From assembly GCF_000813725.1 (NCBI RefSeq), contig NZ_JWLD01000007.1, forward strand, positions 1 through 64,000: DNA of 64,000 nucleotides. Direction: 5' to 3'. A program made the translations under genes and the position numbers. Positions 1-64,000 of the stretch are shown here, piece by piece (the stretch's first letter is position 1; the number at the start of each line of letters is the position of its first letter). The stretch comes from Leisingera sp. ANG-Vp (GTDB lineage: Bacteria; Pseudomonadota; Alphaproteobacteria; Rhodobacterales; Rhodobacteraceae). A model generated the notes under the pieces. The model did not search any database. It saw only the letters and a list, made by a program, of their open reading frames with translations, and was not told the origin of the DNA.

Positions 1-1317
1 TATGCCGACGTGCTGCCCTATTTCAAACGCATGGAGACCTGGAACGACCGCGGCCACGGCGGCGACCCGGACTGGCGCGGCAAGGACGGTCCCCTGCATG
101 TGACCCGCGGCCCCCGCGACAACCCGCTGCACGATGCCTTCGTCAAGGCAGGCGAGCAGGCCGGCTACCCGGTCACCAAAGACTACAACGGCGAGCAGCA
201 GGAGGGCTTCGGCCCGATGGAGATGACGGTCCACAACGGCCGCCGCTGGTCCGCCGCCAACGCCTATCTGCGCCCGGCGCTGAAGCGTGAGAACTGCGAC
301 ATGATCCGCGCCTTTGCCCGCAAGGTGGTGATCGAGGACGGCCGCGCGGTGGGTGTCGAGATCGAACGCGGCGGCAAAACCGAGGTGATCCGGGCAAATG
401 CCGAGGTGATCCTGGCGGCTTCCTCGCTGAACTCGCCCAAGATGCTGATGCTGTCCGGCATCGGTCCGGCAAAGCACCTGGCTGAACATGGTATTCAGGT
501 CGTTGCAGACCGCCCCGGCGTCGGCCGGAACCTGCAGGACCACCTTGAGTTCTACTTCCAGTTCGCCTGCAAATTGCCGATCACTCTGTTCAAGTACTGG
601 AACCTGGTCGGCAAGGGCCTGGTCGGCGCTCAATGGCTGTTCACCAAGACCGGGCTCGGCGCCTCGAACCAGTTCGAAAGCGCCGCTTTCATCCGCTCCG
701 ACAAGGGGGTGGATTACCCGGATATCCAGTACCACTTCCTGCCCATCGCCGTCCGCTACGACGGCCAGGCCGCAGCCGAAGGCCATGGCTTCCAGGCCCA
801 TGTCGGCCCGATGCGCTCACCGTCCCGCGGCGAGGTCACGCTGGCCTCTTCTGACCCCAAGGACGCGCCGAAAATCCTGTTCAACTACATGTCGACCGAG
901 CAGGACTGGATCGACTTCCGCAAATGCGTGCGGCTGACGCGCGAGATCTTTGCCCAGGACGCGATGAAGCCGTTCCTCAAGCATGAGATTCAGCCCGGCA
1001 CCGATCTGCAGACCGACGACGAGATCGACGGCTTCCTGCGCGAGCATGTGGAAAGCGCCTATCATCCCTGCGGCACCTGCAAGATGGGGGCGGCGGATGA
1101 TCCGATGGCGGTGGTCGACCCGGAATGCCGCGTGATCGGCGTCGAGGGCCTGCGCGTCGCCGACAGCTCGATCTTCCCGCGCATCACCAACGGCAACCTC
1201 AACGGCCCGTCGATCATGACCGGCGAGAAGGCTTCGGACCACATCCTGGGCCGCCGTCTGCCGTCCTCGAACGCCGAACCCTGGTTCAACCCGAACTGGC
1301 GCGAAGCGCAGCGCTGA
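1..1317 (+). CDS. betA: Choline dehydrogenase, 3' part
   Basis: The frame is open from base 1, so this is the C-terminal 438 residues of a GMC-family flavoenzyme; the N-terminal FAD-binding GxGxxG region lies outside the window. Choline dehydrogenase oxidises choline to betaine aldehyde at the inner membrane, the first step to glycine betaine. Visible are the second GMC signature ([14 protein letters not shown]), the conserved active-site histidine in HPCGTCKMG, and [14 protein letters not shown] near the C-terminus. A full BetA is about 550 residues, which fits the missing length. A strong terminator follows. Another GMC alcohol dehydrogenase is possible, but the C-terminal pattern is typical of BetA. 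Confidence 0.9.
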
Positions 1318-1333
1318 CCTGCCGCGCACCAGC

Positions 1334-1376
1334 AAGCCGCCCGCCACCTCCCCTTTGTGCGGGCGGCTTACTTTTC
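1334..1376 (+). terminator. Intrinsic terminator after betA
   Basis: An 11-bp perfect stem (AAGCCGCCCGC at 1334-1344 pairing with 1359-1369) is followed by ACTTTTCT. It lies 16 bases after the betA stop and should end the bet transcript. Confidence 0.75.
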
Positions 1377-1479
1377 TGTCGAAAATCAGCACGTCCGCGG
1401 CATCTTTTGATCCGCGTCAAAGCGGCGGCGCGGCCCGGCGCATAACCTGTTCACGACCCTAATGAGAAGGAGCGAACAG

Positions 1480-1719
1480 GTGTCCAACACGCCCCATGAA
1501 CTGGCACAGGAATTCCCGGACAAGGCTGCGCTGATGAGCGAGCTGAAGACGTCCGACGCCCATTTTGCCAAGCTGGCGGATGAATACCACGAGGTGAACC
1601 GCGCCGTGCACCGGGCCGAAACCAACGTGGAGCCGGTGAGCGCACAGGCTGAGACCGACATGCGCAAGCAGCGCGCCGCGCTGAAGGATGAGATCTGGGG
1701 AATCCTGTCCAAGGTCTGA
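1480..1719 (+). CDS. DUF465 (YdcH-like) small helical protein
   Basis: This 79-residue protein is charged and probably helical throughout. The core ALMSELKTSDAHFAKLADEY followed by HEVNRAVHRAE is the pattern of the DUF465/YdcH family, a short coiled-coil protein of unknown role. The GTG at 1480 is chosen because AAGGAG lies at 1467-1472, seven bases upstream; the in-frame ATG at 1462 sits before that Shine-Dalgarno and has none of its own. The gene is flanked by terminators on both sides, so it is probably monocistronic. Confidence 0.8.
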   Translation: MSNTPHELAQEFPDKAALMSELKTSDAHFAKLADEYHEVNRAVHRAETNVEPVSAQAETDMRKQRAALKDEIWGILSKV

Positions 1720-1742
1720 CCCGGTTCCGGCTAAGCAAGACG

Positions 1743-1771
1743 GAAGGGCGCTTCGGGCGCCCTTCTTTGTT
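1743..1771 (+). terminator. Intrinsic terminator after the DUF465 gene
   Basis: A 9-bp stem, GAAGGGCGC at 1743-1751 with its complement at 1757-1765, is followed by TTTGTTT. Confidence 0.85.
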
Positions 1772-2072
1772 TCGGCGGGCACGGCGGGAGTGGAAACAGC
1801 CCGGAAGAGAATCACTTTGCAGCAAATTTGAAGCAGTTTGCCCTCGGGAACTTTGGCTGGATTGGGGCTCTTCCGGCGGTCATTGCGCCTGCTCCGGAAA
1901 CAATCCGCTCCCGCTGACGGACTGTCTCCGCCCAGTGGCCGAACATTAACCAATTTCCTCAAATTCGAGCTAAAATGGGGCAATCCTCCGCGCTTTGGTA
2001 TAGTCTGGGTACAGCAAACGGATGTGCCTTCATACGGGCCGCTGCCTGAGTTTCGAGTTGAGGAGATGCCAG
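1772..2072. other. Intergenic region, no gene seen
   Basis: About 300 bases between the terminator and the next small gene. Open frames here have no Shine-Dalgarno and no recognisable protein. A TATAGT at 1999-2004 could be the -10 box for the gene at 2073, but I see no good -35 box. Confidence 0.5.
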
Positions 2073-2258
2073 ATGGAACAGACCTGCCAGACCGCTTTCG
2101 GTGAGGAGATTCAGGGCATCGCTGCAGAGGTCAGCGACGCGGAAATTCTGGCAGCTGTCCGCCGGGTGCTGACCGCGGAGGAGGTGAGCCATCCTGAGGT
2201 CGAACAGCCTGGGAAAACCTCCTTGGTTTCGGCGCTGCTCAGCAAGCTGCGCGGGTAA
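2073..2258 (+). CDS. Small orphan protein (61 aa)
   Basis: An acidic 61-residue protein of unknown function. The ATG at 2073 is chosen because AGGAG at 2061-2065 lies seven bases upstream. The middle (DAEILAAVRRVLTAEEV) looks like an amphipathic helix and the C-terminus (SLVSALLSKLRG) is a second short helix. There is no signal peptide or membrane segment, and the next gene is convergent. I recognise no family; a genuine small gene is likely given the ribosome-binding site. Confidence 0.55.
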   Translation: MEQTCQTAFGEEIQGIAAEVSDAEILAAVRRVLTAEEVSHPEVEQPGKTSLVSALLSKLRG

Positions 2259-2336
2259 CAGGCACCTGCCGAATTCGTAAAGCCACTGTTCGGAACACAG
2301 GGTGCAGTCCTTTGCGGCGCATCCTCTAACAGTAGT

Positions 2337-2972
2337 TTAAGACAGGTTCTGGCAATATGTCTGCTGGTATTCGATCAAAGCAGCTTCCAGCGCGCGCAGC
2401 TGCTGCCCTCCTCCTGGTTGATCATAGGCAATGAACAGCCTTGTGCTATCCCGGAAAACGTAGCTCTTACCATCTCCACGGGGGCTTGGACGGGTGTCGC
2501 CTGAGCGGATATAGGATTGTGTCCGCTCCCGCAGAACAGACTCCTCTCGAATAATTGGAAAGGCATCGCTGCCGGAAATCTCCATTGCACCTCCGGCTTC
2601 CGGACCTTCATCCAGATCCACGACCCAGGAGCCATTGCGTAGAAAATCCACCGGCTTTCCTTCCTCTTGCAGCACTTTGGCTCTCATCCGGAAAGTCAGC
2701 GGTACAGTGAAAGCGGCGGTTTGCAAATCGGCACTGGCGATGCCCACCAGGACTTCGCCGCCCTCCGGAAGCGGATCCCACCGGCGGGAATGGAATACGC
2801 AGCCTTCAACCTTGGCATCCAGACGGTGCCCGATCTTTTTATACTCGCTCAGCCTAGCGATTTCGTCTGCAAGCTGAGTTTGCGGAGAAGCGGCGGTCGC
2901 TTGGGAGCCGCCAGAAATGGCGAGGCAAAGTGCACACTGGCAAAGGAGCTGCTTCAAGGGGAGAGAGGTCAT
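2337..2972 (-). CDS. Secreted protein of unknown function
   Basis: A 211-residue protein with an N-terminal signal peptide (hydrophobic LLCQCALCLAISGG, then an ATAA type cleavage region near residue 27). The mature part is soluble, with two cysteines (VEGCVFHSRRW and the C-terminal QTYCQNLS) that could form a disulfide in the periplasm. AAGGA lies about ten bases before the ATG. GC content is lower than in the surrounding metabolic genes. The layout (signal peptide, about 210 residues, C-terminal cysteine) resembles the unknown protein at 10278, although I see no clear sequence match between them. Confidence 0.65.
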   Translation of the reverse strand: MTSLPLKQLLCQCALCLAISGGSQATAASPQTQLADEIARLSEYKKIGHRLDAKVEGCVFHSRRWDPLPEGGEVLVGIASADLQTAAFTVPLTFRMRAKVLQEEGKPVDFLRNGSWVVDLDEGPEAGGAMEISGSDAFPIIREESVLRERTQSYIRSGDTRPSPRGDGKSYVFRDSTRLFIAYDQPGGGQQLRALEAALIEYQQTYCQNLS

Positions 2973-3126
2973 GCAAAGTCCTTGGTTTTGTAGAATGAAA
3001 CTGGGGGGTGAAATCCTGCAAAAGCGGGGGTTCTAAGTATGTTTCGCGTTTATATACCCCTGCAAAGCATCGCAAGGCGCACGCAAAGCACGTTCCCGCG
3101 AAGCTGAGCAATTCTGTATCGCGCCC

Positions 3127-4515
3127 TCAGCTCACCTCGTAAGGCAGCACGCCGCGCTGGTCGGTGTTGATGGTCAGCCGCCGCTCCAGCGGCGGGACTG
3201 ATCGCTGGTGGCAGTCCTTGCGCTCGCAGATCCGGCAGGAGATGCCGATCGGCTCATAGGCGCTGTCGTTGCTCACATCCAGATTGTCCGCATAGACCAG
3301 CGCATCCGCGTGGCGCACCTCGCACCCAAGCGCAATTGCATAGCGCCGCACCGGCGCGCCGTAGGAGCCGCCGGGCTTCGACACATCCCGCGCCAGGGAG
3401 ATATAGCGCACCCCGTCCGGCGTCTCTGCCAGCTGGCGCAGGAAGCGGCCCGGGGTCTCAAACGCCCGGTGCACGTTCCACAGCGGGCAGGCGCCGCCGA
3501 AACGGGCAAACTGCAGCCGCGTGGCCGAGTGCCGCTTGGTGATCGTGCCGGCCTGGTCCACGCGCACAAAGAAAAACGGCAGCCCCTTGGCGCCGGGCCG
3601 CTGCAGAGTTGAGAGCCTGTGCGCAATCTGTTCGATCGAGGCGCCAAAACGGATCGACAGCAGCTCCAGGTCATGGCGGCAGGCCTGGGCTGCGTCCAGG
3701 AACCGCGTGTAGGGCATCAGCGCGGCGCCGGCAAAGTAATTCGCCAGGCCGATCTTGGCGATGGAGCGGGCCTCCTCGCTCTGAAACTTTGCAAAATCGA
3801 GGGTCGCTTCCAGCAAAGTGTTCTGCCGCAGCAGCGCCACCTGCAGCAGCATCTGGAACAACTGCGTCTGCGGGGCCGAGCGGTTCGACAGGTGCAGCAC
3901 CCTGGCCTCGCCGTCATAGTGGCGCAGCCCCTCCATCTCAGTCTGGCGCACGGTGATGCCGCCGCGCTCCAGCTCGGCTATGGCTGCAGCACGGATGTCG
4001 CTGGTAGAGGCAAACCGTTCTGCCGCATGGTCCACTGCGTCGATGTAGTTGTCGCAGTAATGGAAGAAATCCCGGACCTCTTCCCAGGGAGAAGCCTGGA
4101 TGCGCGCATCCTCCCGTCCCAGCGCCTCATCCAGTGAAGCCAGCCGCTCATGGGTTTGCCGGTAGGCCCGGTGCAGTGAAAGAAAGGCGCGTGCCAGGGC
4201 AGGGGCATTCGACGCCGTCAGCCGCAGGTCCGCCAGCGGCGGCGCGTCATCAGCAAAGACCGGATCCGCCATCGCCTCGCGCATGTCGCTGACCAGCCGT
4301 TCGCTGTCGCCGGCGCTCAGCTCGGTCACATCCATGCCGAATTCCTGCGCCAGCGCCAGCACCACCGTGGTCGAGACCGGGCGGTTGTTGTTCTCCATCT
4401 GGTTCAGATAGGGCAGGGAGACCCCCAGCTTGGCGGCAAAGTCCTTCTGCGTCAGCTCCAGCCGCTGCCGCATCTCGCGCAGCTTGGCGCCGGCGTAAAG
4501 TTTCTGGGTGGCCAT
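3127..4515 (-). CDS. pccR: ScfR-family acyl-CoA responsive regulator of propionyl-CoA carboxylase
   Basis: A 462-residue regulator of the short-chain fatty acyl-CoA regulator (ScfR/RamB-like) family. Residues about 8-62 form an XRE-type helix-turn-helix (LREMRQRLELTQKDFAAKLG, then SLPYLNQMENNNRP). A central IrrE-like domain and a C-terminal ScfR domain follow, ending in a cysteine cluster (ISCRICERKDCHQR) typical of the family. In Rhodobacter sphaeroides PccR controls pccB and binds TTTGCAAA-type motifs. The ATG at 4515 is chosen because the HTH starts a few residues later and an operator-like repeat lies directly upstream; a longer start would translate that repeat. The gene is about 4 kb from pccB, which carries matching sites. 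Confidence 0.85.
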   Translation of the reverse strand: MATQKLYAGAKLREMRQRLELTQKDFAAKLGVSLPYLNQMENNNRPVSTTVVLALAQEFGMDVTELSAGDSERLVSDMREAMADPVFADDAPPLADLRLTASNAPALARAFLSLHRAYRQTHERLASLDEALGREDARIQASPWEEVRDFFHYCDNYIDAVDHAAERFASTSDIRAAAIAELERGGITVRQTEMEGLRHYDGEARVLHLSNRSAPQTQLFQMLLQVALLRQNTLLEATLDFAKFQSEEARSIAKIGLANYFAGAALMPYTRFLDAAQACRHDLELLSIRFGASIEQIAHRLSTLQRPGAKGLPFFFVRVDQAGTITKRHSATRLQFARFGGACPLWNVHRAFETPGRFLRQLAETPDGVRYISLARDVSKPGGSYGAPVRRYAIALGCEVRHADALVYADNLDVSNDSAYEPIGISCRICERKDCHQRSVPPLERRLTINTDQRGVLPYEVS

Positions 4516-4525
4516 AGGGCGTGCC

Positions 4526-4563
4526 TTTGCAAGTTTACTTTCCGCGCAAGTTAACTTTGCAAA
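4526..4563 (-). promoter_or_regulatory. Probable PccR autoregulatory operator
   Basis: Immediately upstream of the pccR start are TTTGCAAG (4526-4533) and TTTGCAAA (4556-4563). The segment also contains a 17-base direct repeat, GCAAGTTWACTTTSC starting at 4529 and again at 4546, matching at 13 of 15 positions. ScfR/RamB proteins bind TTTGCAAA-like boxes, so autoregulation is inferred. Confidence 0.65.
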
Positions 4564-4580
4564 ATGGCGCGCGCAAGCGG

Positions 4581-4868
4581 TCAGACCCGCGCACCCTCCC
4601 GGAACACCTGCCGCCATTCCAGGATCCGCACTGACTTGCGCAGGCCGGTCGGCCAGAACGGGTCCGCCTGCACCAGTTCCTGGACGTCCTCCGCCGAACC
4701 GGCTTCGACGATCCACATGCCGCCCTGTCCCTCCCCGTTTTCCAAAAGCGGGCCAGCGCCCTGGACCTGCTGCCCGCGGCTGGCCAGAAATTCAAGATGG
4801 GCAGCCATATGCTGCTGCCGCAGTGTCTCCCTGCCGGGAGTGTCTTCAAACAAAACGCAATAGATCAT
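4581..4868 (-). CDS. YciI-family protein
   Basis: A 95-residue YciI-like (dimeric alpha/beta barrel) protein. It has the usual N-terminal strand MIYCVLFEDT, the HLEFLASRG helix region, a glycine-rich GAGPLLENG, and ADPFWPTGL, corresponding to the family's ADPF motif. The reaction is unknown for most members; some are small dehydrochlorinase-like or muconolactone isomerase-like enzymes. AGGAG precedes the ATG at 4868. It is divergent from the LysR gene at 4963, separated by 94 bases, so the LysR protein probably controls it. Confidence 0.85.
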   Translation of the reverse strand: MIYCVLFEDTPGRETLRQQHMAAHLEFLASRGQQVQGAGPLLENGEGQGGMWIVEAGSAEDVQELVQADPFWPTGLRKSVRILEWRQVFREGARV

Positions 4869-4962
4869 GCTTCGCTCCTGATTGTCGCTGCAGCAGGGTG
4901 CATCATGGCAGAATTGCGCGGCAGGGTGGAATTCCGCGGCTTTAAGGTGCAAATTTGCCGCT

Positions 4963-5823
4963 ATGAACTGGGATGACGCACGTTTTCTTCTGGGGCTGGC
5001 ACGGGCAGGCAGCCTGACCGCCGCGGCCCGTCTGCTGCGGGCCGACAAAAGCACTGTGGCGCGGCGGCTGGCAGCGCTGGAGCAAGCGCTGGGGTTTGCG
5101 CTGACAGAAAGGGAGGGGAACGGCGCGTTGCGGCTGACCGCTGCGGGGCGCGGCGCGTTGCGCCATGCGGAAGCCATGGGGGATGCGGCGCAGGCGCTTC
5201 AGGCGATGGGCCAGGACGAGGCCGTGCAATTTGCAGGCACCGTCCGGCTGACAGCGGTGCCGCTGATCGTCAATCATCTGCTGCTGCCGCAGCTGCCGGA
5301 CCTGCTGTCCGCCGCGCCGGGGCTGCGGGTGGAGCTGGCCAGCGACCCGCGCGACCTGAGCCTGCCTGAAGGCGAAGCCGATATTGCGCTGCGGTTTGCC
5401 CGTCCGGCTGGAACAGGGCAGGGGGTCCTGGCGCGCAAAATTGCCGTTTTGCCCTATGCGGCTTACGCCGCGCAGCAGGCCGGCCCGGATCTGCCCTGGC
5501 TGGGATATGATCCGCGGATGGGTTTCCTGCCGCAGGCAGAAGCGGTGGATGCGGCAGCGCGCCAGCCGGGGGAAACGCTGTCCCCTGCCTGTTTCAATGA
5601 TGCGGAAACCCTGTTTCTCTCGGTGCTGGCTGGGCAGGGGAAGACCCTGCTGCCGCGGCTTGTAGGGTCAGCCAATGCCAATTTGCGCGAGCTGCCCTGC
5701 CCGGTGCCTTTGCCGGAGCGCGAGCTTTGGCTGATGGTCCGGCGCGACTTGCGGGGGCTGGAGCGCATTCGCCGCACCGTTGCCTGGCTGGAAGGGGTGT
5801 TTGCCGCGCCGGGCCCGGGCTGA
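4963..5823 (+). CDS. LysR-family transcriptional regulator
   Basis: A 286-residue LysR-type regulator. Residues 1-60 are the winged helix-turn-helix (WDDARFLLGLARAGSLTAAA, then KSTVARRLAALEQALG), and the rest is the periplasmic-binding-protein-like effector domain (LLSAAPGLRVELA; GEADIALRFARP). The ATG at 4963 is chosen because the HTH begins directly after it. Two features suggest a target: divergence from the YciI gene, and a GCAAATTTGC palindrome five bases before its own start. The effector is unknown. Confidence 0.88.
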   Translation: MNWDDARFLLGLARAGSLTAAARLLRADKSTVARRLAALEQALGFALTEREGNGALRLTAAGRGALRHAEAMGDAAQALQAMGQDEAVQFAGTVRLTAVPLIVNHLLLPQLPDLLSAAPGLRVELASDPRDLSLPEGEADIALRFARPAGTGQGVLARKIAVLPYAAYAAQQAGPDLPWLGYDPRMGFLPQAEAVDAAARQPGETLSPACFNDAETLFLSVLAGQGKTLLPRLVGSANANLRELPCPVPLPERELWLMVRRDLRGLERIRRTVAWLEGVFAAPGPG

Positions 5824-5826
5824 CCC

Positions 5827-7038
5827 TCACGCCTCTAGGCGCCGCTCCCGCCTGATCACCAGCAGGATCGAGATCAGCCCGCAGACGCCGGTGGCAAACA
5901 TGATTGTCAAAAGCGGCACCGCGGTGGAGCCCGGCACCAGCAGCATGCCGGCAAAGGCGCTGAGCGCCGCGCCTGCGCCGATCATGATAGCGCCGCTAAG
6001 GCCCGAGGCGGTTCCCGCCAGATGCGGCCGCACCGAGATTGCCCCGGCAGTTGCGTTGGGGATAGCCATGCCGTTGCCGACCCCGACAAAACACATGAGG
6101 CCGAAGAACGTCCACACCGTATCAGCGCCGGACGCCGCGATCAGCAGCGACACCAGCACCCCGCCGCCATTGATCACGCAGCCCCAAAGCACCATCCGGT
6201 TGATGCCGATGCGGGTGGAATAGCGGCCGGAAACGAAGTTCCCGGCAAAGTAGCCGATTGCAGGCGCCGAGAAATAGACGCCGAGTTCCGCCGTGCTGAG
6301 GCCGTACACCTCGGTGCCGACAAACGGCGCGCCGCCCAGATAGGCAAAGAACGACCCCGACGCGAGGCCGGACGCCAGCGAATAGCCCCAGAACCGCGGC
6401 GAGCGCAGCAGCTCCGGGTATTCCTTGAATTGCGCGGTCAGCGTCTTGCCGCTTTTGCGGGCGGTCTCGCCGAAATCGGTGAAGGTGATGGCCAGCGTGG
6501 CGGCGCCCACCAGGAACAGCAGCCAGAAATTGGTCTTCCAGCCCATCCACTGGTCCAGGAAGCCGCCGATGGCCGGCCCGATCATCGGCACCACCGCCAT
6601 GCCCATGGTGACATAGCCGATCATGCTGGCCGCCTGATCGGTGTCAAACATGTCCCGCACCGCGGCACGGCTGAGGACCATGGTGGCGGCCACGACGGTC
6701 TGCGCCACCCGGAACATCAGGAAAGCTTCGGCTGTGGGCGCATAAATGCAGCCCAGTGTCGCCAGCAAAAACAGCACAATGCTGGCCAGGATCACCGGCC
6801 GCCGCCCCATCTGGTCTGAAATCGGCCCGACAAAAATCTGCACCACCGCATTGCCCGCCAGATACAGCGCCACCGACAGCTGCATCACCCGGTATTCAAC
6901 CGCATAATACTCCGCCATCCCCGCAAGCGACGGCAGATGCAGGTTCATGCCAAGCGCCGACAGGCCTGCCAGCAGGATCAGGGTGAAGATGCGCGGAGGC
7001 GTCCGCTGGCCGGAAATGCGGGCATTATATGTGGACAT
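5827..7038 (-). CDS. MFS drug exporter, Bcr/CflA family
   Basis: A 403-residue, 12-helix major facilitator of the DHA1 Bcr/CflA group, expected to export drugs or other small molecules by proton antiport. Seen are the motif between helices 2 and 3 (GPISDQMGRRPVIL), the helix-5 antiporter-type motif region (MAVVPMIGPAIGGFLDQWMGW), and the C-half GNGMAIPNATAGAISVRPHLAG. It faces away from a paralogous exporter at 7279; the two share all of these motifs but differ widely elsewhere. Its stop lies four bases from that of the convergent LysR gene. Substrate unknown. Confidence 0.88.
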   Translation of the reverse strand: MSTYNARISGQRTPPRIFTLILLAGLSALGMNLHLPSLAGMAEYYAVEYRVMQLSVALYLAGNAVVQIFVGPISDQMGRRPVILASIVLFLLATLGCIYAPTAEAFLMFRVAQTVVAATMVLSRAAVRDMFDTDQAASMIGYVTMGMAVVPMIGPAIGGFLDQWMGWKTNFWLLFLVGAATLAITFTDFGETARKSGKTLTAQFKEYPELLRSPRFWGYSLASGLASGSFFAYLGGAPFVGTEVYGLSTAELGVYFSAPAIGYFAGNFVSGRYSTRIGINRMVLWGCVINGGGVLVSLLIAASGADTVWTFFGLMCFVGVGNGMAIPNATAGAISVRPHLAGTASGLSGAIMIGAGAALSAFAGMLLVPGSTAVPLLTIMFATGVCGLISILLVIRRERRLEA

Positions 7039-7155
7039 ACCATCTGCCTTAGAGCAGCCCGCCGTCCTTGTCTATCGGGTAATCAGGCAACCTCTGTCAT
7101 GGGCGTTGCAACGCGCAAGCATTGCGGATAGCGTTCCGGTAAAGGGAGGCTCCGC

Positions 7156-7203
7156 ATGCTGATTTCAGCCGTATTCGCAGTAAACAGGCGCATGGACCGT
7201 TAA
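7156..7203 (+). CDS. Candidate leader peptide upstream of the exporter (15 codons)
   Basis: A short ORF encodes MLISAVFAVNRRMDR and stops with TAA at 7201-7203. GGGAGG at 7144-7149 is placed as a Shine-Dalgarno, seven bases before the ATG. The last codons (CGC-ATG-GAC-CGT) lie inside the left arm of a long hairpin, and an intrinsic terminator follows, all before the Bcr/CflA exporter ATG at 7279. Leader ORFs of this kind control inducible resistance genes by ribosome stalling (erm, cat and the CmlA-type chloramphenicol exporters). Function here is inferred from layout alone. Confidence 0.5.
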   Translation: MLISAVFAVNRRMDR

Positions 7204-7261
7204 CGGTTTCCATATCCGTTTCCATGCGCCCCCGGACCAGTTCCGGGGGTTTTTTGTTTTT
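7187..7261 (+). terminator. Hairpin plus intrinsic terminator (attenuator-like) in the exporter leader
   Basis: First arm: GGCGCATGGA (7187-7196) pairs perfectly with 7221-7230. Inside it AACGG (7202-7206) can pair with CCGTT (7216-7220). A second hairpin has an 8-bp GC stem, 7229-7236 with 7242-7249, followed by TTTTTTGTTTTT. The two hairpins share bases 7229-7230. The terminator sits only 17 bases before the exporter ATG, so full-length transcription must read through it. Confidence 0.75.
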
Positions 7262-7278
7262 GAAACAGGAGCACTGCA

Positions 7279-8490
7279 ATGCCCGCAGCTAAATCTCCGC
7301 CGCATTTTTTCACACTGATTGTTCTGACAGCCTATGCCACCTTGTCGCTCAATATGTTTCTGCCATCCCTGCCGGGCATCGCAGCGGACCTGGATGCGGA
7401 CTATGCAACCGTCAGCCTTGCAGTGTCCGGCTACCTCGGGATCACTGCTGTCATCCAGCTGATTGCGGGGTCGGTGTCGGACCGGATCGGCCGCCGCCCG
7501 GTGCTGCTTGCTGCCACCGCCCTGTTTGCCGCCGCCTCGCTGGTCTGTGCGCTGGCGCAGGATGTCTGGACCTTTCTGGCGTTCAGAATGCTGCAAGGCG
7601 GCATAATTTCCGGATATGCGCTGTCGCTTGCGATTGTGCGCGATACCTCGTCCGAGCAGAGGGCGGCCGGGCTGATCGGCTATATCAGCCTGGGCATGGC
7701 GGTTGCGCCGATGCTTGGCCCGATGCTGGGCGGGCTGCTGGATTCCGTCTTCGGCTGGCGCGCCAGTTTCCACTTCTACGCAGTGTCGGGGCTGCTGCTG
7801 TTTGCCCTGTGCTGGGCCGATTTGGGGGAAACAAGACCCGCCCGGGCAGGTGAGGCGCCACTGCCGGCAGGCGGGGCAGCCGCGCTTTTGCGGGCGCCGC
7901 TGTTTTGGGCCTATTCCCTGTGCGGCGCTTTCTCGACCGGCGCCTTCTACATTTTCCTGACGGGCGCGCCCTTGGCCGCCGCAGCGCAGTTTGCCATGCC
8001 GTCCAGCGCGCTCGGCATATGTATCGGCTCAATTACCGCCGGTTTCATGGCTGGCAGCCTGATCTCTGCGAAGCTGGCGCCGCATTGCACTCCGGCGGCC
8101 CTGATGCTGGCCGGGCGGCTGGTGGCCTGTGCCGGCCTCGCTGCGGGGCTGGCCCTGACCCTTGCAGGCCCGGCATCGCCGGTCCTCTTCTTTGGCTGCA
8201 CGGTCTTTGCCGGTCTCGGCAACGGCATCACGATGCCCGCCTGCAATGCTGCGGCAATGTCTGTCGAGCCCCGGCTGGCGGGCAGCGCCGCCGGGATCAG
8301 CGGCGCGCTGACTGTGGCTGCAGGCGCTGTCCTGACCGCGCTGACGGGGTGGAGCCTTCCGGCTGCAAACCCGGCTCCTGCACTGCTGCTGCTGATGCTG
8401 CTGGCCTCGGCTGCAGGTCTCGCTGCGGTCCTTGCCGCCGTCCGGCTGCGCCGCGGCGGGGCAGGCGGCCGCGAAGCGGGGGTACAGTAG
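7279..8490 (+). CDS. MFS drug exporter, Bcr/CflA family, with attenuator-like leader
   Basis: A 403-residue 12-helix DHA1 transporter and paralog of the divergent exporter at 5827-7038. Motifs: GSVSDRIGRRPVLL between helices 2 and 3, MAVAPMLGPMLGGLLDSVFGW in helix 5, and GNGITMPACNAAAMSVEPRLAG in the second half. CAGGAG lies about eight bases before the ATG. The same broad family includes Bcr (bicyclomycin) and CmlA/FloR (phenicols). A 15-codon leader ORF and a terminator lie in its 5' leader, suggesting inducible expression. Substrate unknown. Confidence 0.9.
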   Translation: MPAAKSPPHFFTLIVLTAYATLSLNMFLPSLPGIAADLDADYATVSLAVSGYLGITAVIQLIAGSVSDRIGRRPVLLAATALFAAASLVCALAQDVWTFLAFRMLQGGIISGYALSLAIVRDTSSEQRAAGLIGYISLGMAVAPMLGPMLGGLLDSVFGWRASFHFYAVSGLLLFALCWADLGETRPARAGEAPLPAGGAAALLRAPLFWAYSLCGAFSTGAFYIFLTGAPLAAAAQFAMPSSALGICIGSITAGFMAGSLISAKLAPHCTPAALMLAGRLVACAGLAAGLALTLAGPASPVLFFGCTVFAGLGNGITMPACNAAAMSVEPRLAGSAAGISGALTVAAGAVLTALTGWSLPAANPAPALLLLMLLASAAGLAAVLAAVRLRRGGAGGREAGVQ

Positions 8491-8558
8491 CTCCAGCTGC
8501 GCAGAACGGTCATTCCTCCGGTGCGTTCTTCCAGCGGTGGGGTTTGCTGATTTTCAAC

Positions 8559-8598
8559 TTTGCGAACCTCGTATGCAAACGATTTGCAAATTTGCGAA
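8559..8598 (+). promoter_or_regulatory. PccR operator region upstream of pccB
   Basis: Four boxes close to the TTTGCAAA consensus lie 66-105 bases before the pccB ATG: TTTGCGAA (8559-8566), TATGCAAA (8572-8579), TTTGCAAA (8583-8590) and TTTGCGAA (8591-8598). The R. sphaeroides pccB promoter is reported to carry paired TTTGCAAA boxes bound by PccR. The link to pccR at 3127-4515 is an inference from that precedent. Confidence 0.75.
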
Positions 8599-8663
8599 AA
8601 TGTCCTTTGGCTTCGCTGCAGCGCAATATATGTTCGCGCTGAAACTGACAGGGGACATGTGCC

Positions 8664-10196
8664 ATGAAAGACATCCTTTCCGAGCTGGAAGACCGCCGCC
8701 AGGACGCGCGGCTGGGCGGCGGCCAGCGCCGCATCGACGCACAGCATGGGCGCGGCAAGCTGACAGCCCGCGAACGGATCGAACTGCTGCTGGACGAAGG
8801 CAGCTTTGAAGAGTTCGACATGTTCATCGGCCACCGCTGCACCGATTTCGGCATGGAAAACAACCGCCCGGCGGGCGACGGCGTGGTCACCGGCTGGGGC
8901 ACCATCAACGGCCGCCAGGTCTATGTCTTCTCCCAGGATTTCACCGTTCTGGGCGGCTCAGTCTCGGCCACCCACGCTCAGAAGATCTGCAAGATCATGG
9001 ACATGGCGGTGCAGAACGGCGCGCCGGTGATCGGCATCAACGACTCGGGCGGCGCCCGGATCCAGGAAGGCGTCGACGCGCTTGCAGGCTACGCCGAGAT
9101 CTTCCAGCGCAACATCATGGCCTCCGGCGTGATCCCGCAGATCTCTGTCATCATGGGCCCCTGCGCCGGCGGCGCGGTTTACTCGCCTGCGATGACCGAC
9201 TTCATCTTTATGGTCAAAGACACCTCCTACATGTTCGTGACCGGTCCCGACGTGGTGAAAACCGTGACCAATGAAGTGGTGACGGCTGAGGAACTGGGCG
9301 GCGCTTCCACCCACACCAAGAAATCCTCCGTCGCCGACGGCGCATTTGAAAACGACGTCGAGGCGCTGGCCGAAGTCCGCCGCCTGGTCGACTTCCTGCC
9401 GCTCAACAACCGCGAAAAGCCCCCCGTTCGCCCGTTCTTTGACGAGCCTGGCCGCGTCGAGAGCAGCCTGGATACCCTGATCCCGGAAAACCCCAACAGC
9501 CCCTACGACATGAAGGAGCTGATCACCAAAGTCGCGGACGAGGGCGACTTCTACGAGATCCAGGAAGACTTCGCCAAGAACATCATCACCGGCTTCATCC
9601 GCCTCGAAGGCCAGACCGTGGGTGTTGTCGCCAACCAGCCGATGGTGCTGGCGGGCTGCCTCGACATCGACTCGTCGCGCAAGGCCGCGCGCTTTGTGCG
9701 CTTCTGCGATTGTTTCGAAATCCCGATCCTGACCTTCGTCGACGTGCCGGGCTTCCTGCCGGGCACCTCCCAGGAATACGGCGGCGTCATCAAGCACGGC
9801 GCCAAGCTGCTGTTTGCCTATGGCGAAGCCACCGTGCCGAAGGTCACCGTGATCACCCGCAAGGCCTATGGCGGCGCCTACGACGTGATGGCCTCCAAGC
9901 ATCTGCGCGGCGATTTCAACTATGCCTGGCCGACCGCCGAGATCGCGGTGATGGGCGCCAAGGGCGCCACCGAGATCATCCACCGCGCCGACCTCGGCGA
10001 TGCGGACAAGATCGCGGCCCACACCAAGGATTATGAAGACCGTTTCGCCAACCCCTTTGTGGCGGCTGAGCGCGGTTTCATCGACGAGGTGATCATGCCC
10101 CAGTCCACCCGCCGCCGGGTTGCCCGCGCCTTTGCCTCGCTGCGGGGCAAGCAGCTGAAGAACCCGTGGAAAAAGCACGACAACATTCCGCTGTAA
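8664..10196 (+). CDS. pccB: Propionyl-CoA carboxylase, beta (carboxyltransferase) subunit
   Basis: A 510-residue carboxyltransferase subunit that moves the carboxyl group from carboxybiotin on PccA to propionyl-CoA, giving methylmalonyl-CoA. The N-domain carries [13 protein letters not shown] and [19 protein letters not shown]; the C-domain carries [20 protein letters not shown] and [18 protein letters not shown]. Length matches the family. It is the first gene of the propionyl-CoA module and has four PccR-type boxes in its promoter. PccA follows about 4.7 kb downstream with unknown genes between. A hairpin without T-tract follows the stop. Confidence 0.96.
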
Positions 10197-10223
10197 CGAA
10201 CCGCAAGAAGCTATCAGCACCTT

Positions 10224-10253
10224 CTCCCACAGTGCTTTTCTGCCCTGTGGGAG
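10224..10253 (+). other. Hairpin downstream of pccB
   Basis: CTCCCACAG at 10224-10232 pairs perfectly with 10245-10253, leaving a 12-base loop. No T-tract follows, so it is more likely an mRNA 3'-end stabiliser or processing site than an intrinsic terminator. Confidence 0.45.
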
Positions 10254-10277
10254 GTCCCTGAAACTAGGAGCAATGCA

Positions 10278-10916
10278 TTGTTCTCAATAAAAAATTCTCT
10301 TTTTGCCTCGCTAGTCGCTGCAGTGCCCTTCCTTTGCTTGGAAGCGGGAGCGGGAGAGATGACGGGTAAGAAAACCAAAATTTCCAAGAATGACGTATAC
10401 CTCCTGATGCTGTACACCCATCAGGAAAGGGCGCCGTTCACAGGTGCGGTTTTTTGCCCGGTAGCTGACGGCAAGGTTAAGGATTGCAGAAAAAGAGACG
10501 GCGGGTTCATTTTTGGAACGTACCGTTTCGACATCGGGACGTCCTGGTTTGTACGGGATCGTGATGCAGGTTTGCCGTATGCTTTGTTCGACAATGTGCG
10601 GTTTAAAGGCAAGGGGCAGTATGTTCTAACGTCAGGGACGTTTTTGGACTTCAAAGTTGTTCCGGAAGACATCACGTATTCCTTTAAATCTGAACCGGGT
10701 ACTGTTTTTGTCATACCGGAAACTGGGCAGTCATCTGCCGAGGCAATCAAAATTGCCAAAACTCTCTTGCAGGGGGAGTATGGCGACGCTGCGAACCAGC
10801 TGAAAATCCGCCTCATCGACGCTGTGAAGTACAATTGCGAAGAGGGTTCGGTTTTTGACCGGACTTGCAAACCCGGCGCCTCCGTCAATCCTTCTGTGTT
10901 GCGTAAGAACTGGTAA
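10278..10916 (+). CDS. Secreted protein of unknown function
   Basis: A 212-residue protein starting at TTG (10278): AGGAG at 10266-10270 lies seven bases upstream, and the nearby ATG at 10273 is out of frame and closes at once. A signal peptide covers about residues 1-25 (LFASLVAAVPFLCLEAGAG). The mature part has four cysteines (VFCPVADGKVKDC, KYNCEEGS, DRTCKPGA), which suggests periplasmic disulfides. GC is clearly lower than in pccB and codon use is mixed, so it may be acquired. It sits between pccB and pccA, but no link to propionate metabolism can be seen. Confidence 0.65.
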   Translation: MFSIKNSLFASLVAAVPFLCLEAGAGEMTGKKTKISKNDVYLLMLYTHQERAPFTGAVFCPVADGKVKDCRKRDGGFIFGTYRFDIGTSWFVRDRDAGLPYALFDNVRFKGKGQYVLTSGTFLDFKVVPEDITYSFKSEPGTVFVIPETGQSSAEAIKIAKTLLQGEYGDAANQLKIRLIDAVKYNCEEGSVFDRTCKPGASVNPSVLRKNW

Positions 10917-10919
10917 CTC

Positions 10920-11348
10920 GTGACCCGCAACACCTGGCATATCACGCAAATTGAGAGAGGCCTCACACTCTCCCGCCGCCTGCCTGCGTCCTTTGACGTG
11001 GCGGCGGAAACCGTGCTGCCGGCGGGCGATCCTTTGCGGCTGGCGCATCAGGTCCGTCAGGACATGTGGCGCAAGCTGCAGTCGTTGCGGGGCTTCTCTC
11101 CAGTGGTGGAGGTTACCCAAGAAGGGCAGGGGCTTAGAGTCCGGGCTGGCGGGCAGGTGATGGGCCGCGTCCCTTCCAATGCCGCAGACCTCATAGCCGG
11201 CGTTCTGGAACACCCGGGCAACCGCGCCCGCTGGCTGCGCCATGCCGGGCGGAGCAAGGGCAGACTGTGCCCTGAAACCGGTATGAAAGCGAAGAATCCG
11301 CACAAAATTGCGGCAAAAATTGACATGAAGAGCGAATCAGGCTCATGA
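10920..11348 (+). CDS. Unknown protein in the pcc region
   Basis: A 142-residue basic protein with a GTG start three bases after the previous stop, and a stop that overlaps the next ATG (ATGA), so it is probably translated in an operon with 11345-11830. The middle contains FSPVVEVTQEGQGLRVRAGG and ADLIAGVLEHPGNRARW; there is no signal peptide or membrane helix. No clear Shine-Dalgarno is seen at the GTG, which fits translational coupling. I do not recognise the family. Confidence 0.55.
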   Translation: MTRNTWHITQIERGLTLSRRLPASFDVAAETVLPAGDPLRLAHQVRQDMWRKLQSLRGFSPVVEVTQEGQGLRVRAGGQVMGRVPSNAADLIAGVLEHPGNRARWLRHAGRSKGRLCPETGMKAKNPHKIAAKIDMKSESGS

Positions 11349-11830
11349 TCCGCGTCAGCCAAATTCAGACAGCGCGCGCTTTTTGTGCTGCGCCTGCAGC
11401 TCCGGCCGGAGGAGCCCGGGAAACCGGGGGCCGGGGCTGCAGACTTTTGGCTGCTTTCCCATTTGCACTTTTCACCGCCGCAGCTGATGCCAGCGAGCCT
11501 GTTGCCGTGCCCTCGGGCCAGCCGGTGACCCTTGCCGAGGTGCTGCTGGATGACGCGCCGGGCCAGACCTGGGTGCGGTTCCGTTTTCTGGCGCCGGAAA
11601 TCGCCCGCGAAACCGGCACCGTCAGCTATGAAGCGGCGGCGCCTGACATGGATCACCTCTGCGAGACCCTGGCGCTGCCTTACCTGGCGGAGAACGGCCT
11701 CACGCCTGCGCGGGTGGTGATCTCGCTGTCGGACCGGATGGTGCCCTTTGGCGCGCAGAACCCCGCCGCAACCCAGTTTTTCGAAGCCTACCGCCCGGAA
11801 AACGCAAGCTGCATGTGGGAGGCTTTCTGA
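11345..11830 (+). CDS. Secreted unknown protein (DUF6497-like)
   Basis: A 161-residue protein with an unusual, arginine-containing N-terminus followed by a hydrophobic stretch (LLAAFPFALFTAAADA), probably a signal peptide of about 50 residues or a mis-set start. The mature part begins EPVAVPSGQPVTLAEVLLDD and has WVRFRFLAPEI, the pattern I tentatively associate with DUF6497 of Rhodobacteraceae. Two cysteines (HLCETLAL, NASCMWEAF) could pair in the periplasm. It overlaps the previous gene by four bases. Confidence 0.65.
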   Translation: MIRVSQIQTARAFCAAPAAPAGGARETGGRGCRLLAAFPFALFTAAADASEPVAVPSGQPVTLAEVLLDDAPGQTWVRFRFLAPEIARETGTVSYEAAAPDMDHLCETLALPYLAENGLTPARVVISLSDRMVPFGAQNPAATQFFEAYRPENASCMWEAF

Positions 11831-12044
11831 TGCTTCCACAACATCTTGCGGGACATACTTCAGATAGGCGGATTCTTGCGGCATTGCAGCCACAACCCCG
11901 TCATTTGCCGCGATTCGCATGTGACTCGGGCGCAAACCCCGCTATCCTTGGCGCGGGCAGCCATCAGGCTGCCTTCACATTGAGGTTGAGGCACGCGGGC
12001 GGTGAGACCCCCGCAGGTTTCGCATTTGTAATCAGGAGACAGAG

Positions 12045-12185
12045 ATGTCCAAGAGCATCAAGCTATTCGCCCTGGCAGGCCTGCTGGCCGCCGTTGCAGC
12101 CTGCGCCCAGCAGGAAGAAGAATTCGTCGTGGTCGAGCCCGAGCCGATCTCGCAAGAGCCGGCCTTCACCGGCAAATACAAGTAA
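12045..12185 (+). CDS. Small lipoprotein (46 aa)
   Basis: A 46-residue peptide with a short signal sequence and lipobox (AAVAAC, cysteine 20), followed by a very acidic tail (QQEEEFVVVEPEPISQEPAF) ending in GKYK. It should be an acylated envelope peptide. CAGGAG precedes the ATG, and a terminator begins nine bases after the stop, so it has its own short transcript. Very small lipoproteins of this kind are common in this family of bacteria; role unknown. Confidence 0.75.
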   Translation: MSKSIKLFALAGLLAAVAACAQQEEEFVVVEPEPISQEPAFTGKYK

Positions 12186-12194
12186 AGACCATAA

Positions 12195-12220
12195 GGGTCC
12201 GGCCCTGCGGCCGGCCCTTT
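12195..12220 (+). terminator. Intrinsic terminator after the small lipoprotein
   Basis: GGGTCCGGCC (12195-12204) pairs with GGCCGGCCC (12209-12217) with one bulged T, followed by TTT. Confidence 0.65.
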
Positions 12221-12254
12221 CCCGCCCGCAGGGTGCCGGACAGGAGGCACCCAA

Positions 12255-12599
12255 ATGCTGAAACACCGCGGGTTCCCGGGCCGTATGCCCGGCACCGATT
12301 TCCAATTCACCATCCGCCGCCCGAACCCCAAAGGGGTGACGCCGCTGATCCGGCGCGAGCGCTTCCGCGACCGCAAGAATGTCGACAAACGCGTCGATAT
12401 GACCTTCATGCAGGCGCTGTGGGAGCATTTCGGCAATGAGCCGTTCGAGCGCGGCAACCTGGATGCGGGCCGCCTGAGCTGGCTGTTCGGCCGCGAGGTG
12501 ATTGCCGCCGAGGATCCCTTTGATCCGGAAAGCTATGAAGCGCTGCTGGTCATTGACGAGGCGGTTGCGCGCGCGTCCTTCCCGGAGGCGTTCGAGTAA
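12255..12599 (+). CDS. Unknown small cytosolic protein
   Basis: A 114-residue protein rich in arginine and acidic residues, with AGGAGG about eight bases before the ATG. It contains FQFTIRRPNPKGVTPLIRRE and FMQALWEHFGNEPFERGNLD, followed by an acidic helical C-terminus (VIDEAVARASFPEAFE). It has no signal peptide or membrane segment. It lies between a terminator and a convergent porin, so it is probably monocistronic. I do not recognise a family. Confidence 0.6.
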   Translation: MLKHRGFPGRMPGTDFQFTIRRPNPKGVTPLIRRERFRDRKNVDKRVDMTFMQALWEHFGNEPFERGNLDAGRLSWLFGREVIAAEDPFDPESYEALLVIDEAVARASFPEAFE

Positions 12600-12627
12600 T
12601 GGCGAAGCCCTGGACGCATAACGTGCA

Positions 12628-12659
12628 GCAGGCACCGCGGATCTCTCCGCGATGCCTGC
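12628..12659. other. Hairpin between convergent genes
   Basis: A near-perfect 14-bp stem (GCAGGCAcCGCGGA at 12628-12641 with 12646-12659, one mismatch) and a 4-base loop. It lacks a T-tract on either strand, so it is a possible weak bidirectional terminator or 3'-end stabiliser. Confidence 0.5.
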
Positions 12660-12682
12660 CGCTGCGTCCGGGGCGCCGCGCC

Positions 12683-13825
12683 CTAGAAGTTCAGCTGCAC
12701 AGCGAACTGCACCCGGTCGCCATCGAACGTGTTGCCGGAAATGGCGTCATTGCGTTCGCCAAAGATGTATTCGGCGCTCAGCGTCAGATTGTCGGTGGGG
12801 TTGAAGAAGGCGTTCACGTGAACGGTCTCCAGCTCGGTGAAGGACAGCGTGCCGGTCGAGGTCGGCAGATCGTAATCCTCGCGCCCGTAGCCGATGCCGA
12901 CGTTCCATTTCTCGCCAAGATCCTGGCGGAACTCGAGGGTGTAGCCCTCCACGTCGTTGGCCTGGCCGCCGACAACGGCGTCGCCGAGACCGATCAGCAG
13001 CGGCCCCAGCGCCTCGCCATCCACGTAAGTTGCCTGGAACAGGCCGCCGTCCCAGGGGCGGATCGAGCCCGACAGGGTCACCCCGGTCTGATCGACCTCG
13101 GTGCCGCCGCTTTCAATGGTGCCCGCAAGGCCGGCAATCCGCGCGGTGAACAGTTCATTGCTGTACTGGAAGGCCGCAGTGGCGACAGGATCGCTGGAGG
13201 CGGCGGTGTTTTCCTCCAGCGAAAGGCTGTAGTCGAAGCCGTCGCCAAAGCTGTTGCTGTAGCGGATCTGCGGCACCCGGGCAAAGGCGATGCCGACCGG
13301 GCCGTTGAACTCGACGCTGGTGGGGTATTCGCCCAGCGGCATGAAGTTGGTCCAGTACTGGCCGACCAGCCAATTGTCGCCGATCTGCACATTGGCGTGG
13401 CGCAGCCGCAGTTCGGACGTGCCGCCCGAGGCAAAGAGGTCGAACTCCAGCTGGCCGCGCAGGGTTCCGAAATCGCTTTCGGTGGTGGTGCGGATGCCCA
13501 AGCGCGACTGGCGCACGGTGGCGCCGAACTCGCCGTCGGTGGCGTTGACCGGCTCGCCGATGTTGTTGACGAAGGCGGTATCGCCCTGGGTGAAATCGAA
13601 GTCGTAGTAAAAGTCGGCTTTGACGTAGCCGTAGATGTCGACGGCGGTGTTGCCCAGCCGGAAATCCCCGGGGGCGCCGGTCACCTGCTGGTTCTCAGCC
13701 TCCAGGGCCTCGACCCGCGCGCGCAGCTCCTGCAGTTCAGCGCTGGTGTCCGCCTGCGCCAGCCCGGCGCTGCCGGCAAGTGCAGCAGCAGCCAGGGCAG
13801 CACGCCCTTTATGCACCTGTTTCAT
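12683..13825 (-). CDS. DcaP-like trimeric outer-membrane porin
   Basis: A 380-residue outer-membrane porin. It has a signal peptide (ALAAAALAGSAGLAQA), then a short coiled coil (TSAELQELRARVEALEAENQ) typical of DcaP-type porins, then a beta-barrel with VDIYGYVKADFYYDFDF, RQSRLGIRTTTESDFGTLRG and NWLVGQYWTNFMPL, all conserved in the family. The last residue is phenylalanine, the usual BAM signal (FAVQLNF). DcaP proteins take up dicarboxylates and similar organic acids; the substrate here is unknown. A strong Shine-Dalgarno (AAGGAGGAGG) lies upstream. Confidence 0.85.
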   Translation of the reverse strand: MKQVHKGRAALAAAALAGSAGLAQADTSAELQELRARVEALEAENQQVTGAPGDFRLGNTAVDIYGYVKADFYYDFDFTQGDTAFVNNIGEPVNATDGEFGATVRQSRLGIRTTTESDFGTLRGQLEFDLFASGGTSELRLRHANVQIGDNWLVGQYWTNFMPLGEYPTSVEFNGPVGIAFARVPQIRYSNSFGDGFDYSLSLEENTAASSDPVATAAFQYSNELFTARIAGLAGTIESGGTEVDQTGVTLSGSIRPWDGGLFQATYVDGEALGPLLIGLGDAVVGGQANDVEGYTLEFRQDLGEKWNVGIGYGREDYDLPTSTGTLSFTELETVHVNAFFNPTDNLTLSAEYIFGERNDAISGNTFDGDRVQFAVQLNF

Positions 13826-14502
13826 GGGGTTATCCCTCCTCCTTCAATGGTGTGCGGCCACGCTTTCACGGACCGCAAACAGGGGGAAATGACATCAAGG
13901 CGAGCTGCCGTGACTTTCAAAGCTTGGAAAAGTGATCAGAAATCACGCAGCATTGCCGGGTTTGTGAACCGATCGGTCAAGTATCTGCCGGCGCGGCAAA
14001 TTCCGGTGCCGCTGCGCCGCGTTTGTTCACGCAAGTTTCAGGCGCCTGCCGCCCGCCGCGCGGATCCGCGCCAGGCCTGTCACGGCGATGTGACAGCACC
14101 GGTGCGCCCTGGCGCCACCTGCCATGGCACCCATCGCCGTTTCGGCGTGAATTTGCACACGGGCCTTTCAGTTCAGCAGGAATCTGCTCAAATCAAGCGC
14201 CTTGCATTTCAGGGGCTTACAGGGGCCGCAAGCCCGTGCATCGTGGGTCAAGCAGCGCAGCCACGCTGCAGTGCCGAGCATCTGTTCCGGCCCCTTCGCC
14301 TGAACGGGCAGGTTCGCGCCCCCATCCGCGGCCTGCCCGTCTTTTATCCCCTTCAGGCACTGGCGGAAGCTTGCCGTATACCCCCCCCAATGCGGCAAGC
14401 CTCCGCCCAACTTTCCGCCCCGCCGGCGGAAGCGTTGATCCGCATTCCCAGGCCTGCAATTCCGGCAGGGACATTTACGTCCCCGGAAGAAGGAAACTGG
14501 AC
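13826..14502. other. 677-base intergenic region with a terminator-like hairpin
   Basis: No protein gene is convincing here. ACGGGCAGG (14304-14312) pairs with 14332-14340 and is followed by CTTTTAT, which looks like a plus-strand terminator without an assigned gene. A second hairpin lies around 14413-14431 (TTCCGCC with GGCGGAA). A small RNA ending near 14346 is possible but no promoter could be fixed. Confidence 0.4.
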
Positions 14503-14706
14503 ATGCGGGCAAAATCTCTCATCGCGGCGTTCTCGCTCTGCGGCCTCGTGGCAGCCTGCGGCGACACCGCCGGCGAACGGATTGTTTACGGCGGCGGCGC
14601 CGGCGCAGCGGGCGCGCTGCTGCTGGATGCCAACCCGATCACCGGCGCCGCAATCGGCGTCGCGGCCAACCTCGTCTACTGCGAGCAAAACCCCCGCAAG
14701 TGCTAA
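14503..14706 (+). CDS. Small glycine-rich lipoprotein (67 aa)
   Basis: A 67-residue lipoprotein: signal peptide MRAKSLIAAFSLCGLVAAC with the lipobox cysteine at 19, then a glycine/alanine-rich segment (YGGGAGAAGALLLDANPITG, then AAIGVAANL) that resembles one glycine-zipper repeat, then a C-terminal EQNPRKC with a second cysteine pair. AAGGA lies upstream of the ATG. It precedes pccA by 146 bases. It resembles other short envelope lipoproteins; function unknown. Confidence 0.75.
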   Translation: MRAKSLIAAFSLCGLVAACGDTAGERIVYGGGAGAAGALLLDANPITGAAIGVAANLVYCEQNPRKC

Positions 14707-14852
14707 GGCCGCGGCCTCTGCACATCTGAACAGCCGGCCCCTCCGGGCCGCTCGTGACATCGCGCATGCGCCGTGCCTGGGCTCGCCCCGGGCGCGGCGT
14801 TTTGCATTCCGGAATGCCAAGGGCCAAGGGCCAGAATACAAAGGGACTGCCT

Positions 14853-16898
14853 ATGTTTGATAAGATCCTGATCGCCAACCGGGGCGAGATCGCCTGCCGG
14901 GTGATCAAAACCGCGCGCAAGATGGGCATCAAGACCGTTGCCATCTACTCCGACGCCGACAAGCAGGCCCTGCATGTGCAAATGGCGGATGAGGCCGTCC
15001 ACATCGGCCCTCCGCCGGCCAACCAGTCCTATATCGTCATCGACAAGGTGATGGAGGCGATCCGTGCAACCGGCGCCCAGGCCGTGCATCCGGGCTACGG
15101 CTTCCTGTCCGAGAACGCGAAATTTGCCGAGGCGCTTGAGGCCGAAGGCGTCGCCTTTGTCGGCCCCCCGGTCGGCGCCATCGAAAGCATGGGCGACAAG
15201 ATCACCTCCAAGAAAATCGCGCAGGAGGCAGGCGTCTCCACCGTGCCCGGCTACATGGGCCTGATCGAAGACGCCGACGAGGCCGTGCGCATCTCCAACG
15301 ACATCGGCTACCCGGTGATGATCAAGGCCTCCGCCGGCGGCGGCGGCAAGGGCATGCGGATCGCCTGGAACGACGAAGAAGCCCGCGAAGGCTTCCAGTC
15401 CTCCAAGAACGAGGCCGCGAACTCCTTTGGCGACGACCGGATCTTCATCGAGAAATTCGTCACCCAGCCGCGCCACATCGAAATCCAGGTGCTTTGCGAC
15501 AAGCACGGCAACGGCATTTACCTGGGCGAGCGCGAATGCTCGATCCAGCGCCGCAACCAGAAAGTCGTGGAAGAAGCCCCGTCGCCCTTCCTGGACGAGG
15601 AAACTCGCAAAGCCATGGGCGAGCAGGCCGTGGCGCTGGCCAAGGCGGTGGGCTATTCCTCCGCTGGCACCGTGGAATTCATCGTCGACGGCGACAAGAA
15701 CTTCTACTTCCTGGAAATGAACACCCGCCTGCAGGTGGAACACCCGGTGACCGAGCTGATCACCGGCGTCGACCTGGTCGAGCAGATGATCCGCGTCGCT
15801 GATGGCGGCGAGCTGCCGCTGCGCCAGGAAGACGTGAAACTGACCGGCTGGGCGATTGAAAACCGTCTTTATGCCGAAGATCCGTACCGCAACTTCCTGC
15901 CCTCCATCGGCCGCCTGACCCGCTACCGCCCGCCGGCGGAAGTGGCCTCCGGCCCGATGCTTGAGAACGGCACCTGGCATGGCGACGCGCCCACAGGCGC
16001 AACTGCCGTGCGCAACGACACCGGCGTCTATGAAGGCGGCGAGATCTCGATGTACTACGACCCGATGATCGCCAAGCTCTGCACCTGGGCTCCGACCCGC
16101 GGCGAGGCAATCGAGGCGATGCGCGTGGCGCTCGACAGCTTCGAGGTTGAGGGCATCGGCCACAACCTGCCGTTTGTGGCGGCGGTGATGGACCATGAGA
16201 AATTCGTCTCCGGCGACATGACCACCGCCTTCATCGCTGAAGAGTACCCCGATGGCTTTGAAGGTGTCGAACTGCCGGAAGCAGACCTGCGCAAGATCGC
16301 AGCCTCCTGTGCCGCCATGCACCGGGTTGCCGAAATCCGCCGCACCCGCGTGTCGGGCCGGATGGACAACCACGAGCGCAAGGTGGGCACCGATTGGGTT
16401 GTGAACCTGCAGGGCCAGTCCTTCAGCGTGGTGACCGATGCGGACCGCGAAGGCGCCACCGTGCGCTTTGACGACGGCACCGAGCTGCGGGTGGCGTCTG
16501 ACTGGACCCCGGGCGACCAGCTGGCCACTTTGGACGTCAGTGGCGAAACCCTGGTGCTGAAGGTCGGCAAGGTGACCCAGGGCTTCCGCGTCCGCTCCCG
16601 CGGCGCTGACCTGACCGTCAAGGTCCGCACCCCGCGCCAGGCAGAACTGGCCGAGCTGATGCCGGAAAAACTGCCGCCGGACACCTCCAAGATGCTGCTC
16701 TGCCCGATGCCCGGCCTGATCGTGAAGGTCGACGTCGAAGTGGGGCAGGAGGTCCAGGAGGGGCAGGCGCTCTGCACCGTCGAGGCGATGAAGATGGAAA
16801 ACATCCTGCGCGCCGAGAAGAAGGGCGTCGTCTCCAAGATCAACGCGGGTGCCGGCGACAGCCTGGCGGTCGACGATGTGATCATGGAATTCGAATAA
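14853..16898 (+). CDS. pccA: Propionyl-CoA carboxylase, alpha (biotin carboxylase) subunit
   Basis: A 681-residue biotin-carrying subunit. The biotin carboxylase domain (about 1-450) has KILIANRGEIACRVI at the start, the ATP-grasp glycine loop KASAGGGGKGMRI and the signature EMNTRLQVEHPVTE. A linker BT domain follows, then a biotinyl domain with EAMKMEN; the biotinylated lysine is residue 647, 34 from the C-terminus as usual. ATP, bicarbonate and biotin give carboxybiotin for PccB. The ATG at 14853 starts directly at the conserved N-terminus and has AAGGGA upstream. It is separated from pccB by unknown genes. Confidence 0.96.
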   Translation: MFDKILIANRGEIACRVIKTARKMGIKTVAIYSDADKQALHVQMADEAVHIGPPPANQSYIVIDKVMEAIRATGAQAVHPGYGFLSENAKFAEALEAEGVAFVGPPVGAIESMGDKITSKKIAQEAGVSTVPGYMGLIEDADEAVRISNDIGYPVMIKASAGGGGKGMRIAWNDEEAREGFQSSKNEAANSFGDDRIFIEKFVTQPRHIEIQVLCDKHGNGIYLGERECSIQRRNQKVVEEAPSPFLDEETRKAMGEQAVALAKAVGYSSAGTVEFIVDGDKNFYFLEMNTRLQVEHPVTELITGVDLVEQMIRVADGGELPLRQEDVKLTGWAIENRLYAEDPYRNFLPSIGRLTRYRPPAEVASGPMLENGTWHGDAPTGATAVRNDTGVYEGGEISMYYDPMIAKLCTWAPTRGEAIEAMRVALDSFEVEGIGHNLPFVAAVMDHEKFVSGDMTTAFIAEEYPDGFEGVELPEADLRKIAASCAAMHRVAEIRRTRVSGRMDNHERKVGTDWVVNLQGQSFSVVTDADREGATVRFDDGTELRVASDWTPGDQLATLDVSGETLVLKVGKVTQGFRVRSRGADLTVKVRTPRQAELAELMPEKLPPDTSKMLLCPMPGLIVKVDVEVGQEVQEGQALCTVEAMKMENILRAEKKGVVSKINAGAGDSLAVDDVIMEFE

Positions 16899-17045
16899 TG
16901 CACCACGGGGCAGGCACATATGCAGGCGGGCAGGCGGGTTTTCCCGCCCCCGTTGGCGTGCCTGCTCCCCTCAGCATGCCTGCATGCACGAAATCTTCAG
17001 GAATCCCTGCGACACTGACGCGGTTTGAAGACCTCAAGGTGCCGC

Positions 17046-17549
17046 ATGATACGTCTCCTGACCTGCTTTCTGGCCGCATTGGCCATTCTGTCCGGCTGCG
17101 CGCTGGACAAGGAGGACGCCCTGCGCGCCCAGCTTTCCGCCTGGGTCGAACTGGGGGAGACTTACTTCTTCCAATCCTCATCCAGCTGCACCGCAGCGGT
17201 GTTCCACACCGCGGAGAGCCCGCGCATCACCTCTATGCTGGACCGCGCCCGCTCGATCGAAACCGGCATGAAGATGCTGGACGCGGGCAAGCCGGTGGTC
17301 TTTGCGGTTTCCGGAAAATCCCCCAACGCGGTGACCGAGGCCATCATGTCCCGCAACCTGCCGCAGGGGCTGGGCGTGCTGAACTCCGGGCTGGCAGGTG
17401 TCAGCTGCATGTCGGATCTGGTGAAATCGATCTACTACCAGGCCATCCGCAACCCCGCGTCCAAACTGGTCTTTGTGCCGGACGGCCACGCCATGCTGGT
17501 CCTGGACAAACAGGCCATGGCACTGATCTACGTCCGCGGCAACGGCTGA
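17046..17549 (+). CDS. Lipoprotein of unknown function between pccA and scpA
   Basis: A 167-residue lipoprotein (lipobox LSGC, cysteine 18). The mature part has three more cysteines and conserved-looking segments ELGETYFFQSSSSCTAAVFH and VSCMSDLVKSIYYQA, ending in FVPDGHAMLVLDKQAMALIY. The start is the ATG at 17046, which places a signal peptide at the N-terminus. It follows pccA by about 150 bases on the same strand and may share its transcript. I recognise no named family. Confidence 0.7.
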   Translation: MIRLLTCFLAALAILSGCALDKEDALRAQLSAWVELGETYFFQSSSSCTAAVFHTAESPRITSMLDRARSIETGMKMLDAGKPVVFAVSGKSPNAVTEAIMSRNLPQGLGVLNSGLAGVSCMSDLVKSIYYQAIRNPASKLVFVPDGHAMLVLDKQAMALIYVRGNG

Positions 17550-17553
17550 CCGT

Positions 17554-17988
17554 TCAGCCGCCGCGGCGTTCTTCCACTTCGCGCTGGCGGTCGGGGAATT
17601 TGTCGATGGTGCGCGACAGCTCGCGCACTGTCCACGGGTGCGGCTTGCGCAGCTTGACGCCGCCGTCCTTGCCCACCAGAACCAGCATGAAGCCGCGCGG
17701 CCGCAGTTTCTTGCGGAGAGCTGATTTTGCCGCCGGGTCGGTATCCGTCAGCACCACCACATCACGGGCCCGCAAGGCGTCCTCGCCTTGCATCAGCCGC
17801 TCCATCTGCTCTTCGAACCGCGGGTCTTCGGGGCTGTCTGCAAACACCACCACCGGGCGGTGCGTCCACTGGAAATCCGCCAGCGCCGCGTCATACCCGG
17901 GCTGGATCAATTCAGGCGTGCTGCCGTCGGCAGCCAAGGCTGCCACCGGAAGAAAACCCGCCAAAACAACGCTTAGGATTGCTCTCAT
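17554..17988 (-). CDS. DUF4174 (thioredoxin-like) periplasmic protein
   Basis: A 144-residue protein with a signal peptide (VVLAGFLPVAALAA). The mature domain fits DUF4174: RPVVVFADSPEDPRFEEQM at the start and GFMLVLVGKDGGVKLRKPHP followed by WTVRELSRTIDKFPDRQ at the end. The fold is thioredoxin-like but no CxxC is present, so a redox role is unlikely. ACAGGAGA lies before the ATG. It is convergent with the lipoprotein gene (four bases between the stops). Confidence 0.85.
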   Translation of the reverse strand: MRAILSVVLAGFLPVAALAADGSTPELIQPGYDAALADFQWTHRPVVVFADSPEDPRFEEQMERLMQGEDALRARDVVVLTDTDPAAKSALRKKLRPRGFMLVLVGKDGGVKLRKPHPWTVRELSRTIDKFPDRQREVEERRGG

Positions 17989-18165
17989 GATCTCTCCTGT
18001 CCCGTTGAATATATGTTCAGCGGCGGCAAATGCGACTGAGAAATCCGTGACTTGCTCAAAAAATATCATCGTTAACGGGATAATGAGGGGTTGCCGGCCA
18101 TGATTGTGCCATTCCCCTTGACCGGGCTGCGGCCTGCGGCCCTCCAAAAGAGGTCCCGAAGCACG

Positions 18166-19098
18166 ATGAAAGTGATCCTTCATACCGGCGCGCACCGCTG
18201 CGCAACCACGTCGTTCCAGGAATACATGCGCCAGAACACGCATGGGCTTGGCAAACAGGGCATCGGGTTTTGGGGACCGTTCCGCACCCGCAACGGTCTG
18301 TTTCACGGCATCCAGCCGGGGCCAGCCAGCGTTACCGGCCGCAACCTCGCACAGCGCGCCCGCGGACGGCTGCAGATCCAGCTCTCCAACTGCCGCGACA
18401 AAGGCGTGCACCAGCTGCTGGTCAGCGATGAAAACATGATGGGCACAATCCGCGAAAACCTGCGCCTTGGCGATCTTTACGGTGGCGTGGGCGAGCGGAT
18501 GGCACGCTTCTCCCAGGCTTTCGGCCGGACCGTGAGCGACATTGCGCTCAGCATCCGCAGCCTGGACAGCTACTGGACCTCTGCGCTGGCCTATGCCGTC
18601 GCGCGCGGCCACCGGGTGCCGTCAACTGCTCAGCTGGACCGCATCGTGCAGGCCCCGCGCAGCTGGCGGGACGTGATCGCCGACATCGCCTGCGCGATGC
18701 CGGATACCCGGCTGCACGTGCTGCCGTTTGAAACCTTCGGAACCCGCCCCGAAGCGCAGCTGGAAGCGCTGACCGGAGTAGAGGCGCCCAAAACCCACGC
18801 ACGGGTGCGCCTCAACGCCTCGCTCTGCCTGCAGGACCTCAAGGCCAGCGTGCCCGGTTCTGTAGCCGCCAAGCTGCCTGAGGGAACAGGCCGCTGGCGC
18901 CCCTTTGACGACACGCAGGCCGCACTCCTGCGCGAACGCTACGCCGACGACATGATGTGGCTGGCAGGCGGTGCCGACGGCACCGCCACGCTGGCCCATG
19001 ACCCGGATAAACTGGCGGCGGGCCTGAACCCGCCCCGTACCGCACTGACAAGAGGAAGACCTGATGACAAACAAAGACGAATGGCGGGCTCTGGCTGA
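18166..19098 (+). CDS. Sulfotransferase-like protein overlapping scpA
   Basis: A 310-residue protein whose N-terminus ([19 protein letters not shown]) resembles the phosphosulfate-binding loop of sulfotransferase-like proteins (H-x-G-x-H/K-x-x-T-T-S-x-Q). Downstream, [20 protein letters not shown] also fits the family, where an SxRxxxxxxxSxY segment contacts the cofactor. The start at 18166 leaves the loop three residues from the N-terminus. Its 3' end overlaps the methylmalonyl-CoA mutase gene by 35 bases in another frame, so the two are probably co-transcribed. The acceptor substrate is unknown, and a hypothetical-protein label would also be defensible. Confidence 0.65.
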
Positions 19099-21193
19099 GA
19101 AAGAGCTCCGCGGACGGGCGGTTGACGACCTCAACTGGCAGACGCTGGAAGGCATTGAGGTCAAACCGCTCTACACTGAGGAAGACACCAAAGAGCTGCC
19201 CCATATGGGCACTCTGCCGGGCTTTGGCCCCTTTACCCGCGGCGTCAAGGCGACCATGTACGCAGGCCGCCCCTGGACCATCCGCCAGTACGCGGGCTTC
19301 TCCACTGCCGAAGAATCCAACGCCTTCTACCGCCGCAACCTGGCTGCGGGCCAGCAGGGCGTCTCGGTCGCCTTCGACCTCGCCACCCACCGCGGCTATG
19401 ACAGCGACCACCCCCGTGTGGTCGGTGACGTCGGCAAGGCCGGCGTCGCCATCGACTCCGTCGAGGACATGAAAATCCTGTTCGACGGCATCCCGCTCGA
19501 CAAGGTTTCGGTCTCGATGACCATGAACGGCGCGGTGATCCCGGTGCTGGCCTCCTTCATCGTCGCAGGCGAGGAGCAGGGCCACGACAAATCGGTCCTA
19601 GCGGGCACCATTCAGAACGACATTCTGAAGGAATTCATGGTCCGCAACACCTATATCTACCCGCCGGAACCGTCGATGCGGATCATCTCGGATATCATCG
19701 AGTACACCTCGAACGAGATGCCCAAGTTCAACTCCATCTCGATCTCCGGCTACCACATGCAGGAAGCCGGCGCGAACCTGGTGCAGGAACTTGCCTATAC
19801 CATCGCGGACGGGCGCGAATATGTGCGCGCGGCGCTGAATGCCGGCATGGATGTGGACAAATTCGCAGGCCGCCTGAGCTTCTTCTTTGCCATCGGCATG
19901 AATTTCTTCATGGAAATTGCCAAGCTGCGTGCGGCGCGCACCCTGTGGCACCGGGTGATGACCGAGTTCGGCGCCAAGTCCGAACGCTCCAAGATGCTGC
20001 GCACCCACTGCCAGACCTCGGGCGTTTCCCTGCAGGAGCAGGATCCCTACAACAACGTGATCCGCACCGCGTACGAGGCAATGTCGGCCGTGCTCGGCGG
20101 CACCCAGTCCCTGCACACCAACGCGCTCGATGAAGCCATCGCGCTGCCCACCGACTTCTCCGCCCGCATCGCCCGCAACACCCAGCTGGTGCTGCAGGAG
20201 GAAACCGGCGTGACCAATGTGGTCGATCCGCTGGCCGGCTCCTACTACATCGAAAGCCTGACCAACGACCTCATCGAAAAAGCCTGGGCGCTGATGGAAG
20301 AGGTCGAGGAAATGGGCGGCATGACCAAAGCTGTTGAGTCCGGCATGCCCAAGCTGCGCATCGAAGAGTCAGCCGCCCGCCGCCAGGCGATGGTCGACCG
20401 CGGCGACGAGGTTGTGGTTGGCGTCAACAAGTACCGCAAGGACAAGGAAGACCCGATCGACATCCTGGATGTCGACAACCACGCGGTGCGCGATGCCCAG
20501 ATTGCCCGGCTTGAGAAAATGCGCGCCAACCGCGACGAGGCCGCCTGCCAGGCCGCCCTCGATGAACTCACCCGCCGCGCCGAGGCCGGCAGCGGCAACC
20601 TTCTGGAAGCAGCAGTCGAAGCCGCCCGCGCGCGGGCCTCAGTCGGAGAGATCTCCATGGCAATGGAAAAGGAATTCGGCCGCCACCGCGCGGAAGTCAA
20701 AACCCTGGCCGGCGTCTATGGCGCGGCCTATGAGGGCGACGAAGGCTTTGCCGCGATCCAGAAATCGATCGAGGACTTCGCCGAGGAAGAAGGCCGCCGC
20801 CCGCGTCTGCTGGTCGTCAAGATGGGCCAGGACGGCCACGACCGCGGCGCCAAGGTGATCGCGACGGCCTTTGCCGACATCGGCTTTGACGTCGACGTGG
20901 GCCCGCTGTTCCAGACCCCGGCCGAGGCTGCCCAGGACGCCATCGACAACGACGTCCATGTGATCGGTATCTCCTCGCAGGCGGCGGGTCACAAGACCCT
21001 CGCACCGCAGCTGGTCGAGGCGCTGGAAGCCGAAGGCGCAGGCGACATCATCGTGATCTGCGGCGGCGTCATTCCGCAGCAGGACTACGAGTTCCTGTAC
21101 TCGAAGGGCGTCAAGGCCATCTTCGGCCCCGGCACCAACATCCCCGAGGCCGCCCAGGACATCCTGCGCCTGATCCGCGAAGCGCGCAGCTGA
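19064..21193 (+). CDS. scpA: Methylmalonyl-CoA mutase
   Basis: A 709-residue single-chain mutase that converts methylmalonyl-CoA to succinyl-CoA with adenosylcobalamin. The TIM-barrel half has [20 protein letters not shown] (CoA-binding region) and [17 protein letters not shown]. The C-terminal cobalamin domain has [14 protein letters not shown], in which His592 is the lower axial cobalt ligand, and [12 protein letters not shown]. With PccAB it completes propionyl-CoA assimilation. Its start lies inside the end of the preceding gene. No TTTGCAAA-type box is visible directly upstream, so control may come from the upstream transcript. Confidence 0.96.
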
Positions 21194-21200
21194 GCAAAGC

Positions 21201-21254
21201 AGGGGGGCTGCCTGCCCCCCTGACCTCCCGGGGGTATTTCGGACCAGAAAAAAG
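21201..21254 (+). repeat. Hairpin plus GGTATTT-CCAGAAA intergenic element, copy 1
   Basis: AGGGGGGC (21201-21208) pairs with 21214-21221; then comes CCCGGGGGTATTTCGGACCA and GAAAAAAG (21227-21254). The same layout follows the gene ending at 55777, and a partial copy is at 48280. I associate such elements with Rhodobacteraceae genomes. Confidence 0.6.
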
Positions 21255-21271
21255 GGAGCGGGCTGCTCGCG

Positions 21272-21631
21272 TTGGGGGGAGGCGTTCCCCAAAATGCTGA
21301 TATTCAGGTTCCCAAGAAAAAACTGCGGCTGGAAAGAAACTCAATTCGCGTAAGGCTTTGGGAAAAGGACATTGAGTTTCTGCACAAGTTCACCGCAAGC
21401 GGGGCGCCGGCCAGCGCGGGCAGAGCCTTGAAGACCTTGAAGAGATTTCAGAGCCCGGTAATTACAGGCACTGGATGGCGCGAGATTGATTTGGAAGAAA
21501 CCGAAGCTGATCAAATGATTGATTTTCTTGGCTCTCTTCTGCAGCTGGAAGGCATTGGTCAGGACGGAGAAATCAATGCCTCTGGGTACGCATTCGAGCG
21601 GTTGATTGACTTATTCTCAAGCGAGAAATGA
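21272..21631 (+). CDS. Unknown small protein (119 aa)
   Basis: An open frame of up to 119 residues with lower GC than its neighbours. The assigned TTG start at 21272 has only a weak purine-rich region upstream (AAAGGGAG, about 20 bases away) and lies next to a repeat element, so the true start may be further in. The body is soluble: IRVRLWEKDIEFLHKFTASG, TLKRFQSPVITGTGWREIDL and MIDFLGSLLQLEGI. No family recognised. The next gene starts 160 bases later. Confidence 0.45.
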   Translation: MGGGVPQNADIQVPKKKLRLERNSIRVRLWEKDIEFLHKFTASGAPASAGRALKTLKRFQSPVITGTGWREIDLEETEADQMIDFLGSLLQLEGIGQDGEINASGYAFERLIDLFSSEK

Positions 21632-21791
21632 CTGCAGCATCTGAATGCGCGTGCTTGGTAGGCTGATCCCAGGCTGCGATAGCATGGGACGGGCCTAATC
21701 TTTAAAGGCGACACAGAATTTCAGCAAAATTCCCGCCTTGCGCCCCGCCGCCGTCCGGCTAGTCTCTGGCCGCAAAAGGGGAGGCGCGCAA

Positions 21792-22400
21792 ATGATACTC
21801 GATCACCTGGCGGTGGCAGGCGGAACGCTGGAAGAGGCTGTCGCCCATACCGAAGACGCTCTGGGCGTCGCCCTCGGCCCGGGCGGCCAGCACCCGCGGT
21901 ACGGTACCCATAACCGTCTCATCGGGCTGGAGGACGGGCTGTACCTTGAAGCCATTGCCATCGACCCCGGGACCCAGCCGCAGGAGCAGCCGCGCTGGTT
22001 CAACCTCGACCGCTTCGAAGGGCCCGCAAAGCTGAACAACTGGATCCTGCGCAGCGAGGATCTGGAAGCGGAGAAGCTTCTGCTTCCGCCCCACGCGCAG
22101 CGGCATGTGCAGATGCAGCGCGGGGATCTCAGCTGGCTGATGACGGTGCCCGCAGACGGGCTGCTGCCTTTTGACAACATCTTCCCCGCGGTCCTGCAGT
22201 GGCAGGCCGAGCCGCCTGCAGGCAGGCTGCCGCAATCGGGCTGCCGCCTAAGCCGCCTTGTGGTCAGCCATCCTGAGGCGGCCGGTCTGCAGACTGCGCT
22301 GGACCGGGTCATCAATGATCCGCGCCTGGCAGTGGAGCAGGGGACGCCGGCCCTGATGGCTGAGTTTGACACCCCGCATGGCAAACGGGTGCTGCGGTGA
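21792..22400 (+). CDS. VOC/glyoxalase-like domain protein
   Basis: A 202-residue protein of the glyoxalase-3-like (VOC superfamily) group. It starts MILDHLAVAGGTLEEAVAHT, the typical first strand with the metal-ligand-type histidine, and has HPRYGTHNRLIGLEDGLYLE, also a family hallmark. The start at 21792 has GGGGAGG upstream. Its stop overlaps the start of the acetyltransferase gene (GTGA), so the two are translationally coupled. Reaction unknown. Confidence 0.82.
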   Translation: MILDHLAVAGGTLEEAVAHTEDALGVALGPGGQHPRYGTHNRLIGLEDGLYLEAIAIDPGTQPQEQPRWFNLDRFEGPAKLNNWILRSEDLEAEKLLLPPHAQRHVQMQRGDLSWLMTVPADGLLPFDNIFPAVLQWQAEPPAGRLPQSGCRLSRLVVSHPEAAGLQTALDRVINDPRLAVEQGTPALMAEFDTPHGKRVLR

Positions 22401-22918
22401 TTATCCGCTCTGCCGCCGCCGCCGATGCCGAGGCTGTCTGCGCCATTGCCAACCAGGTCATCCACGGCACGCTGGCCACCTTCAACACCATCGAGAAGAC
22501 GCCGGAGCAGGTGCGCGAACAGATCGCCGCGGCCAAAGGCGCCTATCTGGTGGCGGAGCAGGGCGGAGATATCCTCGGGCACGCGTATTTCTTCCCGTTC
22601 CGCTCCGGCCCCGGCTACCGCTTTACGGCTGAGCATACCATTCACCTGCTGCCCGCAGCGCAGGGCCTTGGCATTGGCCGCACGCTGCTGCAGGCCCTGG
22701 AGGAAAAAGCAAAGCAGGCGGGCATTCACGTGCTGATCGCCAGCGTCAGCAGCGCCAACCCCGGCGCCATCGCCTTTCACGCCGCTTTGGGCTACGCGGA
22801 AACGGCAAGGATGCCGGAACTGGGCTGCAAATGGGGGCAGTGGCTGGATACCATCTTCATGCAGAAAATCCTGACGCCCGGAATTCCCGCCCCTGACAGC
22901 CCCGGCAAAGACCGTTAG
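22397..22918 (+). CDS. GNAT-family N-acetyltransferase (phosphinothricin acetyltransferase-like)
   Basis: A 173-residue acetyltransferase with a GTG start overlapping the previous stop by four bases. It has the acetyl-CoA binding loop (LLPAAQGLGIGRTLLQALEE, the QGxGxG/A pattern) and SSANPGAIAFHAALGYAETA, typical of the PAT/Bar and YncA-like branch that acetylates amino groups of small molecules such as methionine sulfone or phosphinothricin. The conserved NPGAIAFH and GYxE suggest an active enzyme. Substrate unknown. Confidence 0.87.
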   Translation: MIIRSAAAADAEAVCAIANQVIHGTLATFNTIEKTPEQVREQIAAAKGAYLVAEQGGDILGHAYFFPFRSGPGYRFTAEHTIHLLPAAQGLGIGRTLLQALEEKAKQAGIHVLIASVSSANPGAIAFHAALGYAETARMPELGCKWGQWLDTIFMQKILTPGIPAPDSPGKDR

Positions 22919-22927
22919 GCTTGAGCG

Positions 22928-23626
22928 ATGTCACTCTGGACCCGTATCTCCGACGCGCTGGCTGCGCTTGCCAAGGGCGAAAGCCTGACCGACGTCTTCG
23001 ACAAGCTGCGCGCACCGCCCGAAAAGACGGTGGCTTTTGCCATCGCCGTGATTGCGCTTGGCGCCAAGATGGCCAAGGCGGACGGCCAGGTGACACGGGA
23101 CGAGGTCACCGCCTTCCGCGAGGTGTTCCAGATTGCCCGCGATGACGAGACCGGCGCGGCGCGGGTCTTTGACATGGCGCGCACCGATGTCGCGGGCTAC
23201 CAGGAGTACGCCCGCCGCATCCAGCGCATGTTCGCCGAGGATCCGACCACGCTCTGCGACCTGATGGAGGGGCTTTTTCATATCGCCATGGCCGATGGGT
23301 TTTATCACCCGGGCGAGAATGAATTCCTGGAGGAAGTCAGCCGCATCTTCGGGCAGACTCCGCAGCAGTTCCAGGCGCTTAGGGCGCGGTTTGTGCCGGA
23401 CGCCCCCAAGGATCCCTTTACCGTGCTGGGGGTCAGCCCCGAGATGACCAAGGAGGAGATCCGCAAGCACTGGCGCAAGCTGGTGCGCGAGACCCACCCG
23501 GATGCGATGATTGCGCGCGGGGTGCCCGAGGAAGCCGTCAGGCTGGCCGAGAAGCGGATGATCGACATCAACCGCGCCTGGGATGAGATCAACGGATGCT
23601 GCGGCAATGCGGCTGGCCACCTATAA
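22928..23626 (+). CDS. DjlA-like protein: TerB domain plus J-domain
   Basis: A 232-residue protein. Residues about 30-150 form a TerB-like helical domain (IAVIALGAKMAKADGQVTRD and GLFHIAMADGFYHPGENEFL, both with the acidic loop of TerB). Residues about 165-225 form a J-domain (PFTVLGVSPEMTKEEIRKHW) with the HPD tripeptide in RETHPDAMI, which stimulates DnaK. Unlike enteric DjlA, no N-terminal membrane anchor is seen. The next gene overlaps its last 20 bases. Confidence 0.87.
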   Translation: MSLWTRISDALAALAKGESLTDVFDKLRAPPEKTVAFAIAVIALGAKMAKADGQVTRDEVTAFREVFQIARDDETGAARVFDMARTDVAGYQEYARRIQRMFAEDPTTLCDLMEGLFHIAMADGFYHPGENEFLEEVSRIFGQTPQQFQALRARFVPDAPKDPFTVLGVSPEMTKEEIRKHWRKLVRETHPDAMIARGVPEEAVRLAEKRMIDINRAWDEINGCCGNAAGHL

Positions 23627-24602
23627 TATCGAATGGTTCGCCAACCTGTTTGATGGCGATGACAACCTGATGCTGGACGGCGCGCCTTCGGCGCGCCACG
23701 GCGTCGACCGCTACACCCAGGGCCGCGCCATTGCCCATGTGCTGCGCCGCATTGATGCGGATGCGGTGATGGTGGTTGAGGCGCCCAACACCGGCCGCAC
23801 CCAGCGCACCACCCGCGCCCTGGAGCGTTTTGCGGAAGAAGCCGGCCTCAGGGCGCGGGAGGCGGTCAGCGGCTTTCCCAACGACACCCAGCAGGAGATT
23901 GCGCTTCTGTACGACCCTGACGTGCTGGGCGCGGTGCACGACGCCCGCTCCACGCCAGAGGCGCCGCAATTCGACGGCGTGTTCCGCATCGATCTGGATA
24001 TCGACGCGCGGGAGGACGAGGTGCGCTTTTCCAAGCCGCCGCTGGAGCTGGCGGTCACCACCAAGGGCGGCACCAGGCTGCGGATGATCGGTGCGCATCT
24101 GAAATCCAAGGCACCGCACGGGGCCAAATCCCGCGACGAGATCACGGCTGTTTCCATCGCCAACCGGCGGAAACAGCTGGCGCAGGCGATCTGGCTGCAC
24201 CGGCGGGTGGCTGAGCACGCGGCGGCGGGCGAGCATGTGATCGTGATGGGCGACCTTAATGACGGCCCCGGGCTGGACCAGTACGAAAAGCTTTTTGGCC
24301 ACTCTTCGGTCGAGATCGTCATGGGGGGGCTTCTGAATGACCCCAATGCGCAAAGCCTGGCCCGCCCGCGCGCGACCTCACTGCCCAGCACCTCGCGCTT
24401 CTACAATCCGGAAACCAAACGCTATTTCCGGGCACTTCTGGACTATGTGATGATCTCGCACAGCCTGATGGGCCGGCAGCCGCAATGGCGCATCTGGCAT
24501 CCGTTTGAGGACGGCGAATGCTATCAGGATGAAGAGATGCGCGAGGCGCTTTTGAATGCGTCTGACCACTTTCCGGTGACGCTGGATTTCAGTGTGGCCT
24601 GA
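23607..24602 (+). CDS. Endonuclease/exonuclease/phosphatase family protein
   Basis: A 331-residue EEP-fold hydrolase. The motifs are LATYNIEWFANLFDG (asparagine at the metal centre), ADAVMVVEAPN (glutamate ligand), RLRMIGAHLKSKAP (histidine), HVIVMGDLNDGPG (catalytic aspartate and asparagine) and the final NASDHFPVTLDF (Asp-His). Possible substrates include DNA or a phosphodiester; no N-terminal signal peptide is visible. The ATG at 23607 overlaps the DjlA-like gene by 20 bases, indicating one operon. Confidence 0.87.
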   Translation: MRLATYNIEWFANLFDGDDNLMLDGAPSARHGVDRYTQGRAIAHVLRRIDADAVMVVEAPNTGRTQRTTRALERFAEEAGLRAREAVSGFPNDTQQEIALLYDPDVLGAVHDARSTPEAPQFDGVFRIDLDIDAREDEVRFSKPPLELAVTTKGGTRLRMIGAHLKSKAPHGAKSRDEITAVSIANRRKQLAQAIWLHRRVAEHAAAGEHVIVMGDLNDGPGLDQYEKLFGHSSVEIVMGGLLNDPNAQSLARPRATSLPSTSRFYNPETKRYFRALLDYVMISHSLMGRQPQWRIWHPFEDGECYQDEEMREALLNASDHFPVTLDFSVA

Positions 24603-24690
24603 GAAAACCGCCGCTCAGACGGGACCGGGTGCAAGGCCGCTGCCGCAGTTGCATATGCGCGGGGACTCAGCTAGCCCTCCCCGAATTCCT

Positions 24691-25797
24691 CTACTTCGGA
24701 AACTTCGAACGCATGCTATCGGTGATAGGGAACTTAATCTTTGTCTTGTTGTCGAAGTGGTGGCATTTGATGCCCTCGGAGTTTCCATCCTTTTCGGGCA
24801 AATAGTTCATCACCATCGACAGGGCCTTGATGATCTTCTTGTCGGTGGACGTCGAGATATCCACGGCTTCGCCGCTCAGGTGGCGGGAAACGCTGCCCCA
24901 GGGCGCCTTTTCCAGCATGCATTTCACAAACCCGCTCAAATCCTTCTTGACCATTTTCAGGTCATCCAGCTCTTTCCACAATTCCTGGTACTTCGGCTGC
25001 CTGACAAACCAGTAGATATCCCCGTTCTTTCCGTATTTCTTGAGATGCTTGTCCCAGTACTTAAACATGGCGCGGGCCTGGCCTCTCTTGTCGCGCAAGC
25101 CGGAAACAACAACGATCGGCGTGCCTTCGTAATGAGAAGAGACTGCGAGCAAGACTTCAATGAGCTCTTTCTTAACACCCTGCGTTTTGCCGGTCACTTT
25201 GCCGGGGTAGGTATTCCCGCCGGTGTCGGCTTCCTTGATTGAGCTGTCTATCTTCTTCTTGATCTCCTTGTTCATCTTGTCAGAGATCTTTTTTGCCTGC
25301 TTTTTGGCTTCATCGGGGGACCCAAGGTCTCCCTTCTTTTCACCGCTGGCCCAATAACTGTCGTAAAGCGCCTCTGCTTCCTTTGCGATACTCTCCCACA
25401 TGGCCCCCCAGACGGTTGAGGAGACTTTTTGCGTCTTTGCTGCCTTCTCCAAACTCTTCTTGGCCGCCGCAAGCGCCTTCTGGTGCTCCTGCGACTTCAC
25501 CTTCTGGATTTCCTTTTCCTCTTTTTTCTTTTCGGCCTTGGCTTTGGCGGGTCCGGCCAAGAGTTTCTTGATCGTGCGTTTGCCCGGGTCAACCCGCCCA
25601 TCCGGCCGGAAACCGCAGATATTTTCCTGAAAACTGCTGATGGCCTTGTCCAGTTTGCCGCTTGGCTTGCCGTCCGGTTTCAGTTTTGAAAACCCGGCAT
25701 CGCCAGCAAATGGATTAAGCAGCGTCTGGATCGCTTTGACGTCATTTGGCTGGTTTTTGCCTCCCTTTCCAACGGAGGCGCTAATTTTTTGTCCCAT
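24691..25797 (-). CDS. Putative peptidoglycan-binding M15-like peptidase
   Basis: A 368-residue lysine-rich protein with no signal peptide. Residues 1-75 form a peptidoglycan-binding-like domain (ISASVGKGGKNQPNDVKAIQ, then FQENICGFRPDGRVDPG). Residues about 78-125 are a charged coiled coil. The C-terminal part has SRHLSGEAVD, the SxHxxGxAxD zinc motif of M15/VanY DD-peptidases (His306, Asp313), and a later KCHHFD (His346/347) in place of the usual third-ligand motif. GC is clearly lower than its neighbours. Lack of a signal peptide together with the binding domain suggests export by another route, such as a type VI or lysis system, but no such genes are nearby. Start chosen at MGQK; an ATG-like start at 25836 is possible. 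Confidence 0.6.
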   Translation of the reverse strand: MGQKISASVGKGGKNQPNDVKAIQTLLNPFAGDAGFSKLKPDGKPSGKLDKAISSFQENICGFRPDGRVDPGKRTIKKLLAGPAKAKAEKKKEEKEIQKVKSQEHQKALAAAKKSLEKAAKTQKVSSTVWGAMWESIAKEAEALYDSYWASGEKKGDLGSPDEAKKQAKKISDKMNKEIKKKIDSSIKEADTGGNTYPGKVTGKTQGVKKELIEVLLAVSSHYEGTPIVVVSGLRDKRGQARAMFKYWDKHLKKYGKNGDIYWFVRQPKYQELWKELDDLKMVKKDLSGFVKCMLEKAPWGSVSRHLSGEAVDISTSTDKKIIKALSMVMNYLPEKDGNSEGIKCHHFDNKTKIKFPITDSMRSKFPK

Positions 25798-26134
25798 AAG
25801 ACACCCCAAAAACTCGTTACATTCACATACAAACAACCAGTTGGGACCGGACCCGTTGACCTAAGGGGCCTGGCCCTAAGAAAAGAGTAGGCTGCGGGTT
25901 TTTGGTCTGCCAAGGTTTTTTCCGCCTTTGGCGGGAGGTTTCCACCTGGATCAGTAAGGCCGTCTGGCGCGGACTTCCTGCATTTTCTGACACTTTCCGC
26001 TCTGCGCCGGCGTGTTCCGCAGGCGCCACGCGGACCAAAGGCCCAGTCCCGGGCCGGCAGCAAACACCCGCCCGGTATGCAATTGCAGCGCAACCCCTCT
26101 GTTCCCGCCCTTCAGACCCGCCTATATTGGCGCC
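25798..26134. other. 337-base divergent intergenic region
   Basis: AT-richer near 25800-25930, then GC-rich. It must hold the promoters of both flanking genes. CCTATATTGG at 26121-26130 lies right before the 26135 start and so cannot be its -10 box unless the transcript is leaderless. No gene or RNA seen. Confidence 0.4.
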
Positions 26135-26515
26135 ATGAAACAGATCCTCCTTTCTGCCGCATTGACTGCTGTCCTCTCAGCTCCGCTTTCCGCTCAGGAG
26201 GCAGGGGAGGAAGACAATGGCCCCTCGCTGATGGAGCGCGGAGCCGAGCTGCTGCTGGAAGGGCTGGTGCAGGAAATGGCGCCTGCCTTGGAAGATCTGC
26301 AGGGGCTGATGGAGGAAATCGGCCCCTCGATGGGCGCCTTCCTCAGCGAAATGGGCCCTGCCTTGGCTGAGATTGCCAAGGAGGTTGAGGATTGGAGCGC
26401 CTATGAGCTGCCTGAGATCCTGCCGAACGGCGATATCATCATCCGCAAGAAACCCAGGGACAAGGCGCCTGCGGAAAATGAAGACAGCGCCGAAGAAGGC
26501 GTTACCGAGATCTGA
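26135..26515 (+). CDS. Small secreted acidic protein
   Basis: A 126-residue protein with a signal peptide (LLSAALTAVLSAPLSAQ, cleavage near residue 21). The mature protein is acidic and mainly helical (SLMERGAELLLEGLVQEMAP, then LQGLMEEIGPSMGAFLSEMG), followed by the conserved-looking YELPEILPNGDIIIRKKP and an acidic tail. Proteins with this ending are often labelled AAA+ ATPase in related genomes, but there is no Walker motif here. It is convergent with ppx. Role unknown; probably periplasmic. Confidence 0.72.
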   Translation: MKQILLSAALTAVLSAPLSAQEAGEEDNGPSLMERGAELLLEGLVQEMAPALEDLQGLMEEIGPSMGAFLSEMGPALAEIAKEVEDWSAYELPEILPNGDIIIRKKPRDKAPAENEDSAEEGVTEI

Positions 26516-26530
26516 TGCCGTGCGGCAGGT

Positions 26531-28105
26531 TCACGCTGCCGGCGCAGGACCTGCTTTGCTGAAAGTCAGATGCACCTCTGCATCCAGTGTCTTGCCCAGC
26601 GACTGCAGCCGGGATTCCGCCACCTCGCCGTAAAGCGCCCGCGCGGCCACCGGCAGCTCCACATGCAGCACCCGCTTGCGCGGCTGCCAGCGCAACGCGC
26701 CGATCTCGCCTTTGCCGGTCACCATCAGCATGGCGCCAAAGCGCATTGCCTTGCCCAGCACCTCAGCCTCGTGCTGGCTCTTTTCATCCAGCAGCCCGTA
26801 GAGATGCGCAAAGGCGCTGCCCTGGCGCTTGTTGCTGTAGCGGTGCAAGAGCGCCAGTCCCAGGAACACCCGCTCCGAATGCTTGAGCCCGCCCAGGTTG
26901 GCACGGGTGGCATTGTCGAAACAGACCTCGGCGCGGTAATCGGGATGCGCCCGCCAGCTCACGTCATGCAGCAGGCAGGCCGCTTTGATCAGCCGCCGTT
27001 TGCTGTGCCGTGCGCCCGGGAACAGCGGGCTGACAAAATCATAGAGCGTCTTGCCGAACCCGGGGATGCGCGCGTCTTTCATTTCGGCAAAGCGCGACGC
27101 TTCGACCAGCGGGTCCCGCTCGCGCAGGCGCTGGGGCATCTGCTCGTACAAAAGCCCCTCCCGGATGCCGTAGCTGGAGACTGCAATGTCCTTGGGTTTG
27201 AAGGTCTTGACCAGCCGGGTCAGCACGTCGATGGCATAGGGCACCAGGCTTGCACGGCTGGAGGAGATGCCGCAGGTGCTGCGCAGCTCGTCCATGTCAT
27301 TTTCGGCGATGAATCTGGCGGTGGCACGCACATCAGCAGCCGTCATCCGGTATTCATGCAGCACTTTCAGCGGATAACCGCGCCGGTGCATGTCGACACG
27401 GGCAATCGCCCGCCAGCTGCCGCCGACCAGGAACAGCCGGTCGCGCTGCGGCCCCATCTCGGATTTCAGCTGCTCAATCACGTCCTTGATGTGCTGCTTG
27501 CGGCCTTTGCGGCCGCCTTTCACATCCCGCAGTTTCAGCGGCCCCAGCGACGAGGTGACCCGCTGGCCCACCGTGTTGTCCTGGATTTCCGCCAGTTCCA
27601 TCGACGAGCCGCCGATATCGCAGACCAGCCCATAGGCGCCCGGCCATCCCAGAAGGACCCCTTGCGCCGACAGCCGCGCCTCTTCGCGCCCGTCGATCAC
27701 GTGGATCCTGAGGCCTGTCTCGCGCAGGACTTCCTCGCAGAACTCAGGACCGTCCTCGGCGTCGCGCACTGCGGCGGTCGCAACCGCGGACAGCGGCGGC
27801 AGCCCCATGCCTTCGGCCAGCTGCTGGAAGCGGCGCAGCGCCGACAGCGCCCGCTTGCGCCCCTCGGGGTTCAGGCGGCCGCTCTCCGACAGGCCGGCCC
27901 CCAGCGCGCACATGATCTTTTCGTTATAGAAGTAGGCGGGGCTTCGCGCGGCGCCGTCGAACACCACCAGGCGGACCGAGTTGGAGCCGACATCGACCAC
28001 CCCCACCCGCGACAGGGCCCGGGCGCCCGGGTCGTCAAAGATCGGGCGGCCGAAAGGGCCCCACTCGGCGATGCTTGCGTCCGAGGCGTCCTGAATCATG
28101 TCCAT
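26531..28105 (-). CDS. ppx: Exopolyphosphatase (Ppx/GppA family)
   Basis: A 524-residue Ppx/GppA phosphatase that removes phosphate from polyphosphate (or pppGpp). The actin-like ATPase motifs are visible: VGVVDVGSNSVRLVVFDG at the start, TAAVRDAEDGPEF, and CDIGGSSMEL. The C-terminal half contains an HD-like region (KAACLLHDVSWRAHPDYR). The ATG at 28105 has GGAG upstream; the frame stays open to an ATG at 28180 inside hdaA. It is last in a reverse-strand group after the PerM-like permease and hdaA. No ppk gene lies between hdaA and ppx, although I expect one there in relatives. Confidence 0.9.
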   Translation of the reverse strand: MDMIQDASDASIAEWGPFGRPIFDDPGARALSRVGVVDVGSNSVRLVVFDGAARSPAYFYNEKIMCALGAGLSESGRLNPEGRKRALSALRRFQQLAEGMGLPPLSAVATAAVRDAEDGPEFCEEVLRETGLRIHVIDGREEARLSAQGVLLGWPGAYGLVCDIGGSSMELAEIQDNTVGQRVTSSLGPLKLRDVKGGRKGRKQHIKDVIEQLKSEMGPQRDRLFLVGGSWRAIARVDMHRRGYPLKVLHEYRMTAADVRATARFIAENDMDELRSTCGISSSRASLVPYAIDVLTRLVKTFKPKDIAVSSYGIREGLLYEQMPQRLRERDPLVEASRFAEMKDARIPGFGKTLYDFVSPLFPGARHSKRRLIKAACLLHDVSWRAHPDYRAEVCFDNATRANLGGLKHSERVFLGLALLHRYSNKRQGSAFAHLYGLLDEKSQHEAEVLGKAMRFGAMLMVTGKGEIGALRWQPRKRVLHVELPVAARALYGEVAESRLQSLGKTLDAEVHLTFSKAGPAPAA

Positions 28106-28157
28106 GAGGGCTCCGTCTTGCGATCCGGCAACAGGATGTGCGATGGGCGGGCAGGGG

Positions 28158-28865
28158 TCAACCGCTTGCGGATGCGTCATTTTCCGGGCCTGCCTCGCGG
28201 ATTTCAGTCAGTCCGCGCACCGCTAAGGGGCGCGTCAGGTTGCGTTTCTCGGCCAGCGATAGGTGGTCCAGCCGCCGCACCACCCGCGCCGCAGTGGCAA
28301 AGGAGCGGTCCATATGCGCCACCAGATAGGGGATCACATCCGGCTTGGGGGTGATCTGGCGGTCATTGAACAGCTTGGCCAGCACCACCGCCAGCAGCTG
28401 GTCGTCCGGCGCCTGCAGCTCGGCATGGGTCGCGGCCTGCACCCGGCTTTGCAAATCCGGCAGGCTGAGCCGCCAGAGATTGGGCGGCTGCTGGCCGGTC
28501 ATGATCAGCGCATGGCCGTTGGCCAGCACCAGATTGTGCAGGTGGAACAGCGCCTTCTGCCGCGCGGTGTCGGCGGCAATCACCGGCACGTCCTCGACCG
28601 CGACGGGCGTCCGGGCCAGCTCCGGCACTGCGGCCTCCGTCAGCTCAGTGGCATTGACGATCCGCCCGCCGGACTGGTCCGCCCAGACATGCACCAGATG
28701 CGTCTTGCCCGCCCCCTTGGGCCCGGTCAGCACCAGCTTGCCGCTGGGCCAGGCAAAGCCGGACTCCAGCAGCGAAACGGCCATCGCATTGGAGGCGGTG
28801 ACAAAGAAATCCTCCCGCCCCAGCGCGGGTTTGGCAGGGAGTTTGAAGCTGAGCTGCTGCGCCAT
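28158..28865 (-). CDS. hdaA: HdaA/Hda-like replication regulator (DnaA-related ATPase)
   Basis: A 235-residue DnaA-family AAA+ protein that lacks the DNA-binding domain IV, as in Hda/HdaA, which promotes hydrolysis of DnaA-ATP after replication starts. The start MAQQLSFKLP contains the QLSFxLP clamp-binding motif for DnaN. A P-loop follows (LTGPKGAGKTHLVHVW), then the sensor region with RVVRRLDHLSL. It lies 20 bases after the PerM-like gene and 52 bases before ppx, probably one operon. Confidence 0.88.
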   Translation of the reverse strand: MAQQLSFKLPAKPALGREDFFVTASNAMAVSLLESGFAWPSGKLVLTGPKGAGKTHLVHVWADQSGGRIVNATELTEAAVPELARTPVAVEDVPVIAADTARQKALFHLHNLVLANGHALIMTGQQPPNLWRLSLPDLQSRVQAATHAELQAPDDQLLAVVLAKLFNDRQITPKPDVIPYLVAHMDRSFATAARVVRRLDHLSLAEKRNLTRPLAVRGLTEIREAGPENDASASG

Positions 28866-28885
28866 CGTCTTAATCCGTGTCACAG

Positions 28886-29953
28886 TTATTCGGCATCGGG
28901 GTGGCTTTGCCCCTGGTACAGGCGGCTGTCCAGATACTGCTCGGTCAGGAAACGCGCCAGCACGCCCAAAGCTGCGGCGACCGGCACCGCCACCAGCATG
29001 CCGACAAAGCCGAACAGCGCGCCAAAGACGGACAGCGCCAGCAAGAGCCACACCGGGTGCAGGCCGACCGAGCCGCCGACCAGTTTCGGGGTCAGGAAAT
29101 TGCCCTCGGCCACCTGGCCGATGGCGAAAATGCCGGCCACCAGCCCGATCGACACCCAGTCGCCCCAGAACTGGAACAGCGCCAGGCCGATGGCCAGCGC
29201 GCCGCCGATCAGAGCGCCGAGGTAAGGGATGAAGGTGATCAGTCCGGCAATGAAGCCCACAGCGAGGCCGAAATTCAGCCCCACCAGCATCAGCGCCACC
29301 GCGTAATAGGTGCCCAGGATCAGGCAGACCGTGCCCATCCCGTGGATGAAGGAATGCAGCACCGCGTCAATCTCGGAGGCAATGCGGCGGATCACCGGCT
29401 GATGGTCGCGCGGCAGCAGGTCGTCAATGCGTGCAATCATCCGGTCCCAGTCCAGCAGCAGATAGACCGCCACCACCGGCACGATCACCAGCAGCACCAC
29501 CACATTCAGCAGCGACACAGCTGAACCTGCCACCGATTGCAGCAGCTCCACCGCGCGCGATTGCAGCGTCTGCGCGATAGCGGTGATCGCCTGATGCATC
29601 CGGCTGTCCTGCTCGAAGATGGCCGGGAAATGCTCATTGGCGAATGCGCGGGCATCGCGGAACAGCTGCGGCAGCACGTTGACCAGATCAATCATCTGGT
29701 AGATCAGCGTCGGCACCACCACCAAGAGCATCAGCAGGAACACCAGCAGCGCGCCAACTGTGATCGTGGCAGTCGCGCCCGTGCGGCTCATTCCCCAGGT
29801 TTCCAGCCGGTCGGCAATCGGGTCGATCATATAGGCGATGGCAGCGCCCAGCACGAAGGGCAGCAGCACATTGCCAAGCGCCCACATCACAACGGCAAAG
29901 ACCAGGGCGGCAATGCCCCAGTATTTGAACTGCTTCTTTGCTGGTAGCGCCAT
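28886..29953 (-). CDS. AI-2E/PerM-family transporter
   Basis: A 355-residue membrane protein of the AI-2E (PerM/YdgG) family. The typical pattern is seen: an N-terminal pair of helices (WGIAALVFAVVMWALGNVLL, then PFVLGAAIAYMIDPIADRLE), a central amphipathic segment, and a C-terminal bundle with GLITFIPYLGALIGGALAIG and GNFLTPKLVGGSVGLHPVWL, which is the family signature. Some members export autoinducer-2 or act as sodium/proton antiporters; the substrate here is unknown. It leads the hdaA-ppx group. Confidence 0.9.
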   Translation of the reverse strand: MALPAKKQFKYWGIAALVFAVVMWALGNVLLPFVLGAAIAYMIDPIADRLETWGMSRTGATATITVGALLVFLLMLLVVVPTLIYQMIDLVNVLPQLFRDARAFANEHFPAIFEQDSRMHQAITAIAQTLQSRAVELLQSVAGSAVSLLNVVVLLVIVPVVAVYLLLDWDRMIARIDDLLPRDHQPVIRRIASEIDAVLHSFIHGMGTVCLILGTYYAVALMLVGLNFGLAVGFIAGLITFIPYLGALIGGALAIGLALFQFWGDWVSIGLVAGIFAIGQVAEGNFLTPKLVGGSVGLHPVWLLLALSVFGALFGFVGMLVAVPVAAALGVLARFLTEQYLDSRLYQGQSHPDAE

Positions 29954-30528
29954 GTTGTTCTGCCCGTCCTTGGTCCGTCTGGTTCAGGATCTTGTGTCCA
30001 GTCTTTCCCGATGGGGCAGGGTCTTGCAAGGGGGCGGCGTCATTCCCCTGTGGGCAAGGCGGGGATAAGGCGGAAAAGGCCGTGGGCAAATGGTGGACGT
30101 TTCCAGGGGACGGTGTAAAACCGGCCGGCCTGATGTTTGGCGGCGGGGCCCGCCGTCAGGCCGCCCCCTGGCAAGCCCCGGCTGCAAATGGCTTGCGGCC
30201 AGGCCGCGCGGCTGCGCCGCCAGCGGGGCTGAGGCAGCTTTGCGCCGTCTCAATAGCCTTGGATTTTTTGAGAGACCTTCGCCTTGTTTCTAATGATCCG
30301 GGCTTCTCGAATTCCGATGGTGCGAATAAGTGAAGCAAAAACAATTTCTTGCGCAGTGAAGTGCAAATTCCCTTGGTTCTGATTCGGAATTGGAAACCGA
30401 AATTTCTCCCGGACGATTTTGTTTGAGAAAATCCTGATGTTTGTATTTTTAGGCATACCGTTACGGAAAGGGGTTGGCCGGAGGAATTTGCATTCTTTCC
30501 GGGCGGTAAAGAATTTTGGGAGGGACCA
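29954..30528. other. 575-base intergenic region, no gene seen
   Basis: GC-rich to about 30240 and then AT-rich up to the Tsx-like gene, with promoter-like sequence in the AT-rich half and GGGAGG just before the next ATG. Open frames on both strands lack ribosome-binding sites or recognisable proteins. Confidence 0.45.
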
Positions 30529-31299
30529 ATGAAAAAATACATGAAAAGCCTGCTGGCAGCAGGCGCATTAGCTGTGTCCGCAGCCATGCCGCAAACCGCC
30601 GCGGCTCAGGGCTTCTCGTCGACAGAGGTGCAGCTGCATCAGGGCGACGGCTATCTGTTCGGCCGCAACGGGATCAACGAAACCAGCCGGACAACCGTTA
30701 CGCTGGATCACATCACAGTCCGGGACTGGGGCGATCTGTTCTTCTTTGTCGACTTCTTTTCCGATGGGGACGGCACTGGCCGCAAGAGCGATCAATACGG
30801 GGAAATCTACGTGCATTTCTCCGGCCGCAACGCCGGCCTTTCCTTCGGAGACGGGCTCATCAAGGATGTGGCCCTAGGCGCGTCCATCAACCAGGGAACT
30901 GATTTTACAGCAGCTTTGATCGGCCCGCGGGTATCGTTCAACGTGCCGGGCTTCCGGGTGCTCAGCCTTGGTCTTTATGCCTACGACACTGTCACCGATC
31001 CGTTCGATCGGGATTTGGACACCACCTATCAGGCAACCGTTGTTTGGGACCGGCCGTTTGACATCGGCAGCCAGAAGTTTCTGTTCAAAGGCTTTGTCGA
31101 CTTCATCGGCGAACGCGGGCAGGGGGTCGACAACCAGATCCTGTTCTCGCCGCAGCTGCGCTGGGATGCGGGCCACGCCATGGGCAAGAAGCCGGGGGTG
31201 TTCCAGATCGGCTTGGAATACAATCATTTCGAAAACAAATTCGGCGTGACCTCTGCGGACGAGGATTCACTTTCGTTGTTTGCGGCTTTCAAATTCTGA
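30529..31299 (+). CDS. Outer-membrane beta-barrel, Tsx-like family
   Basis: A 256-residue outer-membrane protein. It has a signal peptide (LLAAGALAVSAAMPQTAAAQ), then a barrel with DHITVRDWGDLFFFVDFFSD, a pattern of the Tsx/nucleoside-channel superfamily, and ends with phenylalanine (SLFAAFKF), the BAM signal. GGGAGG precedes the ATG at 30529. A terminator follows, so it is monocistronic. The AT-rich, long upstream region suggests regulated expression. The transported molecule (nucleosides in Tsx) is unproven here. Confidence 0.78.
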   Translation: MKKYMKSLLAAGALAVSAAMPQTAAAQGFSSTEVQLHQGDGYLFGRNGINETSRTTVTLDHITVRDWGDLFFFVDFFSDGDGTGRKSDQYGEIYVHFSGRNAGLSFGDGLIKDVALGASINQGTDFTAALIGPRVSFNVPGFRVLSLGLYAYDTVTDPFDRDLDTTYQATVVWDRPFDIGSQKFLFKGFVDFIGERGQGVDNQILFSPQLRWDAGHAMGKKPGVFQIGLEYNHFENKFGVTSADEDSLSLFAAFKF

Positions 31300-31310
31300 C
31301 GGGAGGTTAA

Positions 31311-31342
31311 AAGCGCAGGCCTGATTTGGCCTGCGCACTTTA
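31311..31342 (+). terminator. Intrinsic terminator after the Tsx-like gene
   Basis: A 9-bp stem, GCGCAGGCC (31313-31321) with 31328-31336, is followed by ACTTTAA. Confidence 0.75.
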
Positions 31343-31478
31343 ATAATTCAATTTAATGATGTGCCGTCCGGATATTTTCGGAGGGCTCTTTCCATTTGTT
31401 TTCTCTGTTTCCGGTTTTTCCCGATCGGCACACCTGAATGAGAATACAAGCCGCCCCCATGGTGCGGCGGGGTGCTCT

Positions 31479-32453
31479 TCAGCTGTGTATGGTTCCCAGC
31501 TCTGGCGTGTCCTCGTCCGCTGCTTCATCCGGCCAGTTGGTGCGCCAGACTTCGGCCGACCAATGGCCGCAGTGCACGGAAGGGCGGTCAAAGCCCGCTA
31601 CCGACGGCAGCAGCGGCGCGACCACCACGTCGTGGCGCGGCACCGCGAAATAGGGGAAGGAGTAACGCTCCTTGCCGGTCTTGTTCACCACCCGATGCGG
31701 GGTGGAGACCAGACGCCCGCCGGACCACAGTTCCAGCATGTCGCCGATATTGACGACAAATCCGCCCGGCGGGCAGTCGGGTGTGATCCAGCCGCCGTCG
31801 CGGGTCTGAACCTCAAGCCCCCCCACCGGGTCCGGCGCAATGATGGTCAGCGCGTCGGTGTCTTTGTGCGGGTGGATGCCGAACCCTTCCTCCTCCGGCG
31901 CCTGCGGCGGGTAGTGCAGCAGGGTCATGTTGGTGAGCGGCGTTTCAAACGGTTCCTGAAACGCCGCCGGGTCCAGGCCCAGCCCTTCGGCCAAAGCGCC
32001 CAGCAGCAGGTGGAAAACACCGTCGAGCTGCTCCCAGTAGCCCAGGATCACCTCGCGCGCCTGCGGGACCTCGACGGGCCAGCGGTTGGGGCCGTAAAGC
32101 GCACAGGCCGCGCGTACGGGGTCATCTTCTGCCACTTCGTGGTGCAGCTTGTAGCCCTCGTATTTATCGGCCTTGCCGGAGCCGTCGTTGGGGGTGAAGA
32201 ACCCCATCGGAATGAAGCCGCGGTAGTTCTCGCGGGTAATCGCCTGGTCCCACTTGGACTTTTCCTCCACGGCAAAGATTGCCCGGACCGCGCGGCGGAC
32301 TGCATCCACGGTGTCCTGCGCCACGCCGGTGCCGGTGATGGAGAGAAAGCCGATATCCTCCGCCGCCGCCAGAATGGCGCGGATGGTCGCATGCCGCTGC
32401 GGGTGCTCCGCCCCGCGCAAGGGGGAAATGTCGATGGTTGGAATGCTCTGCAT
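31479..32453 (-). CDS. 2-oxoglutarate/Fe(II) oxygenase, isopenicillin N synthase family
   Basis: A 324-residue non-heme iron oxygenase of the isopenicillin N synthase-like group. The iron site is visible: the HxD pair in GIHPHKDTDALTII and the distal histidine in RLVSTPHRVVNK; RYSFPYF holds the arginine and serine that bind the 2-oxoglutarate carboxylate. The N-domain IPTIDISPLRG and EDIGFLSITGTGV fits. The start ATG shares its A with the stop of the upstream FAD gene (TGATG), so the two are translationally coupled. The substrate is unknown; hydroxylation or desaturation of a small molecule is likely. Confidence 0.88.
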   Translation of the reverse strand: MQSIPTIDISPLRGAEHPQRHATIRAILAAAEDIGFLSITGTGVAQDTVDAVRRAVRAIFAVEEKSKWDQAITRENYRGFIPMGFFTPNDGSGKADKYEGYKLHHEVAEDDPVRAACALYGPNRWPVEVPQAREVILGYWEQLDGVFHLLLGALAEGLGLDPAAFQEPFETPLTNMTLLHYPPQAPEEEGFGIHPHKDTDALTIIAPDPVGGLEVQTRDGGWITPDCPPGGFVVNIGDMLELWSGGRLVSTPHRVVNKTGKERYSFPYFAVPRHDVVVAPLLPSVAGFDRPSVHCGHWSAEVWRTNWPDEAADEDTPELGTIHS

Positions 32454-33817
32454 CAATGGATCCTCACGCCCTGGCGGTTCAATTCGCTTTGCACCTCTGT
32501 GATGCTCACGTCTTCAAAGCTGCAGCCCGATTTCACCGACAGCGCCGCGGCAATGCCCGCGCCCTGGCCGGCCACGGCGCAGCAAGCCATGTTGCGGGTC
32601 GCGGCGTGGGCGATTTTATCGCCGCCGATGGCACGGCCAGTAACCAGCAGGTTCTCCACCCCCTTGGGCAGCATCGAGCGGTAGGGGATCTGCATGTAGC
32701 GCCCGGTGGTCGGCAGGATCAGCACCCCGTAGCCGTCAATGAACTCCGGGTAGATGCCGATGGTGTCGTCGAACCGGCCCTGATTGCGGGTCTCGTCCTC
32801 GGTGATGTTGTGATGGGCGTCGATCTTGCGGGTGTCGCGGATGCCGATGGTCATGCCGAAGTTCCGCAGCCGCGCACCCTCGCAGCCCGGCGTATAGGCC
32901 CGCAGCGCGTTGATGGCATGCATAGCCTGCTGGCGGCCCTCGATCTCGCCGCGGGTCATGCTGTCGGGATCGGTGCCGTCGATGCCCGCCAGATGCACCA
33001 GGTTCATATAGGTCATCTCGCCACTGTCATGCACCGCACCCCAGGTGCCCCCGATGGTGTTCAGATGCGCGGGGATCACCCCGTCGCGGATCGCCTGGCC
33101 AAAGGGTTTCGCCAGGAAGGGCGAGAACATATCGTCTTCCTTGCCGGATGTCTCCACCTGCCATTCGCCGGTGGACCAGTTGGCATAGGTCTGCGGATCA
33201 GCCTTCACACCGTCCATGAACTTCTGCTTGTCGACGCCGGCGATGTGGAACATCACGCTAGCCGCCTGCATTTCCTCGACCGGGGTCTTGATGGTGGGGG
33301 CGCCCATCATATGGGCAATATCGGCATCGCCGGTGGCGTCGATCACCCGTTTCGCCAGCACCGCCTCGCGGCCGGCCTTGGATTCCACAATCACGCCGGT
33401 GATCCGGCTGCCCTCGCGGATCGGTGCCACAAACACCCGGTGCAGCATCGGGTGGATGCCGGCCTCTTCCACCAGCTTGTCGGCAACCAGCTTGAAGCCC
33501 TCGCTGTCCAGTTCATAGGACAGCGACTGGCTTTCGGGCACTGCGGCCCCCATCGCCTTGGCGCGTTCTTCGAACTCCCAGCCGATGCCGCCGGCCTCGA
33601 CCGTTTCCTCATGCCGGTACCAGGCAAAGCCCTCGACGCCGACGGTGGTGATATTGCCGCCAAAGCAGCCGAAGCGGTCCAGCAGGGTGACTTCCACGCC
33701 TGCGCGTGCCGCCGCCAAGGCCGCTGCCAGCCCGCCGGGACCCGAGCCCACCACCAGCACCTCGGTTTCGTGAATGACCGGAATCTCGCGCGCCGGTTCG
33801 GTAATGGTCCTGACCAC
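32453..33817 (-). CDS. FAD-dependent oxidoreductase
   Basis: A 454-residue flavoprotein of the FAD_oxidored type. The N-terminal dinucleotide fold is EVLVVGSGPGGLAAALAAAR with DRFGCFGGN following; RVIDATGDADIAHMMGAP and the C-terminal LLVTGRAIGGDKIAHAATRN also match the family. It may oxidise a small substrate before or after the coupled 2-oxoglutarate oxygenase downstream. Two palindromes at 33872-33914 lie 55-97 bases upstream of its start. Function otherwise unknown. Confidence 0.85.
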   Translation of the reverse strand: MVRTITEPAREIPVIHETEVLVVGSGPGGLAAALAAARAGVEVTLLDRFGCFGGNITTVGVEGFAWYRHEETVEAGGIGWEFEERAKAMGAAVPESQSLSYELDSEGFKLVADKLVEEAGIHPMLHRVFVAPIREGSRITGVIVESKAGREAVLAKRVIDATGDADIAHMMGAPTIKTPVEEMQAASVMFHIAGVDKQKFMDGVKADPQTYANWSTGEWQVETSGKEDDMFSPFLAKPFGQAIRDGVIPAHLNTIGGTWGAVHDSGEMTYMNLVHLAGIDGTDPDSMTRGEIEGRQQAMHAINALRAYTPGCEGARLRNFGMTIGIRDTRKIDAHHNITEDETRNQGRFDDTIGIYPEFIDGYGVLILPTTGRYMQIPYRSMLPKGVENLLVTGRAIGGDKIAHAATRNMACCAVAGQGAGIAAALSVKSGCSFEDVSITEVQSELNRQGVRIH

Positions 33818-33871
33818 GTCTATCTCCCTTATGCCTGCTCAAGAGCGGTGTTTCCGGTAACACTTTCGAAT

Positions 33872-33914
33872 CTTGAACGGCGGTTCAAGTTCTTTTGCGA
33901 CGCGGTGTCGCAAA
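33872..33914 (-). promoter_or_regulatory. Two adjacent palindromes, probable operator
   Basis: CTTGAAC-4-GTTCAAG (33872-33889) and TTTGCGAC-5-GTCGCAAA (33894-33914) are both perfect inverted repeats. They lie between the cyclase-TPR gene stop and the start of the oxidoreductase/oxygenase operon. There is no T-tract, so they look like regulator binding sites rather than a terminator. Confidence 0.55.
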
Positions 33915-33934
33915 TGCGGCATGAAGAGGCGGGG

Positions 33935-35650
33935 TTATTCCGGAAAGCCGGCCTTGCGCAGCAGGTCTTTCTCGTGGTCCAGCTGGGCGGGATCGGCGTA
34001 GATCTGGGTGCCGGCCCAGTGGGTGATGGTAAAGTCCGGCCTGGCTTTCAGCGCCAGCTGCGCCTCCTTGGCGGCGGTCCCGAAATCTCCCAGCTCGGCA
34101 TAGGTCAGCGCAAGATCCATATGCCCAAAGCCCGGCGTGCGGCGGCTGTAGTCCTGAAAGGCGTCGATCGCATCCATGTGGTTGCCCGCCAGCCGGTGGG
34201 CCATGCCCAGAATGCCCGCGTAGAACCCGGGGTAATGCGGGCTCAGCTGAATGGCGCGCTGGGCATAGTGGATGGCTTCCTCGGCCCGGCCCGCAAACGA
34301 CAGGGTGATAGAGAGCCGCATCGCCACGTCTGCGTGGTTCGGGTTCAGCGACAGGGCAGTGTGGAACTCATCAACGGCCAGATCATGGTGGCCCTCTATG
34401 GCGTGGACAAATCCCAGCACCGCGTAGGCGTCGGCACTGTGCGGGTCCAGCTCCAGCGCCTTGTGGGCATAATCCCGGGCCTGGCCGGCCGAAACCGCAG
34501 GCGTATCCGTGAACAGGTGCCGGGCTTCAACCGTCTTGACGAAGCCCAGCGTGCACAGCGGCGCAGCATAACCGGGGTCCAGCCGGTGCGCCTCCAGCGC
34601 ATAGCGCTTGGCCTCGGCAAAGCTTTGCTTGCTGATTTCGCGGGTGCAGGCAAAGGCGCGGATCTGCTGGTACCAGGCCCGCAGATCACGGGTGCCGCTG
34701 CCCTTCAGGCGGGCCATCTCGCCCTCCAGCAGCTCCACCTGCAATTCGGTAGCCACCCGCAGGGAGATTTCGTCCTGCAGCTCAAAGATATCATCCAGGT
34801 CGCGGTCGTAGCGGTCGGCCCAGACATGGTGGCCGCTCTGGGCGTCGATCAGCTGCGCGGTGATGCGCAGACGGTTGCCGGCCTTGCGGGTGCTGCCTTC
34901 CAGCACGTAGTCGGCAGACTGCTCCTTGCCCACCTTGCGGATGTCAACGGCCTGGCCCTTGTAGGTAAAGGTCGAATTGCGCGCGATCACCCGCAGCTGC
35001 GGGATCTTCGACAGGGTGGTGATGATATCTTCGCTGAGGCCGTCTGAGAGGATCTCTCCCTCCGGGTCGCTGGAGAGATTGTCAAAGGGCAGCACGGCAA
35101 CCGCTGGCGGCTTCAGCGGTTTTCCAGTCCGGCTGCCGCCGGCCGGAGCGGGGTTCCAGCGGTAGACGGTGATGGCGTCGTCGACATTTTTGAACCGCTG
35201 CGGCCCCTGGTTGGAAAAGGCGGCGGCCAGATCCGGCCCCGCCTCGCGGATTGCCTGCTCCGACAGCAGGATGCCGCCAGCCTCGGCTGCCTCCTGCAGC
35301 CGTGCGGCAAGGTTCACCGCATCGCCGAAAATGTCTTCGTCTTCAATGGTCACCGCGCCAAAGTGAATGCCGATCCTGAGGCGGAATCTGGGGTGGCCCC
35401 GCAAAGCGCGCTGGATGGTGCGGGCGCAGGAAATGGCATCGGGAACCGCATCAAAAGTCACCAGCCAGCCGTCGCCCATGCTCTTGATCAGGGCGCCGTG
35501 GCAGCCTTTGACCTGCGGGTTGAAGACGGTGCTGCGCAGCGATTTCAGATCCGCCAGCGTGGCAGCCTCGTCCTGATGCATCAGCCGTGTATAGCCGACG
35601 ATATCCGCCGCCAGCACCGCGCTCTGCTTCTGCTGCACCAAGTGTCCCAT
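33935..35650 (-). CDS. Class III adenylate/guanylate cyclase fused to TolB-like and TPR domains
   Basis: A 571-residue signalling protein. Residues about 5-170 are a class III nucleotide cyclase (SAVLAADIVGYTRLMHQDEA with the metal aspartate; KSMGDGWLVTF; EDEDIFGDAVNLAARLQEAA). Residues about 180-320 match the TolB-N-like domain often linked to such cyclases (AVAVLPFDNLSSDPEGEILS; GHHVWADRYDRDL). The rest is a run of TPR repeats. No membrane segment is seen. The start at 35650 is uncertain because no clear Shine-Dalgarno is seen. It is divergent from the BCCT transporter by 161 bases. Confidence 0.85.
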   Translation of the reverse strand: MGHLVQQKQSAVLAADIVGYTRLMHQDEAATLADLKSLRSTVFNPQVKGCHGALIKSMGDGWLVTFDAVPDAISCARTIQRALRGHPRFRLRIGIHFGAVTIEDEDIFGDAVNLAARLQEAAEAGGILLSEQAIREAGPDLAAAFSNQGPQRFKNVDDAITVYRWNPAPAGGSRTGKPLKPPAVAVLPFDNLSSDPEGEILSDGLSEDIITTLSKIPQLRVIARNSTFTYKGQAVDIRKVGKEQSADYVLEGSTRKAGNRLRITAQLIDAQSGHHVWADRYDRDLDDIFELQDEISLRVATELQVELLEGEMARLKGSGTRDLRAWYQQIRAFACTREISKQSFAEAKRYALEAHRLDPGYAAPLCTLGFVKTVEARHLFTDTPAVSAGQARDYAHKALELDPHSADAYAVLGFVHAIEGHHDLAVDEFHTALSLNPNHADVAMRLSITLSFAGRAEEAIHYAQRAIQLSPHYPGFYAGILGMAHRLAGNHMDAIDAFQDYSRRTPGFGHMDLALTYAELGDFGTAAKEAQLALKARPDFTITHWAGTQIYADPAQLDHEKDLLRKAGFPE

Positions 35651-35811
35651 GAGGCAAGGGTAGGGGGAACCGGAACTAATTTCTACTTCTCCGGGCAGCA
35701 CCGCCGCCTGTGGCTCTGCCGTCAGGACCCGCCGCACAGCCGCCCGATTAGGTGATTTGCCCAATTAATGCGACACTGGAGAGGTTGTTGATAAGTATAA
35801 GGGGAGGAAAA

Positions 35812-37413
35812 ATGCCGGAGACGAAGAAAATGCTCGACCCGGACCCGAGGGTCTGGGACTTCGAGACCGAGTATGAGCTTGGGCAGGACAACATCCGGCC
35901 CTTTGGCCTGGACATCCACAATCCTGTCTTCCTGATTTCCAGTGTACTGATCGCGGCCTTCGTGCTGGTGGCGCTGGCCAACCAGGAGGCGGCAGCCGCT
36001 TTCTTTGGCTGGCTCAGGCCCTGGCTGACCAGCACGTTTGACTGGTTTCTGGTCCTGTCGGTGGACGCCATTACCCTGTTCTGCCTGGCCTTGATCATCC
36101 TGCCGGTCGGCTCGGTCCGGATCGGCGGCAAGGATGCCAAACCGGATTACTCCTACGCGGGCTGGATCGCGATGATGTTTGCAGCCGGCATCGGCATCGG
36201 CCTGCTGTTTTTCGGTGTGCTGGAGCCGGTCTACTACAACTTCTCCGAAGGCGGCGCCGCGCGGCCTTTGAACATCGATGCCAGCCAGCCGGGCAATGAA
36301 TACATCGGCATTGTCGGCACCATTCACCATTGGGGCCTTGAGGGCTGGGCGGTCTATGCCGCAGTTGGTCTGTCGCTGGCGATCTTCTGCTACAACCTGG
36401 ACTTGCCGCTGACCCTGCGCTCGGCCTTTTATCCGATCCTGGGCGAGCGGGTCTGGGGCTGGTGGGGCCATGCCATCGACACGCTGGCAGTCTTTGCCAC
36501 CCTGTTCGGGCTGACCACTTCGCTGGGTCTTGGTGCGCAGCAGGTTGCGGCCGGGCTGTACGAGGTCTTTGGGATTGAGCCCTCCAACACGGTGGTTGTG
36601 CTGCTGATCATCGGCATCACCGCGATTGCGCTGGGCTCGGTGCTGATGGGCATGGACGCAGGCGTCAAGCGCCTGTCGGAGATCAACATGGTGATGGCGG
36701 TGGTGCTGTTCATCTTCGTGCTGCTGGTCACCGGCATCGGCACCGCAATTGCGCGGTATTTCAACGTGATGGTGGATTATGTTCTGCTGCTGCCTGAGCT
36801 GTCGAACCCCTTCGGGCGCGAGGACACCAGCTACTTCCACGGCTGGACCACCTTCTACTGGGCCTGGTGGATTGCCTGGTCGCCCTTCGTCGGCATGTTC
36901 ATCGCCCGCATCTCCAAAGGCCGGACGGTGCGCGAGTTTGTGCTCTGTGCATTGATCGCACCTACGGCTGTTTGCGCGCTGTGGATGTCGACCTTTGGCG
37001 GCGGTGCCATCGACATGCTGAACGCAGGCGGCGCCGAGGGCGTCAAAGCAACCGTGATCGACAGCTACAAGCCAGAGGGCGCGCTGTTCGGCTTCCTGAA
37101 GGAGCTGCCTTTGTACTCGATCGTGGCGCCGATCTCTCTGGTGCTGATCGTCATCTTCTTCGTGACCTCATCGGACTCCGGCTCGCTGGTGATCGACACG
37201 ATTACCGCGGGAGGCAAGATGGACGCCCCGGTGATCCAGCGGGTGTTCTGGTGCACGCTCGAAGGCCTGGTGGCCATCGCATTGCTGCTGGGCGGCGGGC
37301 TGTCAGCGCTGCAAGGCGCGGCGGTCTCGACCGGCATCCCCTTCACGCTGGTGGTGCTGATCATGTGCTACTGCCTGTGGCTGGCGCTGCGGGCCGAGCG
37401 GGCGAAGATGTAA
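35812..37413 (+). CDS. BCCT-family betaine/choline/carnitine transporter
   Basis: A 533-residue, 12-helix secondary transporter for quaternary ammonium or sulfonium osmolytes (glycine betaine, choline, carnitine, DMSP). It has AAGIGIGLLFFGVLEPVYYN and the family signature FYWAWWIAWSPFVGMFIARI with SKGRTVREF. GGGGAGG precedes the ATG at 35812. A strong terminator follows. The substrate cannot be told from sequence alone; betA at the window's left edge shows that choline can be used by this organism. Confidence 0.92.
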   Translation: MPETKKMLDPDPRVWDFETEYELGQDNIRPFGLDIHNPVFLISSVLIAAFVLVALANQEAAAAFFGWLRPWLTSTFDWFLVLSVDAITLFCLALIILPVGSVRIGGKDAKPDYSYAGWIAMMFAAGIGIGLLFFGVLEPVYYNFSEGGAARPLNIDASQPGNEYIGIVGTIHHWGLEGWAVYAAVGLSLAIFCYNLDLPLTLRSAFYPILGERVWGWWGHAIDTLAVFATLFGLTTSLGLGAQQVAAGLYEVFGIEPSNTVVVLLIIGITAIALGSVLMGMDAGVKRLSEINMVMAVVLFIFVLLVTGIGTAIARYFNVMVDYVLLLPELSNPFGREDTSYFHGWTTFYWAWWIAWSPFVGMFIARISKGRTVREFVLCALIAPTAVCALWMSTFGGGAIDMLNAGGAEGVKATVIDSYKPEGALFGFLKELPLYSIVAPISLVLIVIFFVTSSDSGSLVIDTITAGGKMDAPVIQRVFWCTLEGLVAIALLLGGGLSALQGAAVSTGIPFTLVVLIMCYCLWLALRAERAKM

Positions 37414-37423
37414 TCTGAGAGAG

Positions 37424-37454
37424 TTGCGGGCAGTACTACTGCCCGCAATATTTT
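37424..37454 (+). terminator. Intrinsic terminator after the BCCT gene
   Basis: An 11-bp perfect stem (TTGCGGGCAGT at 37424-37434 with 37438-37448) has a 3-base loop and is followed by TATTTTC. Confidence 0.85.
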
Positions 37455-37526
37455 CTGTACCCGGCATTGCGCTGTTGTTCTGACTGGCGGCTTGCGTTCA
37501 GGGGCAAAGGAAATCGCTGAGTGCGA

Positions 37527-38108
37527 TCAAGCGATTTGTTCAACGCGAGCCAACTGGCACAACGGTTCCTTTGCAATGAAATCTGCAGTGGCTCGTTTCA
37601 TTGCCTCAAAAGTACTTCCGTAGAAATACAATGATGTTTCCCGGCTGCCTTCCCAGTACCCTCGAAAACAGCCGACGCCCTTCAGCAACTCATCACATGA
37701 GGCAATAAGCAAGTTGACGTCTGATTGAGCATAGACCTCTTCAGGCAGGTCTGTTCCATTTAAGAAAACTGCCATTCCCTCTAGTTTGCCGAATGGGATC
37801 CCATTGGTTCCCGGTGCAGTCTTCAATAAAGATCCTTTAGGTGCTCCAAGGTCTTCGAGTGTTTCGGTTATGAACTCAATCGTCGAGGGCGTGGAGTCGC
37901 AGGCCGCAATCTCAATGTCGCAGTGGGCGATCCCATCCGGCTCGCTAGTCAGCTGTGTCCCACCTCCGGCAACCTCTCCCAGTCCTGCCGCGCGAAGAGC
38001 TTCATCAAGAGGATCTTCGAAATAGTTTCCGCGATCAATTGGCTGAACACGTGCATTAAGTTGCGCTATGACAGTTATCCGGTCACCGGATGAGTCGGGT
38101 TTCCACAT
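37527..38108 (-). CDS. Unknown protein, possible immunity-type
   Basis: A 193-residue soluble protein with AT-richer codons than its neighbours. The first half has RVQPIDRGNYFEDPLDEALR followed by GLGEVAGGGTQL and CDIEIAACDS, a pattern I recall from small proteins of unknown or immunity-like function in other bacteria. The second half has GIPFGKLEGMAVFLNG and a paired cysteine segment (IASCDELLKGVGCFRGYWEG). No toxin gene is next to it. It is an isolated reverse-strand gene between the BCCT terminator and proS, suggesting recent gain. Confidence 0.6.
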   Translation of the reverse strand: MWKPDSSGDRITVIAQLNARVQPIDRGNYFEDPLDEALRAAGLGEVAGGGTQLTSEPDGIAHCDIEIAACDSTPSTIEFITETLEDLGAPKGSLLKTAPGTNGIPFGKLEGMAVFLNGTDLPEEVYAQSDVNLLIASCDELLKGVGCFRGYWEGSRETSLYFYGSTFEAMKRATADFIAKEPLCQLARVEQIA

Positions 38109-38347
38109 TTAATTTCTTTCTCGTGATTGAAATGGTTTTAACTATGGGGGCGCTTGGAATATTGCAGACGCCGGTTTTGCAGGTCCAGTACAAGTTTCGG
38201 GAATCTGCAGATAGTCCTAAGGAACCCGCGGCTTAGGAAGCCGCAGCAATGAGTGCGTGTAGCGTGGTCCACCTCCCCACTTGCCCGCACCCCCATCACC
38301 CACTAAACCGGGCGGGAACTCGAACACACATCACCGATGGAGCCAAG

Positions 38348-39703
38348 ATGCGCCTGTCCCGCTATTTTCTGCCGGTTCTGAAAGAGAACCCCTCGGAAGC
38401 CCAGATCGTCAGCCACCGGCTGATGCTGCGCGCCGGGATGATCAAGCAATCCGCCGCCGGGATCTATTCCTGGCTGCCCTTGGGCTTCAAGGTGCTGAAG
38501 AAGATCGAAAGCATCGTCCATGACGAGCAGATCCGCGCGGGCCACATCCCGATGCAGATGCCGACCATGCAGTCCGCCGACTTGTGGCGCGAGTCGGGCC
38601 GCTATGAGGCCTATGGCCAGGAGATGCTGCGGGTGAAGGACCGGCATGACCGCGACATGCTGTTCACCCCCACCGCCGAAGAGCTGATCACCGACATCTT
38701 CCGCGCCCATGTCAGCAGCTACAAGGACCTGCCGCTGACCATGTACCAGATCCAGTGGAAATTCCGCGACGAGATCCGCCCGCGCTTCGGCGTGATGCGC
38801 GGCCGCGAATTCTACATGAAGGACGGCTACAACTTCGACCTCACCAAGGAAGATGCGCTGCACGCCTATAACCGCCACCTGGTCAGCTACCTGCGCACCT
38901 ATGAGCGCATGGGGCTTCAAGCGATCCCGATGCGTGCCGACTCTGGCCCGATCGGCGGCGATGACACTCATGAATTCCTGGTGCTGGCCGACACCGGCGA
39001 GTCCGAGGTTTTCTATGACAGCGCCGTCACCGATCTGACCTTCGGCGACCGGGAGATCGATTACGACAGCGTCGAGCAGTGCCAGAACGTGCTGGAGGAG
39101 TTCACCTCCAAATACGCCCGCACCGACGAGACCCACGACGAGGCGCTGTTCAACCAGATCCCCGAGGAGCGCCGCCGGGTGGCGCGCGGTATCGAAGTCG
39201 GCCAGATCTTCTATTTCGGCACCAAGTACTCCGACGCGATGGGTGCCACTGTGCAGGGCCCCGACGGCAAGAACGTGCCGGTCCACATGGGCTCCCACGG
39301 CATCGGCGTCTCCCGCCTCCTGGGTGCGATCATCGAGGCGAGCCATGACGACAAGGGCATCATCTGGCCCGAGGGCGTGACCCCGTTCCACTGCGGCATC
39401 GTCAACCTCAAGCAGGGCGACGACGAGGCAGATGCGGCCTGCAACCAGCTCTATGCAGCATTGACCGCCGCCGGACTGGATCCGCTCTATGACGACCGTA
39501 ACGAGCGCGCAGGCGGCAAGTTCGCCACCATGGACCTCATCGGCCTGCCCTGGCGCATCACCGTCGGCCCGCGCGGTCTCAAGAACGGCGTTGTCGAACT
39601 GACCTCGCGCCGCACCGGCGAAAGCGAAGAGCTGTCCCCGGAAGAGGCGGTGAAAAAAGTCGCGGCGGTTTACGCCAATCACCCCACTGGGCGCGGTTTC
39701 TGA
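38348..39703 (+). CDS. proS: Prolyl-tRNA synthetase (short alphaproteobacterial type)
   Basis: A 451-residue class II synthetase that charges tRNA-Pro. Motif 2 ([20 protein letters not shown] with [10 protein letters not shown]) and motif 3 ([19 protein letters not shown]) are clear, and the C-terminal anticodon-binding domain follows. At about 450 residues it lacks the inserted editing domain of the long bacterial form (about 570 residues), as is usual in alphaproteobacteria. The start at 38348 places the conserved [13 protein letters not shown] at the N-terminus. A terminator follows. Confidence 0.96.
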
Positions 39704-39736
39704 GCCGGAGCCCGGAACCGATTGGAAATATTCACG

Positions 39737-39764
39737 AAAAGGGAGCGGCAACGCTCCCTTTTTT
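39737..39764 (+). terminator. Intrinsic terminator after proS
   Basis: GGGAGCG (39741-39747) pairs with CGCTCCC (39752-39758), followed by TTTTTTC. Confidence 0.9.
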
Positions 39765-39815
39765 CTTGCCCGAACAGCGCTGGATCAGCAATCTGCGCGG
39801 CAGGGAGGAAACGGC

Positions 39816-40439
39816 ATGAAACAGATACTGGCCTTTGGCGACAGCATCACCTGGGGCAGCGACCCGCATACAGGCGGGCGGCACGGCTACGGCGACCGCT
39901 GGCCGGTGGCGCTGGGCGGGGGGCTGCAGGACGCCGTTGTCTTTGCCGAAGGTCTGCGGGGGCGCACTACGGTGCATGCGCGCCATTCCGCCTGTGTCGA
40001 GATGCGCGGCGACGCGGTGCTGCCCATGCTGCTGCACAGCCATGCGCCGCTGGACCTGGCCGTGATCATGCTGGGCACCAATGACGTTTATGAGGGCCAT
40101 GCCACCCACCTGATCCGCGACGGGCTGGAGCGGCTGGTGGAGATCATCCGGCATCATCCATGGCGGCTGCCGGAGGCGGCTTCGCCCAAGGTGCTGCTTG
40201 TCTCGCCGCCGCCGATGAGCCTATGCGCCGATCCGGACATCACGCCGGAAAAAGTTGCGCAATCCGAGGGGCTTGCTGCGGCGATTGCACCGCTGGCCGC
40301 CCGGCTGGATTGCGGCTTCTTTGATGCGGCTCAGGTGGCGCGGGCTTCGGATGCGGATGGCTACCACCTGGAGGCTGCGGACTCGCGGGCACTCGGGGAA
40401 GCGCTGCAAACCCCGGTTTCCGGCCTGCTGACGGTTTAG
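39816..40439 (+). CDS. SGNH/GDSL hydrolase (esterase)
   Basis: A 207-residue SGNH-family esterase. Block I is ILAFGDSITWG (nucleophile serine), block III is IMLGTNDVY (asparagine of the oxyanion hole), and the C-terminal DADGYHLEAADSRALG carries the Asp-x-x-His pair. The glycine of block II lies near the RHGYGDRWP segment. No signal peptide is seen, so it is probably cytosolic. Substrates of such small arylesterases (acyl esters, lysophospholipids or sugar acetates) cannot be told. A terminator follows. Confidence 0.88.
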   Translation: MKQILAFGDSITWGSDPHTGGRHGYGDRWPVALGGGLQDAVVFAEGLRGRTTVHARHSACVEMRGDAVLPMLLHSHAPLDLAVIMLGTNDVYEGHATHLIRDGLERLVEIIRHHPWRLPEAASPKVLLVSPPPMSLCADPDITPEKVAQSEGLAAAIAPLAARLDCGFFDAAQVARASDADGYHLEAADSRALGEALQTPVSGLLTV

Positions 40440-40448
40440 GCAGCAGGC

Positions 40449-40486
40449 CCAAGAGTTTTCCAAAACTCTTGGCAAATCTTTTTCTT
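40449..40486 (+). terminator. Intrinsic terminator after the SGNH gene
   Basis: An 11-bp perfect stem, CCAAGAGTTTT (40449-40459) with 40462-40472, then CAAATCTTTTT. Confidence 0.85.
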
Positions 40487-40597
40487 AAAAGATCTGGCGC
40501 CCGGCGGCGGCGGTTTGCACAGAAAAGCACCCGGCTGCCTTGACCCCGGAGGCGCCAGCCCTCAGGTTGGCGCAAAACTTCCGGGCAGGACCCCTTT

Positions 40598-41884
40598 ATG
40601 GCCACATCACCTCCGCCGTTTTCCCGTTTCGAATGGATCATCGCCTGGCGCTATCTGCGGGCCCGCAAGGCCGAGGGCGGCGTCAGCGTGATGACCTGGA
40701 TCAGCTTCATCGGCATTACCCTGGCGGTCTTTGCGCTGATCGCCACGCTGGCGGTGCGCTCGGGTTTCCGGTCGGAATTTGTCGGCACCATTCTCGGCGC
40801 CAATGCCCATGTCACGCTCTATTCCTACGGCGAAGTGAATGAGGCCGGGGTGGTGGACCGCACCCTGAAGGATTATCAGGCGCTGGCGGATCAGGTTGCC
40901 GCAGTGCCCGGGGTCATCCGGGCCGCGCCTCTGGTAAAGGGGCAGGTGATGGCCAACCGCCGCCAGCGCAATGCTGGTGTGCAGGTATTCGGGATCTCTG
41001 CCGAGGATATCAAGGGCATCCCTGGGGTTGCTCAAAGCGAGGAGGCGATTGGGGATCTGTCGCGCTTCGGCCAAGGTATCGCTGTCGGTTCCGGCGTCGC
41101 CCGCGAACTGGGTGTCACGGTCGGCGACAAGATCAAGCTGATCTCCCCCAACGGGGTCAAAACCGCCTTTGGCACCAGCCCGCGGGTCAATGCCTATGAG
41201 GTGGTCTATATCTTCACCGCAGGCCGCTGGGACATTGACCGCACCCGCGTCTACCTGCCGTTTGCCGAGGCGCAGAGCTTCTTCAACCGCGAGGGCGTGG
41301 CGGATGAGATTGAGGTGATGGTCGAGGATCCGGAAAACGTCGATGCGATGTCGATTGCCGTCCTGCAGACAGTGGGGAGCACGGCTGGCATCTGGACCTG
41401 GCGCGATGCCTCCGGCGGCTTCCTGCGGGCGCTGGAGGTCGAGGACAATGTGATGTTCATCATCCTGTCGATCCTGGTGCTGATTGCGGCGATGAACATT
41501 GTCTCGGGGCTGATCATGCTGGTCAAGAACAAGGGCCGCGACATCGGAATCCTGCGCACCATCGGCCTCAGCGAAGGATCCGTCATGCGGGTGTTCTTCA
41601 TCTGCGGCGCCTTCACCGGTGTTCTTGGCACGGTCTGCGGCGTGGTGCTGGGCTGCCTGTTTGCGCTCTATATCGACCCGATCTTCTCCTTCGTGAACTA
41701 CCTGATGGGCGGCGGTGTCTGGGACCCGTCGATCCGCGGCATCTATGCGCTGCCGGCCGAGCTGAAGCTGGCGGATGTGCTGTCGGCCATTGCCCTGTCG
41801 CTGGGGCTGTCCTTCTTTGTGACCATTTTCCCGGCCCGCCGCGCGGCGCGGCTGAACCCGGTGGAGGCGCTGCGCTATGAGTGA
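40598..41884 (+). CDS. lolC: Lipoprotein-releasing system permease (LolC/LolE)
   Basis: A 428-residue LolC/E-type permease. It has one N-terminal membrane helix ([20 protein letters not shown]), a large periplasmic domain, and three C-terminal helices ([60 protein letters not shown]), the last ending in the NPVEALRYE motif of MacB-type permeases. With LolD it extracts outer-membrane lipoproteins from the inner membrane for LolA. Alphaproteobacteria usually have a single permease gene here, so LolC or LolF naming is a matter of convention. It overlaps lolD by eight bases. Confidence 0.92.
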
Positions 41885-42560
41885 GATCACGCTGGAGCTG
41901 AAAGGGATCGCCAAATCCTATCTGCCGGGCACGCCGGGGCAGGTGGATGTGCTGCGCGGCGCCGATCTGACCCTGCAGGCGGGCGAGGTTGTGGCGCTGG
42001 TCGCTCCCTCGGGCGCGGGCAAGTCAACCCTGCTGCATATCGCGGGCCTGCTGGACACGCCGGACAGCGGCGAGGTGCGGGTGGCTGGCGAGGACATCAC
42101 CCGCAAAGGCGACCGCCGCCGTACCCGGGTTCGGCGCCAGGAGGTGGGCTTTGTCTATCAGTTCCACCACCTGCTGCCCGAGTTCACCGCGCTGGAAAAC
42201 ATCGTGCTGCCGCAGCTGGCCAACGGCACCTCGCAGAAAGCCGCCGCTGCGCGGGCGGCTGATCTCTTGGCCACCGTGGGCCTGGCCGCCCGCGCGGACC
42301 ACCGCCCGGCGGCGCTGTCCGGCGGCGAGCAGCAGCGGGTGGCCTTCTGCCGCGCGCTGGCCAATGCGCCGCGGGTGCTTCTGGCGGATGAACCGACCGG
42401 CAATCTGGACCCCGGCACCTCGGATCAGGTATTTGCGGCGCTGATGGAACTGGTGCGCGGCACCGGAATGTCGGCGCTGATCGCCACCCACAACCTGGAG
42501 CTGGCGGCCCGGATGGACCGGCAGGTCAAGCTCGATAACGGGCTGCTGGTGCCGGTGTAA
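41877..42560 (+). CDS. lolD: Lipoprotein-releasing system ATP-binding protein
   Basis: A 227-residue ABC ATPase. The Walker A motif reads APSGAGKST (an alanine in place of the usual leading glycine), the signature is [15 protein letters not shown], the Walker B is [12 protein letters not shown], and the H-loop is IATHNLELA. Family features include [17 protein letters not shown]. It powers LolC-mediated lipoprotein release. Its start lies within the end of lolC, so the two are translationally coupled. Confidence 0.95.
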
Positions 42561-42752
42561 CCAGCCTGCGCCCAAGGGCGCAGTGCCGTTCCCACCCGGT
42601 AGTAAATCCGCCTGCCGGGCAAAGGGACGAGAATATTTTCAGCAAGATGAAAAGGGGCAGAGGCCGCGCAAGGTTCCGTCCCAGGGTTTTGGTCTGCCGA
42701 CGGGATCAGAAACAGCAACTCAGGCGGAATTTGCTGTTCTGGGAAATGGCAG

Positions 42753-43394
42753 CTAACGTTCGGACACTTTCACTCGTCCGAAGGACAGCCCGCGGCAGCC
42801 GATACCTTCTGCGAAAGACTTGAACTCCTCTGAACAGAGAACATGCAGTGTTTTGGCATCCCGCCACAGCCATGCCCCTTTCACCGCTGACCTTTTCAAT
42901 ACGCGCGTGCCGCCGCGAATGCCGAACCTGGTATAGTAACCATCCACAGGTCTAGTTCCAATGATCTCCGTCTCATCTTCGTCCCAGCTTTCGATGCGGC
43001 GAAGAATGTTCACGAAGTAAAACGCAGGATGCGTGACTGGCGCATTTGCGATATTGCTCCAGACTTTCGGCTGATGGATCAGGTCTATTCCGTCGGGGTC
43101 TCTTTCGCGGGTGCCAAGAGCTAAATCCTTCTCAAAGGCGGCATTTTTTCCTTGCAGGAAACTGAATTCCCCAATCACTTGCAGTGGTTTGTGCGTTTTT
43201 CGTGCTACGCGTACCCAAAGGGAGGACATACGTTCCTGATCTTCAGGGTGCATGCGGCCATCCGGCAGAAAACGGCCGTCATGCGGGTTCCAATAACCGC
43301 CTGGCCGGGGGGTGCGTTTTTCCTCGGTTTCGGACCAGCCGCAAGACTCGAAGTCCTCGCTGGTGTAATCGCCGTAGAGTTCGTAGCAAAACAT
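42753..43394 (-). CDS. Unknown protein with Imm11-like C-terminus
   Basis: A 213-residue soluble protein of lower GC than its neighbours, starting at an ATG at 43394 (MFCYELYGDY). A longer reading frame upstream would add a basic segment that looks non-conserved. The C-terminal part, KGAWLWRDAKTLHVLCSEEF followed by GIGCRGLSFGRV, resembles the end of DUF1629/Imm11-type immunity proteins. No partner toxin gene is adjacent. The family match is by pattern only. Confidence 0.5.
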   Translation of the reverse strand: MFCYELYGDYTSEDFESCGWSETEEKRTPRPGGYWNPHDGRFLPDGRMHPEDQERMSSLWVRVARKTHKPLQVIGEFSFLQGKNAAFEKDLALGTRERDPDGIDLIHQPKVWSNIANAPVTHPAFYFVNILRRIESWDEDETEIIGTRPVDGYYTRFGIRGGTRVLKRSAVKGAWLWRDAKTLHVLCSEEFKSFAEGIGCRGLSFGRVKVSER

Positions 43395-43675
43395 GAATTT
43401 TGGAATTCTCTGAATACTTTCTCGCAGTCTGTCTGACTTTATCCGCTTGCTGTCACCGCGCCTAGAGAGGCTTTGCTCTTGCCTTCGGTTTCTGAGGCTT
43501 TGAGATGGTTTTGCTGTCATCTGGTCAGGAAAGTCCTGAAAGCCGTAAACGTAAGCGGAACTCTGCCGGGCGCCGCAGGCGGGCTTTGGCCTGCGGCGCG
43601 TGCTTGCTATCAGGTGGCCAAGCCGCGGCTTCCGGGCTAGGCTGGCATCAAACGCGCAAGACAAAGGGCTGAGAC

Positions 43676-43993
43676 GTGGCGAACTCTGTGATCGAAGAAG
43701 ATGTGACCATCGAGGGCAATATCACCTCCTCCCAAGGCAGCGTCGAAGTGCGCGGCAAGGTGGCAGGCGACCTGTCGGCGCAAGCGGTGACCGTGCATGC
43801 CGGCGGCGCCGTCGATGGCGCCTTGTCGGCGCAATCGGTGACCGTTGAGGGCAAGTACAAAGGCAAGATTCAATGCGACGACCTGCGCCTGGCAGCGAGT
43901 TCGCAGGTGCAGGCCGATGTCTCGGCCAAGACCATGGCCACCGAAAGCGGTGCCCAGCTGCAGGGCAATATCAAAATCTCCGGCAAGGGCTGA
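43676..43993 (+). CDS. Bactofilin family protein
   Basis: A 105-residue bactofilin: the DUF583 beta-helix domain is made of repeating turns (VTIEGNITSSQGSVEVRGKV; GDLSAQAVTVHAGGAVDGAL; GKIQCDDLRLAASSQVQADV). Bactofilins polymerise into cytoskeletal filaments that guide cell shape and peptidoglycan synthesis in alphaproteobacteria. GTG start with AAGGG upstream. The short length means almost the whole protein is the core domain, with little N- or C-terminal tail. It is flanked by unknown genes on the opposite strand. Confidence 0.88.
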   Translation: MANSVIEEDVTIEGNITSSQGSVEVRGKVAGDLSAQAVTVHAGGAVDGALSAQSVTVEGKYKGKIQCDDLRLAASSQVQADVSAKTMATESGAQLQGNIKISGKG

Positions 43994-44020
43994 CGCCACG
44001 GGTTGCAAGCCTATGGAGCC

Positions 44021-45067
44021 TTAGTCCCGGACCGGGCGTATCCCGGTCCACGGGGCGTTCCGGTTCTCCTTACGCAGGGATATCCAGCGGTCAGGCCCCT
44101 GAGCGCACCATTTTCTCAGCTCCGGATCGAGCGGGCAGGTCAGATGCGCGACGGTGTTTCCGCTGGTGAGTTCCACCTGTTCCAGCTTGGTTTCCTGCAG
44201 CATTGACCTGATCCGCTCCATCAGACGGGTCAGACGTCTTTGGTGCATTTTGTGGTCAGACGGAAACTCTGTGCTCATGATCATATCTTCATAGGGCAGC
44301 GTTGCATCTTCAGGCATATCGGGCTGGCCGGCAACCAGCAGAGCCTGGCCGGTGTCTTGGCAGGCAGTCTGATAGTCCCAGGTCTTGCGAAGGCGGCTTG
44401 AGCTGTCCCACAAACCGTAATGGAGGGAGACCTGAAGCTGACCCGGCTTTGGCCGGACATAGAAGTCCGGGCAGATGGGAATGTCACGCACACGGGAGGC
44501 ACCGCTGACCAGCCAGAGGCTGGACGCCCTGGCCTCCTCAAAGGTTGTTTCCCTGAGGCCTTGAAAGCCTGTCCCTTCACTGCGCACCGGCTCTACTAGC
44601 AGGGCATCCGGCAGTGCTGCGTGCCACGCGGCCAGGATTTTGCGCGACGTCTTGGGGGTCAGATAGCGAACGCGGGCACCCCAAAAAGAAGTGGCGCCGG
44701 ACAGATCCCGGCAGCGATGGAAATCGCGGCCGAGTTCCTCAGGTACAGTGCCGTCGACCGTGCTGCCGGTGCAGTGGCAGAACTGGGGTAGCGACATGGT
44801 CCCGTCACCGGGCGGCCCGATGTTTGCGTCCAGTATTTTGAAACCGTCCCGATAGGCATCATCGCCCGCTTCATAGCCGAGTTTAACGTACAAATGCCCG
44901 CCTCTGTAACGGGCGTAAACGTCCAAGTCGTCGCGGGTCTTGCCGTAGAACTGAGAGGGGCAGAAACCGCCACCTCTCAACTCGGCAAGATCTAAATGGA
45001 TGGGGTCCGGGAGTTTGGGCGTATGAAAGTAAGACTCAATGACGTTCATCATGGTTTCAATGCTCAT
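44021..45067 (-). CDS. Unknown cytosolic protein
   Basis: A 348-residue protein with no signal peptide, no membrane segment and no motif I recognise. Features include LAELRGGGFCPSQFYGKTRD, MSLPQFCHCTGSTVDGTVPE and SLHYGLWDSSSRLRKTWDYQ, and a helical C-terminus (LTRLMERIRSMLQETKLEQV). Codon use is mixed and GC is lower than in the transporter genes next to it. It may belong to the same accessory patch as the gene at 42753. Confidence 0.55.
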   Translation of the reverse strand: MSIETMMNVIESYFHTPKLPDPIHLDLAELRGGGFCPSQFYGKTRDDLDVYARYRGGHLYVKLGYEAGDDAYRDGFKILDANIGPPGDGTMSLPQFCHCTGSTVDGTVPEELGRDFHRCRDLSGATSFWGARVRYLTPKTSRKILAAWHAALPDALLVEPVRSEGTGFQGLRETTFEEARASSLWLVSGASRVRDIPICPDFYVRPKPGQLQVSLHYGLWDSSSRLRKTWDYQTACQDTGQALLVAGQPDMPEDATLPYEDMIMSTEFPSDHKMHQRRLTRLMERIRSMLQETKLEQVELTSGNTVAHLTCPLDPELRKWCAQGPDRWISLRKENRNAPWTGIRPVRD

Positions 45068-45122
45068 TCAAAAAGCGGTGCCAAAGCATTTTGAGGAAAG
45101 CCACGGTTGATCCGTGGCGGGC

Positions 45123-45557
45123 TCACGCCATCTGAGTGATCCAGACCCCCAGCGCCATCACCGAGATGCCGGCGGCGCGGGTCAGGGTCAGGGGGCTGAT
45201 CTGGGCGCCGAACAGCCCGAAGTGGTCAATGGCCGCAGCTGAAATCAGCTGGCCGATCAGCACGAAGAACACCGCATTGCCGACACCGAAATGCGGCGCG
45301 ACATGGGTGATCGACAGAACATAGAAGGCGACAAGAACGCCTGCCAGCAAAAGATGCTTGGGGGCGGCGGGGATCTTGGCCAGCGCCTGCGGGCCGGCGA
45401 TCAGCGCGTAGGCAATGGTTGATATCAGCGCGATCAGGAACAGCACGACGGCAGCCGAAGCGGGAGAGCCGATCAGCTTGCCCAGGGCCGCGTTCAGTGC
45501 CGCCAGAACCGGGATGCCAAGGCCTGCGGCCAGCATGATGAGGGCGTATTGGGTCAT
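45123..45557 (-). CDS. DMT-family transporter, YdcZ-like
   Basis: A 144-residue membrane protein with about five helices (MLAAGLGIPVLAALNAALG; VVLFLIALISTIAYALIAG; HLLLAGVLVAFYVLSITHVA; AVFFVLIGQLISAAAIDHFG; AAGISVMALGVWITQMA). It matches the YdcZ (DUF606) branch of the drug/metabolite transporter superfamily, which has half the helices of EamA proteins and works as dimers. The start at 45557 has CAGGAG upstream. Substrate unknown. Confidence 0.82.
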   Translation of the reverse strand: MTQYALIMLAAGLGIPVLAALNAALGKLIGSPASAAVVLFLIALISTIAYALIAGPQALAKIPAAPKHLLLAGVLVAFYVLSITHVAPHFGVGNAVFFVLIGQLISAAAIDHFGLFGAQISPLTLTRAAGISVMALGVWITQMA

Positions 45558-45655
45558 CGGGCGGCTCCTGTCCGGTTGCAAGAGAGTTGTGGCGGAATGC
45601 CGCCCGGAAACGCAAGGGCTACGTTGCGGCGGTGAGGACAATCTGCAGCGGTGTG

Positions 45656-46336
45656 CTAATCGCAGATGCCTTTCAGCTCGGCACCTTTCCAGGGCAGGAA
45701 GACGTCGTGCTCGCGGCTTTGCGGCAGATCGCTGACCGGCATTGCATCAGACAGCATCCGGTGCAGGCGCTTGGTGCGGGCAGCCTGCGGGGCCAGCGCC
45801 CGGCAGCAGACGTATTCCTCGATGATGGCGCCTTGCTGCTCGTAGCCGTAGCTGAGGAAGTCCGGATCCCCTTCCAGGTCGAACAGGTAGGGGTCGCGGC
45901 GGCCGCCATGCTCAACAGCGGCACGCAGCGGGTGATAGCCGGTGCGTTTGCGGTTCTGCCATTGCCAGGCATGGGTGGCCTCATGCGCGAGCAGCATTGC
46001 CTCGACCAGGTGCAGTTTCTGCGGATAATCGGGCAGGTAGTTCTCTGTGTACCAGTCCTTGACGAAGAAGATCCGGTTGAACAGGGCAACGGCGGCGGGC
46101 TTGGAGGTGACGACCTCTTCTTTCACCGGCGGCAGGATACGCTCGCGGCAGGTGACACGGGGACGGGGCATGCGGCGGAAGGTGACGGCCCCGACTGGCG
46201 CGCCCTTCACCAGCCGCACCTTGTCCGCATCGAGGCTGGCGCCGTGAATTCCGTCGAGATAGGCGCGCTCGGTCTCCGTCAGCGGGCGCCCGCAGGCGGC
46301 GAGGAACAGACAGGCGAGGAGCAGGTAGCGGATCAT
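45656..46336 (-). CDS. Lipoprotein with HEXXH metalloprotease-like motif
   Basis: A 226-residue lipoprotein (signal YLLLACLFLAAC, lipobox cysteine 15). The middle has HLVEAMLLAHEATHAWQWQN, an exact HExxH zinc motif (HEATH), with RDPYLFDLEGDPDFLSYGYE and EQQGAIIEEYVCCR downstream that could supply further ligands. The sequence suggests a periplasmic zinc peptidase or a DUF with inactive relatives; I know no named family with certainty. It is third in a reverse-strand operon with a membrane protein and a DNA glycosylase, with a gap of 34 bases. Confidence 0.72.
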   Translation of the reverse strand: MIRYLLLACLFLAACGRPLTETERAYLDGIHGASLDADKVRLVKGAPVGAVTFRRMPRPRVTCRERILPPVKEEVVTSKPAAVALFNRIFFVKDWYTENYLPDYPQKLHLVEAMLLAHEATHAWQWQNRKRTGYHPLRAAVEHGGRRDPYLFDLEGDPDFLSYGYEQQGAIIEEYVCCRALAPQAARTKRLHRMLSDAMPVSDLPQSREHDVFLPWKGAELKGICD

Positions 46337-46370
46337 AGGCGGTTGAGTTCCCTGCCGGGTGCGGCGCGCT

Positions 46371-47027
46371 TCAGCAACTGAACGCCAGCACGCGGCTGAT
46401 TTCATTGAGCGAGCGGCCGGATTGCTCCATCCAGGTGTTGAAGGCCCCCTGGACCGCCTTCATGGCTGCTTTGGAGCTGGCGGGTTTGTCGATGACGCCT
46501 TCAGCCATGAGGCGGGCGGTGACGTCCCGGGACAGGATGAAACTGTCGCGGCCCGCAAAACGCATAGCATACTGCCCTGTGTTTCCGCCCAAGCGGCTGC
46601 CGCGTTTTTTCAGCATTTCCAGCAGTCCGATGTAATCGGTGGAGGCCCAGCCGCCCAGCACTTCTCCCGCGCCGCCCTGATCGCGCAGCTCCATCAGCAG
46701 GCTGGCGTTTGCGCGCACGGTGGCCAGTTTGGCGCCGTTCCTGACCACGCGGGTATCGCCGAGGATGGCGTCGAACTCGCGGTCGTCCATAAAGGCGCAA
46801 GGACCCAGTTCGAAGCCGTGGAACAGCTCTTCGAACCCGTCCCATTTGGCCTCGATGACTTTCCAGTTGAAGCCCGCCTGGAAGATGCATTTGGTCATCA
46901 CCGACAGCCAGCGGTCCTCGGGCAGCTTGGTAATCTCCGGGTCGGGTTTGCCCAGCTTCTCTTCCAGCGCCCCGGGCCCGCCGTGGCGGTCTGCGGAGAT
47001 GGCATAGATCTCGTCGAAGGAGCGCAT
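46371..47027 (-). CDS. DNA-3-methyladenine glycosylase I family protein
   Basis: A 218-residue protein of the Tag/3-methyladenine glycosylase I family. It shows KCIFQAGFNWKVIEAKWDGF (the helix that carries family residues) and WASTDYIGLLEMLKKRGSRL. The expected product removes 3-methyladenine from DNA to start base excision repair. It departs from E. coli Tag in lacking the paired zinc cysteine pattern at the N-terminus, so it may be a diverged member. AGAGG lies before the ATG. It is second in its operon. Confidence 0.8.
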   Translation of the reverse strand: MRSFDEIYAISADRHGGPGALEEKLGKPDPEITKLPEDRWLSVMTKCIFQAGFNWKVIEAKWDGFEELFHGFELGPCAFMDDREFDAILGDTRVVRNGAKLATVRANASLLMELRDQGGAGEVLGGWASTDYIGLLEMLKKRGSRLGGNTGQYAMRFAGRDSFILSRDVTARLMAEGVIDKPASSKAAMKAVQGAFNTWMEQSGRSLNEISRVLAFSC

Positions 47028-47056
47028 GGGAAACCTCTGCTGGGGGCCGGATCAGG

Positions 47057-47818
47057 TTAGCGGCGGGCGCGCAGCTCGACAATGGATTTGCCGAGGCGGA
47101 AGGGGGCGGCGAAGCTGACGAGGCACAGTGCGATGATCTGCAGCACCAGGATATGGGCGTTGTCCTGCAGGAACTCCCATTCCTCTTTCAGGGTAGCGAC
47201 ATGGCCGATCAGGTCGTCATAGGCACGGGCGATGATCAGGTAGTCGCCGGCGATCGCAGGCACCTTGCGGCGCATGTTGTCCACCGCGGCCTGGGCGGGT
47301 GCGTCGAGCGAGGTGAAGACCAGGAAGGCCTCGGGGTCAAAGGCGCTGGCTTTGGCCTCCATTTCCTCCATTTCGTCCTTTTCCTCACCGCCGCCGAACA
47401 GGAAGCTGAGGCCGCGCAGGGGGGCGACCTCATCCGTGACTGCGATGAACAGCGGCAGTTCGGCGTTGCCCGCGGTGGAGGCGGAGAGGAATTCGACCTT
47501 TTCGCAAAGCACCGCGATGTCGGCGTCATAGGCAGGATCGCAAAAGCGCAGGCGGAAGCGGGCGGCGTCGCGGTCAAAGGCCGCGGTGGCGGCATAGGCG
47601 ATGTCGATCTGGCGCTCAAGCCGCGAGCTGTCAGAGGCGTAGATGCCCGAGATCACTGCCACCAGCGCGCCGAAACCGCCAAGCAGCACCCAGACCAGAT
47701 CGGCCAGTTTCCAGGCCTGATGCCCTGCGGGTTTGCGGAACAGGAAGGCAGTGGCAGCGAGGCCTGCAAAGAAGAACAGCAGGAGCAGCGGCAGCTGGTT
47801 GTCTGCGATGAAGGCCAT
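47057..47818 (-). CDS. Membrane protein of unknown function
   Basis: A 253-residue protein with two N-terminal helices (LPLLLLFFFAGLAATAFLF; LVWVLLGGFGALVAVISG) and one C-terminal helix (ILVLQIIALCLVSFAAPFRL), so the middle 150 residues form a single soluble domain with cysteines and an acidic stretch (FGGGEEKDEMEEMEAKASAF). It starts the operon that includes the DNA glycosylase and the HEXXH lipoprotein. No named family is recognised. Confidence 0.65.
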   Translation of the reverse strand: MAFIADNQLPLLLLFFFAGLAATAFLFRKPAGHQAWKLADLVWVLLGGFGALVAVISGIYASDSSRLERQIDIAYAATAAFDRDAARFRLRFCDPAYDADIAVLCEKVEFLSASTAGNAELPLFIAVTDEVAPLRGLSFLFGGGEEKDEMEEMEAKASAFDPEAFLVFTSLDAPAQAAVDNMRRKVPAIAGDYLIIARAYDDLIGHVATLKEEWEFLQDNAHILVLQIIALCLVSFAAPFRLGKSIVELRARR

Positions 47819-48279
47819 GCCCGTGTCTCATAGTTGTGATTGGCTGGCCTAACCATAAGAAGGGAAAGGGGTTTCAGGCAACAGGCTTCACGAAGCTGTC
47901 ACCGGGGGAATAGGTTTTATGCCGAGCGGAGAGGGGCTCCGTCCGGGCGGCTGCTGCCTGGGGCTGTTGGGCCTGTTGGATTTACTAGGCCGTTAAGAGG
48001 TGGCGGCGCCGCCATGACCCAAGCGGGCCTGTGGCGGAGGGCCGGCTGGGGCGGGAGGCCCCATGTCCGCTCGAAAGCTTCTTTTGCGGAGAACCCCTGC
48101 ACCCGATGAGGAGGTGGTCTTGGGGATTCCCGTATCTCCTGATGGTACGGGATGTCAGTCCGCACCGGTGCCGCGACGGATTGGAGTATGGCAGAGCGGA
48201 GTTAAGGCAGGGAAAGCGGGGCGCGCGGCGGGTGCGCAACACCTAGGCCTTGGTGTTTACGGCGCCTGTTGGATGCCTC

Positions 48280-48307
48280 CGGCGGGAGTATTTTGCAAAG
48301 AAGAAGC
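48280..48307 (+). repeat. GTATTT intergenic motif, partial copy
   Basis: GGCGGGAGTATTTTGCAAAG followed by AAGAAGCG has the same order of elements as the copies at 21227 and 55812, without the upstream hairpin. Confidence 0.45.
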
Positions 48308-48334
48308 GAGGGCGGTGTGCCCCCTTGGGTGTGG

Positions 48335-48365
48335 GGCGTTAGCCGCACGGCCCGCGCCTGACCTT
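48335..48365 (+). repeat. 31-bp dispersed repeat, copy 1
   Basis: Starts GGCGTTAGCCGCACGGCCCG and ends CGCCTGACCTT. It is identical over 31 bases to copy 2 at 48502. Confidence 0.75.
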
Positions 48366-48501
48366 ACATCCGGGAGTTCACGCCGGTTCCCGCAGCGGCA
48401 AACCGTCCGGGGGACGGTTTGAAGTGTGGACGGGCGGAGCCCTTCGCACCCGACCGTGCAAATCAAAGAGCGGCGCTGGCAGGGTGTCTCATGGGACGTG
48501 A

Positions 48502-48532
48502 GGCGTTAGCCGCACGGCCCGCGCCTGACCTT
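48502..48532 (+). repeat. 31-bp dispersed repeat, copy 2
   Basis: Identical over 31 bases to copy 1. A diverged inverted partner (AAGGTCAGGTGCGGGCC near 48586) follows within 60 bases, so this copy could form a long stem-loop. Confidence 0.75.
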
Positions 48533-48692
48533 CCCGTCATGCCGGAGGCATGCTTTCAGCATGACGAAGGCGCTTCACGCCTCCCCAAGGTCAGGTGCGG
48601 GCCTTGTGTTGTGAGAAAGGGGCAGGAAAATTCCTAGGGTTCCTTGAACCATCAGGACTAACTCAAAATTCCCATGCAACTATCGTCGCTAG

Positions 48693-49541
48693 GTCATGTT
48701 GACAAATGTCGCAGCCATAGGCGGATAGACGTAATATCGACGAAGCCAAGGAAACTTTCGGCTGTCTTGTCGTAGCGGGTTGCGACCCTGCGGGCGTTCT
48801 TGAGCTTGTTGAAGCATCGTTCGACCAAGTTTCTAAGCCGGTACAAGGAACGATCCACACCGACGCGTTTCTTGCGGGACCGGCGCATGGGGATCACGGG
48901 GCGAACGCCACGGCCATTCATAGACTTACGAATGCCGTCAGCGTCATAGCCGCGGTCGGCCAGCAATATCTTAGGCTGGGGCAGATTTTCTGCCATGACC
49001 AGGTCAAAGCCTAGATAGTCGGACGTTTGCCCTGGCGTGATTTCGGTTCTCATAGGCAGACCATGCGCGTTGACGAGGAGGTGGATCTTGGTCGTGAACC
49101 CACCTCTAGAACGGCCGAAACCCTGTCGCGGAGTCCCCCTTTTGCACCCGCTGCCTGATGATGGGCCCGGATCACGGTGCTGTCGATCATTTGCAGGGCG
49201 TCTGGCACGGCCCCGCTTTCGTTCAGGGCCTCCAGGATCTCCTCCCATAGCCCCGCCAGCGTCCAGCGCCGGAACTGGCGGTAGACGCTCGACCACTTGC
49301 CAAACTCTTCCGGCAGATCGCGCCATGGGGCACCCGTCCGGGCAATCCAGAATATCCCGTCAAGAACAAGCCGGTGGTTGGTAGGTTTGCGTCCGTTCGG
49401 GGCGCGGGCAGAAAGGATGAAACGCTCAAAGAACACCCATTCTTCGTCCGACATAAGGTCTCGTGCCAAGCTGGTCTCCATCGCAGATACCAGCTTGAAT
49501 CACGTTCAGCTCTGCCTGTGAATCCCTTTTGTCAACACGGC
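48693..49541 (-). mobile_element. IS5-family (IS427-like) insertion sequence
   Basis: About 849 bases flanked by CTAG on both sides (48689-48692 and 49542-49545). The ends form an imperfect inverted repeat: GTCATGTTGACAAATG at the left and GCCGTGTTGACAAAAG (complement of the right end), 13 of 16 matching. The transposase stop lies in the left repeat, as is common in IS427-like elements. The size fits this group. Removing the element together with one CTAG restores the interrupted host frame, which supports the boundaries. Confidence 0.88.
48694..49481 (-). CDS. IS5-family transposase, two frames joined by -1 frameshift
   Basis: The transposase is split into two overlapping frames, as in IS427-like elements. 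The first (49481 to 49050) carries the N-terminal DUF4096 region (DEEWVFFERFILSARAPNGR) and the first catalytic aspartate (LQMIDSTVIRAHHQAAGAK). The second (read from about 49140 to 48694) carries LLADRGYDADGIR with the second aspartate and YRLRNLVERCFNKLK with the catalytic glutamate (YxxRxxxExxxxxxK). The frames differ by -1 and overlap at AAAAGGGGG (49135-49143 in complement), a plausible slippery site. The joined protein would be about 262 residues and looks intact. Confidence 0.85.
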
Positions 49542-50232
49542 CTAGGTATTCATGAATTACGGATCTGATTGTGACTCCGTGATCAAAATCTAGTCTAAAC
49601 CTGTAGACTTCCGGCTGAACGACATAGAATCCTTGGTCGTCGAACCCACTTTCCGCTACAAGCCGCTGCATCCATCGGCTGCCGACTTCCGGCCAAACAT
49701 CGAAGTGCTGCAGCGGGAATATTGCATTTAACTGTTCATCACTGGCTGTTTGCAGTGGAAATACATCGCAGAAAAGTGGCTCTTCAAATTTTGGTTCACC
49801 GTTTTCAAAGAAAACATGACCACGAGCGTTTTTGATAACAACGTTGTTGATACGATCAGCTTCCGGCTCGAACAGTGTTACCTTCTCGCCACCTATCGTT
49901 ACGTACTCACGCTTGCTGCGCTCAATTCGGCCGCGAAGCTTCGGATCCTTAAGAGCGCTTTTGCCAGCATTATTTACCTGTAGATTTGGATCCGTGGTTC
50001 CGGACAATACTGCGGACAAAAAGGCAATAAAGTACTGTTCATCCAGAGAATAGCTCTCGTTGCATTTTGCGCAAACTGCAGCAACTGGCAAGTTCTCTGG
50101 ATATGGTTTTGTCAGTATGTTTTTTGTTGGAATGTGCTCCCGATTGGTTTCTCTAGAACCCAAAGTCCGGGAGCAATGATAGCACCAGCTTTTATGGCGC
50201 TGATCAGAATGATCAGTGAAAACCTTTACCAC
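49426..50232 (-). CDS. HNH-nuclease-like protein, 3' end replaced by IS insertion
   Basis: The frame encodes 268 residues, but only the first 230 or so are host sequence; from about base 49541 it reads into the IS. The N-terminus holds a zinc-type nuclease motif: CYHC (17-20), REHIPTK (His33) and CAKCN (54-58), the CxxC-EH-CxxCN pattern of HNH/McrA-like proteins. The GTG start at 50232 has GGGAG upstream. GC is lower than neighbours, which fits an accessory, possibly defence-related, gene. Precise IS removal would give an ending of VIHEYLATIVAWEF and a stop at 48663, so only about eight native codons are displaced. The chimeric protein may still fold. Confidence 0.65.
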   Translation of the reverse strand: MVKVFTDHSDQRHKSWCYHCSRTLGSRETNREHIPTKNILTKPYPENLPVAAVCAKCNESYSLDEQYFIAFLSAVLSGTTDPNLQVNNAGKSALKDPKLRGRIERSKREYVTIGGEKVTLFEPEADRINNVVIKNARGHVFFENGEPKFEEPLFCDVFPLQTASDEQLNAIFPLQHFDVWPEVGSRWMQRLVAESGFDDQGFYVVQPEVYRFRLDFDHGVTIRSVIHEYLGRVDKRDSQAELNVIQAGICDGDQLGTRPYVGRRMGVL

Positions 50233-50254
50233 TTAGGCTCCCTCAAACATCCTA

Positions 50255-50273
50255 CCCCCCCCCCACACACACA
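50255..50273. repeat. C10 homopolymer and AC repeat upstream of the HNH gene
   Basis: Ten cytosines (50255-50264) are followed by ACACACACA (50265-50273). On the minus strand this is (TG)n then G10, starting 23 bases before the GTG start at 50232. Such tracts can change length by slippage. Confidence 0.7.
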
Positions 50274-50276
50274 ATT

Positions 50277-50316
50277 TTCGTGTTTTCTTGGAAACACAGG
50301 AAGCGGAGCTCGGGTT
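50277..50316 (-). repeat. Degenerate second copy of the parE 3' end
   Basis: Forty bases match 50622-50661 inside parE at 35 of 40 positions, including an unbroken GGAAGCGGAGCTCGGGTT. In the parE frame it would read PELRFLCFQENTK against PELRFQYIQENAK. The two copies lie 345 bases apart in direct orientation. Confidence 0.75.
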
Positions 50317-50370
50317 ATTTCTCTCTTCGCCTCACACTATGCGTGTGGCTGGTGAATGCAACCACTGCGA

Positions 50371-50592
50371 TCAGGAGAAAAACACAGCGTCGATGATGGC
50401 TGTTAGCACTGCGGCTGTGCTTGCGGATGCCAGCAGCATGAGAAACTGAAGCGCTGGGTGAGGCCGCGCACGTCCAAACCAGAAACCCAGGATGCCAAGC
50501 GATGGGTCTTTCTCCCTCGCCTTGAGGTAAAGAAGGGCGAGAAAGAACAGATGCAGCGCTAAGAATAACCCGGCGAAAAGCTTGAACGCCAT
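50371..50592 (-). CDS. Small membrane protein downstream of parE
   Basis: A 73-residue protein with two hydrophobic helices (FKLFAGLFLALHLFFLALLYL and LQFLMLLASASTAAVLTAII) joined by a basic loop (KAREKDPS; RARPHP). It begins four bases after the parE stop, so it may be translationally coupled to parE. It sits between the two direct copies of the parE 3' end, so it may have arrived with that duplication. No family recognised. Confidence 0.6.
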   Translation of the reverse strand: MAFKLFAGLFLALHLFFLALLYLKAREKDPSLGILGFWFGRARPHPALQFLMLLASASTAAVLTAIIDAVFFS

Positions 50593-50596
50593 CGGC

Positions 50597-52555
50597 TTAG
50601 ACGTCCAGCTCCTCCACGAACTTCGCGTTTTCCTGGATATACTGGAAGCGGAGCTCGGGTTTCTTGCCCATCAGGCGCTCGACCAGGTCGCCGGTCTCGC
50701 CGGGCTCGTCCTCGTCGATGGTGACGCGGATCAGCTTGCGGGTGGCGGGGTCCATGGTGGTCTCTTTCAGGTCCTTGGCGTCCATTTCGCCAAGACCTTT
50801 GAAGCGGGAGACGTCGATCTTACCCTTGCCGCCCAGGCCCTTCTCCAGCCATGTGTCGCGCTCGGCCTCGTCCAGGCAGTAGACGCGTTTCGCTCCTTGC
50901 GTCAGGCGGAACAGCGGCGGGCAGGCGAGGTAGAGGTGGCCGCCGTCGATCAGCGGGCGCATCTGGGTGAAGAAGAAGGTCATCAGCAACGACGCGATAT
51001 GGGCGCCGTCGACGTCCGCGTCGGTCATGATGATGATCTTGTCATAGCGCAGATCGTCAAGGTTGAACTTGGTGCCAAGGCCGACGCCAAGCGCCTCGCA
51101 GAGGTCGTTGATCTCGGCGTTGGAGCCGAGCTTGTTGGAGGCGGCGCCAAGCACGTTCAGGATCTTGCCCTTGAGCGGCAGCAGCGCCTGGTTGGTGCGG
51201 TTGCGGGCGCCCTTGCCGGAGCCGCCCGCCGAGTCGCCCTCAACGATGAACAGCTCGGTGCCGGAGCGGTCTTTCGACGTGCAGTCGGTGAGCTTGCCGG
51301 GCAGGCGCAGTTTCTTGGTGGCAGATTTGCGCTGGGTCTCTTTCTCCTGCTTGCGGCGCAGCCGTTCCTCGGCGCGCAGGATCAGGAAGTCGAGGATGGC
51401 GCCGGCGGATTTGGTGTCGGCGGCGAGCCAGTTGTCGAAATGGTCGCGGACCGAGTTCTCCACCATCTTGTTGGCGGATTCCGTCGACAGGCGGTCCTTG
51501 GTCTGGCCGACAAAGGCGGGGTCGGCGATGAAGCAGGAGACCAGGGCGCAGCCGCCGGTCATCAGGTCGTCACGGGTGATCTGGCCGGCCTTCTTGTTGC
51601 CGACCAGCTCGCCGTAGGCCTTGATGCCCTTGAGGATCGCGGACCAGAAGCCCGTTACGTGTGTGCCGCCCTCAGGCGTGGGGACGGTGTTACAGTAGGA
51701 CTGGGTGAAGCCGTCGCGCGAGGGTGTCCAGTTGATCGCCCATTCCACATAGCCCGCCTCGCCGAATTTCTCGCGGAACTCGACCTTGCCGGCAAAAGGC
51801 ACGTCTGCGTAGACGGATGATTTGCCCAGCACCTCGGTCAGGTAGTCCTTGAGGCCGCCGGGGAAGTGGAAAGTGGCCTCTTGCGGGGTTTCGCCGTCGT
51901 CGATCTCGGACTTCCAGCGGATTTCGACGCCGGAGAACAGGTAGGCCTTGGAACGGACCAGGGTGAACAGGCGCTTGGGCTTGAAGCGGTGGTGGCCGAA
52001 GATTTCCTCGTCCGCGTGGAAAGTGACGAAGGTGCCGCGCTTGTTCGGCGCCGCGCCGATCTTCTCAACGCCGCCCAGCGGCAGGCCGCGGGAGAAGCGC
52101 TGTTCGAACAGCTCCTTGTTCTTGGCAACTTGCACGACCATGGAATCCGAGAGCGCATTCACCACCGAGGAGCCGACGCCGTGCAGGCCGCCGGAGGTCT
52201 GGTAGGCCTTGCCGGAGAACTTGCCGCCCGCATGCAGGGTGCAGAGGATCACCTCCAGCGCGGATTTGTCCGGGAACTTGGGGTGCGGATCGATCGGGAT
52301 GCCGCGGCCGTTGTCCGAGATGGTGACGGCGTAGTCGGAATGCAGCGTCACCTCGATCCGGTTGGCGTGGCCCGCGACGGCCTCGTCCATGGAGTTGTCG
52401 AGGATCTCGGCGACCATATGGTGCAGCGCGCGCTCATCGGTGCCGCCGATATACATGCCGGGGCGCTGGCGGACCGGTTCAAGGCCTTCCAGAACCTCGA
52501 TCGAGGAGGCGTCATAGGTCTCGGCTGCGGGCGTGCTGAGGAGGTCGTCGGCCAT
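50597..52555 (-). CDS. parE: DNA topoisomerase IV subunit B
   Basis: A 652-residue type IIA topoisomerase ATPase subunit that, with ParC, decatenates replicated chromosomes. The GHKL ATPase region has EILDNSMDEAVAGHANRIEV, DNGRGIPIDPHPKFP and QTSGGLHGVGSSVVNALS. The TOPRIM domain has LFIVEGDSAGGSGKGARNR and IIIMTDADVDGAHIASLL, and the C-terminus has SRFKGLGEM. Length and the KKPELRF ending identify ParE rather than the longer GyrB. A degenerate copy of its last 40 bases lies 345 bases downstream. Confidence 0.95.
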   Translation of the reverse strand: MADDLLSTPAAETYDASSIEVLEGLEPVRQRPGMYIGGTDERALHHMVAEILDNSMDEAVAGHANRIEVTLHSDYAVTISDNGRGIPIDPHPKFPDKSALEVILCTLHAGGKFSGKAYQTSGGLHGVGSSVVNALSDSMVVQVAKNKELFEQRFSRGLPLGGVEKIGAAPNKRGTFVTFHADEEIFGHHRFKPKRLFTLVRSKAYLFSGVEIRWKSEIDDGETPQEATFHFPGGLKDYLTEVLGKSSVYADVPFAGKVEFREKFGEAGYVEWAINWTPSRDGFTQSYCNTVPTPEGGTHVTGFWSAILKGIKAYGELVGNKKAGQITRDDLMTGGCALVSCFIADPAFVGQTKDRLSTESANKMVENSVRDHFDNWLAADTKSAGAILDFLILRAEERLRRKQEKETQRKSATKKLRLPGKLTDCTSKDRSGTELFIVEGDSAGGSGKGARNRTNQALLPLKGKILNVLGAASNKLGSNAEINDLCEALGVGLGTKFNLDDLRYDKIIIMTDADVDGAHIASLLMTFFFTQMRPLIDGGHLYLACPPLFRLTQGAKRVYCLDEAERDTWLEKGLGGKGKIDVSRFKGLGEMDAKDLKETTMDPATRKLIRVTIDEDEPGETGDLVERLMGKKPELRFQYIQENAKFVEELDV

Positions 52556-52712
52556 GTGCGGGAGCTGCTCTTCCTTGGTTTTGGTTGACGGGTATTATGG
52601 CAGGTGTTGTGGCCGGGTGGAAGAGGGCCGCTAGGGGCTGTGGATAACCGCGCTTTCCTGCGTATAGTGATTTGACGGAATTCGGAAATCAATTTCAGGC
52701 AGAGTATTGCGG

Positions 52713-53426
52713 ATGCGGAAAGTTGCGATAGCGGCGGGCTTGGCGCTGATGCTGAGCGGGTGTGCTGCTGGACATGCGGCACGGGACGGAATTGTTGGCC
52801 CGGTGATTAAGAATAGCAGTTGGTTTTATCCAGAAGGGTGGGTGGGTAGAAATTACCTGCCTGGTGATACTCAGTTCGAAGACCTGTCGTTCTGGGAGCG
52901 AAGGTGGAACTTTCATCTGGCGTCGTTTCAGGAAGCCGCGTGGAATGGCCATCAGCGGAAGACCGGTGAGTGGGGGCTTAGAATTCTCTTGGGTCCTCCT
53001 GGCGAACTGCCGGCAGTCTTTAGAATCGAGCGGAGCCCTAGCGGGGCCTTGCTGACGCAGAAGACCGCCAAACCTCTGCACAATCGTGCATTCGGAAATG
53101 TGGAGAGCGCGCGGGTTACCGTCGAGAACATGCCGGCGCAGAAGCTGCCCTTTAAGGAGAGGGAAGCTCGGATCAGCGCTGAAGCGGCAGACAAGCTGCT
53201 GGACGTTGCACCCTTGGATGCGTTTTGCGCCCGGGACGGGGAGCGGTTTCTGATATTCGGCTTCTCCGACTGGCAGGTTGAATATACTCACAACTCCAGA
53301 ACCTGCGTTTCGAACTTTGCTTCTCACACTTATTCCGGACAGCCTTGGCAGAGGTTCATGGAAGAAATGCTGCCGCACCTAGGATACAGCAAGCAGCAGA
53401 TCACGCGCTTCGTTCAGTTCCACTGA
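52713..53426 (+). CDS. Lipoprotein of unknown function
   Basis: A 237-residue lipoprotein. The ATG at 52713 gives a signal peptide (KVAIAAGLALMLSGC) with lipobox cysteine 17; a TTG two codons earlier is possible. The mature part has DLSFWERRWNFHLASFQEAA, RKTGEWGLRILLGPPGELPA and a cysteine pair near the end (LDAFCARDG, SRTCVSNF). GC is somewhat lower than in the parE region. It is divergent from parE, with 157 bases between. I do not recognise a family. Confidence 0.68.
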   Translation: MRKVAIAAGLALMLSGCAAGHAARDGIVGPVIKNSSWFYPEGWVGRNYLPGDTQFEDLSFWERRWNFHLASFQEAAWNGHQRKTGEWGLRILLGPPGELPAVFRIERSPSGALLTQKTAKPLHNRAFGNVESARVTVENMPAQKLPFKEREARISAEAADKLLDVAPLDAFCARDGERFLIFGFSDWQVEYTHNSRTCVSNFASHTYSGQPWQRFMEEMLPHLGYSKQQITRFVQFH

Positions 53427-53573
53427 GCATGCGGTTCCAATCTTTGCTGGGCAATGCCTCGCAAAAACCCGAACCATTGTTTTCAGATTGCCGCAGATGG
53501 GAGAATATTGCTGCAGTTGCAGCCTTTGCGGGGTACATCTGCGGCCAGCTAAGCACATGAGGAGGGCGCGCAG

Positions 53574-54992
53574 GTGGCTGAGAAGGGGATCAGGACGCAG
53601 GATTGGGCGGCATTCCGGGCCGAGGCGCAGCGGATGCTGGAGGCGGCGCTGGACCAGATGCAGGCAGCCGCGGAGCGTCCCTGGCAGCCGGTTCCGGAAG
53701 ACATTGATGCGCGCTACGCGGTGACAGCCGAGGCGCGGGGGCCGCAGGAAACCGTGAACCGGATCATCTCGGATGTGCTGCCCTATCATGGCGGCAACAC
53801 CCATCCGCGGTTCTGGGGCTGGGTGCAGGGATCAGGGCTGGCCTCGGATCTGATCAGCTCATTGGCGGCGGCTGCGGTGAACGCCAATATGGGCGGGCGC
53901 GACCATGGCGCGAACTATATGGAGCGTGCGGTGGTTGACTGGACCCGCCGCAAGATGGGGATGCCGGAGGGCGCCAGCGGGCTGCTGGTGACGGGGACGT
54001 CGCAGGCCACGGTGATAGCCTTTCAGGCGGCGCGCCTCCGGGTGCTGAAAGACCTGCGCAAGAGCGGGCAGGGGTCTGCAAGGCTGACGGCTTATGCGGG
54101 CGAGGGCGTGCATAATGCGACACTGAAGGCTGTGGAGCTTCTGGGCATTGGCTCGGAAAATCTGCGCAAGGTGCCTTTGGCCGGCGGTAAAATGGATTGT
54201 GCGGCTCTGGCCGAGATGGTTGCCGGAGACAAGGCCGCCGGGGCCGTGCCGTTTCTTGTGGTCGGCACCGCCGGATCGGTGGATCTGGGGCTTTATGATG
54301 ATCTGAATGCGCTGGCGGATGCGGCGGCGGAACTGGGTCTGTGGCTGCATGTGGACGGGGCCTTTGGCGCCTGGACGCGGATTGCAGCAGAGCCTTACCG
54401 GTCGCTGTCCGACGGGATCGGCCGGGCTGACAGTATTGCGCTGGATTTCCACAAGTGGATGTATGTGGGCTATGACTGCGGCATGGCGCTGTTGCGCAAC
54501 GAGGACGAGCACCGGGCGGCCTTTGCGGCGCGCCCCTCTTATCTGGAGGGCGCCGAGGGCGGGCTGGCGGGCGGCGAGCCGTGGTTCTGCGATTACGGCA
54601 TCGATCTGTCCCGCGGCAACCGGGCCTTGAAAATCTGGACGGCGCTGGAGACCTATGGCGAGGCGGCGTTCTCGGAGGCGATCACCGGGAACTGCGAGCT
54701 GGCGTCCTTCATGGCGGCAGAGGTGGAGGCGCAACCCTTGATGGAACTGGGGGCGCCGGTGGTGTCCAATGTCTGCGTTTTCACCGCGCGCAGCGATCTG
54801 GAGCCTGAGGCGCAGTCGGATGTGAATGCGCGCATTGCCCAAACCCTGCAGGAAAGCGGCGAGGCCGTGTTCTCGACCACAAGGTCGCAAGGCCGGGTGA
54901 TGCTGCGGGCCGCCATCGTCAACCACCGCAGCCGCGAAGCGGATGTAACGGCGGCGATTGCAGCCGTGGCACGCGAAGCCAGCCAAGCCTAG
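53574..54992 (+). CDS. PLP-dependent amino-acid decarboxylase (group II, aromatic-type)
   Basis: A 472-residue group II pyridoxal-phosphate decarboxylase, related to aromatic L-amino-acid decarboxylases and glutamate decarboxylase. Present are HPRFWGWVQGSG near the N-terminus, the PLP phosphate-binding GLLVTGTSQATVIA, GLWLHVDGAFGAW (aspartate that binds the pyridine nitrogen), and IALDFHKWMYVGYDCG, with the Schiff-base lysine in HKW. GTG start with GAGGAGGG upstream. The natural substrate (tryptophan, tyrosine, DOPA or other) cannot be decided. A CMD/AhpD-like gene follows on the same strand. Confidence 0.9.
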   Translation: MAEKGIRTQDWAAFRAEAQRMLEAALDQMQAAAERPWQPVPEDIDARYAVTAEARGPQETVNRIISDVLPYHGGNTHPRFWGWVQGSGLASDLISSLAAAAVNANMGGRDHGANYMERAVVDWTRRKMGMPEGASGLLVTGTSQATVIAFQAARLRVLKDLRKSGQGSARLTAYAGEGVHNATLKAVELLGIGSENLRKVPLAGGKMDCAALAEMVAGDKAAGAVPFLVVGTAGSVDLGLYDDLNALADAAAELGLWLHVDGAFGAWTRIAAEPYRSLSDGIGRADSIALDFHKWMYVGYDCGMALLRNEDEHRAAFAARPSYLEGAEGGLAGGEPWFCDYGIDLSRGNRALKIWTALETYGEAAFSEAITGNCELASFMAAEVEAQPLMELGAPVVSNVCVFTARSDLEPEAQSDVNARIAQTLQESGEAVFSTTRSQGRVMLRAAIVNHRSREADVTAAIAAVAREASQA

Positions 54993-55041
54993 ATTGCGCA
55001 GCTCACTTGCGGCAGCACAAGGTTCGCGCCTTCCCGGGAGG

Positions 55042-55072
55042 AAGGTCAGGCGCGGGCCGTGCGGCTTGCGCC
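55042..55072 (-). repeat. 31-bp dispersed repeat, copy 3 (inverted)
   Basis: Reverse complement of the repeat at 48335 and 48502, matching at 29 of 31 positions, in the 3' region of the PLP decarboxylase gene. It lies in the opposite orientation about 6.5 kb away. Confidence 0.7.
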
Positions 55073-55168
55073 TCACGTTCCGAATAGAGCGGTGTTTGAC
55101 GTTCCGTTTCTGCTTTCCTCGCAAAGCGCAGCGGCTACTCTCCTGGGCAAACAGTCAGGGAGAGAAAT

Positions 55169-55777
55169 ATGGCTTGGATCAGGACCGTTCCTTTTGAAGA
55201 GGCAACCGGCAAGCTGAAGAAACTGTATGAGCGGGTGACCGGGCCGGGGAACAATGTCGACAACATCATGATGGTGCACTCGCTGCGGCCGCATTCGATG
55301 GAAGGCCATATGGCGATCTACAAGAATGTGCTGCACCACACCGGCAACAAGATCCCCAAGTGGTTTCTGGAGGTGCTGGGGGTGTGGGTGTCGTCCTTGA
55401 ACGACTGCGCCTACTGCGTCGAGCATCATTTTGCAGGCCTGCAGCGGCTGCTGGGGGATGAGGCGCGCGGGCTGGCGGTCCGGGCAGCAATTGAAGCGCG
55501 CGATCCGGGTGCCGCGCCGCTGGATCCTGCGCAGATCGCCGCGATGGGCTATGCGCGCAAGCTGACCGAGGCGCCTGCCAGCGTTAGCGAAGCGGATGTG
55601 GCGGCCTTGCGCGAGGCCGGGTTTGATGACGGCGAGATCCTGGAGATCAACCAGGTGACCGCCTATTTTTCTTATGCCAACCGGACGGTGCTGGGGCTGG
55701 GATGCTCGGTCAAGGGGGATGTGCTGGGGCTGAGCCCGAACAACTCGGAGGACCCGCAGGACTGGGGGCACACATAA
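55169..55777 (+). CDS. Peroxidase-related/CMD-AhpD-like protein
   Basis: A 202-residue protein of the carboxymuconolactone decarboxylase/AhpD superfamily (peroxidase-related branch). The active site is CAYCVEHHFAGLQRLLGD, the CxxC-x-x-H pattern whose cysteines act as a thiol redox pair, and FEEATGKLKKLYERV at the N-terminus fits the family. AGGGAGAG lies before the ATG. The preceding gene is a PLP decarboxylase, which could make products that give hydrogen peroxide when oxidised, but this link is only inferred. Confidence 0.82.
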   Translation: MAWIRTVPFEEATGKLKKLYERVTGPGNNVDNIMMVHSLRPHSMEGHMAIYKNVLHHTGNKIPKWFLEVLGVWVSSLNDCAYCVEHHFAGLQRLLGDEARGLAVRAAIEARDPGAAPLDPAQIAAMGYARKLTEAPASVSEADVAALREAGFDDGEILEINQVTAYFSYANRTVLGLGCSVKGDVLGLSPNNSEDPQDWGHT

Positions 55778-55778
55778 G

Positions 55779-55838
55779 GGGCGCTGCCCCTCGCGCGCCA
55801 GGCGCGCTCATCCCGGGGTATTTCAAACCAGAAAGAAG
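55779..55838 (+). repeat. Hairpin plus GGTATTT-CCAGAAA intergenic element, copy 2
   Basis: After the CMD-like gene: GGGGC-GCT-GCCCC, a second hairpin (GCGCGCC-A-GGCGCGC), then CCCGGGGTATTTCAAACCAG with AAAGAAG (55812-55838). It has the same order of elements as the copy at 21201. Confidence 0.6.
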
Positions 55839-55840
55839 CA

Positions 55841-55865
55841 GGCGGCCTAAAGGGGCCGCTTTTTT
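55841..55865 (+). terminator. Intrinsic terminator
   Basis: GCGGCC (55842-55847) pairs with GGCCGC (55854-55859) and is followed by six T residues. Confidence 0.8.
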
Positions 55866-55935
55866 CGTGCCGGCGGTGCATCTTTTGAGGCTGGTCAGCG
55901 CGGATCCGGGGCGCGGGCGGTCAGCCAGGGAAGCG

Positions 55936-56172
55936 ATGTTCTTTTACACCGGCACCGCGGATGCGGCCTGGACGGTGACCAAGCCGAACTGAAAGAAACG
56001 GGCGCGGCTGGATTGCATGGGGCATTTCCAGCCGGTGCTGGCCTGCCCCGGCAAGGACCTGGAGACCGCTCAGTCGTCCGATCCGCTGATCGCGGGCCAG
56101 GCGCATTATGTGATCCATCAGTCCGATCATATCCTGTGCAAGGCGCTGCATCCCGAGACCCGCGCCCGCTGA
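55936..56172 (+). pseudogene. Possible pseudogene with in-frame TGA
   Basis: An open frame starting MFFYTGTADAAWTVTKPN is stopped by TGA at 55990-55992 and continues in the same frame as GHFQPVLACPGKDLETAQSS up to TGA at 56170-56172. The continuity and composition of the two parts suggest one old gene of about 78 codons or more. No family is recognised and no Shine-Dalgarno supports a restart at 56017. It may equally be non-coding. Confidence 0.35.
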
Positions 56173-56234
56173 AACCTGCTTGCATCGCGTGCTAGCTGTT
56201 GCGGGTGTGCGGTGCAGGGCTTAGATCTTTCGGC

Positions 56235-56870
56235 ATGAAGTGTTTTGGTCCTTTTCTTGCGGTGTCTCTGCTGGCTCCGGCGGCGGCCGGGTCGCATCCG
56301 CATATCTTTGTCGATACTGCCGTGAAGGTTGTTGTCTCGGAAGCCGGAGAACTGCAGGCGGTGGAGATCACCTGGGCCTATGACGAGTTCTATTCGCTTC
56401 TGATCTTCGAGGACCGGGCGCTGGACAGCGACTATGACGGGACGCTGACGGCGGAGGAACTGGCGCAGCTGCAGGGCTTTGATATGTCCTGGGTCGAGGG
56501 GTACGAGGGCGATACCTATCTGACGCTGGACGGCGAGGCGCTGGCGCTGGGTGCACCGGAGCATCTGTCGACGGAGGTTGCAGACGGGCGGATAACCACA
56601 CGGCACCGCAGGGCGCTGGTGCAGCCGCAAGCGGCTGACGGGGTGGTGATCAAGGCCTATGATCCAACCTATTACACTGCCTATACCGTGAACCGGGGGC
56701 TTGAGGTCACCGGCGGCTGCCAGGGCAGTATCACGCCGCCCAACCTGGATCAGGCCTATACCATGGTGGAGGAGCTGCTTTATGCAATGCCGGCAGAGCA
56801 GGCTGAGGAGAGCTATCCGAAAGTCGGGGAGGCTTTTGCCGATACCCTGCGCTTGAGCTGCGGCGCGTAA
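56235..56870 (+). CDS. DUF1007 family periplasmic protein (nickel/cobalt system)
   Basis: A 211-residue DUF1007 protein. It has a signal peptide ([17 protein letters not shown]), then [15 protein letters not shown], the histidine-rich start typical of the family, and [20 protein letters not shown], an EF-hand-like loop. DUF1007 genes are regularly placed next to NicO nickel/cobalt transporters, as here, with the next gene one base away. The role may be metal delivery in the periplasm. Confidence 0.85.
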
Positions 56871-56871
56871 G

Positions 56872-57804
56872 GTGAAGGTTCTATTAACAATAGCAGCGCT
56901 GAGTGTGGCGGCTTCGGCGGTTTGGCTTTGGGGTTTTGGCGGGTCCGGAGCGGTCTCGGCCTGGGCTGCCGAAGGCCAGCGCGAGGCGCAGAATGCCATG
57001 GCGCGGGGGCTGCGGGCGCTGCGGGCCGGCGAGCCTGGGGCGCTGCTGGCGCTCTTGTCCTTGTGTTTTGCCTATGGCTTTTTCCACGCCGCCGGGCCCG
57101 GCCACGGCAAGCTGGTGATCGGCGGCTACGGCATGGGCAAGCCGGTGCCTTTGACCCGGCTGGCAGGGCTGGCGCTGGCGTCCTCGCTGGCGCAGGCGGC
57201 CACTGCGGTGGTTCTGGTCGCAGGCGGGCTGCTGCTGCTCGATTGGGGGCGCGAGCAGCTGACCAGCGCGGCAGAGGACGTTCTGGCGCCGGTGTCGTAC
57301 GGGCTGATCGCCCTTGTCGGCCTATGGCTGCTGCTGCGCGGCGTGCGGCGGCTGCTGGCGAGCCGTGCTGTTCAAGCAGAGGCGCATGCGGGGCATCATC
57401 ATCATAGTCACCATCACGGGCATGATCAGGAAGACGGGGTCTGCGCCTCTTGCGGGCACCGCCATGGTCCGACGATGGAGGAGGCCGCCGGTGCCCACTC
57501 CCTGCGCGATGCGCTGGCGATTGTGGGGGCAGTGGCGCTGCGGCCCTGCACCGGAGCGGTGTTTCTGCTGCTGCTGACCTGGCGCATGGGCGTCCTTTGG
57601 GCCGGGATTGCCGGGGCTTTTGCCATGGGGCTGGGCACGGCGACCGTGACCGTGGCGGTTGCGGCTGCAGCAGTCACCATGCGCAAGGGCGCGCTGGCGC
57701 AGATGGAGGGCACCGGCGCGCTGCGGGCCGCGGCGCTGCTGGAGATCCTGGCGGGCGCCGTGGTGGCGGTGCTGGCCAGCCAGATCATGCTGCGGGGTTT
57801 GTGA
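56872..57804 (+). CDS. NicO-family nickel/cobalt exporter
   Basis: A 310-residue membrane protein of the NicO/RcnA type. It has [18 protein letters not shown]-like helix 2 ([20 protein letters not shown]), a histidine-rich cytoplasmic loop ([18 protein letters not shown]) followed by [10 protein letters not shown], and [20 protein letters not shown] in the second half. These are metal-binding signatures. Export of nickel or cobalt is the usual role; uptake is possible. GTG start one base after the DUF1007 stop. Confidence 0.88.
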
Positions 57805-57817
57805 GAGAGGCCGGCCC

Positions 57818-58078
57818 ATGCAGCAGGTGAGAGGCACGCTGTTGAAACTGATCGCCTTGCCGTTTGTCCTGGGTGCGTTTTGGGTTTGGCTTTCTATCGG
57901 TGAGCCCGGCTTTGACATTTATGCGCTGCTTCCGATCCAGCCTTTTGAGGAAAGTGAGGCGCGTGTCCTGGAGCCTGCGGTTGGCTGGGCAATCATTGGT
58001 GCGCTTCTAGCAACCGGGTTGATCCTTTGGCGGGCCGGTTCGAAATTCTCAGGTTTGAGGAAGGCAAAGTTCAGGTAA
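57818..58078 (+). CDS. Small membrane protein (86 aa)
   Basis: An 86-residue protein with two hydrophobic helices (LLKLIALPFVLGAFWVWLSI and AVGWAIIGALLATGLILWR) separated by an acidic loop with GFDIYALLPIQPFEESEA. It starts 13 bases after the NicO stop and is probably in the same transcript. No strong Shine-Dalgarno is seen. A role with the nickel exporter is possible but not shown. Confidence 0.5.
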   Translation: MQQVRGTLLKLIALPFVLGAFWVWLSIGEPGFDIYALLPIQPFEESEARVLEPAVGWAIIGALLATGLILWRAGSKFSGLRKAKFR

Positions 58079-58161
58079 GGAGAGATAACTCGCCTTCAGC
58101 TTGAATTCCTCCCTCTCGAAACTAACTAAAGGTGTCGTTGCGAGATAACGGAGTTACATTG

Positions 58162-58614
58162 GTGTCGGGTTTTCTGTTTAAAGAATACGATGTCTGCCAT
58201 GCAAAGATGTCATACGCAGTCGATCAGCTACAAAAGATTGAAGTTTACCTCTTCTCTGCATTGTCTGCGGTTTATGCATGGTACTTTAGTACCGCGCCCT
58301 CAAAAGCTAGCGATGTTACGGGTGAGGGCGTAGGCTTCGAAAACTTTCAGTACGTGCTTTGGATTCCGCCAGGCTTGGCCTTTCTTGCTTTATACCGATC
58401 TCAGATGCAGCTGCGCTACATCGAAACTCTTGCTGAATACCTAAGCATGCTGGAGTGCCAGTTATCGCGGAGTGGTTCCGATTGCTCGTGGCCTTACACT
58501 GGCTGGGAGACTTGGTACAAAATCAAAGGGCCCAGAGCGTGGAATGTTCGCTTTCGGATGTATTTTTGGACTGTGATGATAGCGGTTACTTGTTCTGTCC
58601 CATTCGCTATCTGA
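58162..58614 (+). CDS. Low-GC membrane-associated protein of unknown function
   Basis: A 150-residue protein whose GC content is clearly below its surroundings. The GTG at 58162 is chosen because GGAG lies eight bases upstream; an in-frame GTG at 58132 is possible. It has two hydrophobic segments (EVYLFSALSAVYAWYFS and YVLWIPPGLAFLALYRSQ) and a C-terminal helix (WTVMIAVTCSVPFAI), with a short cysteine-containing loop between. It resembles accessory membrane proteins of unknown role. Low GC suggests recent transfer. Confidence 0.55.
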   Translation: MSGFLFKEYDVCHAKMSYAVDQLQKIEVYLFSALSAVYAWYFSTAPSKASDVTGEGVGFENFQYVLWIPPGLAFLALYRSQMQLRYIETLAEYLSMLECQLSRSGSDCSWPYTGWETWYKIKGPRAWNVRFRMYFWTVMIAVTCSVPFAI

Positions 58615-58639
58615 CCTTTGTTAGCGCAACAAAGAAACT

Positions 58640-59290
58640 CTATTCGGACAGGGCATCATCCAGCATTGCAAACAGCGGCGACAGCGTCAGATGCGCCGAC
58701 ATCAGCGCGGCCATCGGGGCGGCTTGCTCTTGCTTGGTCATCTCGTGCCACAGCGTCAGCGATTTGCGGCGCAGCTGGGGGCCGTGGGGATGCGCTTTGC
58801 CATAGGGGGAGGGAACGCGCTTCAGCTCGGGCTCCTTGGCAGGGAAGCCGCCAAGCGCCAGCACGCCGAGGAGGGCTGAGGCCTCATCCCCCCATGCGCC
58901 GTCCAGCGCTTCGCGCCAGCGGGTGGTCTGCTGGGGTGAGAAGCTCATGAGGCCGCCGCCGGCGGTGCAGTAATCGGGGGCGATGCCGAAGAACAGCGCG
59001 CAGCCCGCGCCGTTCACCGTCCACATCATGTGCAGATGGGTGTTGTAGGGCGTCTTGTCCTTGGAAAACCGCACATCGCGCTGGGGGCGGAACAGTTTGG
59101 TTGAGACCTTGGCGCCGCTGCGCTTGGAAATTGCCTGGGCAACCTCGTCCAGCAGCAGCAGGGCCGGGGCTTTCAGCTGCGTCTCGTACTGCTCCTTGTG
59201 ATCGTTGAACCACTCCCGGCTGTTGTTCTGCTGAAGCCCGGCCAGAAAGCGGCGGGCGTCGGGGATCAGCTGGGCGAAAGCGTCGGGCAT
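58640..59290 (-). CDS. DUF2461 (TIGR02453 family) protein
   Basis: A 216-residue soluble protein of the DUF2461/TIGR02453 family. It has FLAGLQQNNSREWFNDHKEQ near the start, RPQRDVRFSKDKTPYNTHLH (the basic motif) and GIAPDYCTAGGGL in the middle. The function of the family is unknown. The ATG at 59290 is chosen from the conserved start; a longer frame exists but would overlap the MATE gene's leader. It is divergent from the MATE exporter. Confidence 0.85.
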   Translation of the reverse strand: MPDAFAQLIPDARRFLAGLQQNNSREWFNDHKEQYETQLKAPALLLLDEVAQAISKRSGAKVSTKLFRPQRDVRFSKDKTPYNTHLHMMWTVNGAGCALFFGIAPDYCTAGGGLMSFSPQQTTRWREALDGAWGDEASALLGVLALGGFPAKEPELKRVPSPYGKAHPHGPQLRRKSLTLWHEMTKQEQAAPMAALMSAHLTLSPLFAMLDDALSE

Positions 59291-59404
59291 CAAGGGGCTC
59301 CTGCAGGGGGTGTGGTCCTTGTGCAGAATACCACCAATGCCCTGTGCACTGGCAAGGGAACTCTGCTCTTGCGGGGGGATGCGGGCCGTCATATGGCTGG
59401 CTGT

Positions 59405-60784
59405 ATGAGTATGTTAGCGACCAAAACTTCCGGGATGTCCGTCGGCGGCCATGCCCGCGCAATTGCCGTGCTGGGGCTGCCGCTGATCGGCGGCCATGTG
59501 GCGCAGTTTGCCATCGGCCTCACCGATACCGTCATGCTGGGCTGGTACGGGGTGGAGGAACTGGCGGCGGTGACGCTGGGGTCGACCTATTTCTTCTCGA
59601 TCTTCCTCCTGGGGTCGGGCTTTGCCTTTGCGGTGATGCCGATGGTTGCGGCAGCGGCCGGGGCCGGGGAGGAGCGGCAGATCCGCCGCTCGACCCGTAT
59701 GGGGCTGTGGCTGTCGCTTCTCTATGGTGCGCTGGCGGTGCCGCTGTTGTGGTGGTCGGAGCCGATTCTGCTCATGCTGGGGCAGGAGGCGGCGGTGGCG
59801 CATGATGCGGCGGAGTACCTGCGGATTGCCGGCTGGGCGATCTTTCCGGCGCTATTGTACATGGTGGCCAAGTCATATCTGGCGGCGCTGGAGCATACCC
59901 AGGTGGTACTGTGGATGTCGGTGCTGGCGGCGGTGCTGAACGCGCTGGTGAACTACGCGCTGATCTTCGGCAACTGGGGTGCGCCGGAGCTGGGGATCAC
60001 CGGGGCGGCGATTGCCTCTTTGGTGACCAACGGCGTGTCCTTTGGCCTTGTGCTGGCCTATGCGCTGAAGGTGCTGCCGGAGCATGAGCTGCTGAAAAAT
60101 TTCCAGCGTCCCGACTGGGAGATGCTGGGCAAAGTATTCCGCATGGGGGCGCCGATCGGGCTGACGACGCTGGCCGAGACCAGCCTGTTTGCGGCCTCGG
60201 CGATGATGATGGGCTGGCTGGGCACGGTGCCGCTGGCCGCCCACGGCATTGCGATCTCGCTGGCGGGGCTCACGTTTATGGTGCACCTTGGCCTGTCCAA
60301 TGCGGCCACGGTCCGGGTCGGCAATGCTTTTGGCCGCCAGGACCAGGCGCATATGGCGCGCGGCGGCAAGGTGGTGACGGCGATGTCGCTGGCGGTCTCG
60401 GTGGTTGGGATCACCCTGTTCCTGACCATTCCCGATCCGCTGATGTCGCTGTTCCTGGACCCGGCAGACCCGCGCAAGGCGGAGATTCTGCTGATCGGAG
60501 GGGGGCTCTTGGCGGCGGCGGCACTGTTCCAGATGATGGACGGAATGCAGGCGATTGCGCTGGGGCTGCTGCGCGGGGTGCAGGACACCGGCGTGCCGAT
60601 GGTGATTGCGGTGCTGAGCTATTGGGCGGTGGGCATCCCGGCATCCTATGTGATGGGATTCCTGCTGGGCTGGGGCGGTATTGGTGTCTGGGCCGGTCTG
60701 GTGGCGGGCCTGTCTGCAGCGGGTCTGTTCCTGATGCTGCGGTTCTGGCGGCGCTCGATCAAGACTGTGGGTCAGGCCGCGTGA
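59405..60784 (+). CDS. MATE-family multidrug efflux protein
   Basis: A 459-residue MATE transporter with 12 helices. Typical segments are LPLIGGHVAQFAIGLTDTVM (helix 1), GAPIGLTTLAETSLFAASAM (helix 7 region) and GLLRGVQDTGVPMVIAVLS (conserved in MATE). Sodium- or proton-driven efflux of cationic drugs is expected. The ATG at 59405 is the likeliest start; another in-frame ATG lies 12 bases earlier. Its TGA stop overlaps the ATG of the deaminase fragment. Confidence 0.9.
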   Translation: MSMLATKTSGMSVGGHARAIAVLGLPLIGGHVAQFAIGLTDTVMLGWYGVEELAAVTLGSTYFFSIFLLGSGFAFAVMPMVAAAAGAGEERQIRRSTRMGLWLSLLYGALAVPLLWWSEPILLMLGQEAAVAHDAAEYLRIAGWAIFPALLYMVAKSYLAALEHTQVVLWMSVLAAVLNALVNYALIFGNWGAPELGITGAAIASLVTNGVSFGLVLAYALKVLPEHELLKNFQRPDWEMLGKVFRMGAPIGLTTLAETSLFAASAMMMGWLGTVPLAAHGIAISLAGLTFMVHLGLSNAATVRVGNAFGRQDQAHMARGGKVVTAMSLAVSVVGITLFLTIPDPLMSLFLDPADPRKAEILLIGGGLLAAAALFQMMDGMQAIALGLLRGVQDTGVPMVIAVLSYWAVGIPASYVMGFLLGWGGIGVWAGLVAGLSAAGLFLMLRFWRRSIKTVGQAA

Positions 60785-60981
60785 TGTGCAGCGGCACCAT
60801 CCTGCAGTTCGGCATTCCGCGGGTGGTGGTGGGCGACATCAGGACCTTTGGCGGCAACGAGGACTTCCTGCGCTCCAAAGGCGTCGAGGTGGCGATTGCC
60901 GATGATCCGGACTGCATCGCGCTGATGGAGCGATTTATCCGCGAGAAGCCGGAGCTGTGGGCGGAAGACATCGCCGAGTGA
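60784..60981 (+). pseudogene. Truncated nucleoside/cytosine deaminase (C-terminal remnant)
   Basis: A 65-residue frame that begins right at the MATE stop with MCSGTILQFGIPRVVVGDIR and ends FIREKPELWAEDIAE. This corresponds to the C-terminal half of yeast-type cytosine/nucleoside deaminases: the second cysteine of the PCxxC zinc motif, the conserved IPRVVxG strand and the ELWxEDI tail. The N-terminal zinc-binding HAE motif and first cysteine are absent, so it cannot be an active deaminase. It is probably a deletion remnant next to the MATE gene. Confidence 0.75.
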
Positions 60982-61120
60982 GGAAGCCTCTGGCGAAACC
61001 GTGGCATTTTGCGTCGGGTTTCGGGGGTACTGGATGAGGGCTCCGCTGTAGGGTCCGCGCAGATTTGCAAATCATGCGCGGGCTGCCTTGTGGCGGTGCG
61101 CGGCATCAGGAGGCTTTCCC

Positions 61121-62104
61121 ATGTCCAAACCCGTTGTTCTGATCACCTCGGCCACCGGCCGCATCGGCCGCGAGCTGGTCGCACGCCTGGCAGAGGCCGG
61201 CGGCTTCACCGTACGCGCCTGCTACTTCAGCGAGTCCAAGGCGGAGATGCTGAAATCCTTGGGCGCTGATGAGGTGGTCAAGTTCGACCTGTCGGAGCCT
61301 GCCACCTGGGAGGCTGCGCTGGACGGCGTCTCGGCGATCTACTCCGCCTCGCTGGATCCGATGCTGGAAGGGCATCTGAATTTCTGCAAGGCGCTGGGGG
61401 AGCGCAAGGCACAGATCAAGCATGTGGTGCGCGTCAGCTGCATGGGCGCGGATACCAACACCGCCGACTACGATGCAGACACCCATGCCTCGCGCGCCGG
61501 TGCCGGCATTCCGCTGATGCTGCAGCACTACTGGTGGGGCGAGAAGGCGCTGATCGATGCGGGCCTGAACGTCACTGCGCTGCGCAACAACTTCTTCATG
61601 AACCACCTCTTGAAGACCGATTGCGAAACCATTGAAAACGAGGGCTGGTTCTCGAACCCGCTGGGCGATATGCGCAACTCCTTCGTGGCGACCCGCGATA
61701 TTGCCGAAGCCGCAGCCGTGGTGCTGAGCGAAGGCGCGGAGCGTCATGGCAACAAGTTCTACGACATCACCGGCCCGGCGCCGCAGTCGATGGCGGAAAT
61801 CGCCGCCGACCTGGGCCGCGCCATGGGCAAGGAGATCGAATACCGCGCCCAGTCGATGGAGCAGTTCGAGGCCGATTTCGGCGCCACCCGGGCTGAGTTC
61901 TTCGAGTATCTGACCAATGGTTTCTACACCCGCTGCAGCCCGGATTTCTACAACATCACCGGCCATAAGCCGACCTCCTACTATGACTACCTGACCACCA
62001 AGGGCGCCAGCGGCGAAACCGGCTTGGAAGAGCTGTGGCAGGGCAACCTGTGGAAGAAGGGCGTTGATGCGATGAAAGACGCGGCGGGCGCCAAGGCGTC
62101 TTAA
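61121..62104 (+). CDS. NmrA-like NAD(P)-binding oxidoreductase
   Basis: A 327-residue atypical short-chain dehydrogenase of the NmrA/HSCARG type. It has the Rossmann loop VVLITSATGRIGRELVARLA (GxxGxxG-type), then FDLSEPATWEAALDGVSAIY and ALRNNFFMNHLL. The fold binds NADP and may act as a redox sensor or a reductase of small quinone-like molecules. CAGGAGG precedes the ATG at 61121. Neighbours give no further hint. Confidence 0.82.
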   Translation: MSKPVVLITSATGRIGRELVARLAEAGGFTVRACYFSESKAEMLKSLGADEVVKFDLSEPATWEAALDGVSAIYSASLDPMLEGHLNFCKALGERKAQIKHVVRVSCMGADTNTADYDADTHASRAGAGIPLMLQHYWWGEKALIDAGLNVTALRNNFFMNHLLKTDCETIENEGWFSNPLGDMRNSFVATRDIAEAAAVVLSEGAERHGNKFYDITGPAPQSMAEIAADLGRAMGKEIEYRAQSMEQFEADFGATRAEFFEYLTNGFYTRCSPDFYNITGHKPTSYYDYLTTKGASGETGLEELWQGNLWKKGVDAMKDAAGAKAS

Positions 62105-62169
62105 GTCACAGAGGCTTGCGGGCCGCGCCCCGGCGGGGCCCGCGTTGGCTGCTCATAGGGGCGGGCTGT

Positions 62170-62832
62170 TCAATCCAGATCCACGATCTGCCAGCCGCCG
62201 CCCTGGTGGCAGGCCAGGCCGCGGCGCCAGCGGCCTTCGCCGAACCGGGCATCAAAGCTGCGGCAGCGGCTGCCGCCGCGGCGGCTCCACTGCAGCGGGC
62301 GCAGCGCGTAATCCAGCCCGGTCTCCCGGTTCACAAAATCGAACATCTGATTGCTGCCGGCATATGCAAGGGCTGAGCCGATGCAGCGGCGGTCGCGGCT
62401 GTCGATGCGCTGGCCGATCTCGCTGCCCAGCAGCGCGCCCAGCACCGAGCCTGCGGCAATCGCCAGCGCATCGCCGTCACCCAGCCGCGAACCCGCCGCG
62501 GCGCCTGCCGCGGTACCCAGCAGCGTGCCAAGCGATTGGGAGTTGCAGGTGAAAATGGTCCCGCTGGGCTGCTGCTTGTGCCGGTGCCCGGCAGCTGCGG
62601 GCGGAGCAAACTGCGGGAAATGGCCGATATGGGAGCAGTCGCCCTTTTCCTGCGACTTGACCTCGCCGCTGGAGAACTTGACCTGGTATTTGAACTGGCA
62701 GCGATGGTCCTTGTACTCGTATTTGTACTGATCGCCTTTGTTCTGCACTTTGACCTTCGGCCCGCCTGCTGCGGCAGGAAGGGCGGTGACGGCACAGAGG
62801 AGAGCGATGGCGAGCGGAGCAAGGGGACGCAT
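62170..62832 (-). CDS. Secreted glycine-zipper protein
   Basis: A 220-residue protein with a signal peptide (LAIALLCAVTALPAAAGG). It contains a glycine-zipper pair (LGTLLGTAAGAAAGSRLG; IAAGSVLGALLGSEIGQRID) of the 17-kDa-antigen type and then a C-terminal cysteine-rich segment (SRDRRCIGSALAYAGSNQMF). Cysteines in DHRCQFKYQ and KGDCSHIG in the N-half suggest disulfides. Likely an outer-membrane or periplasmic protein. Confidence 0.75.
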   Translation of the reverse strand: MRPLAPLAIALLCAVTALPAAAGGPKVKVQNKGDQYKYEYKDHRCQFKYQVKFSSGEVKSQEKGDCSHIGHFPQFAPPAAAGHRHKQQPSGTIFTCNSQSLGTLLGTAAGAAAGSRLGDGDALAIAAGSVLGALLGSEIGQRIDSRDRRCIGSALAYAGSNQMFDFVNRETGLDYALRPLQWSRRGGSRCRSFDARFGEGRWRRGLACHQGGGWQIVDLD

Positions 62833-63055
62833 GCTGGGGGTCTTTCGTCTTTTGCCCGGCCGGGCTGGCCGGGGTTCCAATGCTCAATCACGCGGCGGCC
62901 AAGGCGTCCAGAGGCGGCGGCAGGCAGGGTGGAAAGCGGCGGAGCCTTGCCAATAGGCCGATGCCGCGATTTTGAAGACGGGCGGGCCGTGGCAGGGCGG
63001 CGGATGTGCTAGGCTGGCGGTGGAAACAACGGCGCAGCGGAAGGGAATGGCTTCT

Positions 63056-63850
63056 ATGAACTGGCGGCGCGCAATTGCAGTATTCCGGCAGATGGGCTTG
63101 CTGGCTGCCGTGCTGGCAATGTGGCTGGCGCCAGGCGCATTGTCGGCGGAAAGCGCCGGCGTTGGGCCGCCGCAGAGGCCGGGGCTGATGTGGAACCGGA
63201 CCGGGCTGCCAGCGGTGTTCCCGCTGCAGGTGAAGTCGCCAAAGGGGGCGGACTACTTTCTGACGCTGCATGATCACGGGACCGGCGAGGCCGCGCTGGC
63301 TGCCTATATCGAGGGCGGCGCCTTTTTCAAAGTGCTGGTGCCGCCGGGGCGCTTTGTCCTGCGTTTTGCCAGCGGCACCAAATGGCAGGGGGAAGAGGCC
63401 CTGTTCGGCGCCGGAACGCAGCATTTCGAAATGCCGGAGCCCTTGGAATTCGCCGTCCGCGGGCTGGGGAGCAAGGCTGGCCATATCGTGACCCTGCGGC
63501 AGCCGCGCCCTGGCCGCAGCTGGCTGGCCGGATTGAAAGAACAATCTATCTGCCAGATTGCCCGGCTGGAGGTGCCGGATCCCGCGCTGCTTGATCCGCA
63601 GCCGGGCCGCCGCCTGTTTGAGCTGGGCCTGGAGGCGCAAGAAAATGCGCAGCAGCACATCAGGCAGCAGGAGGCGGAGCGCCTCAGGCGCCGCGATCTT
63701 GAGCGGGCTGGAGAGACAAGCAGGCTGCGGGCGCGGTCAGTCCCGGAGCCGCCGGTTCCGTATCAGGCATTGCAAACGCAAGAAAAGGTAGAGCCTTTGC
63801 CGCGGCAAAGCTTCCGGTCCTACATGGTGCGGTCGCGGTTCTGCGGCTGA
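63056..63850 (+). CDS. Secreted protein of unknown function
   Basis: A 264-residue exported protein. The start at 63056 has AAGGGA about ten bases upstream; a signal peptide follows (MGLLAAVLAMWLAPGALSAE). The mature part has LQVKSPKGADYFLTLHDHGT, GGAFFKVLVPPGRFVLRFAS and a charged coiled-coil stretch (AQENAQQHIRQQEAERLRRR). The C-terminal segment is proline- and arginine-rich. It is convergent with the gene at the window's right edge. Family unknown. Confidence 0.68.
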   Translation: MNWRRAIAVFRQMGLLAAVLAMWLAPGALSAESAGVGPPQRPGLMWNRTGLPAVFPLQVKSPKGADYFLTLHDHGTGEAALAAYIEGGAFFKVLVPPGRFVLRFASGTKWQGEEALFGAGTQHFEMPEPLEFAVRGLGSKAGHIVTLRQPRPGRSWLAGLKEQSICQIARLEVPDPALLDPQPGRRLFELGLEAQENAQQHIRQQEAERLRRRDLERAGETSRLRARSVPEPPVPYQALQTQEKVEPLPRQSFRSYMVRSRFCG

Positions 63851-63856
63851 GAGGGG

Positions 63857-64000
63857 CTATTCGCCCTCGCGGGCCTTGATCAGCCGGTCGGCCTTCTTGC
63901 GCACCAGAACGCTGCGCAGGTCGTGCATCGCCAGCAACAGTGCGTCAGTGACCTTTTCCAGCTGCTCATCGCTGGCGCGGCTGTTGGCCCAGTGGGTCGT
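63857..64000 (-). CDS. C-terminal fragment of an unknown gene (runs off window)
   Basis: The last 47 residues of a reverse-strand gene whose 5' part is outside the window: WANSRASDEQLEKVTDALLL, then HDLRSVLVRKKADRLIKARE, ending GE. The frame is open through the edge. It is a basic, helical C-terminus and no family can be named. It is convergent with the secreted protein gene, with six bases between stops. Confidence 0.6.
   Translation of the reverse strand, partial: TTHWANSRASDEQLEKVTDALLLAMHDLRSVLVRKKADRLIKAREGE

Follow-up and report, generated by a model that had tools for sequence, protein, structure and literature searches.

The window, that is the whole 64,000-nucleotide stretch of Leisingera sp. 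ANG-Vp DNA analysed here, carries on its forward strand a gene (7279-8490) for a Bcr/CflA-like MFS exporter of 403 amino acids (Pfam MFS_1, 8.9e-43). The nearest NCBIfam model is efflux_Bcr_CflA, which the protein matches with 185.7 bits, below the cut-off of 200.9, and its relatives include the CmlA/FloR models as well as the solved structures of MdfA and the multidrug resistance protein D (EmrD). A second, divergent Bcr/CflA transporter is encoded on the reverse strand (5827-7038), scores above the NCBIfam cut-off and falls outside the leader-bearing groups of the exporter tree described below; two of its kin (L024 and L027) adjoin an apparent pccB start, as read by eye. We take the reverse-strand gene at 3127-4716 to encode a regulator resembling the short-chain acyl-CoA (PccR/ScfR) type, and the forward-strand gene downstream of the exporter (8664-10196) is presumably a carboxyl transferase gene like that of propionyl-CoA carboxylase beta. 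The motif TTTGCAAATTTGCGAA lies at 8583-8598.

Elements of the leader upstream of the exporter

Ahead of the exporter, a ribosome-binding site GGGAGG (7144-7149) and a 15-codon leader peptide ORF MLISAVFAVNRRMDR (7156-7203; ATG CTG ATT TCA GCC GTA TTC GCA GTA AAC AGG CGC ATG GAC CGT TAA) can be read directly on the forward strand; AAGGAG-like sites precede many homologous leaders, and homologous ORFs are present in relatives. The last ORF codons overlap the left arm of a 10-bp hairpin, termed hairpin B (GGCGCATGGA 7187-7196 / TCCATGCGCC 7221-7230), whose 3' arm shares positions 7228-7230 with the base of an intrinsic terminator (7228-7255). This terminator comprises a stem of 8 bp (7229-7249), an extra G-U pair (7228/7250) and a T6 run to 7255; a second T-run ends at 7261, and the exporter ATG at 7279 follows 17 nt further on. 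The original prediction had named the ORF with its well-placed GGGAGG, the hairpin over the last codons and the strong terminator shortly before the exporter, and all three are present. It had also proposed an inner pairing AACGG/CCGTT (7197-7206), of which CCG/CGG with a UUAA loop can form; since CCGTT/AACGG is a palindrome without a loop, these three pairs are the limit and the full 5-bp pairing is impossible. Together with 7192-7196/7209-7213, the three pairs (7197-7199/7204-7206) make up hairpin A, a less well supported alternative to hairpin B.

The leader RNA folds with z = -3.6, equal stability being reached in 1 of 200 shuffles, and its terminator has the longest stem among nine terminator-like sites in 3 kb, where 2.1 are expected. 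Further upstream on the forward strand, a promoter-like pair TTGCAA (7106-7111) and TAGCGT (7129-7134), separated by 17 nt, suggests a transcript start near 7140, so that the whole leader would be contained in the transcript. In front of 20 of 24 exporter leaders and of all 17 ilvI leaders, the corresponding TTG-17-TA pattern agrees in at least 8 of 12 letters, compared with a mean below 0.7 and a maximum of 4 in mononucleotide shuffles, the consensus letters having been chosen after inspection.

An Rfam scan of window positions 6900-7500 returned no family at the gathering score, the best hit being Atu_C8 with 23.7 bits against a gathering score of 50. This Rhizobiales sRNA gives a weak full-length match at 7158-7265, perhaps by chance, as it is not seen in ten homologous loci. 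The Rfam scan of ten homologous loci (L002-L011), comprising five ilvI leaders (L004 and L008-L011), four exporter leaders and one orphan, likewise yielded no family at threshold over the element. At one of these loci, which belongs to a congener, a chrB-a RNA (Rfam RF03078, 50.1 bits, gathering score 43.9) lies on the reverse strand near the exporter locus (L006:89-172).

Distribution of the leader and its exporter

Using 201 bases around the leader as query against 61 genomes, we obtained DNA matches in 11 genomes, the window's own included. The ten others fall into two classes: five congeners with Val or Ala/Val leaders, four of which precede the same exporter (e.g. MTFNFVVVVSKRCMVR and MPLPAAAVAVSERCMVR), and five leaders of other genera that stand before the acetolactate synthase large subunit (e.g. 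MNVLLVIVRKLRMGL and MAPILVLVEKTRMGR). In G009 (L005/L071) an orphan Val-rich leader with a damaged terminator precedes a gene resembling an IS transposase. A set of 20 loci contained 17 clear exporter homologues, and the leader is present at 10 of these 17. Leader-bearing exporter loci include Roseobacter sp. MH60115, Mesorhizobium microcysteis and metagenome bins labelled Afifellaceae and Kiloniellales. The exporter and leader of L018 (JANQQD010000396.1), a contig labelled Anaerolineae, are close to those of the alphaproteobacterial L014; the two contigs are near-identical with the same neighbours, and the label is probably a binning error.

A covariance model was then built from 21 leaders. 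The window copy scores 84.1 bits, which is no test of the model because this copy belongs to the training set. Within the genus the model gave 27 matches of at least 71 bits, the next best reaching 34.7. The leader precedes acetolactate synthase (ilvI/ilvB) in all 21 genus genomes, the window's own included, and six genomes hold a second leader, which lies before the exporter in five (G000, G003, G012, G013 and G020) and is the orphan in G009. The genome of the window carries both leaders, and its ilvI leader (V)NALVVIVGTKRMGR (L033, G000:C52:14279-14356), a locus outside the training set, reaches 75.1 bits.

At the level of the family, the model matches 240 of 295 genomes at E<=1e-9, under filter settings that miss weaker copies. 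All 20 family matches taken from the better-scoring matches listed (L129-L148) precede acetolactate synthase, and their leaders are Leu/Val/Ile-rich, most of them like LVVIV...RMGR. In one genome (G068) acetolactate synthase is encoded twice, and a separate leader (L106 and L117) precedes each copy. An exporter-linked leader occurs in at least seven of the 295 family genomes (G000, G021, G024, G028, G130, G288 and G313). In a class-wide draw, matches at E<=1e-6 were found in nine of 192 genomes, three in the family and six outside it. Five of the six non-family matches precede the exporter (G037, G345, G446, G471 and G482, at least 43.8 bits), in two cases with the exporter placed by tblastn 41 and 51 nt downstream of the leader; at the sixth (G377, 31.1 bits) neither a leader ORF nor a following gene was seen. 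G446 is the L014 sequence already in the model, and the exporter leaders outside the training set number ten (G021, G024, G028, G130, G288, G313, G037, G345, G471 and G482).

We also applied the model to 47 exporter loci, the window's own among them, namely the 17 clear homologues and 30 further loci. The leader is present at 17 (at least 40 bits), ten from the first homologue set and seven from the further 30, and the remaining 30 loci score 16 or less. A scan of 13 of the 30 leaderless exporter loci for a BCAA-rich short ORF found none, except at L102, where three overlapping BCAA-rich ORFs look like the end of an upstream gene. A leader-like match of 43.6 bits with GTCGTCGTC (L119, G170:C6:280335-280408) is perhaps a relic; a scripted search found no ORF there, and no exporter was called downstream.

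In the exporter tree, which has 55 rows, the presence of the leader in 24 rows takes 8 changes, compared with 18.4 when shuffled (0 of 500 as low); 15 of these 24 lie in a group of 21, eight in a group of nine and one apart. Leaderless rows account for 6 of the 21 and 1 of the 9, proportions that are not rates because some rows were found through the leader. At ten loci compared by raw ORF translations the exporter neighbours differ and leader and exporter stay together, so that the two seem to travel as a unit; no substrate clue was found among the neighbours of these ten loci. The GPxxGG antiporter motif, which is typical of exporters, is present in all 24 leader-bearing exporters and in 51 of the 55 tree rows overall, and since leaderless exporters have it too, it speaks only for export in general. 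Valine import by the transporter was considered as well, and the motif in 24 of 24 leader-bearing exporters points in the direction of export in the same general way.

Hairpin conservation and presumed control codons

When the homologous leaders are aligned, the ORF recurs in other genera and the pairing of hairpin B is kept. Across 42 distinct leaders 88.6% of the cells in hairpin B are paired, a value not reached in 500 shuffles and compared with 29.5-63.3% for slid versions, and its covariation score is likewise reached in 0 of 500 shuffles. Three of its pairs are changed on both sides in these 42 leaders, a number also reached by 128 of 500 shuffles; in the first 20 leaders there was little covariation, which was not convincing. 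The terminator is paired in 96.4% of cells, and four of its pairs have changed on both sides, a count matched by 3 of 500 shuffles. For hairpin A, a set of 20 distinct leaders gives 83.1% paired cells, which 115 of 500 shuffles equal, and a covariation score equalled by 19 of 500; its three inner pairs are paired to 85.6% in the 42 leaders (70 of 500 as high).

We then characterized the switch by equilibrium folding, removing the bases covered by a ribosome whose edges we set ourselves. In the window the predicted probability of the outer terminator pairs is 0.90 with the ribosome at the stop codon, 0.33 with the ribosome stalled and 0.44 with no ribosome, the last value indicating no clear off state for an untranslated leader. 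Terminator pairing falls by more than 0.3 in 12 of 17 ilvI leaders and in 6 of 24 exporter leaders, one of which is the leader of the window. At equilibrium, then, most ilvI leaders and the window leader switch clearly, and the majority of exporter leaders do not. Overlapping by 2-3 nt, hairpin B and the terminator mostly coexist at equilibrium; hairpin B had been expected to exclude the terminator in a simple way throughout, and the folding came out otherwise. Rows left out of this test are L126 (terminator not found), L033, L050 and L063 (start string not found) and the orphan L005; L033 and L126 were included again for the arm comparison and the codon counts.

The presumed control codons of the window, Leu, Ile, Ser, Ala, Val(GTA), Phe, Ala and Val(GTA) (7159-7182, forward strand), occupy the same place as the Val runs of other exporter leaders and LVVIV of the ilvI leaders. 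Residues between Met1 and the last six were counted in 25 exporter leaders and 38 ilvI leaders (one from the genus; for L113 and L115 one of several possible starts was chosen). The mean number per exporter leader is 3.0 for Val, 0.64 for Ile and 0.32 for Leu, compared with 2.8 Val, 1.05 Ile and 1.21 Leu in ilvI leaders. Leu is present in the control region of 7 of 25 exporter versus 36 of 38 ilvI leaders (Fisher p 2.6e-8, an optimistic value because the leader rows are related). All of Leu, Val and Ile are found in 3 of 25 versus 32 of 38, and at least two Val without Leu or Ile in 10 of 25 versus 1 of 38. Two or more Val occur in 20 of 25 exporter and in all 38 ilvI leaders, and a run of at least three Val lies upstream of the hairpin arm in 16 of 24 exporter leaders. 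The GTA share of Val codons is 26/74 in 24 exporter leaders, drawn from many genomes, and 17/44 in 17 ilvI leaders, compared with 2/111 in four window genes, a background from one genome; for biased codons in attenuator leaders a passage in PMC1183508 provides a precedent. The window leader itself (LISAVFAV) has two Val, both GTA, one Ile, one Leu and two Ala, and no run.

These data bear on how the exporter is controlled. Ribosome-mediated attenuation, as originally predicted, is supported by homology, the ORF, hairpin B and the terminator. The prediction had further inferred, with erm, cat and CmlA-type leaders as precedent, that ribosomes stalled or slowed by a drug on the R-R-M-D-R codons control readthrough. 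In an erm/cmlA-kind leader an antibiotic would stall the ribosome at nascent R-R-M-D-R and thereby open the exporter, and an MFS efflux gene with CmlA/FloR, MdfA and EmrD relatives behind a leader ORF and a terminator fits this idea. However, the R-R-M-D-R codons form the arm of hairpin B that is common to exporter and ilvI leaders, and as a peptide this end varies across leaders (RCMVR, RMGR, RMDR, GSVVR, RRLDR, RRVDR, RCVVR, RRPGR), the 25 exporter leaders included. This argues against a conserved arrest peptide: the end is kept as an RNA pairing, not as a peptide. As the same leader also precedes acetolactate synthase genes, where BCAA codons are the natural control, and the control-region codons of the relatives are mostly Val, the drug-stall part is not supported and we regard it as quite improbable. 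Drug effects by general slowing of translation are possible.

Two Val codons in the window, against four each in the congener leaders L002 and L003, and the orphan of congener G009 would also be compatible with a decaying attenuator, which came with the exporter, lost its Val run and is now only a leaky terminator lowering expression. Such decay is unlikely given that the 10-bp hairpin B, the terminator, the ribosome site and the promoter-like site are all intact and both Val codons are GTA. In addition, the closest exporter, L006, which is the sister in the exporter tree (97/98 support), has a similar Ala/Val leader (AAAVAV), so that the Ala/Val pattern of the window may be inherited. Regulation of a multidrug pump by the peptide of a trp attenuator is described in PMC7298713, and by analogy the ~115-nt terminated RNA and the peptide could act in trans like rnTrpL/peTrpL of Sinorhizobium meliloti, with cis control being secondary. 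The cis linkage of leader and exporter in several families and the lack of conservation of the peptide make this very improbable indeed.

Proposed mechanism and relation to known systems

Based on the observed parts, their homology, the conservation of hairpin B and the terminator, the codons of the relatives and the promoter-like site, we consider it likely that 7106-7261 is a ribosome-mediated transcription attenuator, which senses the charging of BCAA-tRNA, chiefly valyl-tRNA in this exporter lineage, and is a homologue of the ilvI/ilvB leader of the same genome. The pump would then probably be turned on by valine shortage for protein synthesis, rather than by a drug touching the leader. 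For translation, transcript start, switch direction and inducing condition we infer the following model. Transcription would start at about 7140. With Val-tRNA plentiful, the ribosome would reach the stop codon at 7201 and cover 7187-7196, the left arm of hairpin B; the terminator (7228-7255) would form whole and transcription would stop after an RNA of ~115 nt. A ribosome stalled on the control codons (7159-7182) would instead allow hairpin B to form and take the terminator base (7228-7230), and transcription would run into the exporter gene.

Several observations count against the valine reading. The window leader is without a Val run, and in 5 of 25 exporter leaders the control region holds at most one Val; only 6 of 24 exporter leaders show a clear equilibrium switch; the leader is absent from 30 of 47 exporter loci; and it is not obvious how an exporter would help a cell that is short of valine. 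That a valyl-tRNA sensor drives a pump of a subfamily named for drug export, as an answer to valine shortage and with leader and pump forming one cassette in several alphaproteobacterial families, is proposed tentatively. If so, the transporter, whose function is read from its relatives and motif, may expel the agent behind the shortage, either an antimetabolite of valine or a compound that inhibits valyl-tRNA synthetase or the BCAA pathway, and the attenuator would then sense the damage, not the drug. Alternatively, the pump may remove Ile, Leu or 2-oxo acids whose surplus leaves the cell short of valine. Known amino-acid attenuators stand before biosynthetic and tRNA synthetase genes; an attenuator before an efflux-type transporter, its codons narrowed from Leu/Val/Ile towards Val, would be a clue both to the role of an orphan 'drug' pump and to how a cell could detect an antimetabolite through its effect. 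The analysis also describes a family-wide ilvI/ilvB leader, an element over which no family reached threshold in the present Rfam scans.

A literature search covering titles and the beginnings of abstracts among the matches listed, with subscription journals mostly outside its scope, brought up amino-acid attenuators and the trans action of peTrpL on a pump, but no amino-acid attenuator before an exporter and nothing on Bcr/CflA with a leader peptide or ribosome-mediated attenuation in Rhodobacteraceae. Within the same scope, nothing was found on leader peptide attenuation of alphaproteobacterial acetolactate synthase. Drug-inducible leaders of the erm/cat/cmlA type have a short ORF and hairpins before a resistance-type gene. 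The window leader is like these in layout; in contrast to them it is without a conserved arrest peptide, and the codons of its relatives point to an amino acid. With the Rhodobacteraceae-type ilvI leaders it shares hairpin B, the terminator, the promoter-like site, the position of the ORF and one covariance model, whereas these leaders have Leu, Val and Ile control codons, end mostly in RMGR and precede a biosynthetic gene.

The ilvBN/ilvIH attenuator of Caulobacter crescentus (Tarleton, Malakooti and Ely 1994, cited in PMC4117421) is likewise an alphaproteobacterial leader with a terminator; as described there, tandem Ile and Val codons precede acetolactate synthase, while here an MFS exporter lies downstream and the codons of the relatives are chiefly Val, the likeness being one of description. 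The Corynebacterium glutamicum ilvBNC leader, as described in PMC11857589, encodes 15 amino acids with VVV, and in earlier work cited there a Val to Ala change abolishes the valine response; its antiterminator and terminator overlap, with low-energy exchange between the hairpins. The window leader resembles it in the 15-residue length, the Val codons in the control region of relatives and the overlapping hairpins, whereas the C. glutamicum system belongs to a biosynthetic operon of an actinobacterium and has its own three-hairpin layout. In the same account, loss of the start codon lowers ilvBNC expression, whereas the window fold predicts no clear off state. The cysS leader uORFC-8-2 (PMC8632094) comes from the same taxonomic order, Rhodobacterales, and likewise has a short ORF with amino-acid codons ahead of a terminator, but differs in its Cys codons and its tRNA synthetase gene. 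Compared with ilv-type attenuators in general, the window has the ORF with a ribosome site, the intrinsic terminator and the homology to ilv leaders, and is without a downstream biosynthetic gene of the sensed amino acid; since the downstream gene is an MFS exporter, it is a variant rather than a plain member of this group. Attenuators of ilv genes are known from Caulobacter (PMC4117421) and from elsewhere; within the scope of the literature search above, the attachment to an efflux-type transporter and the narrowing of the codons towards Val are new.
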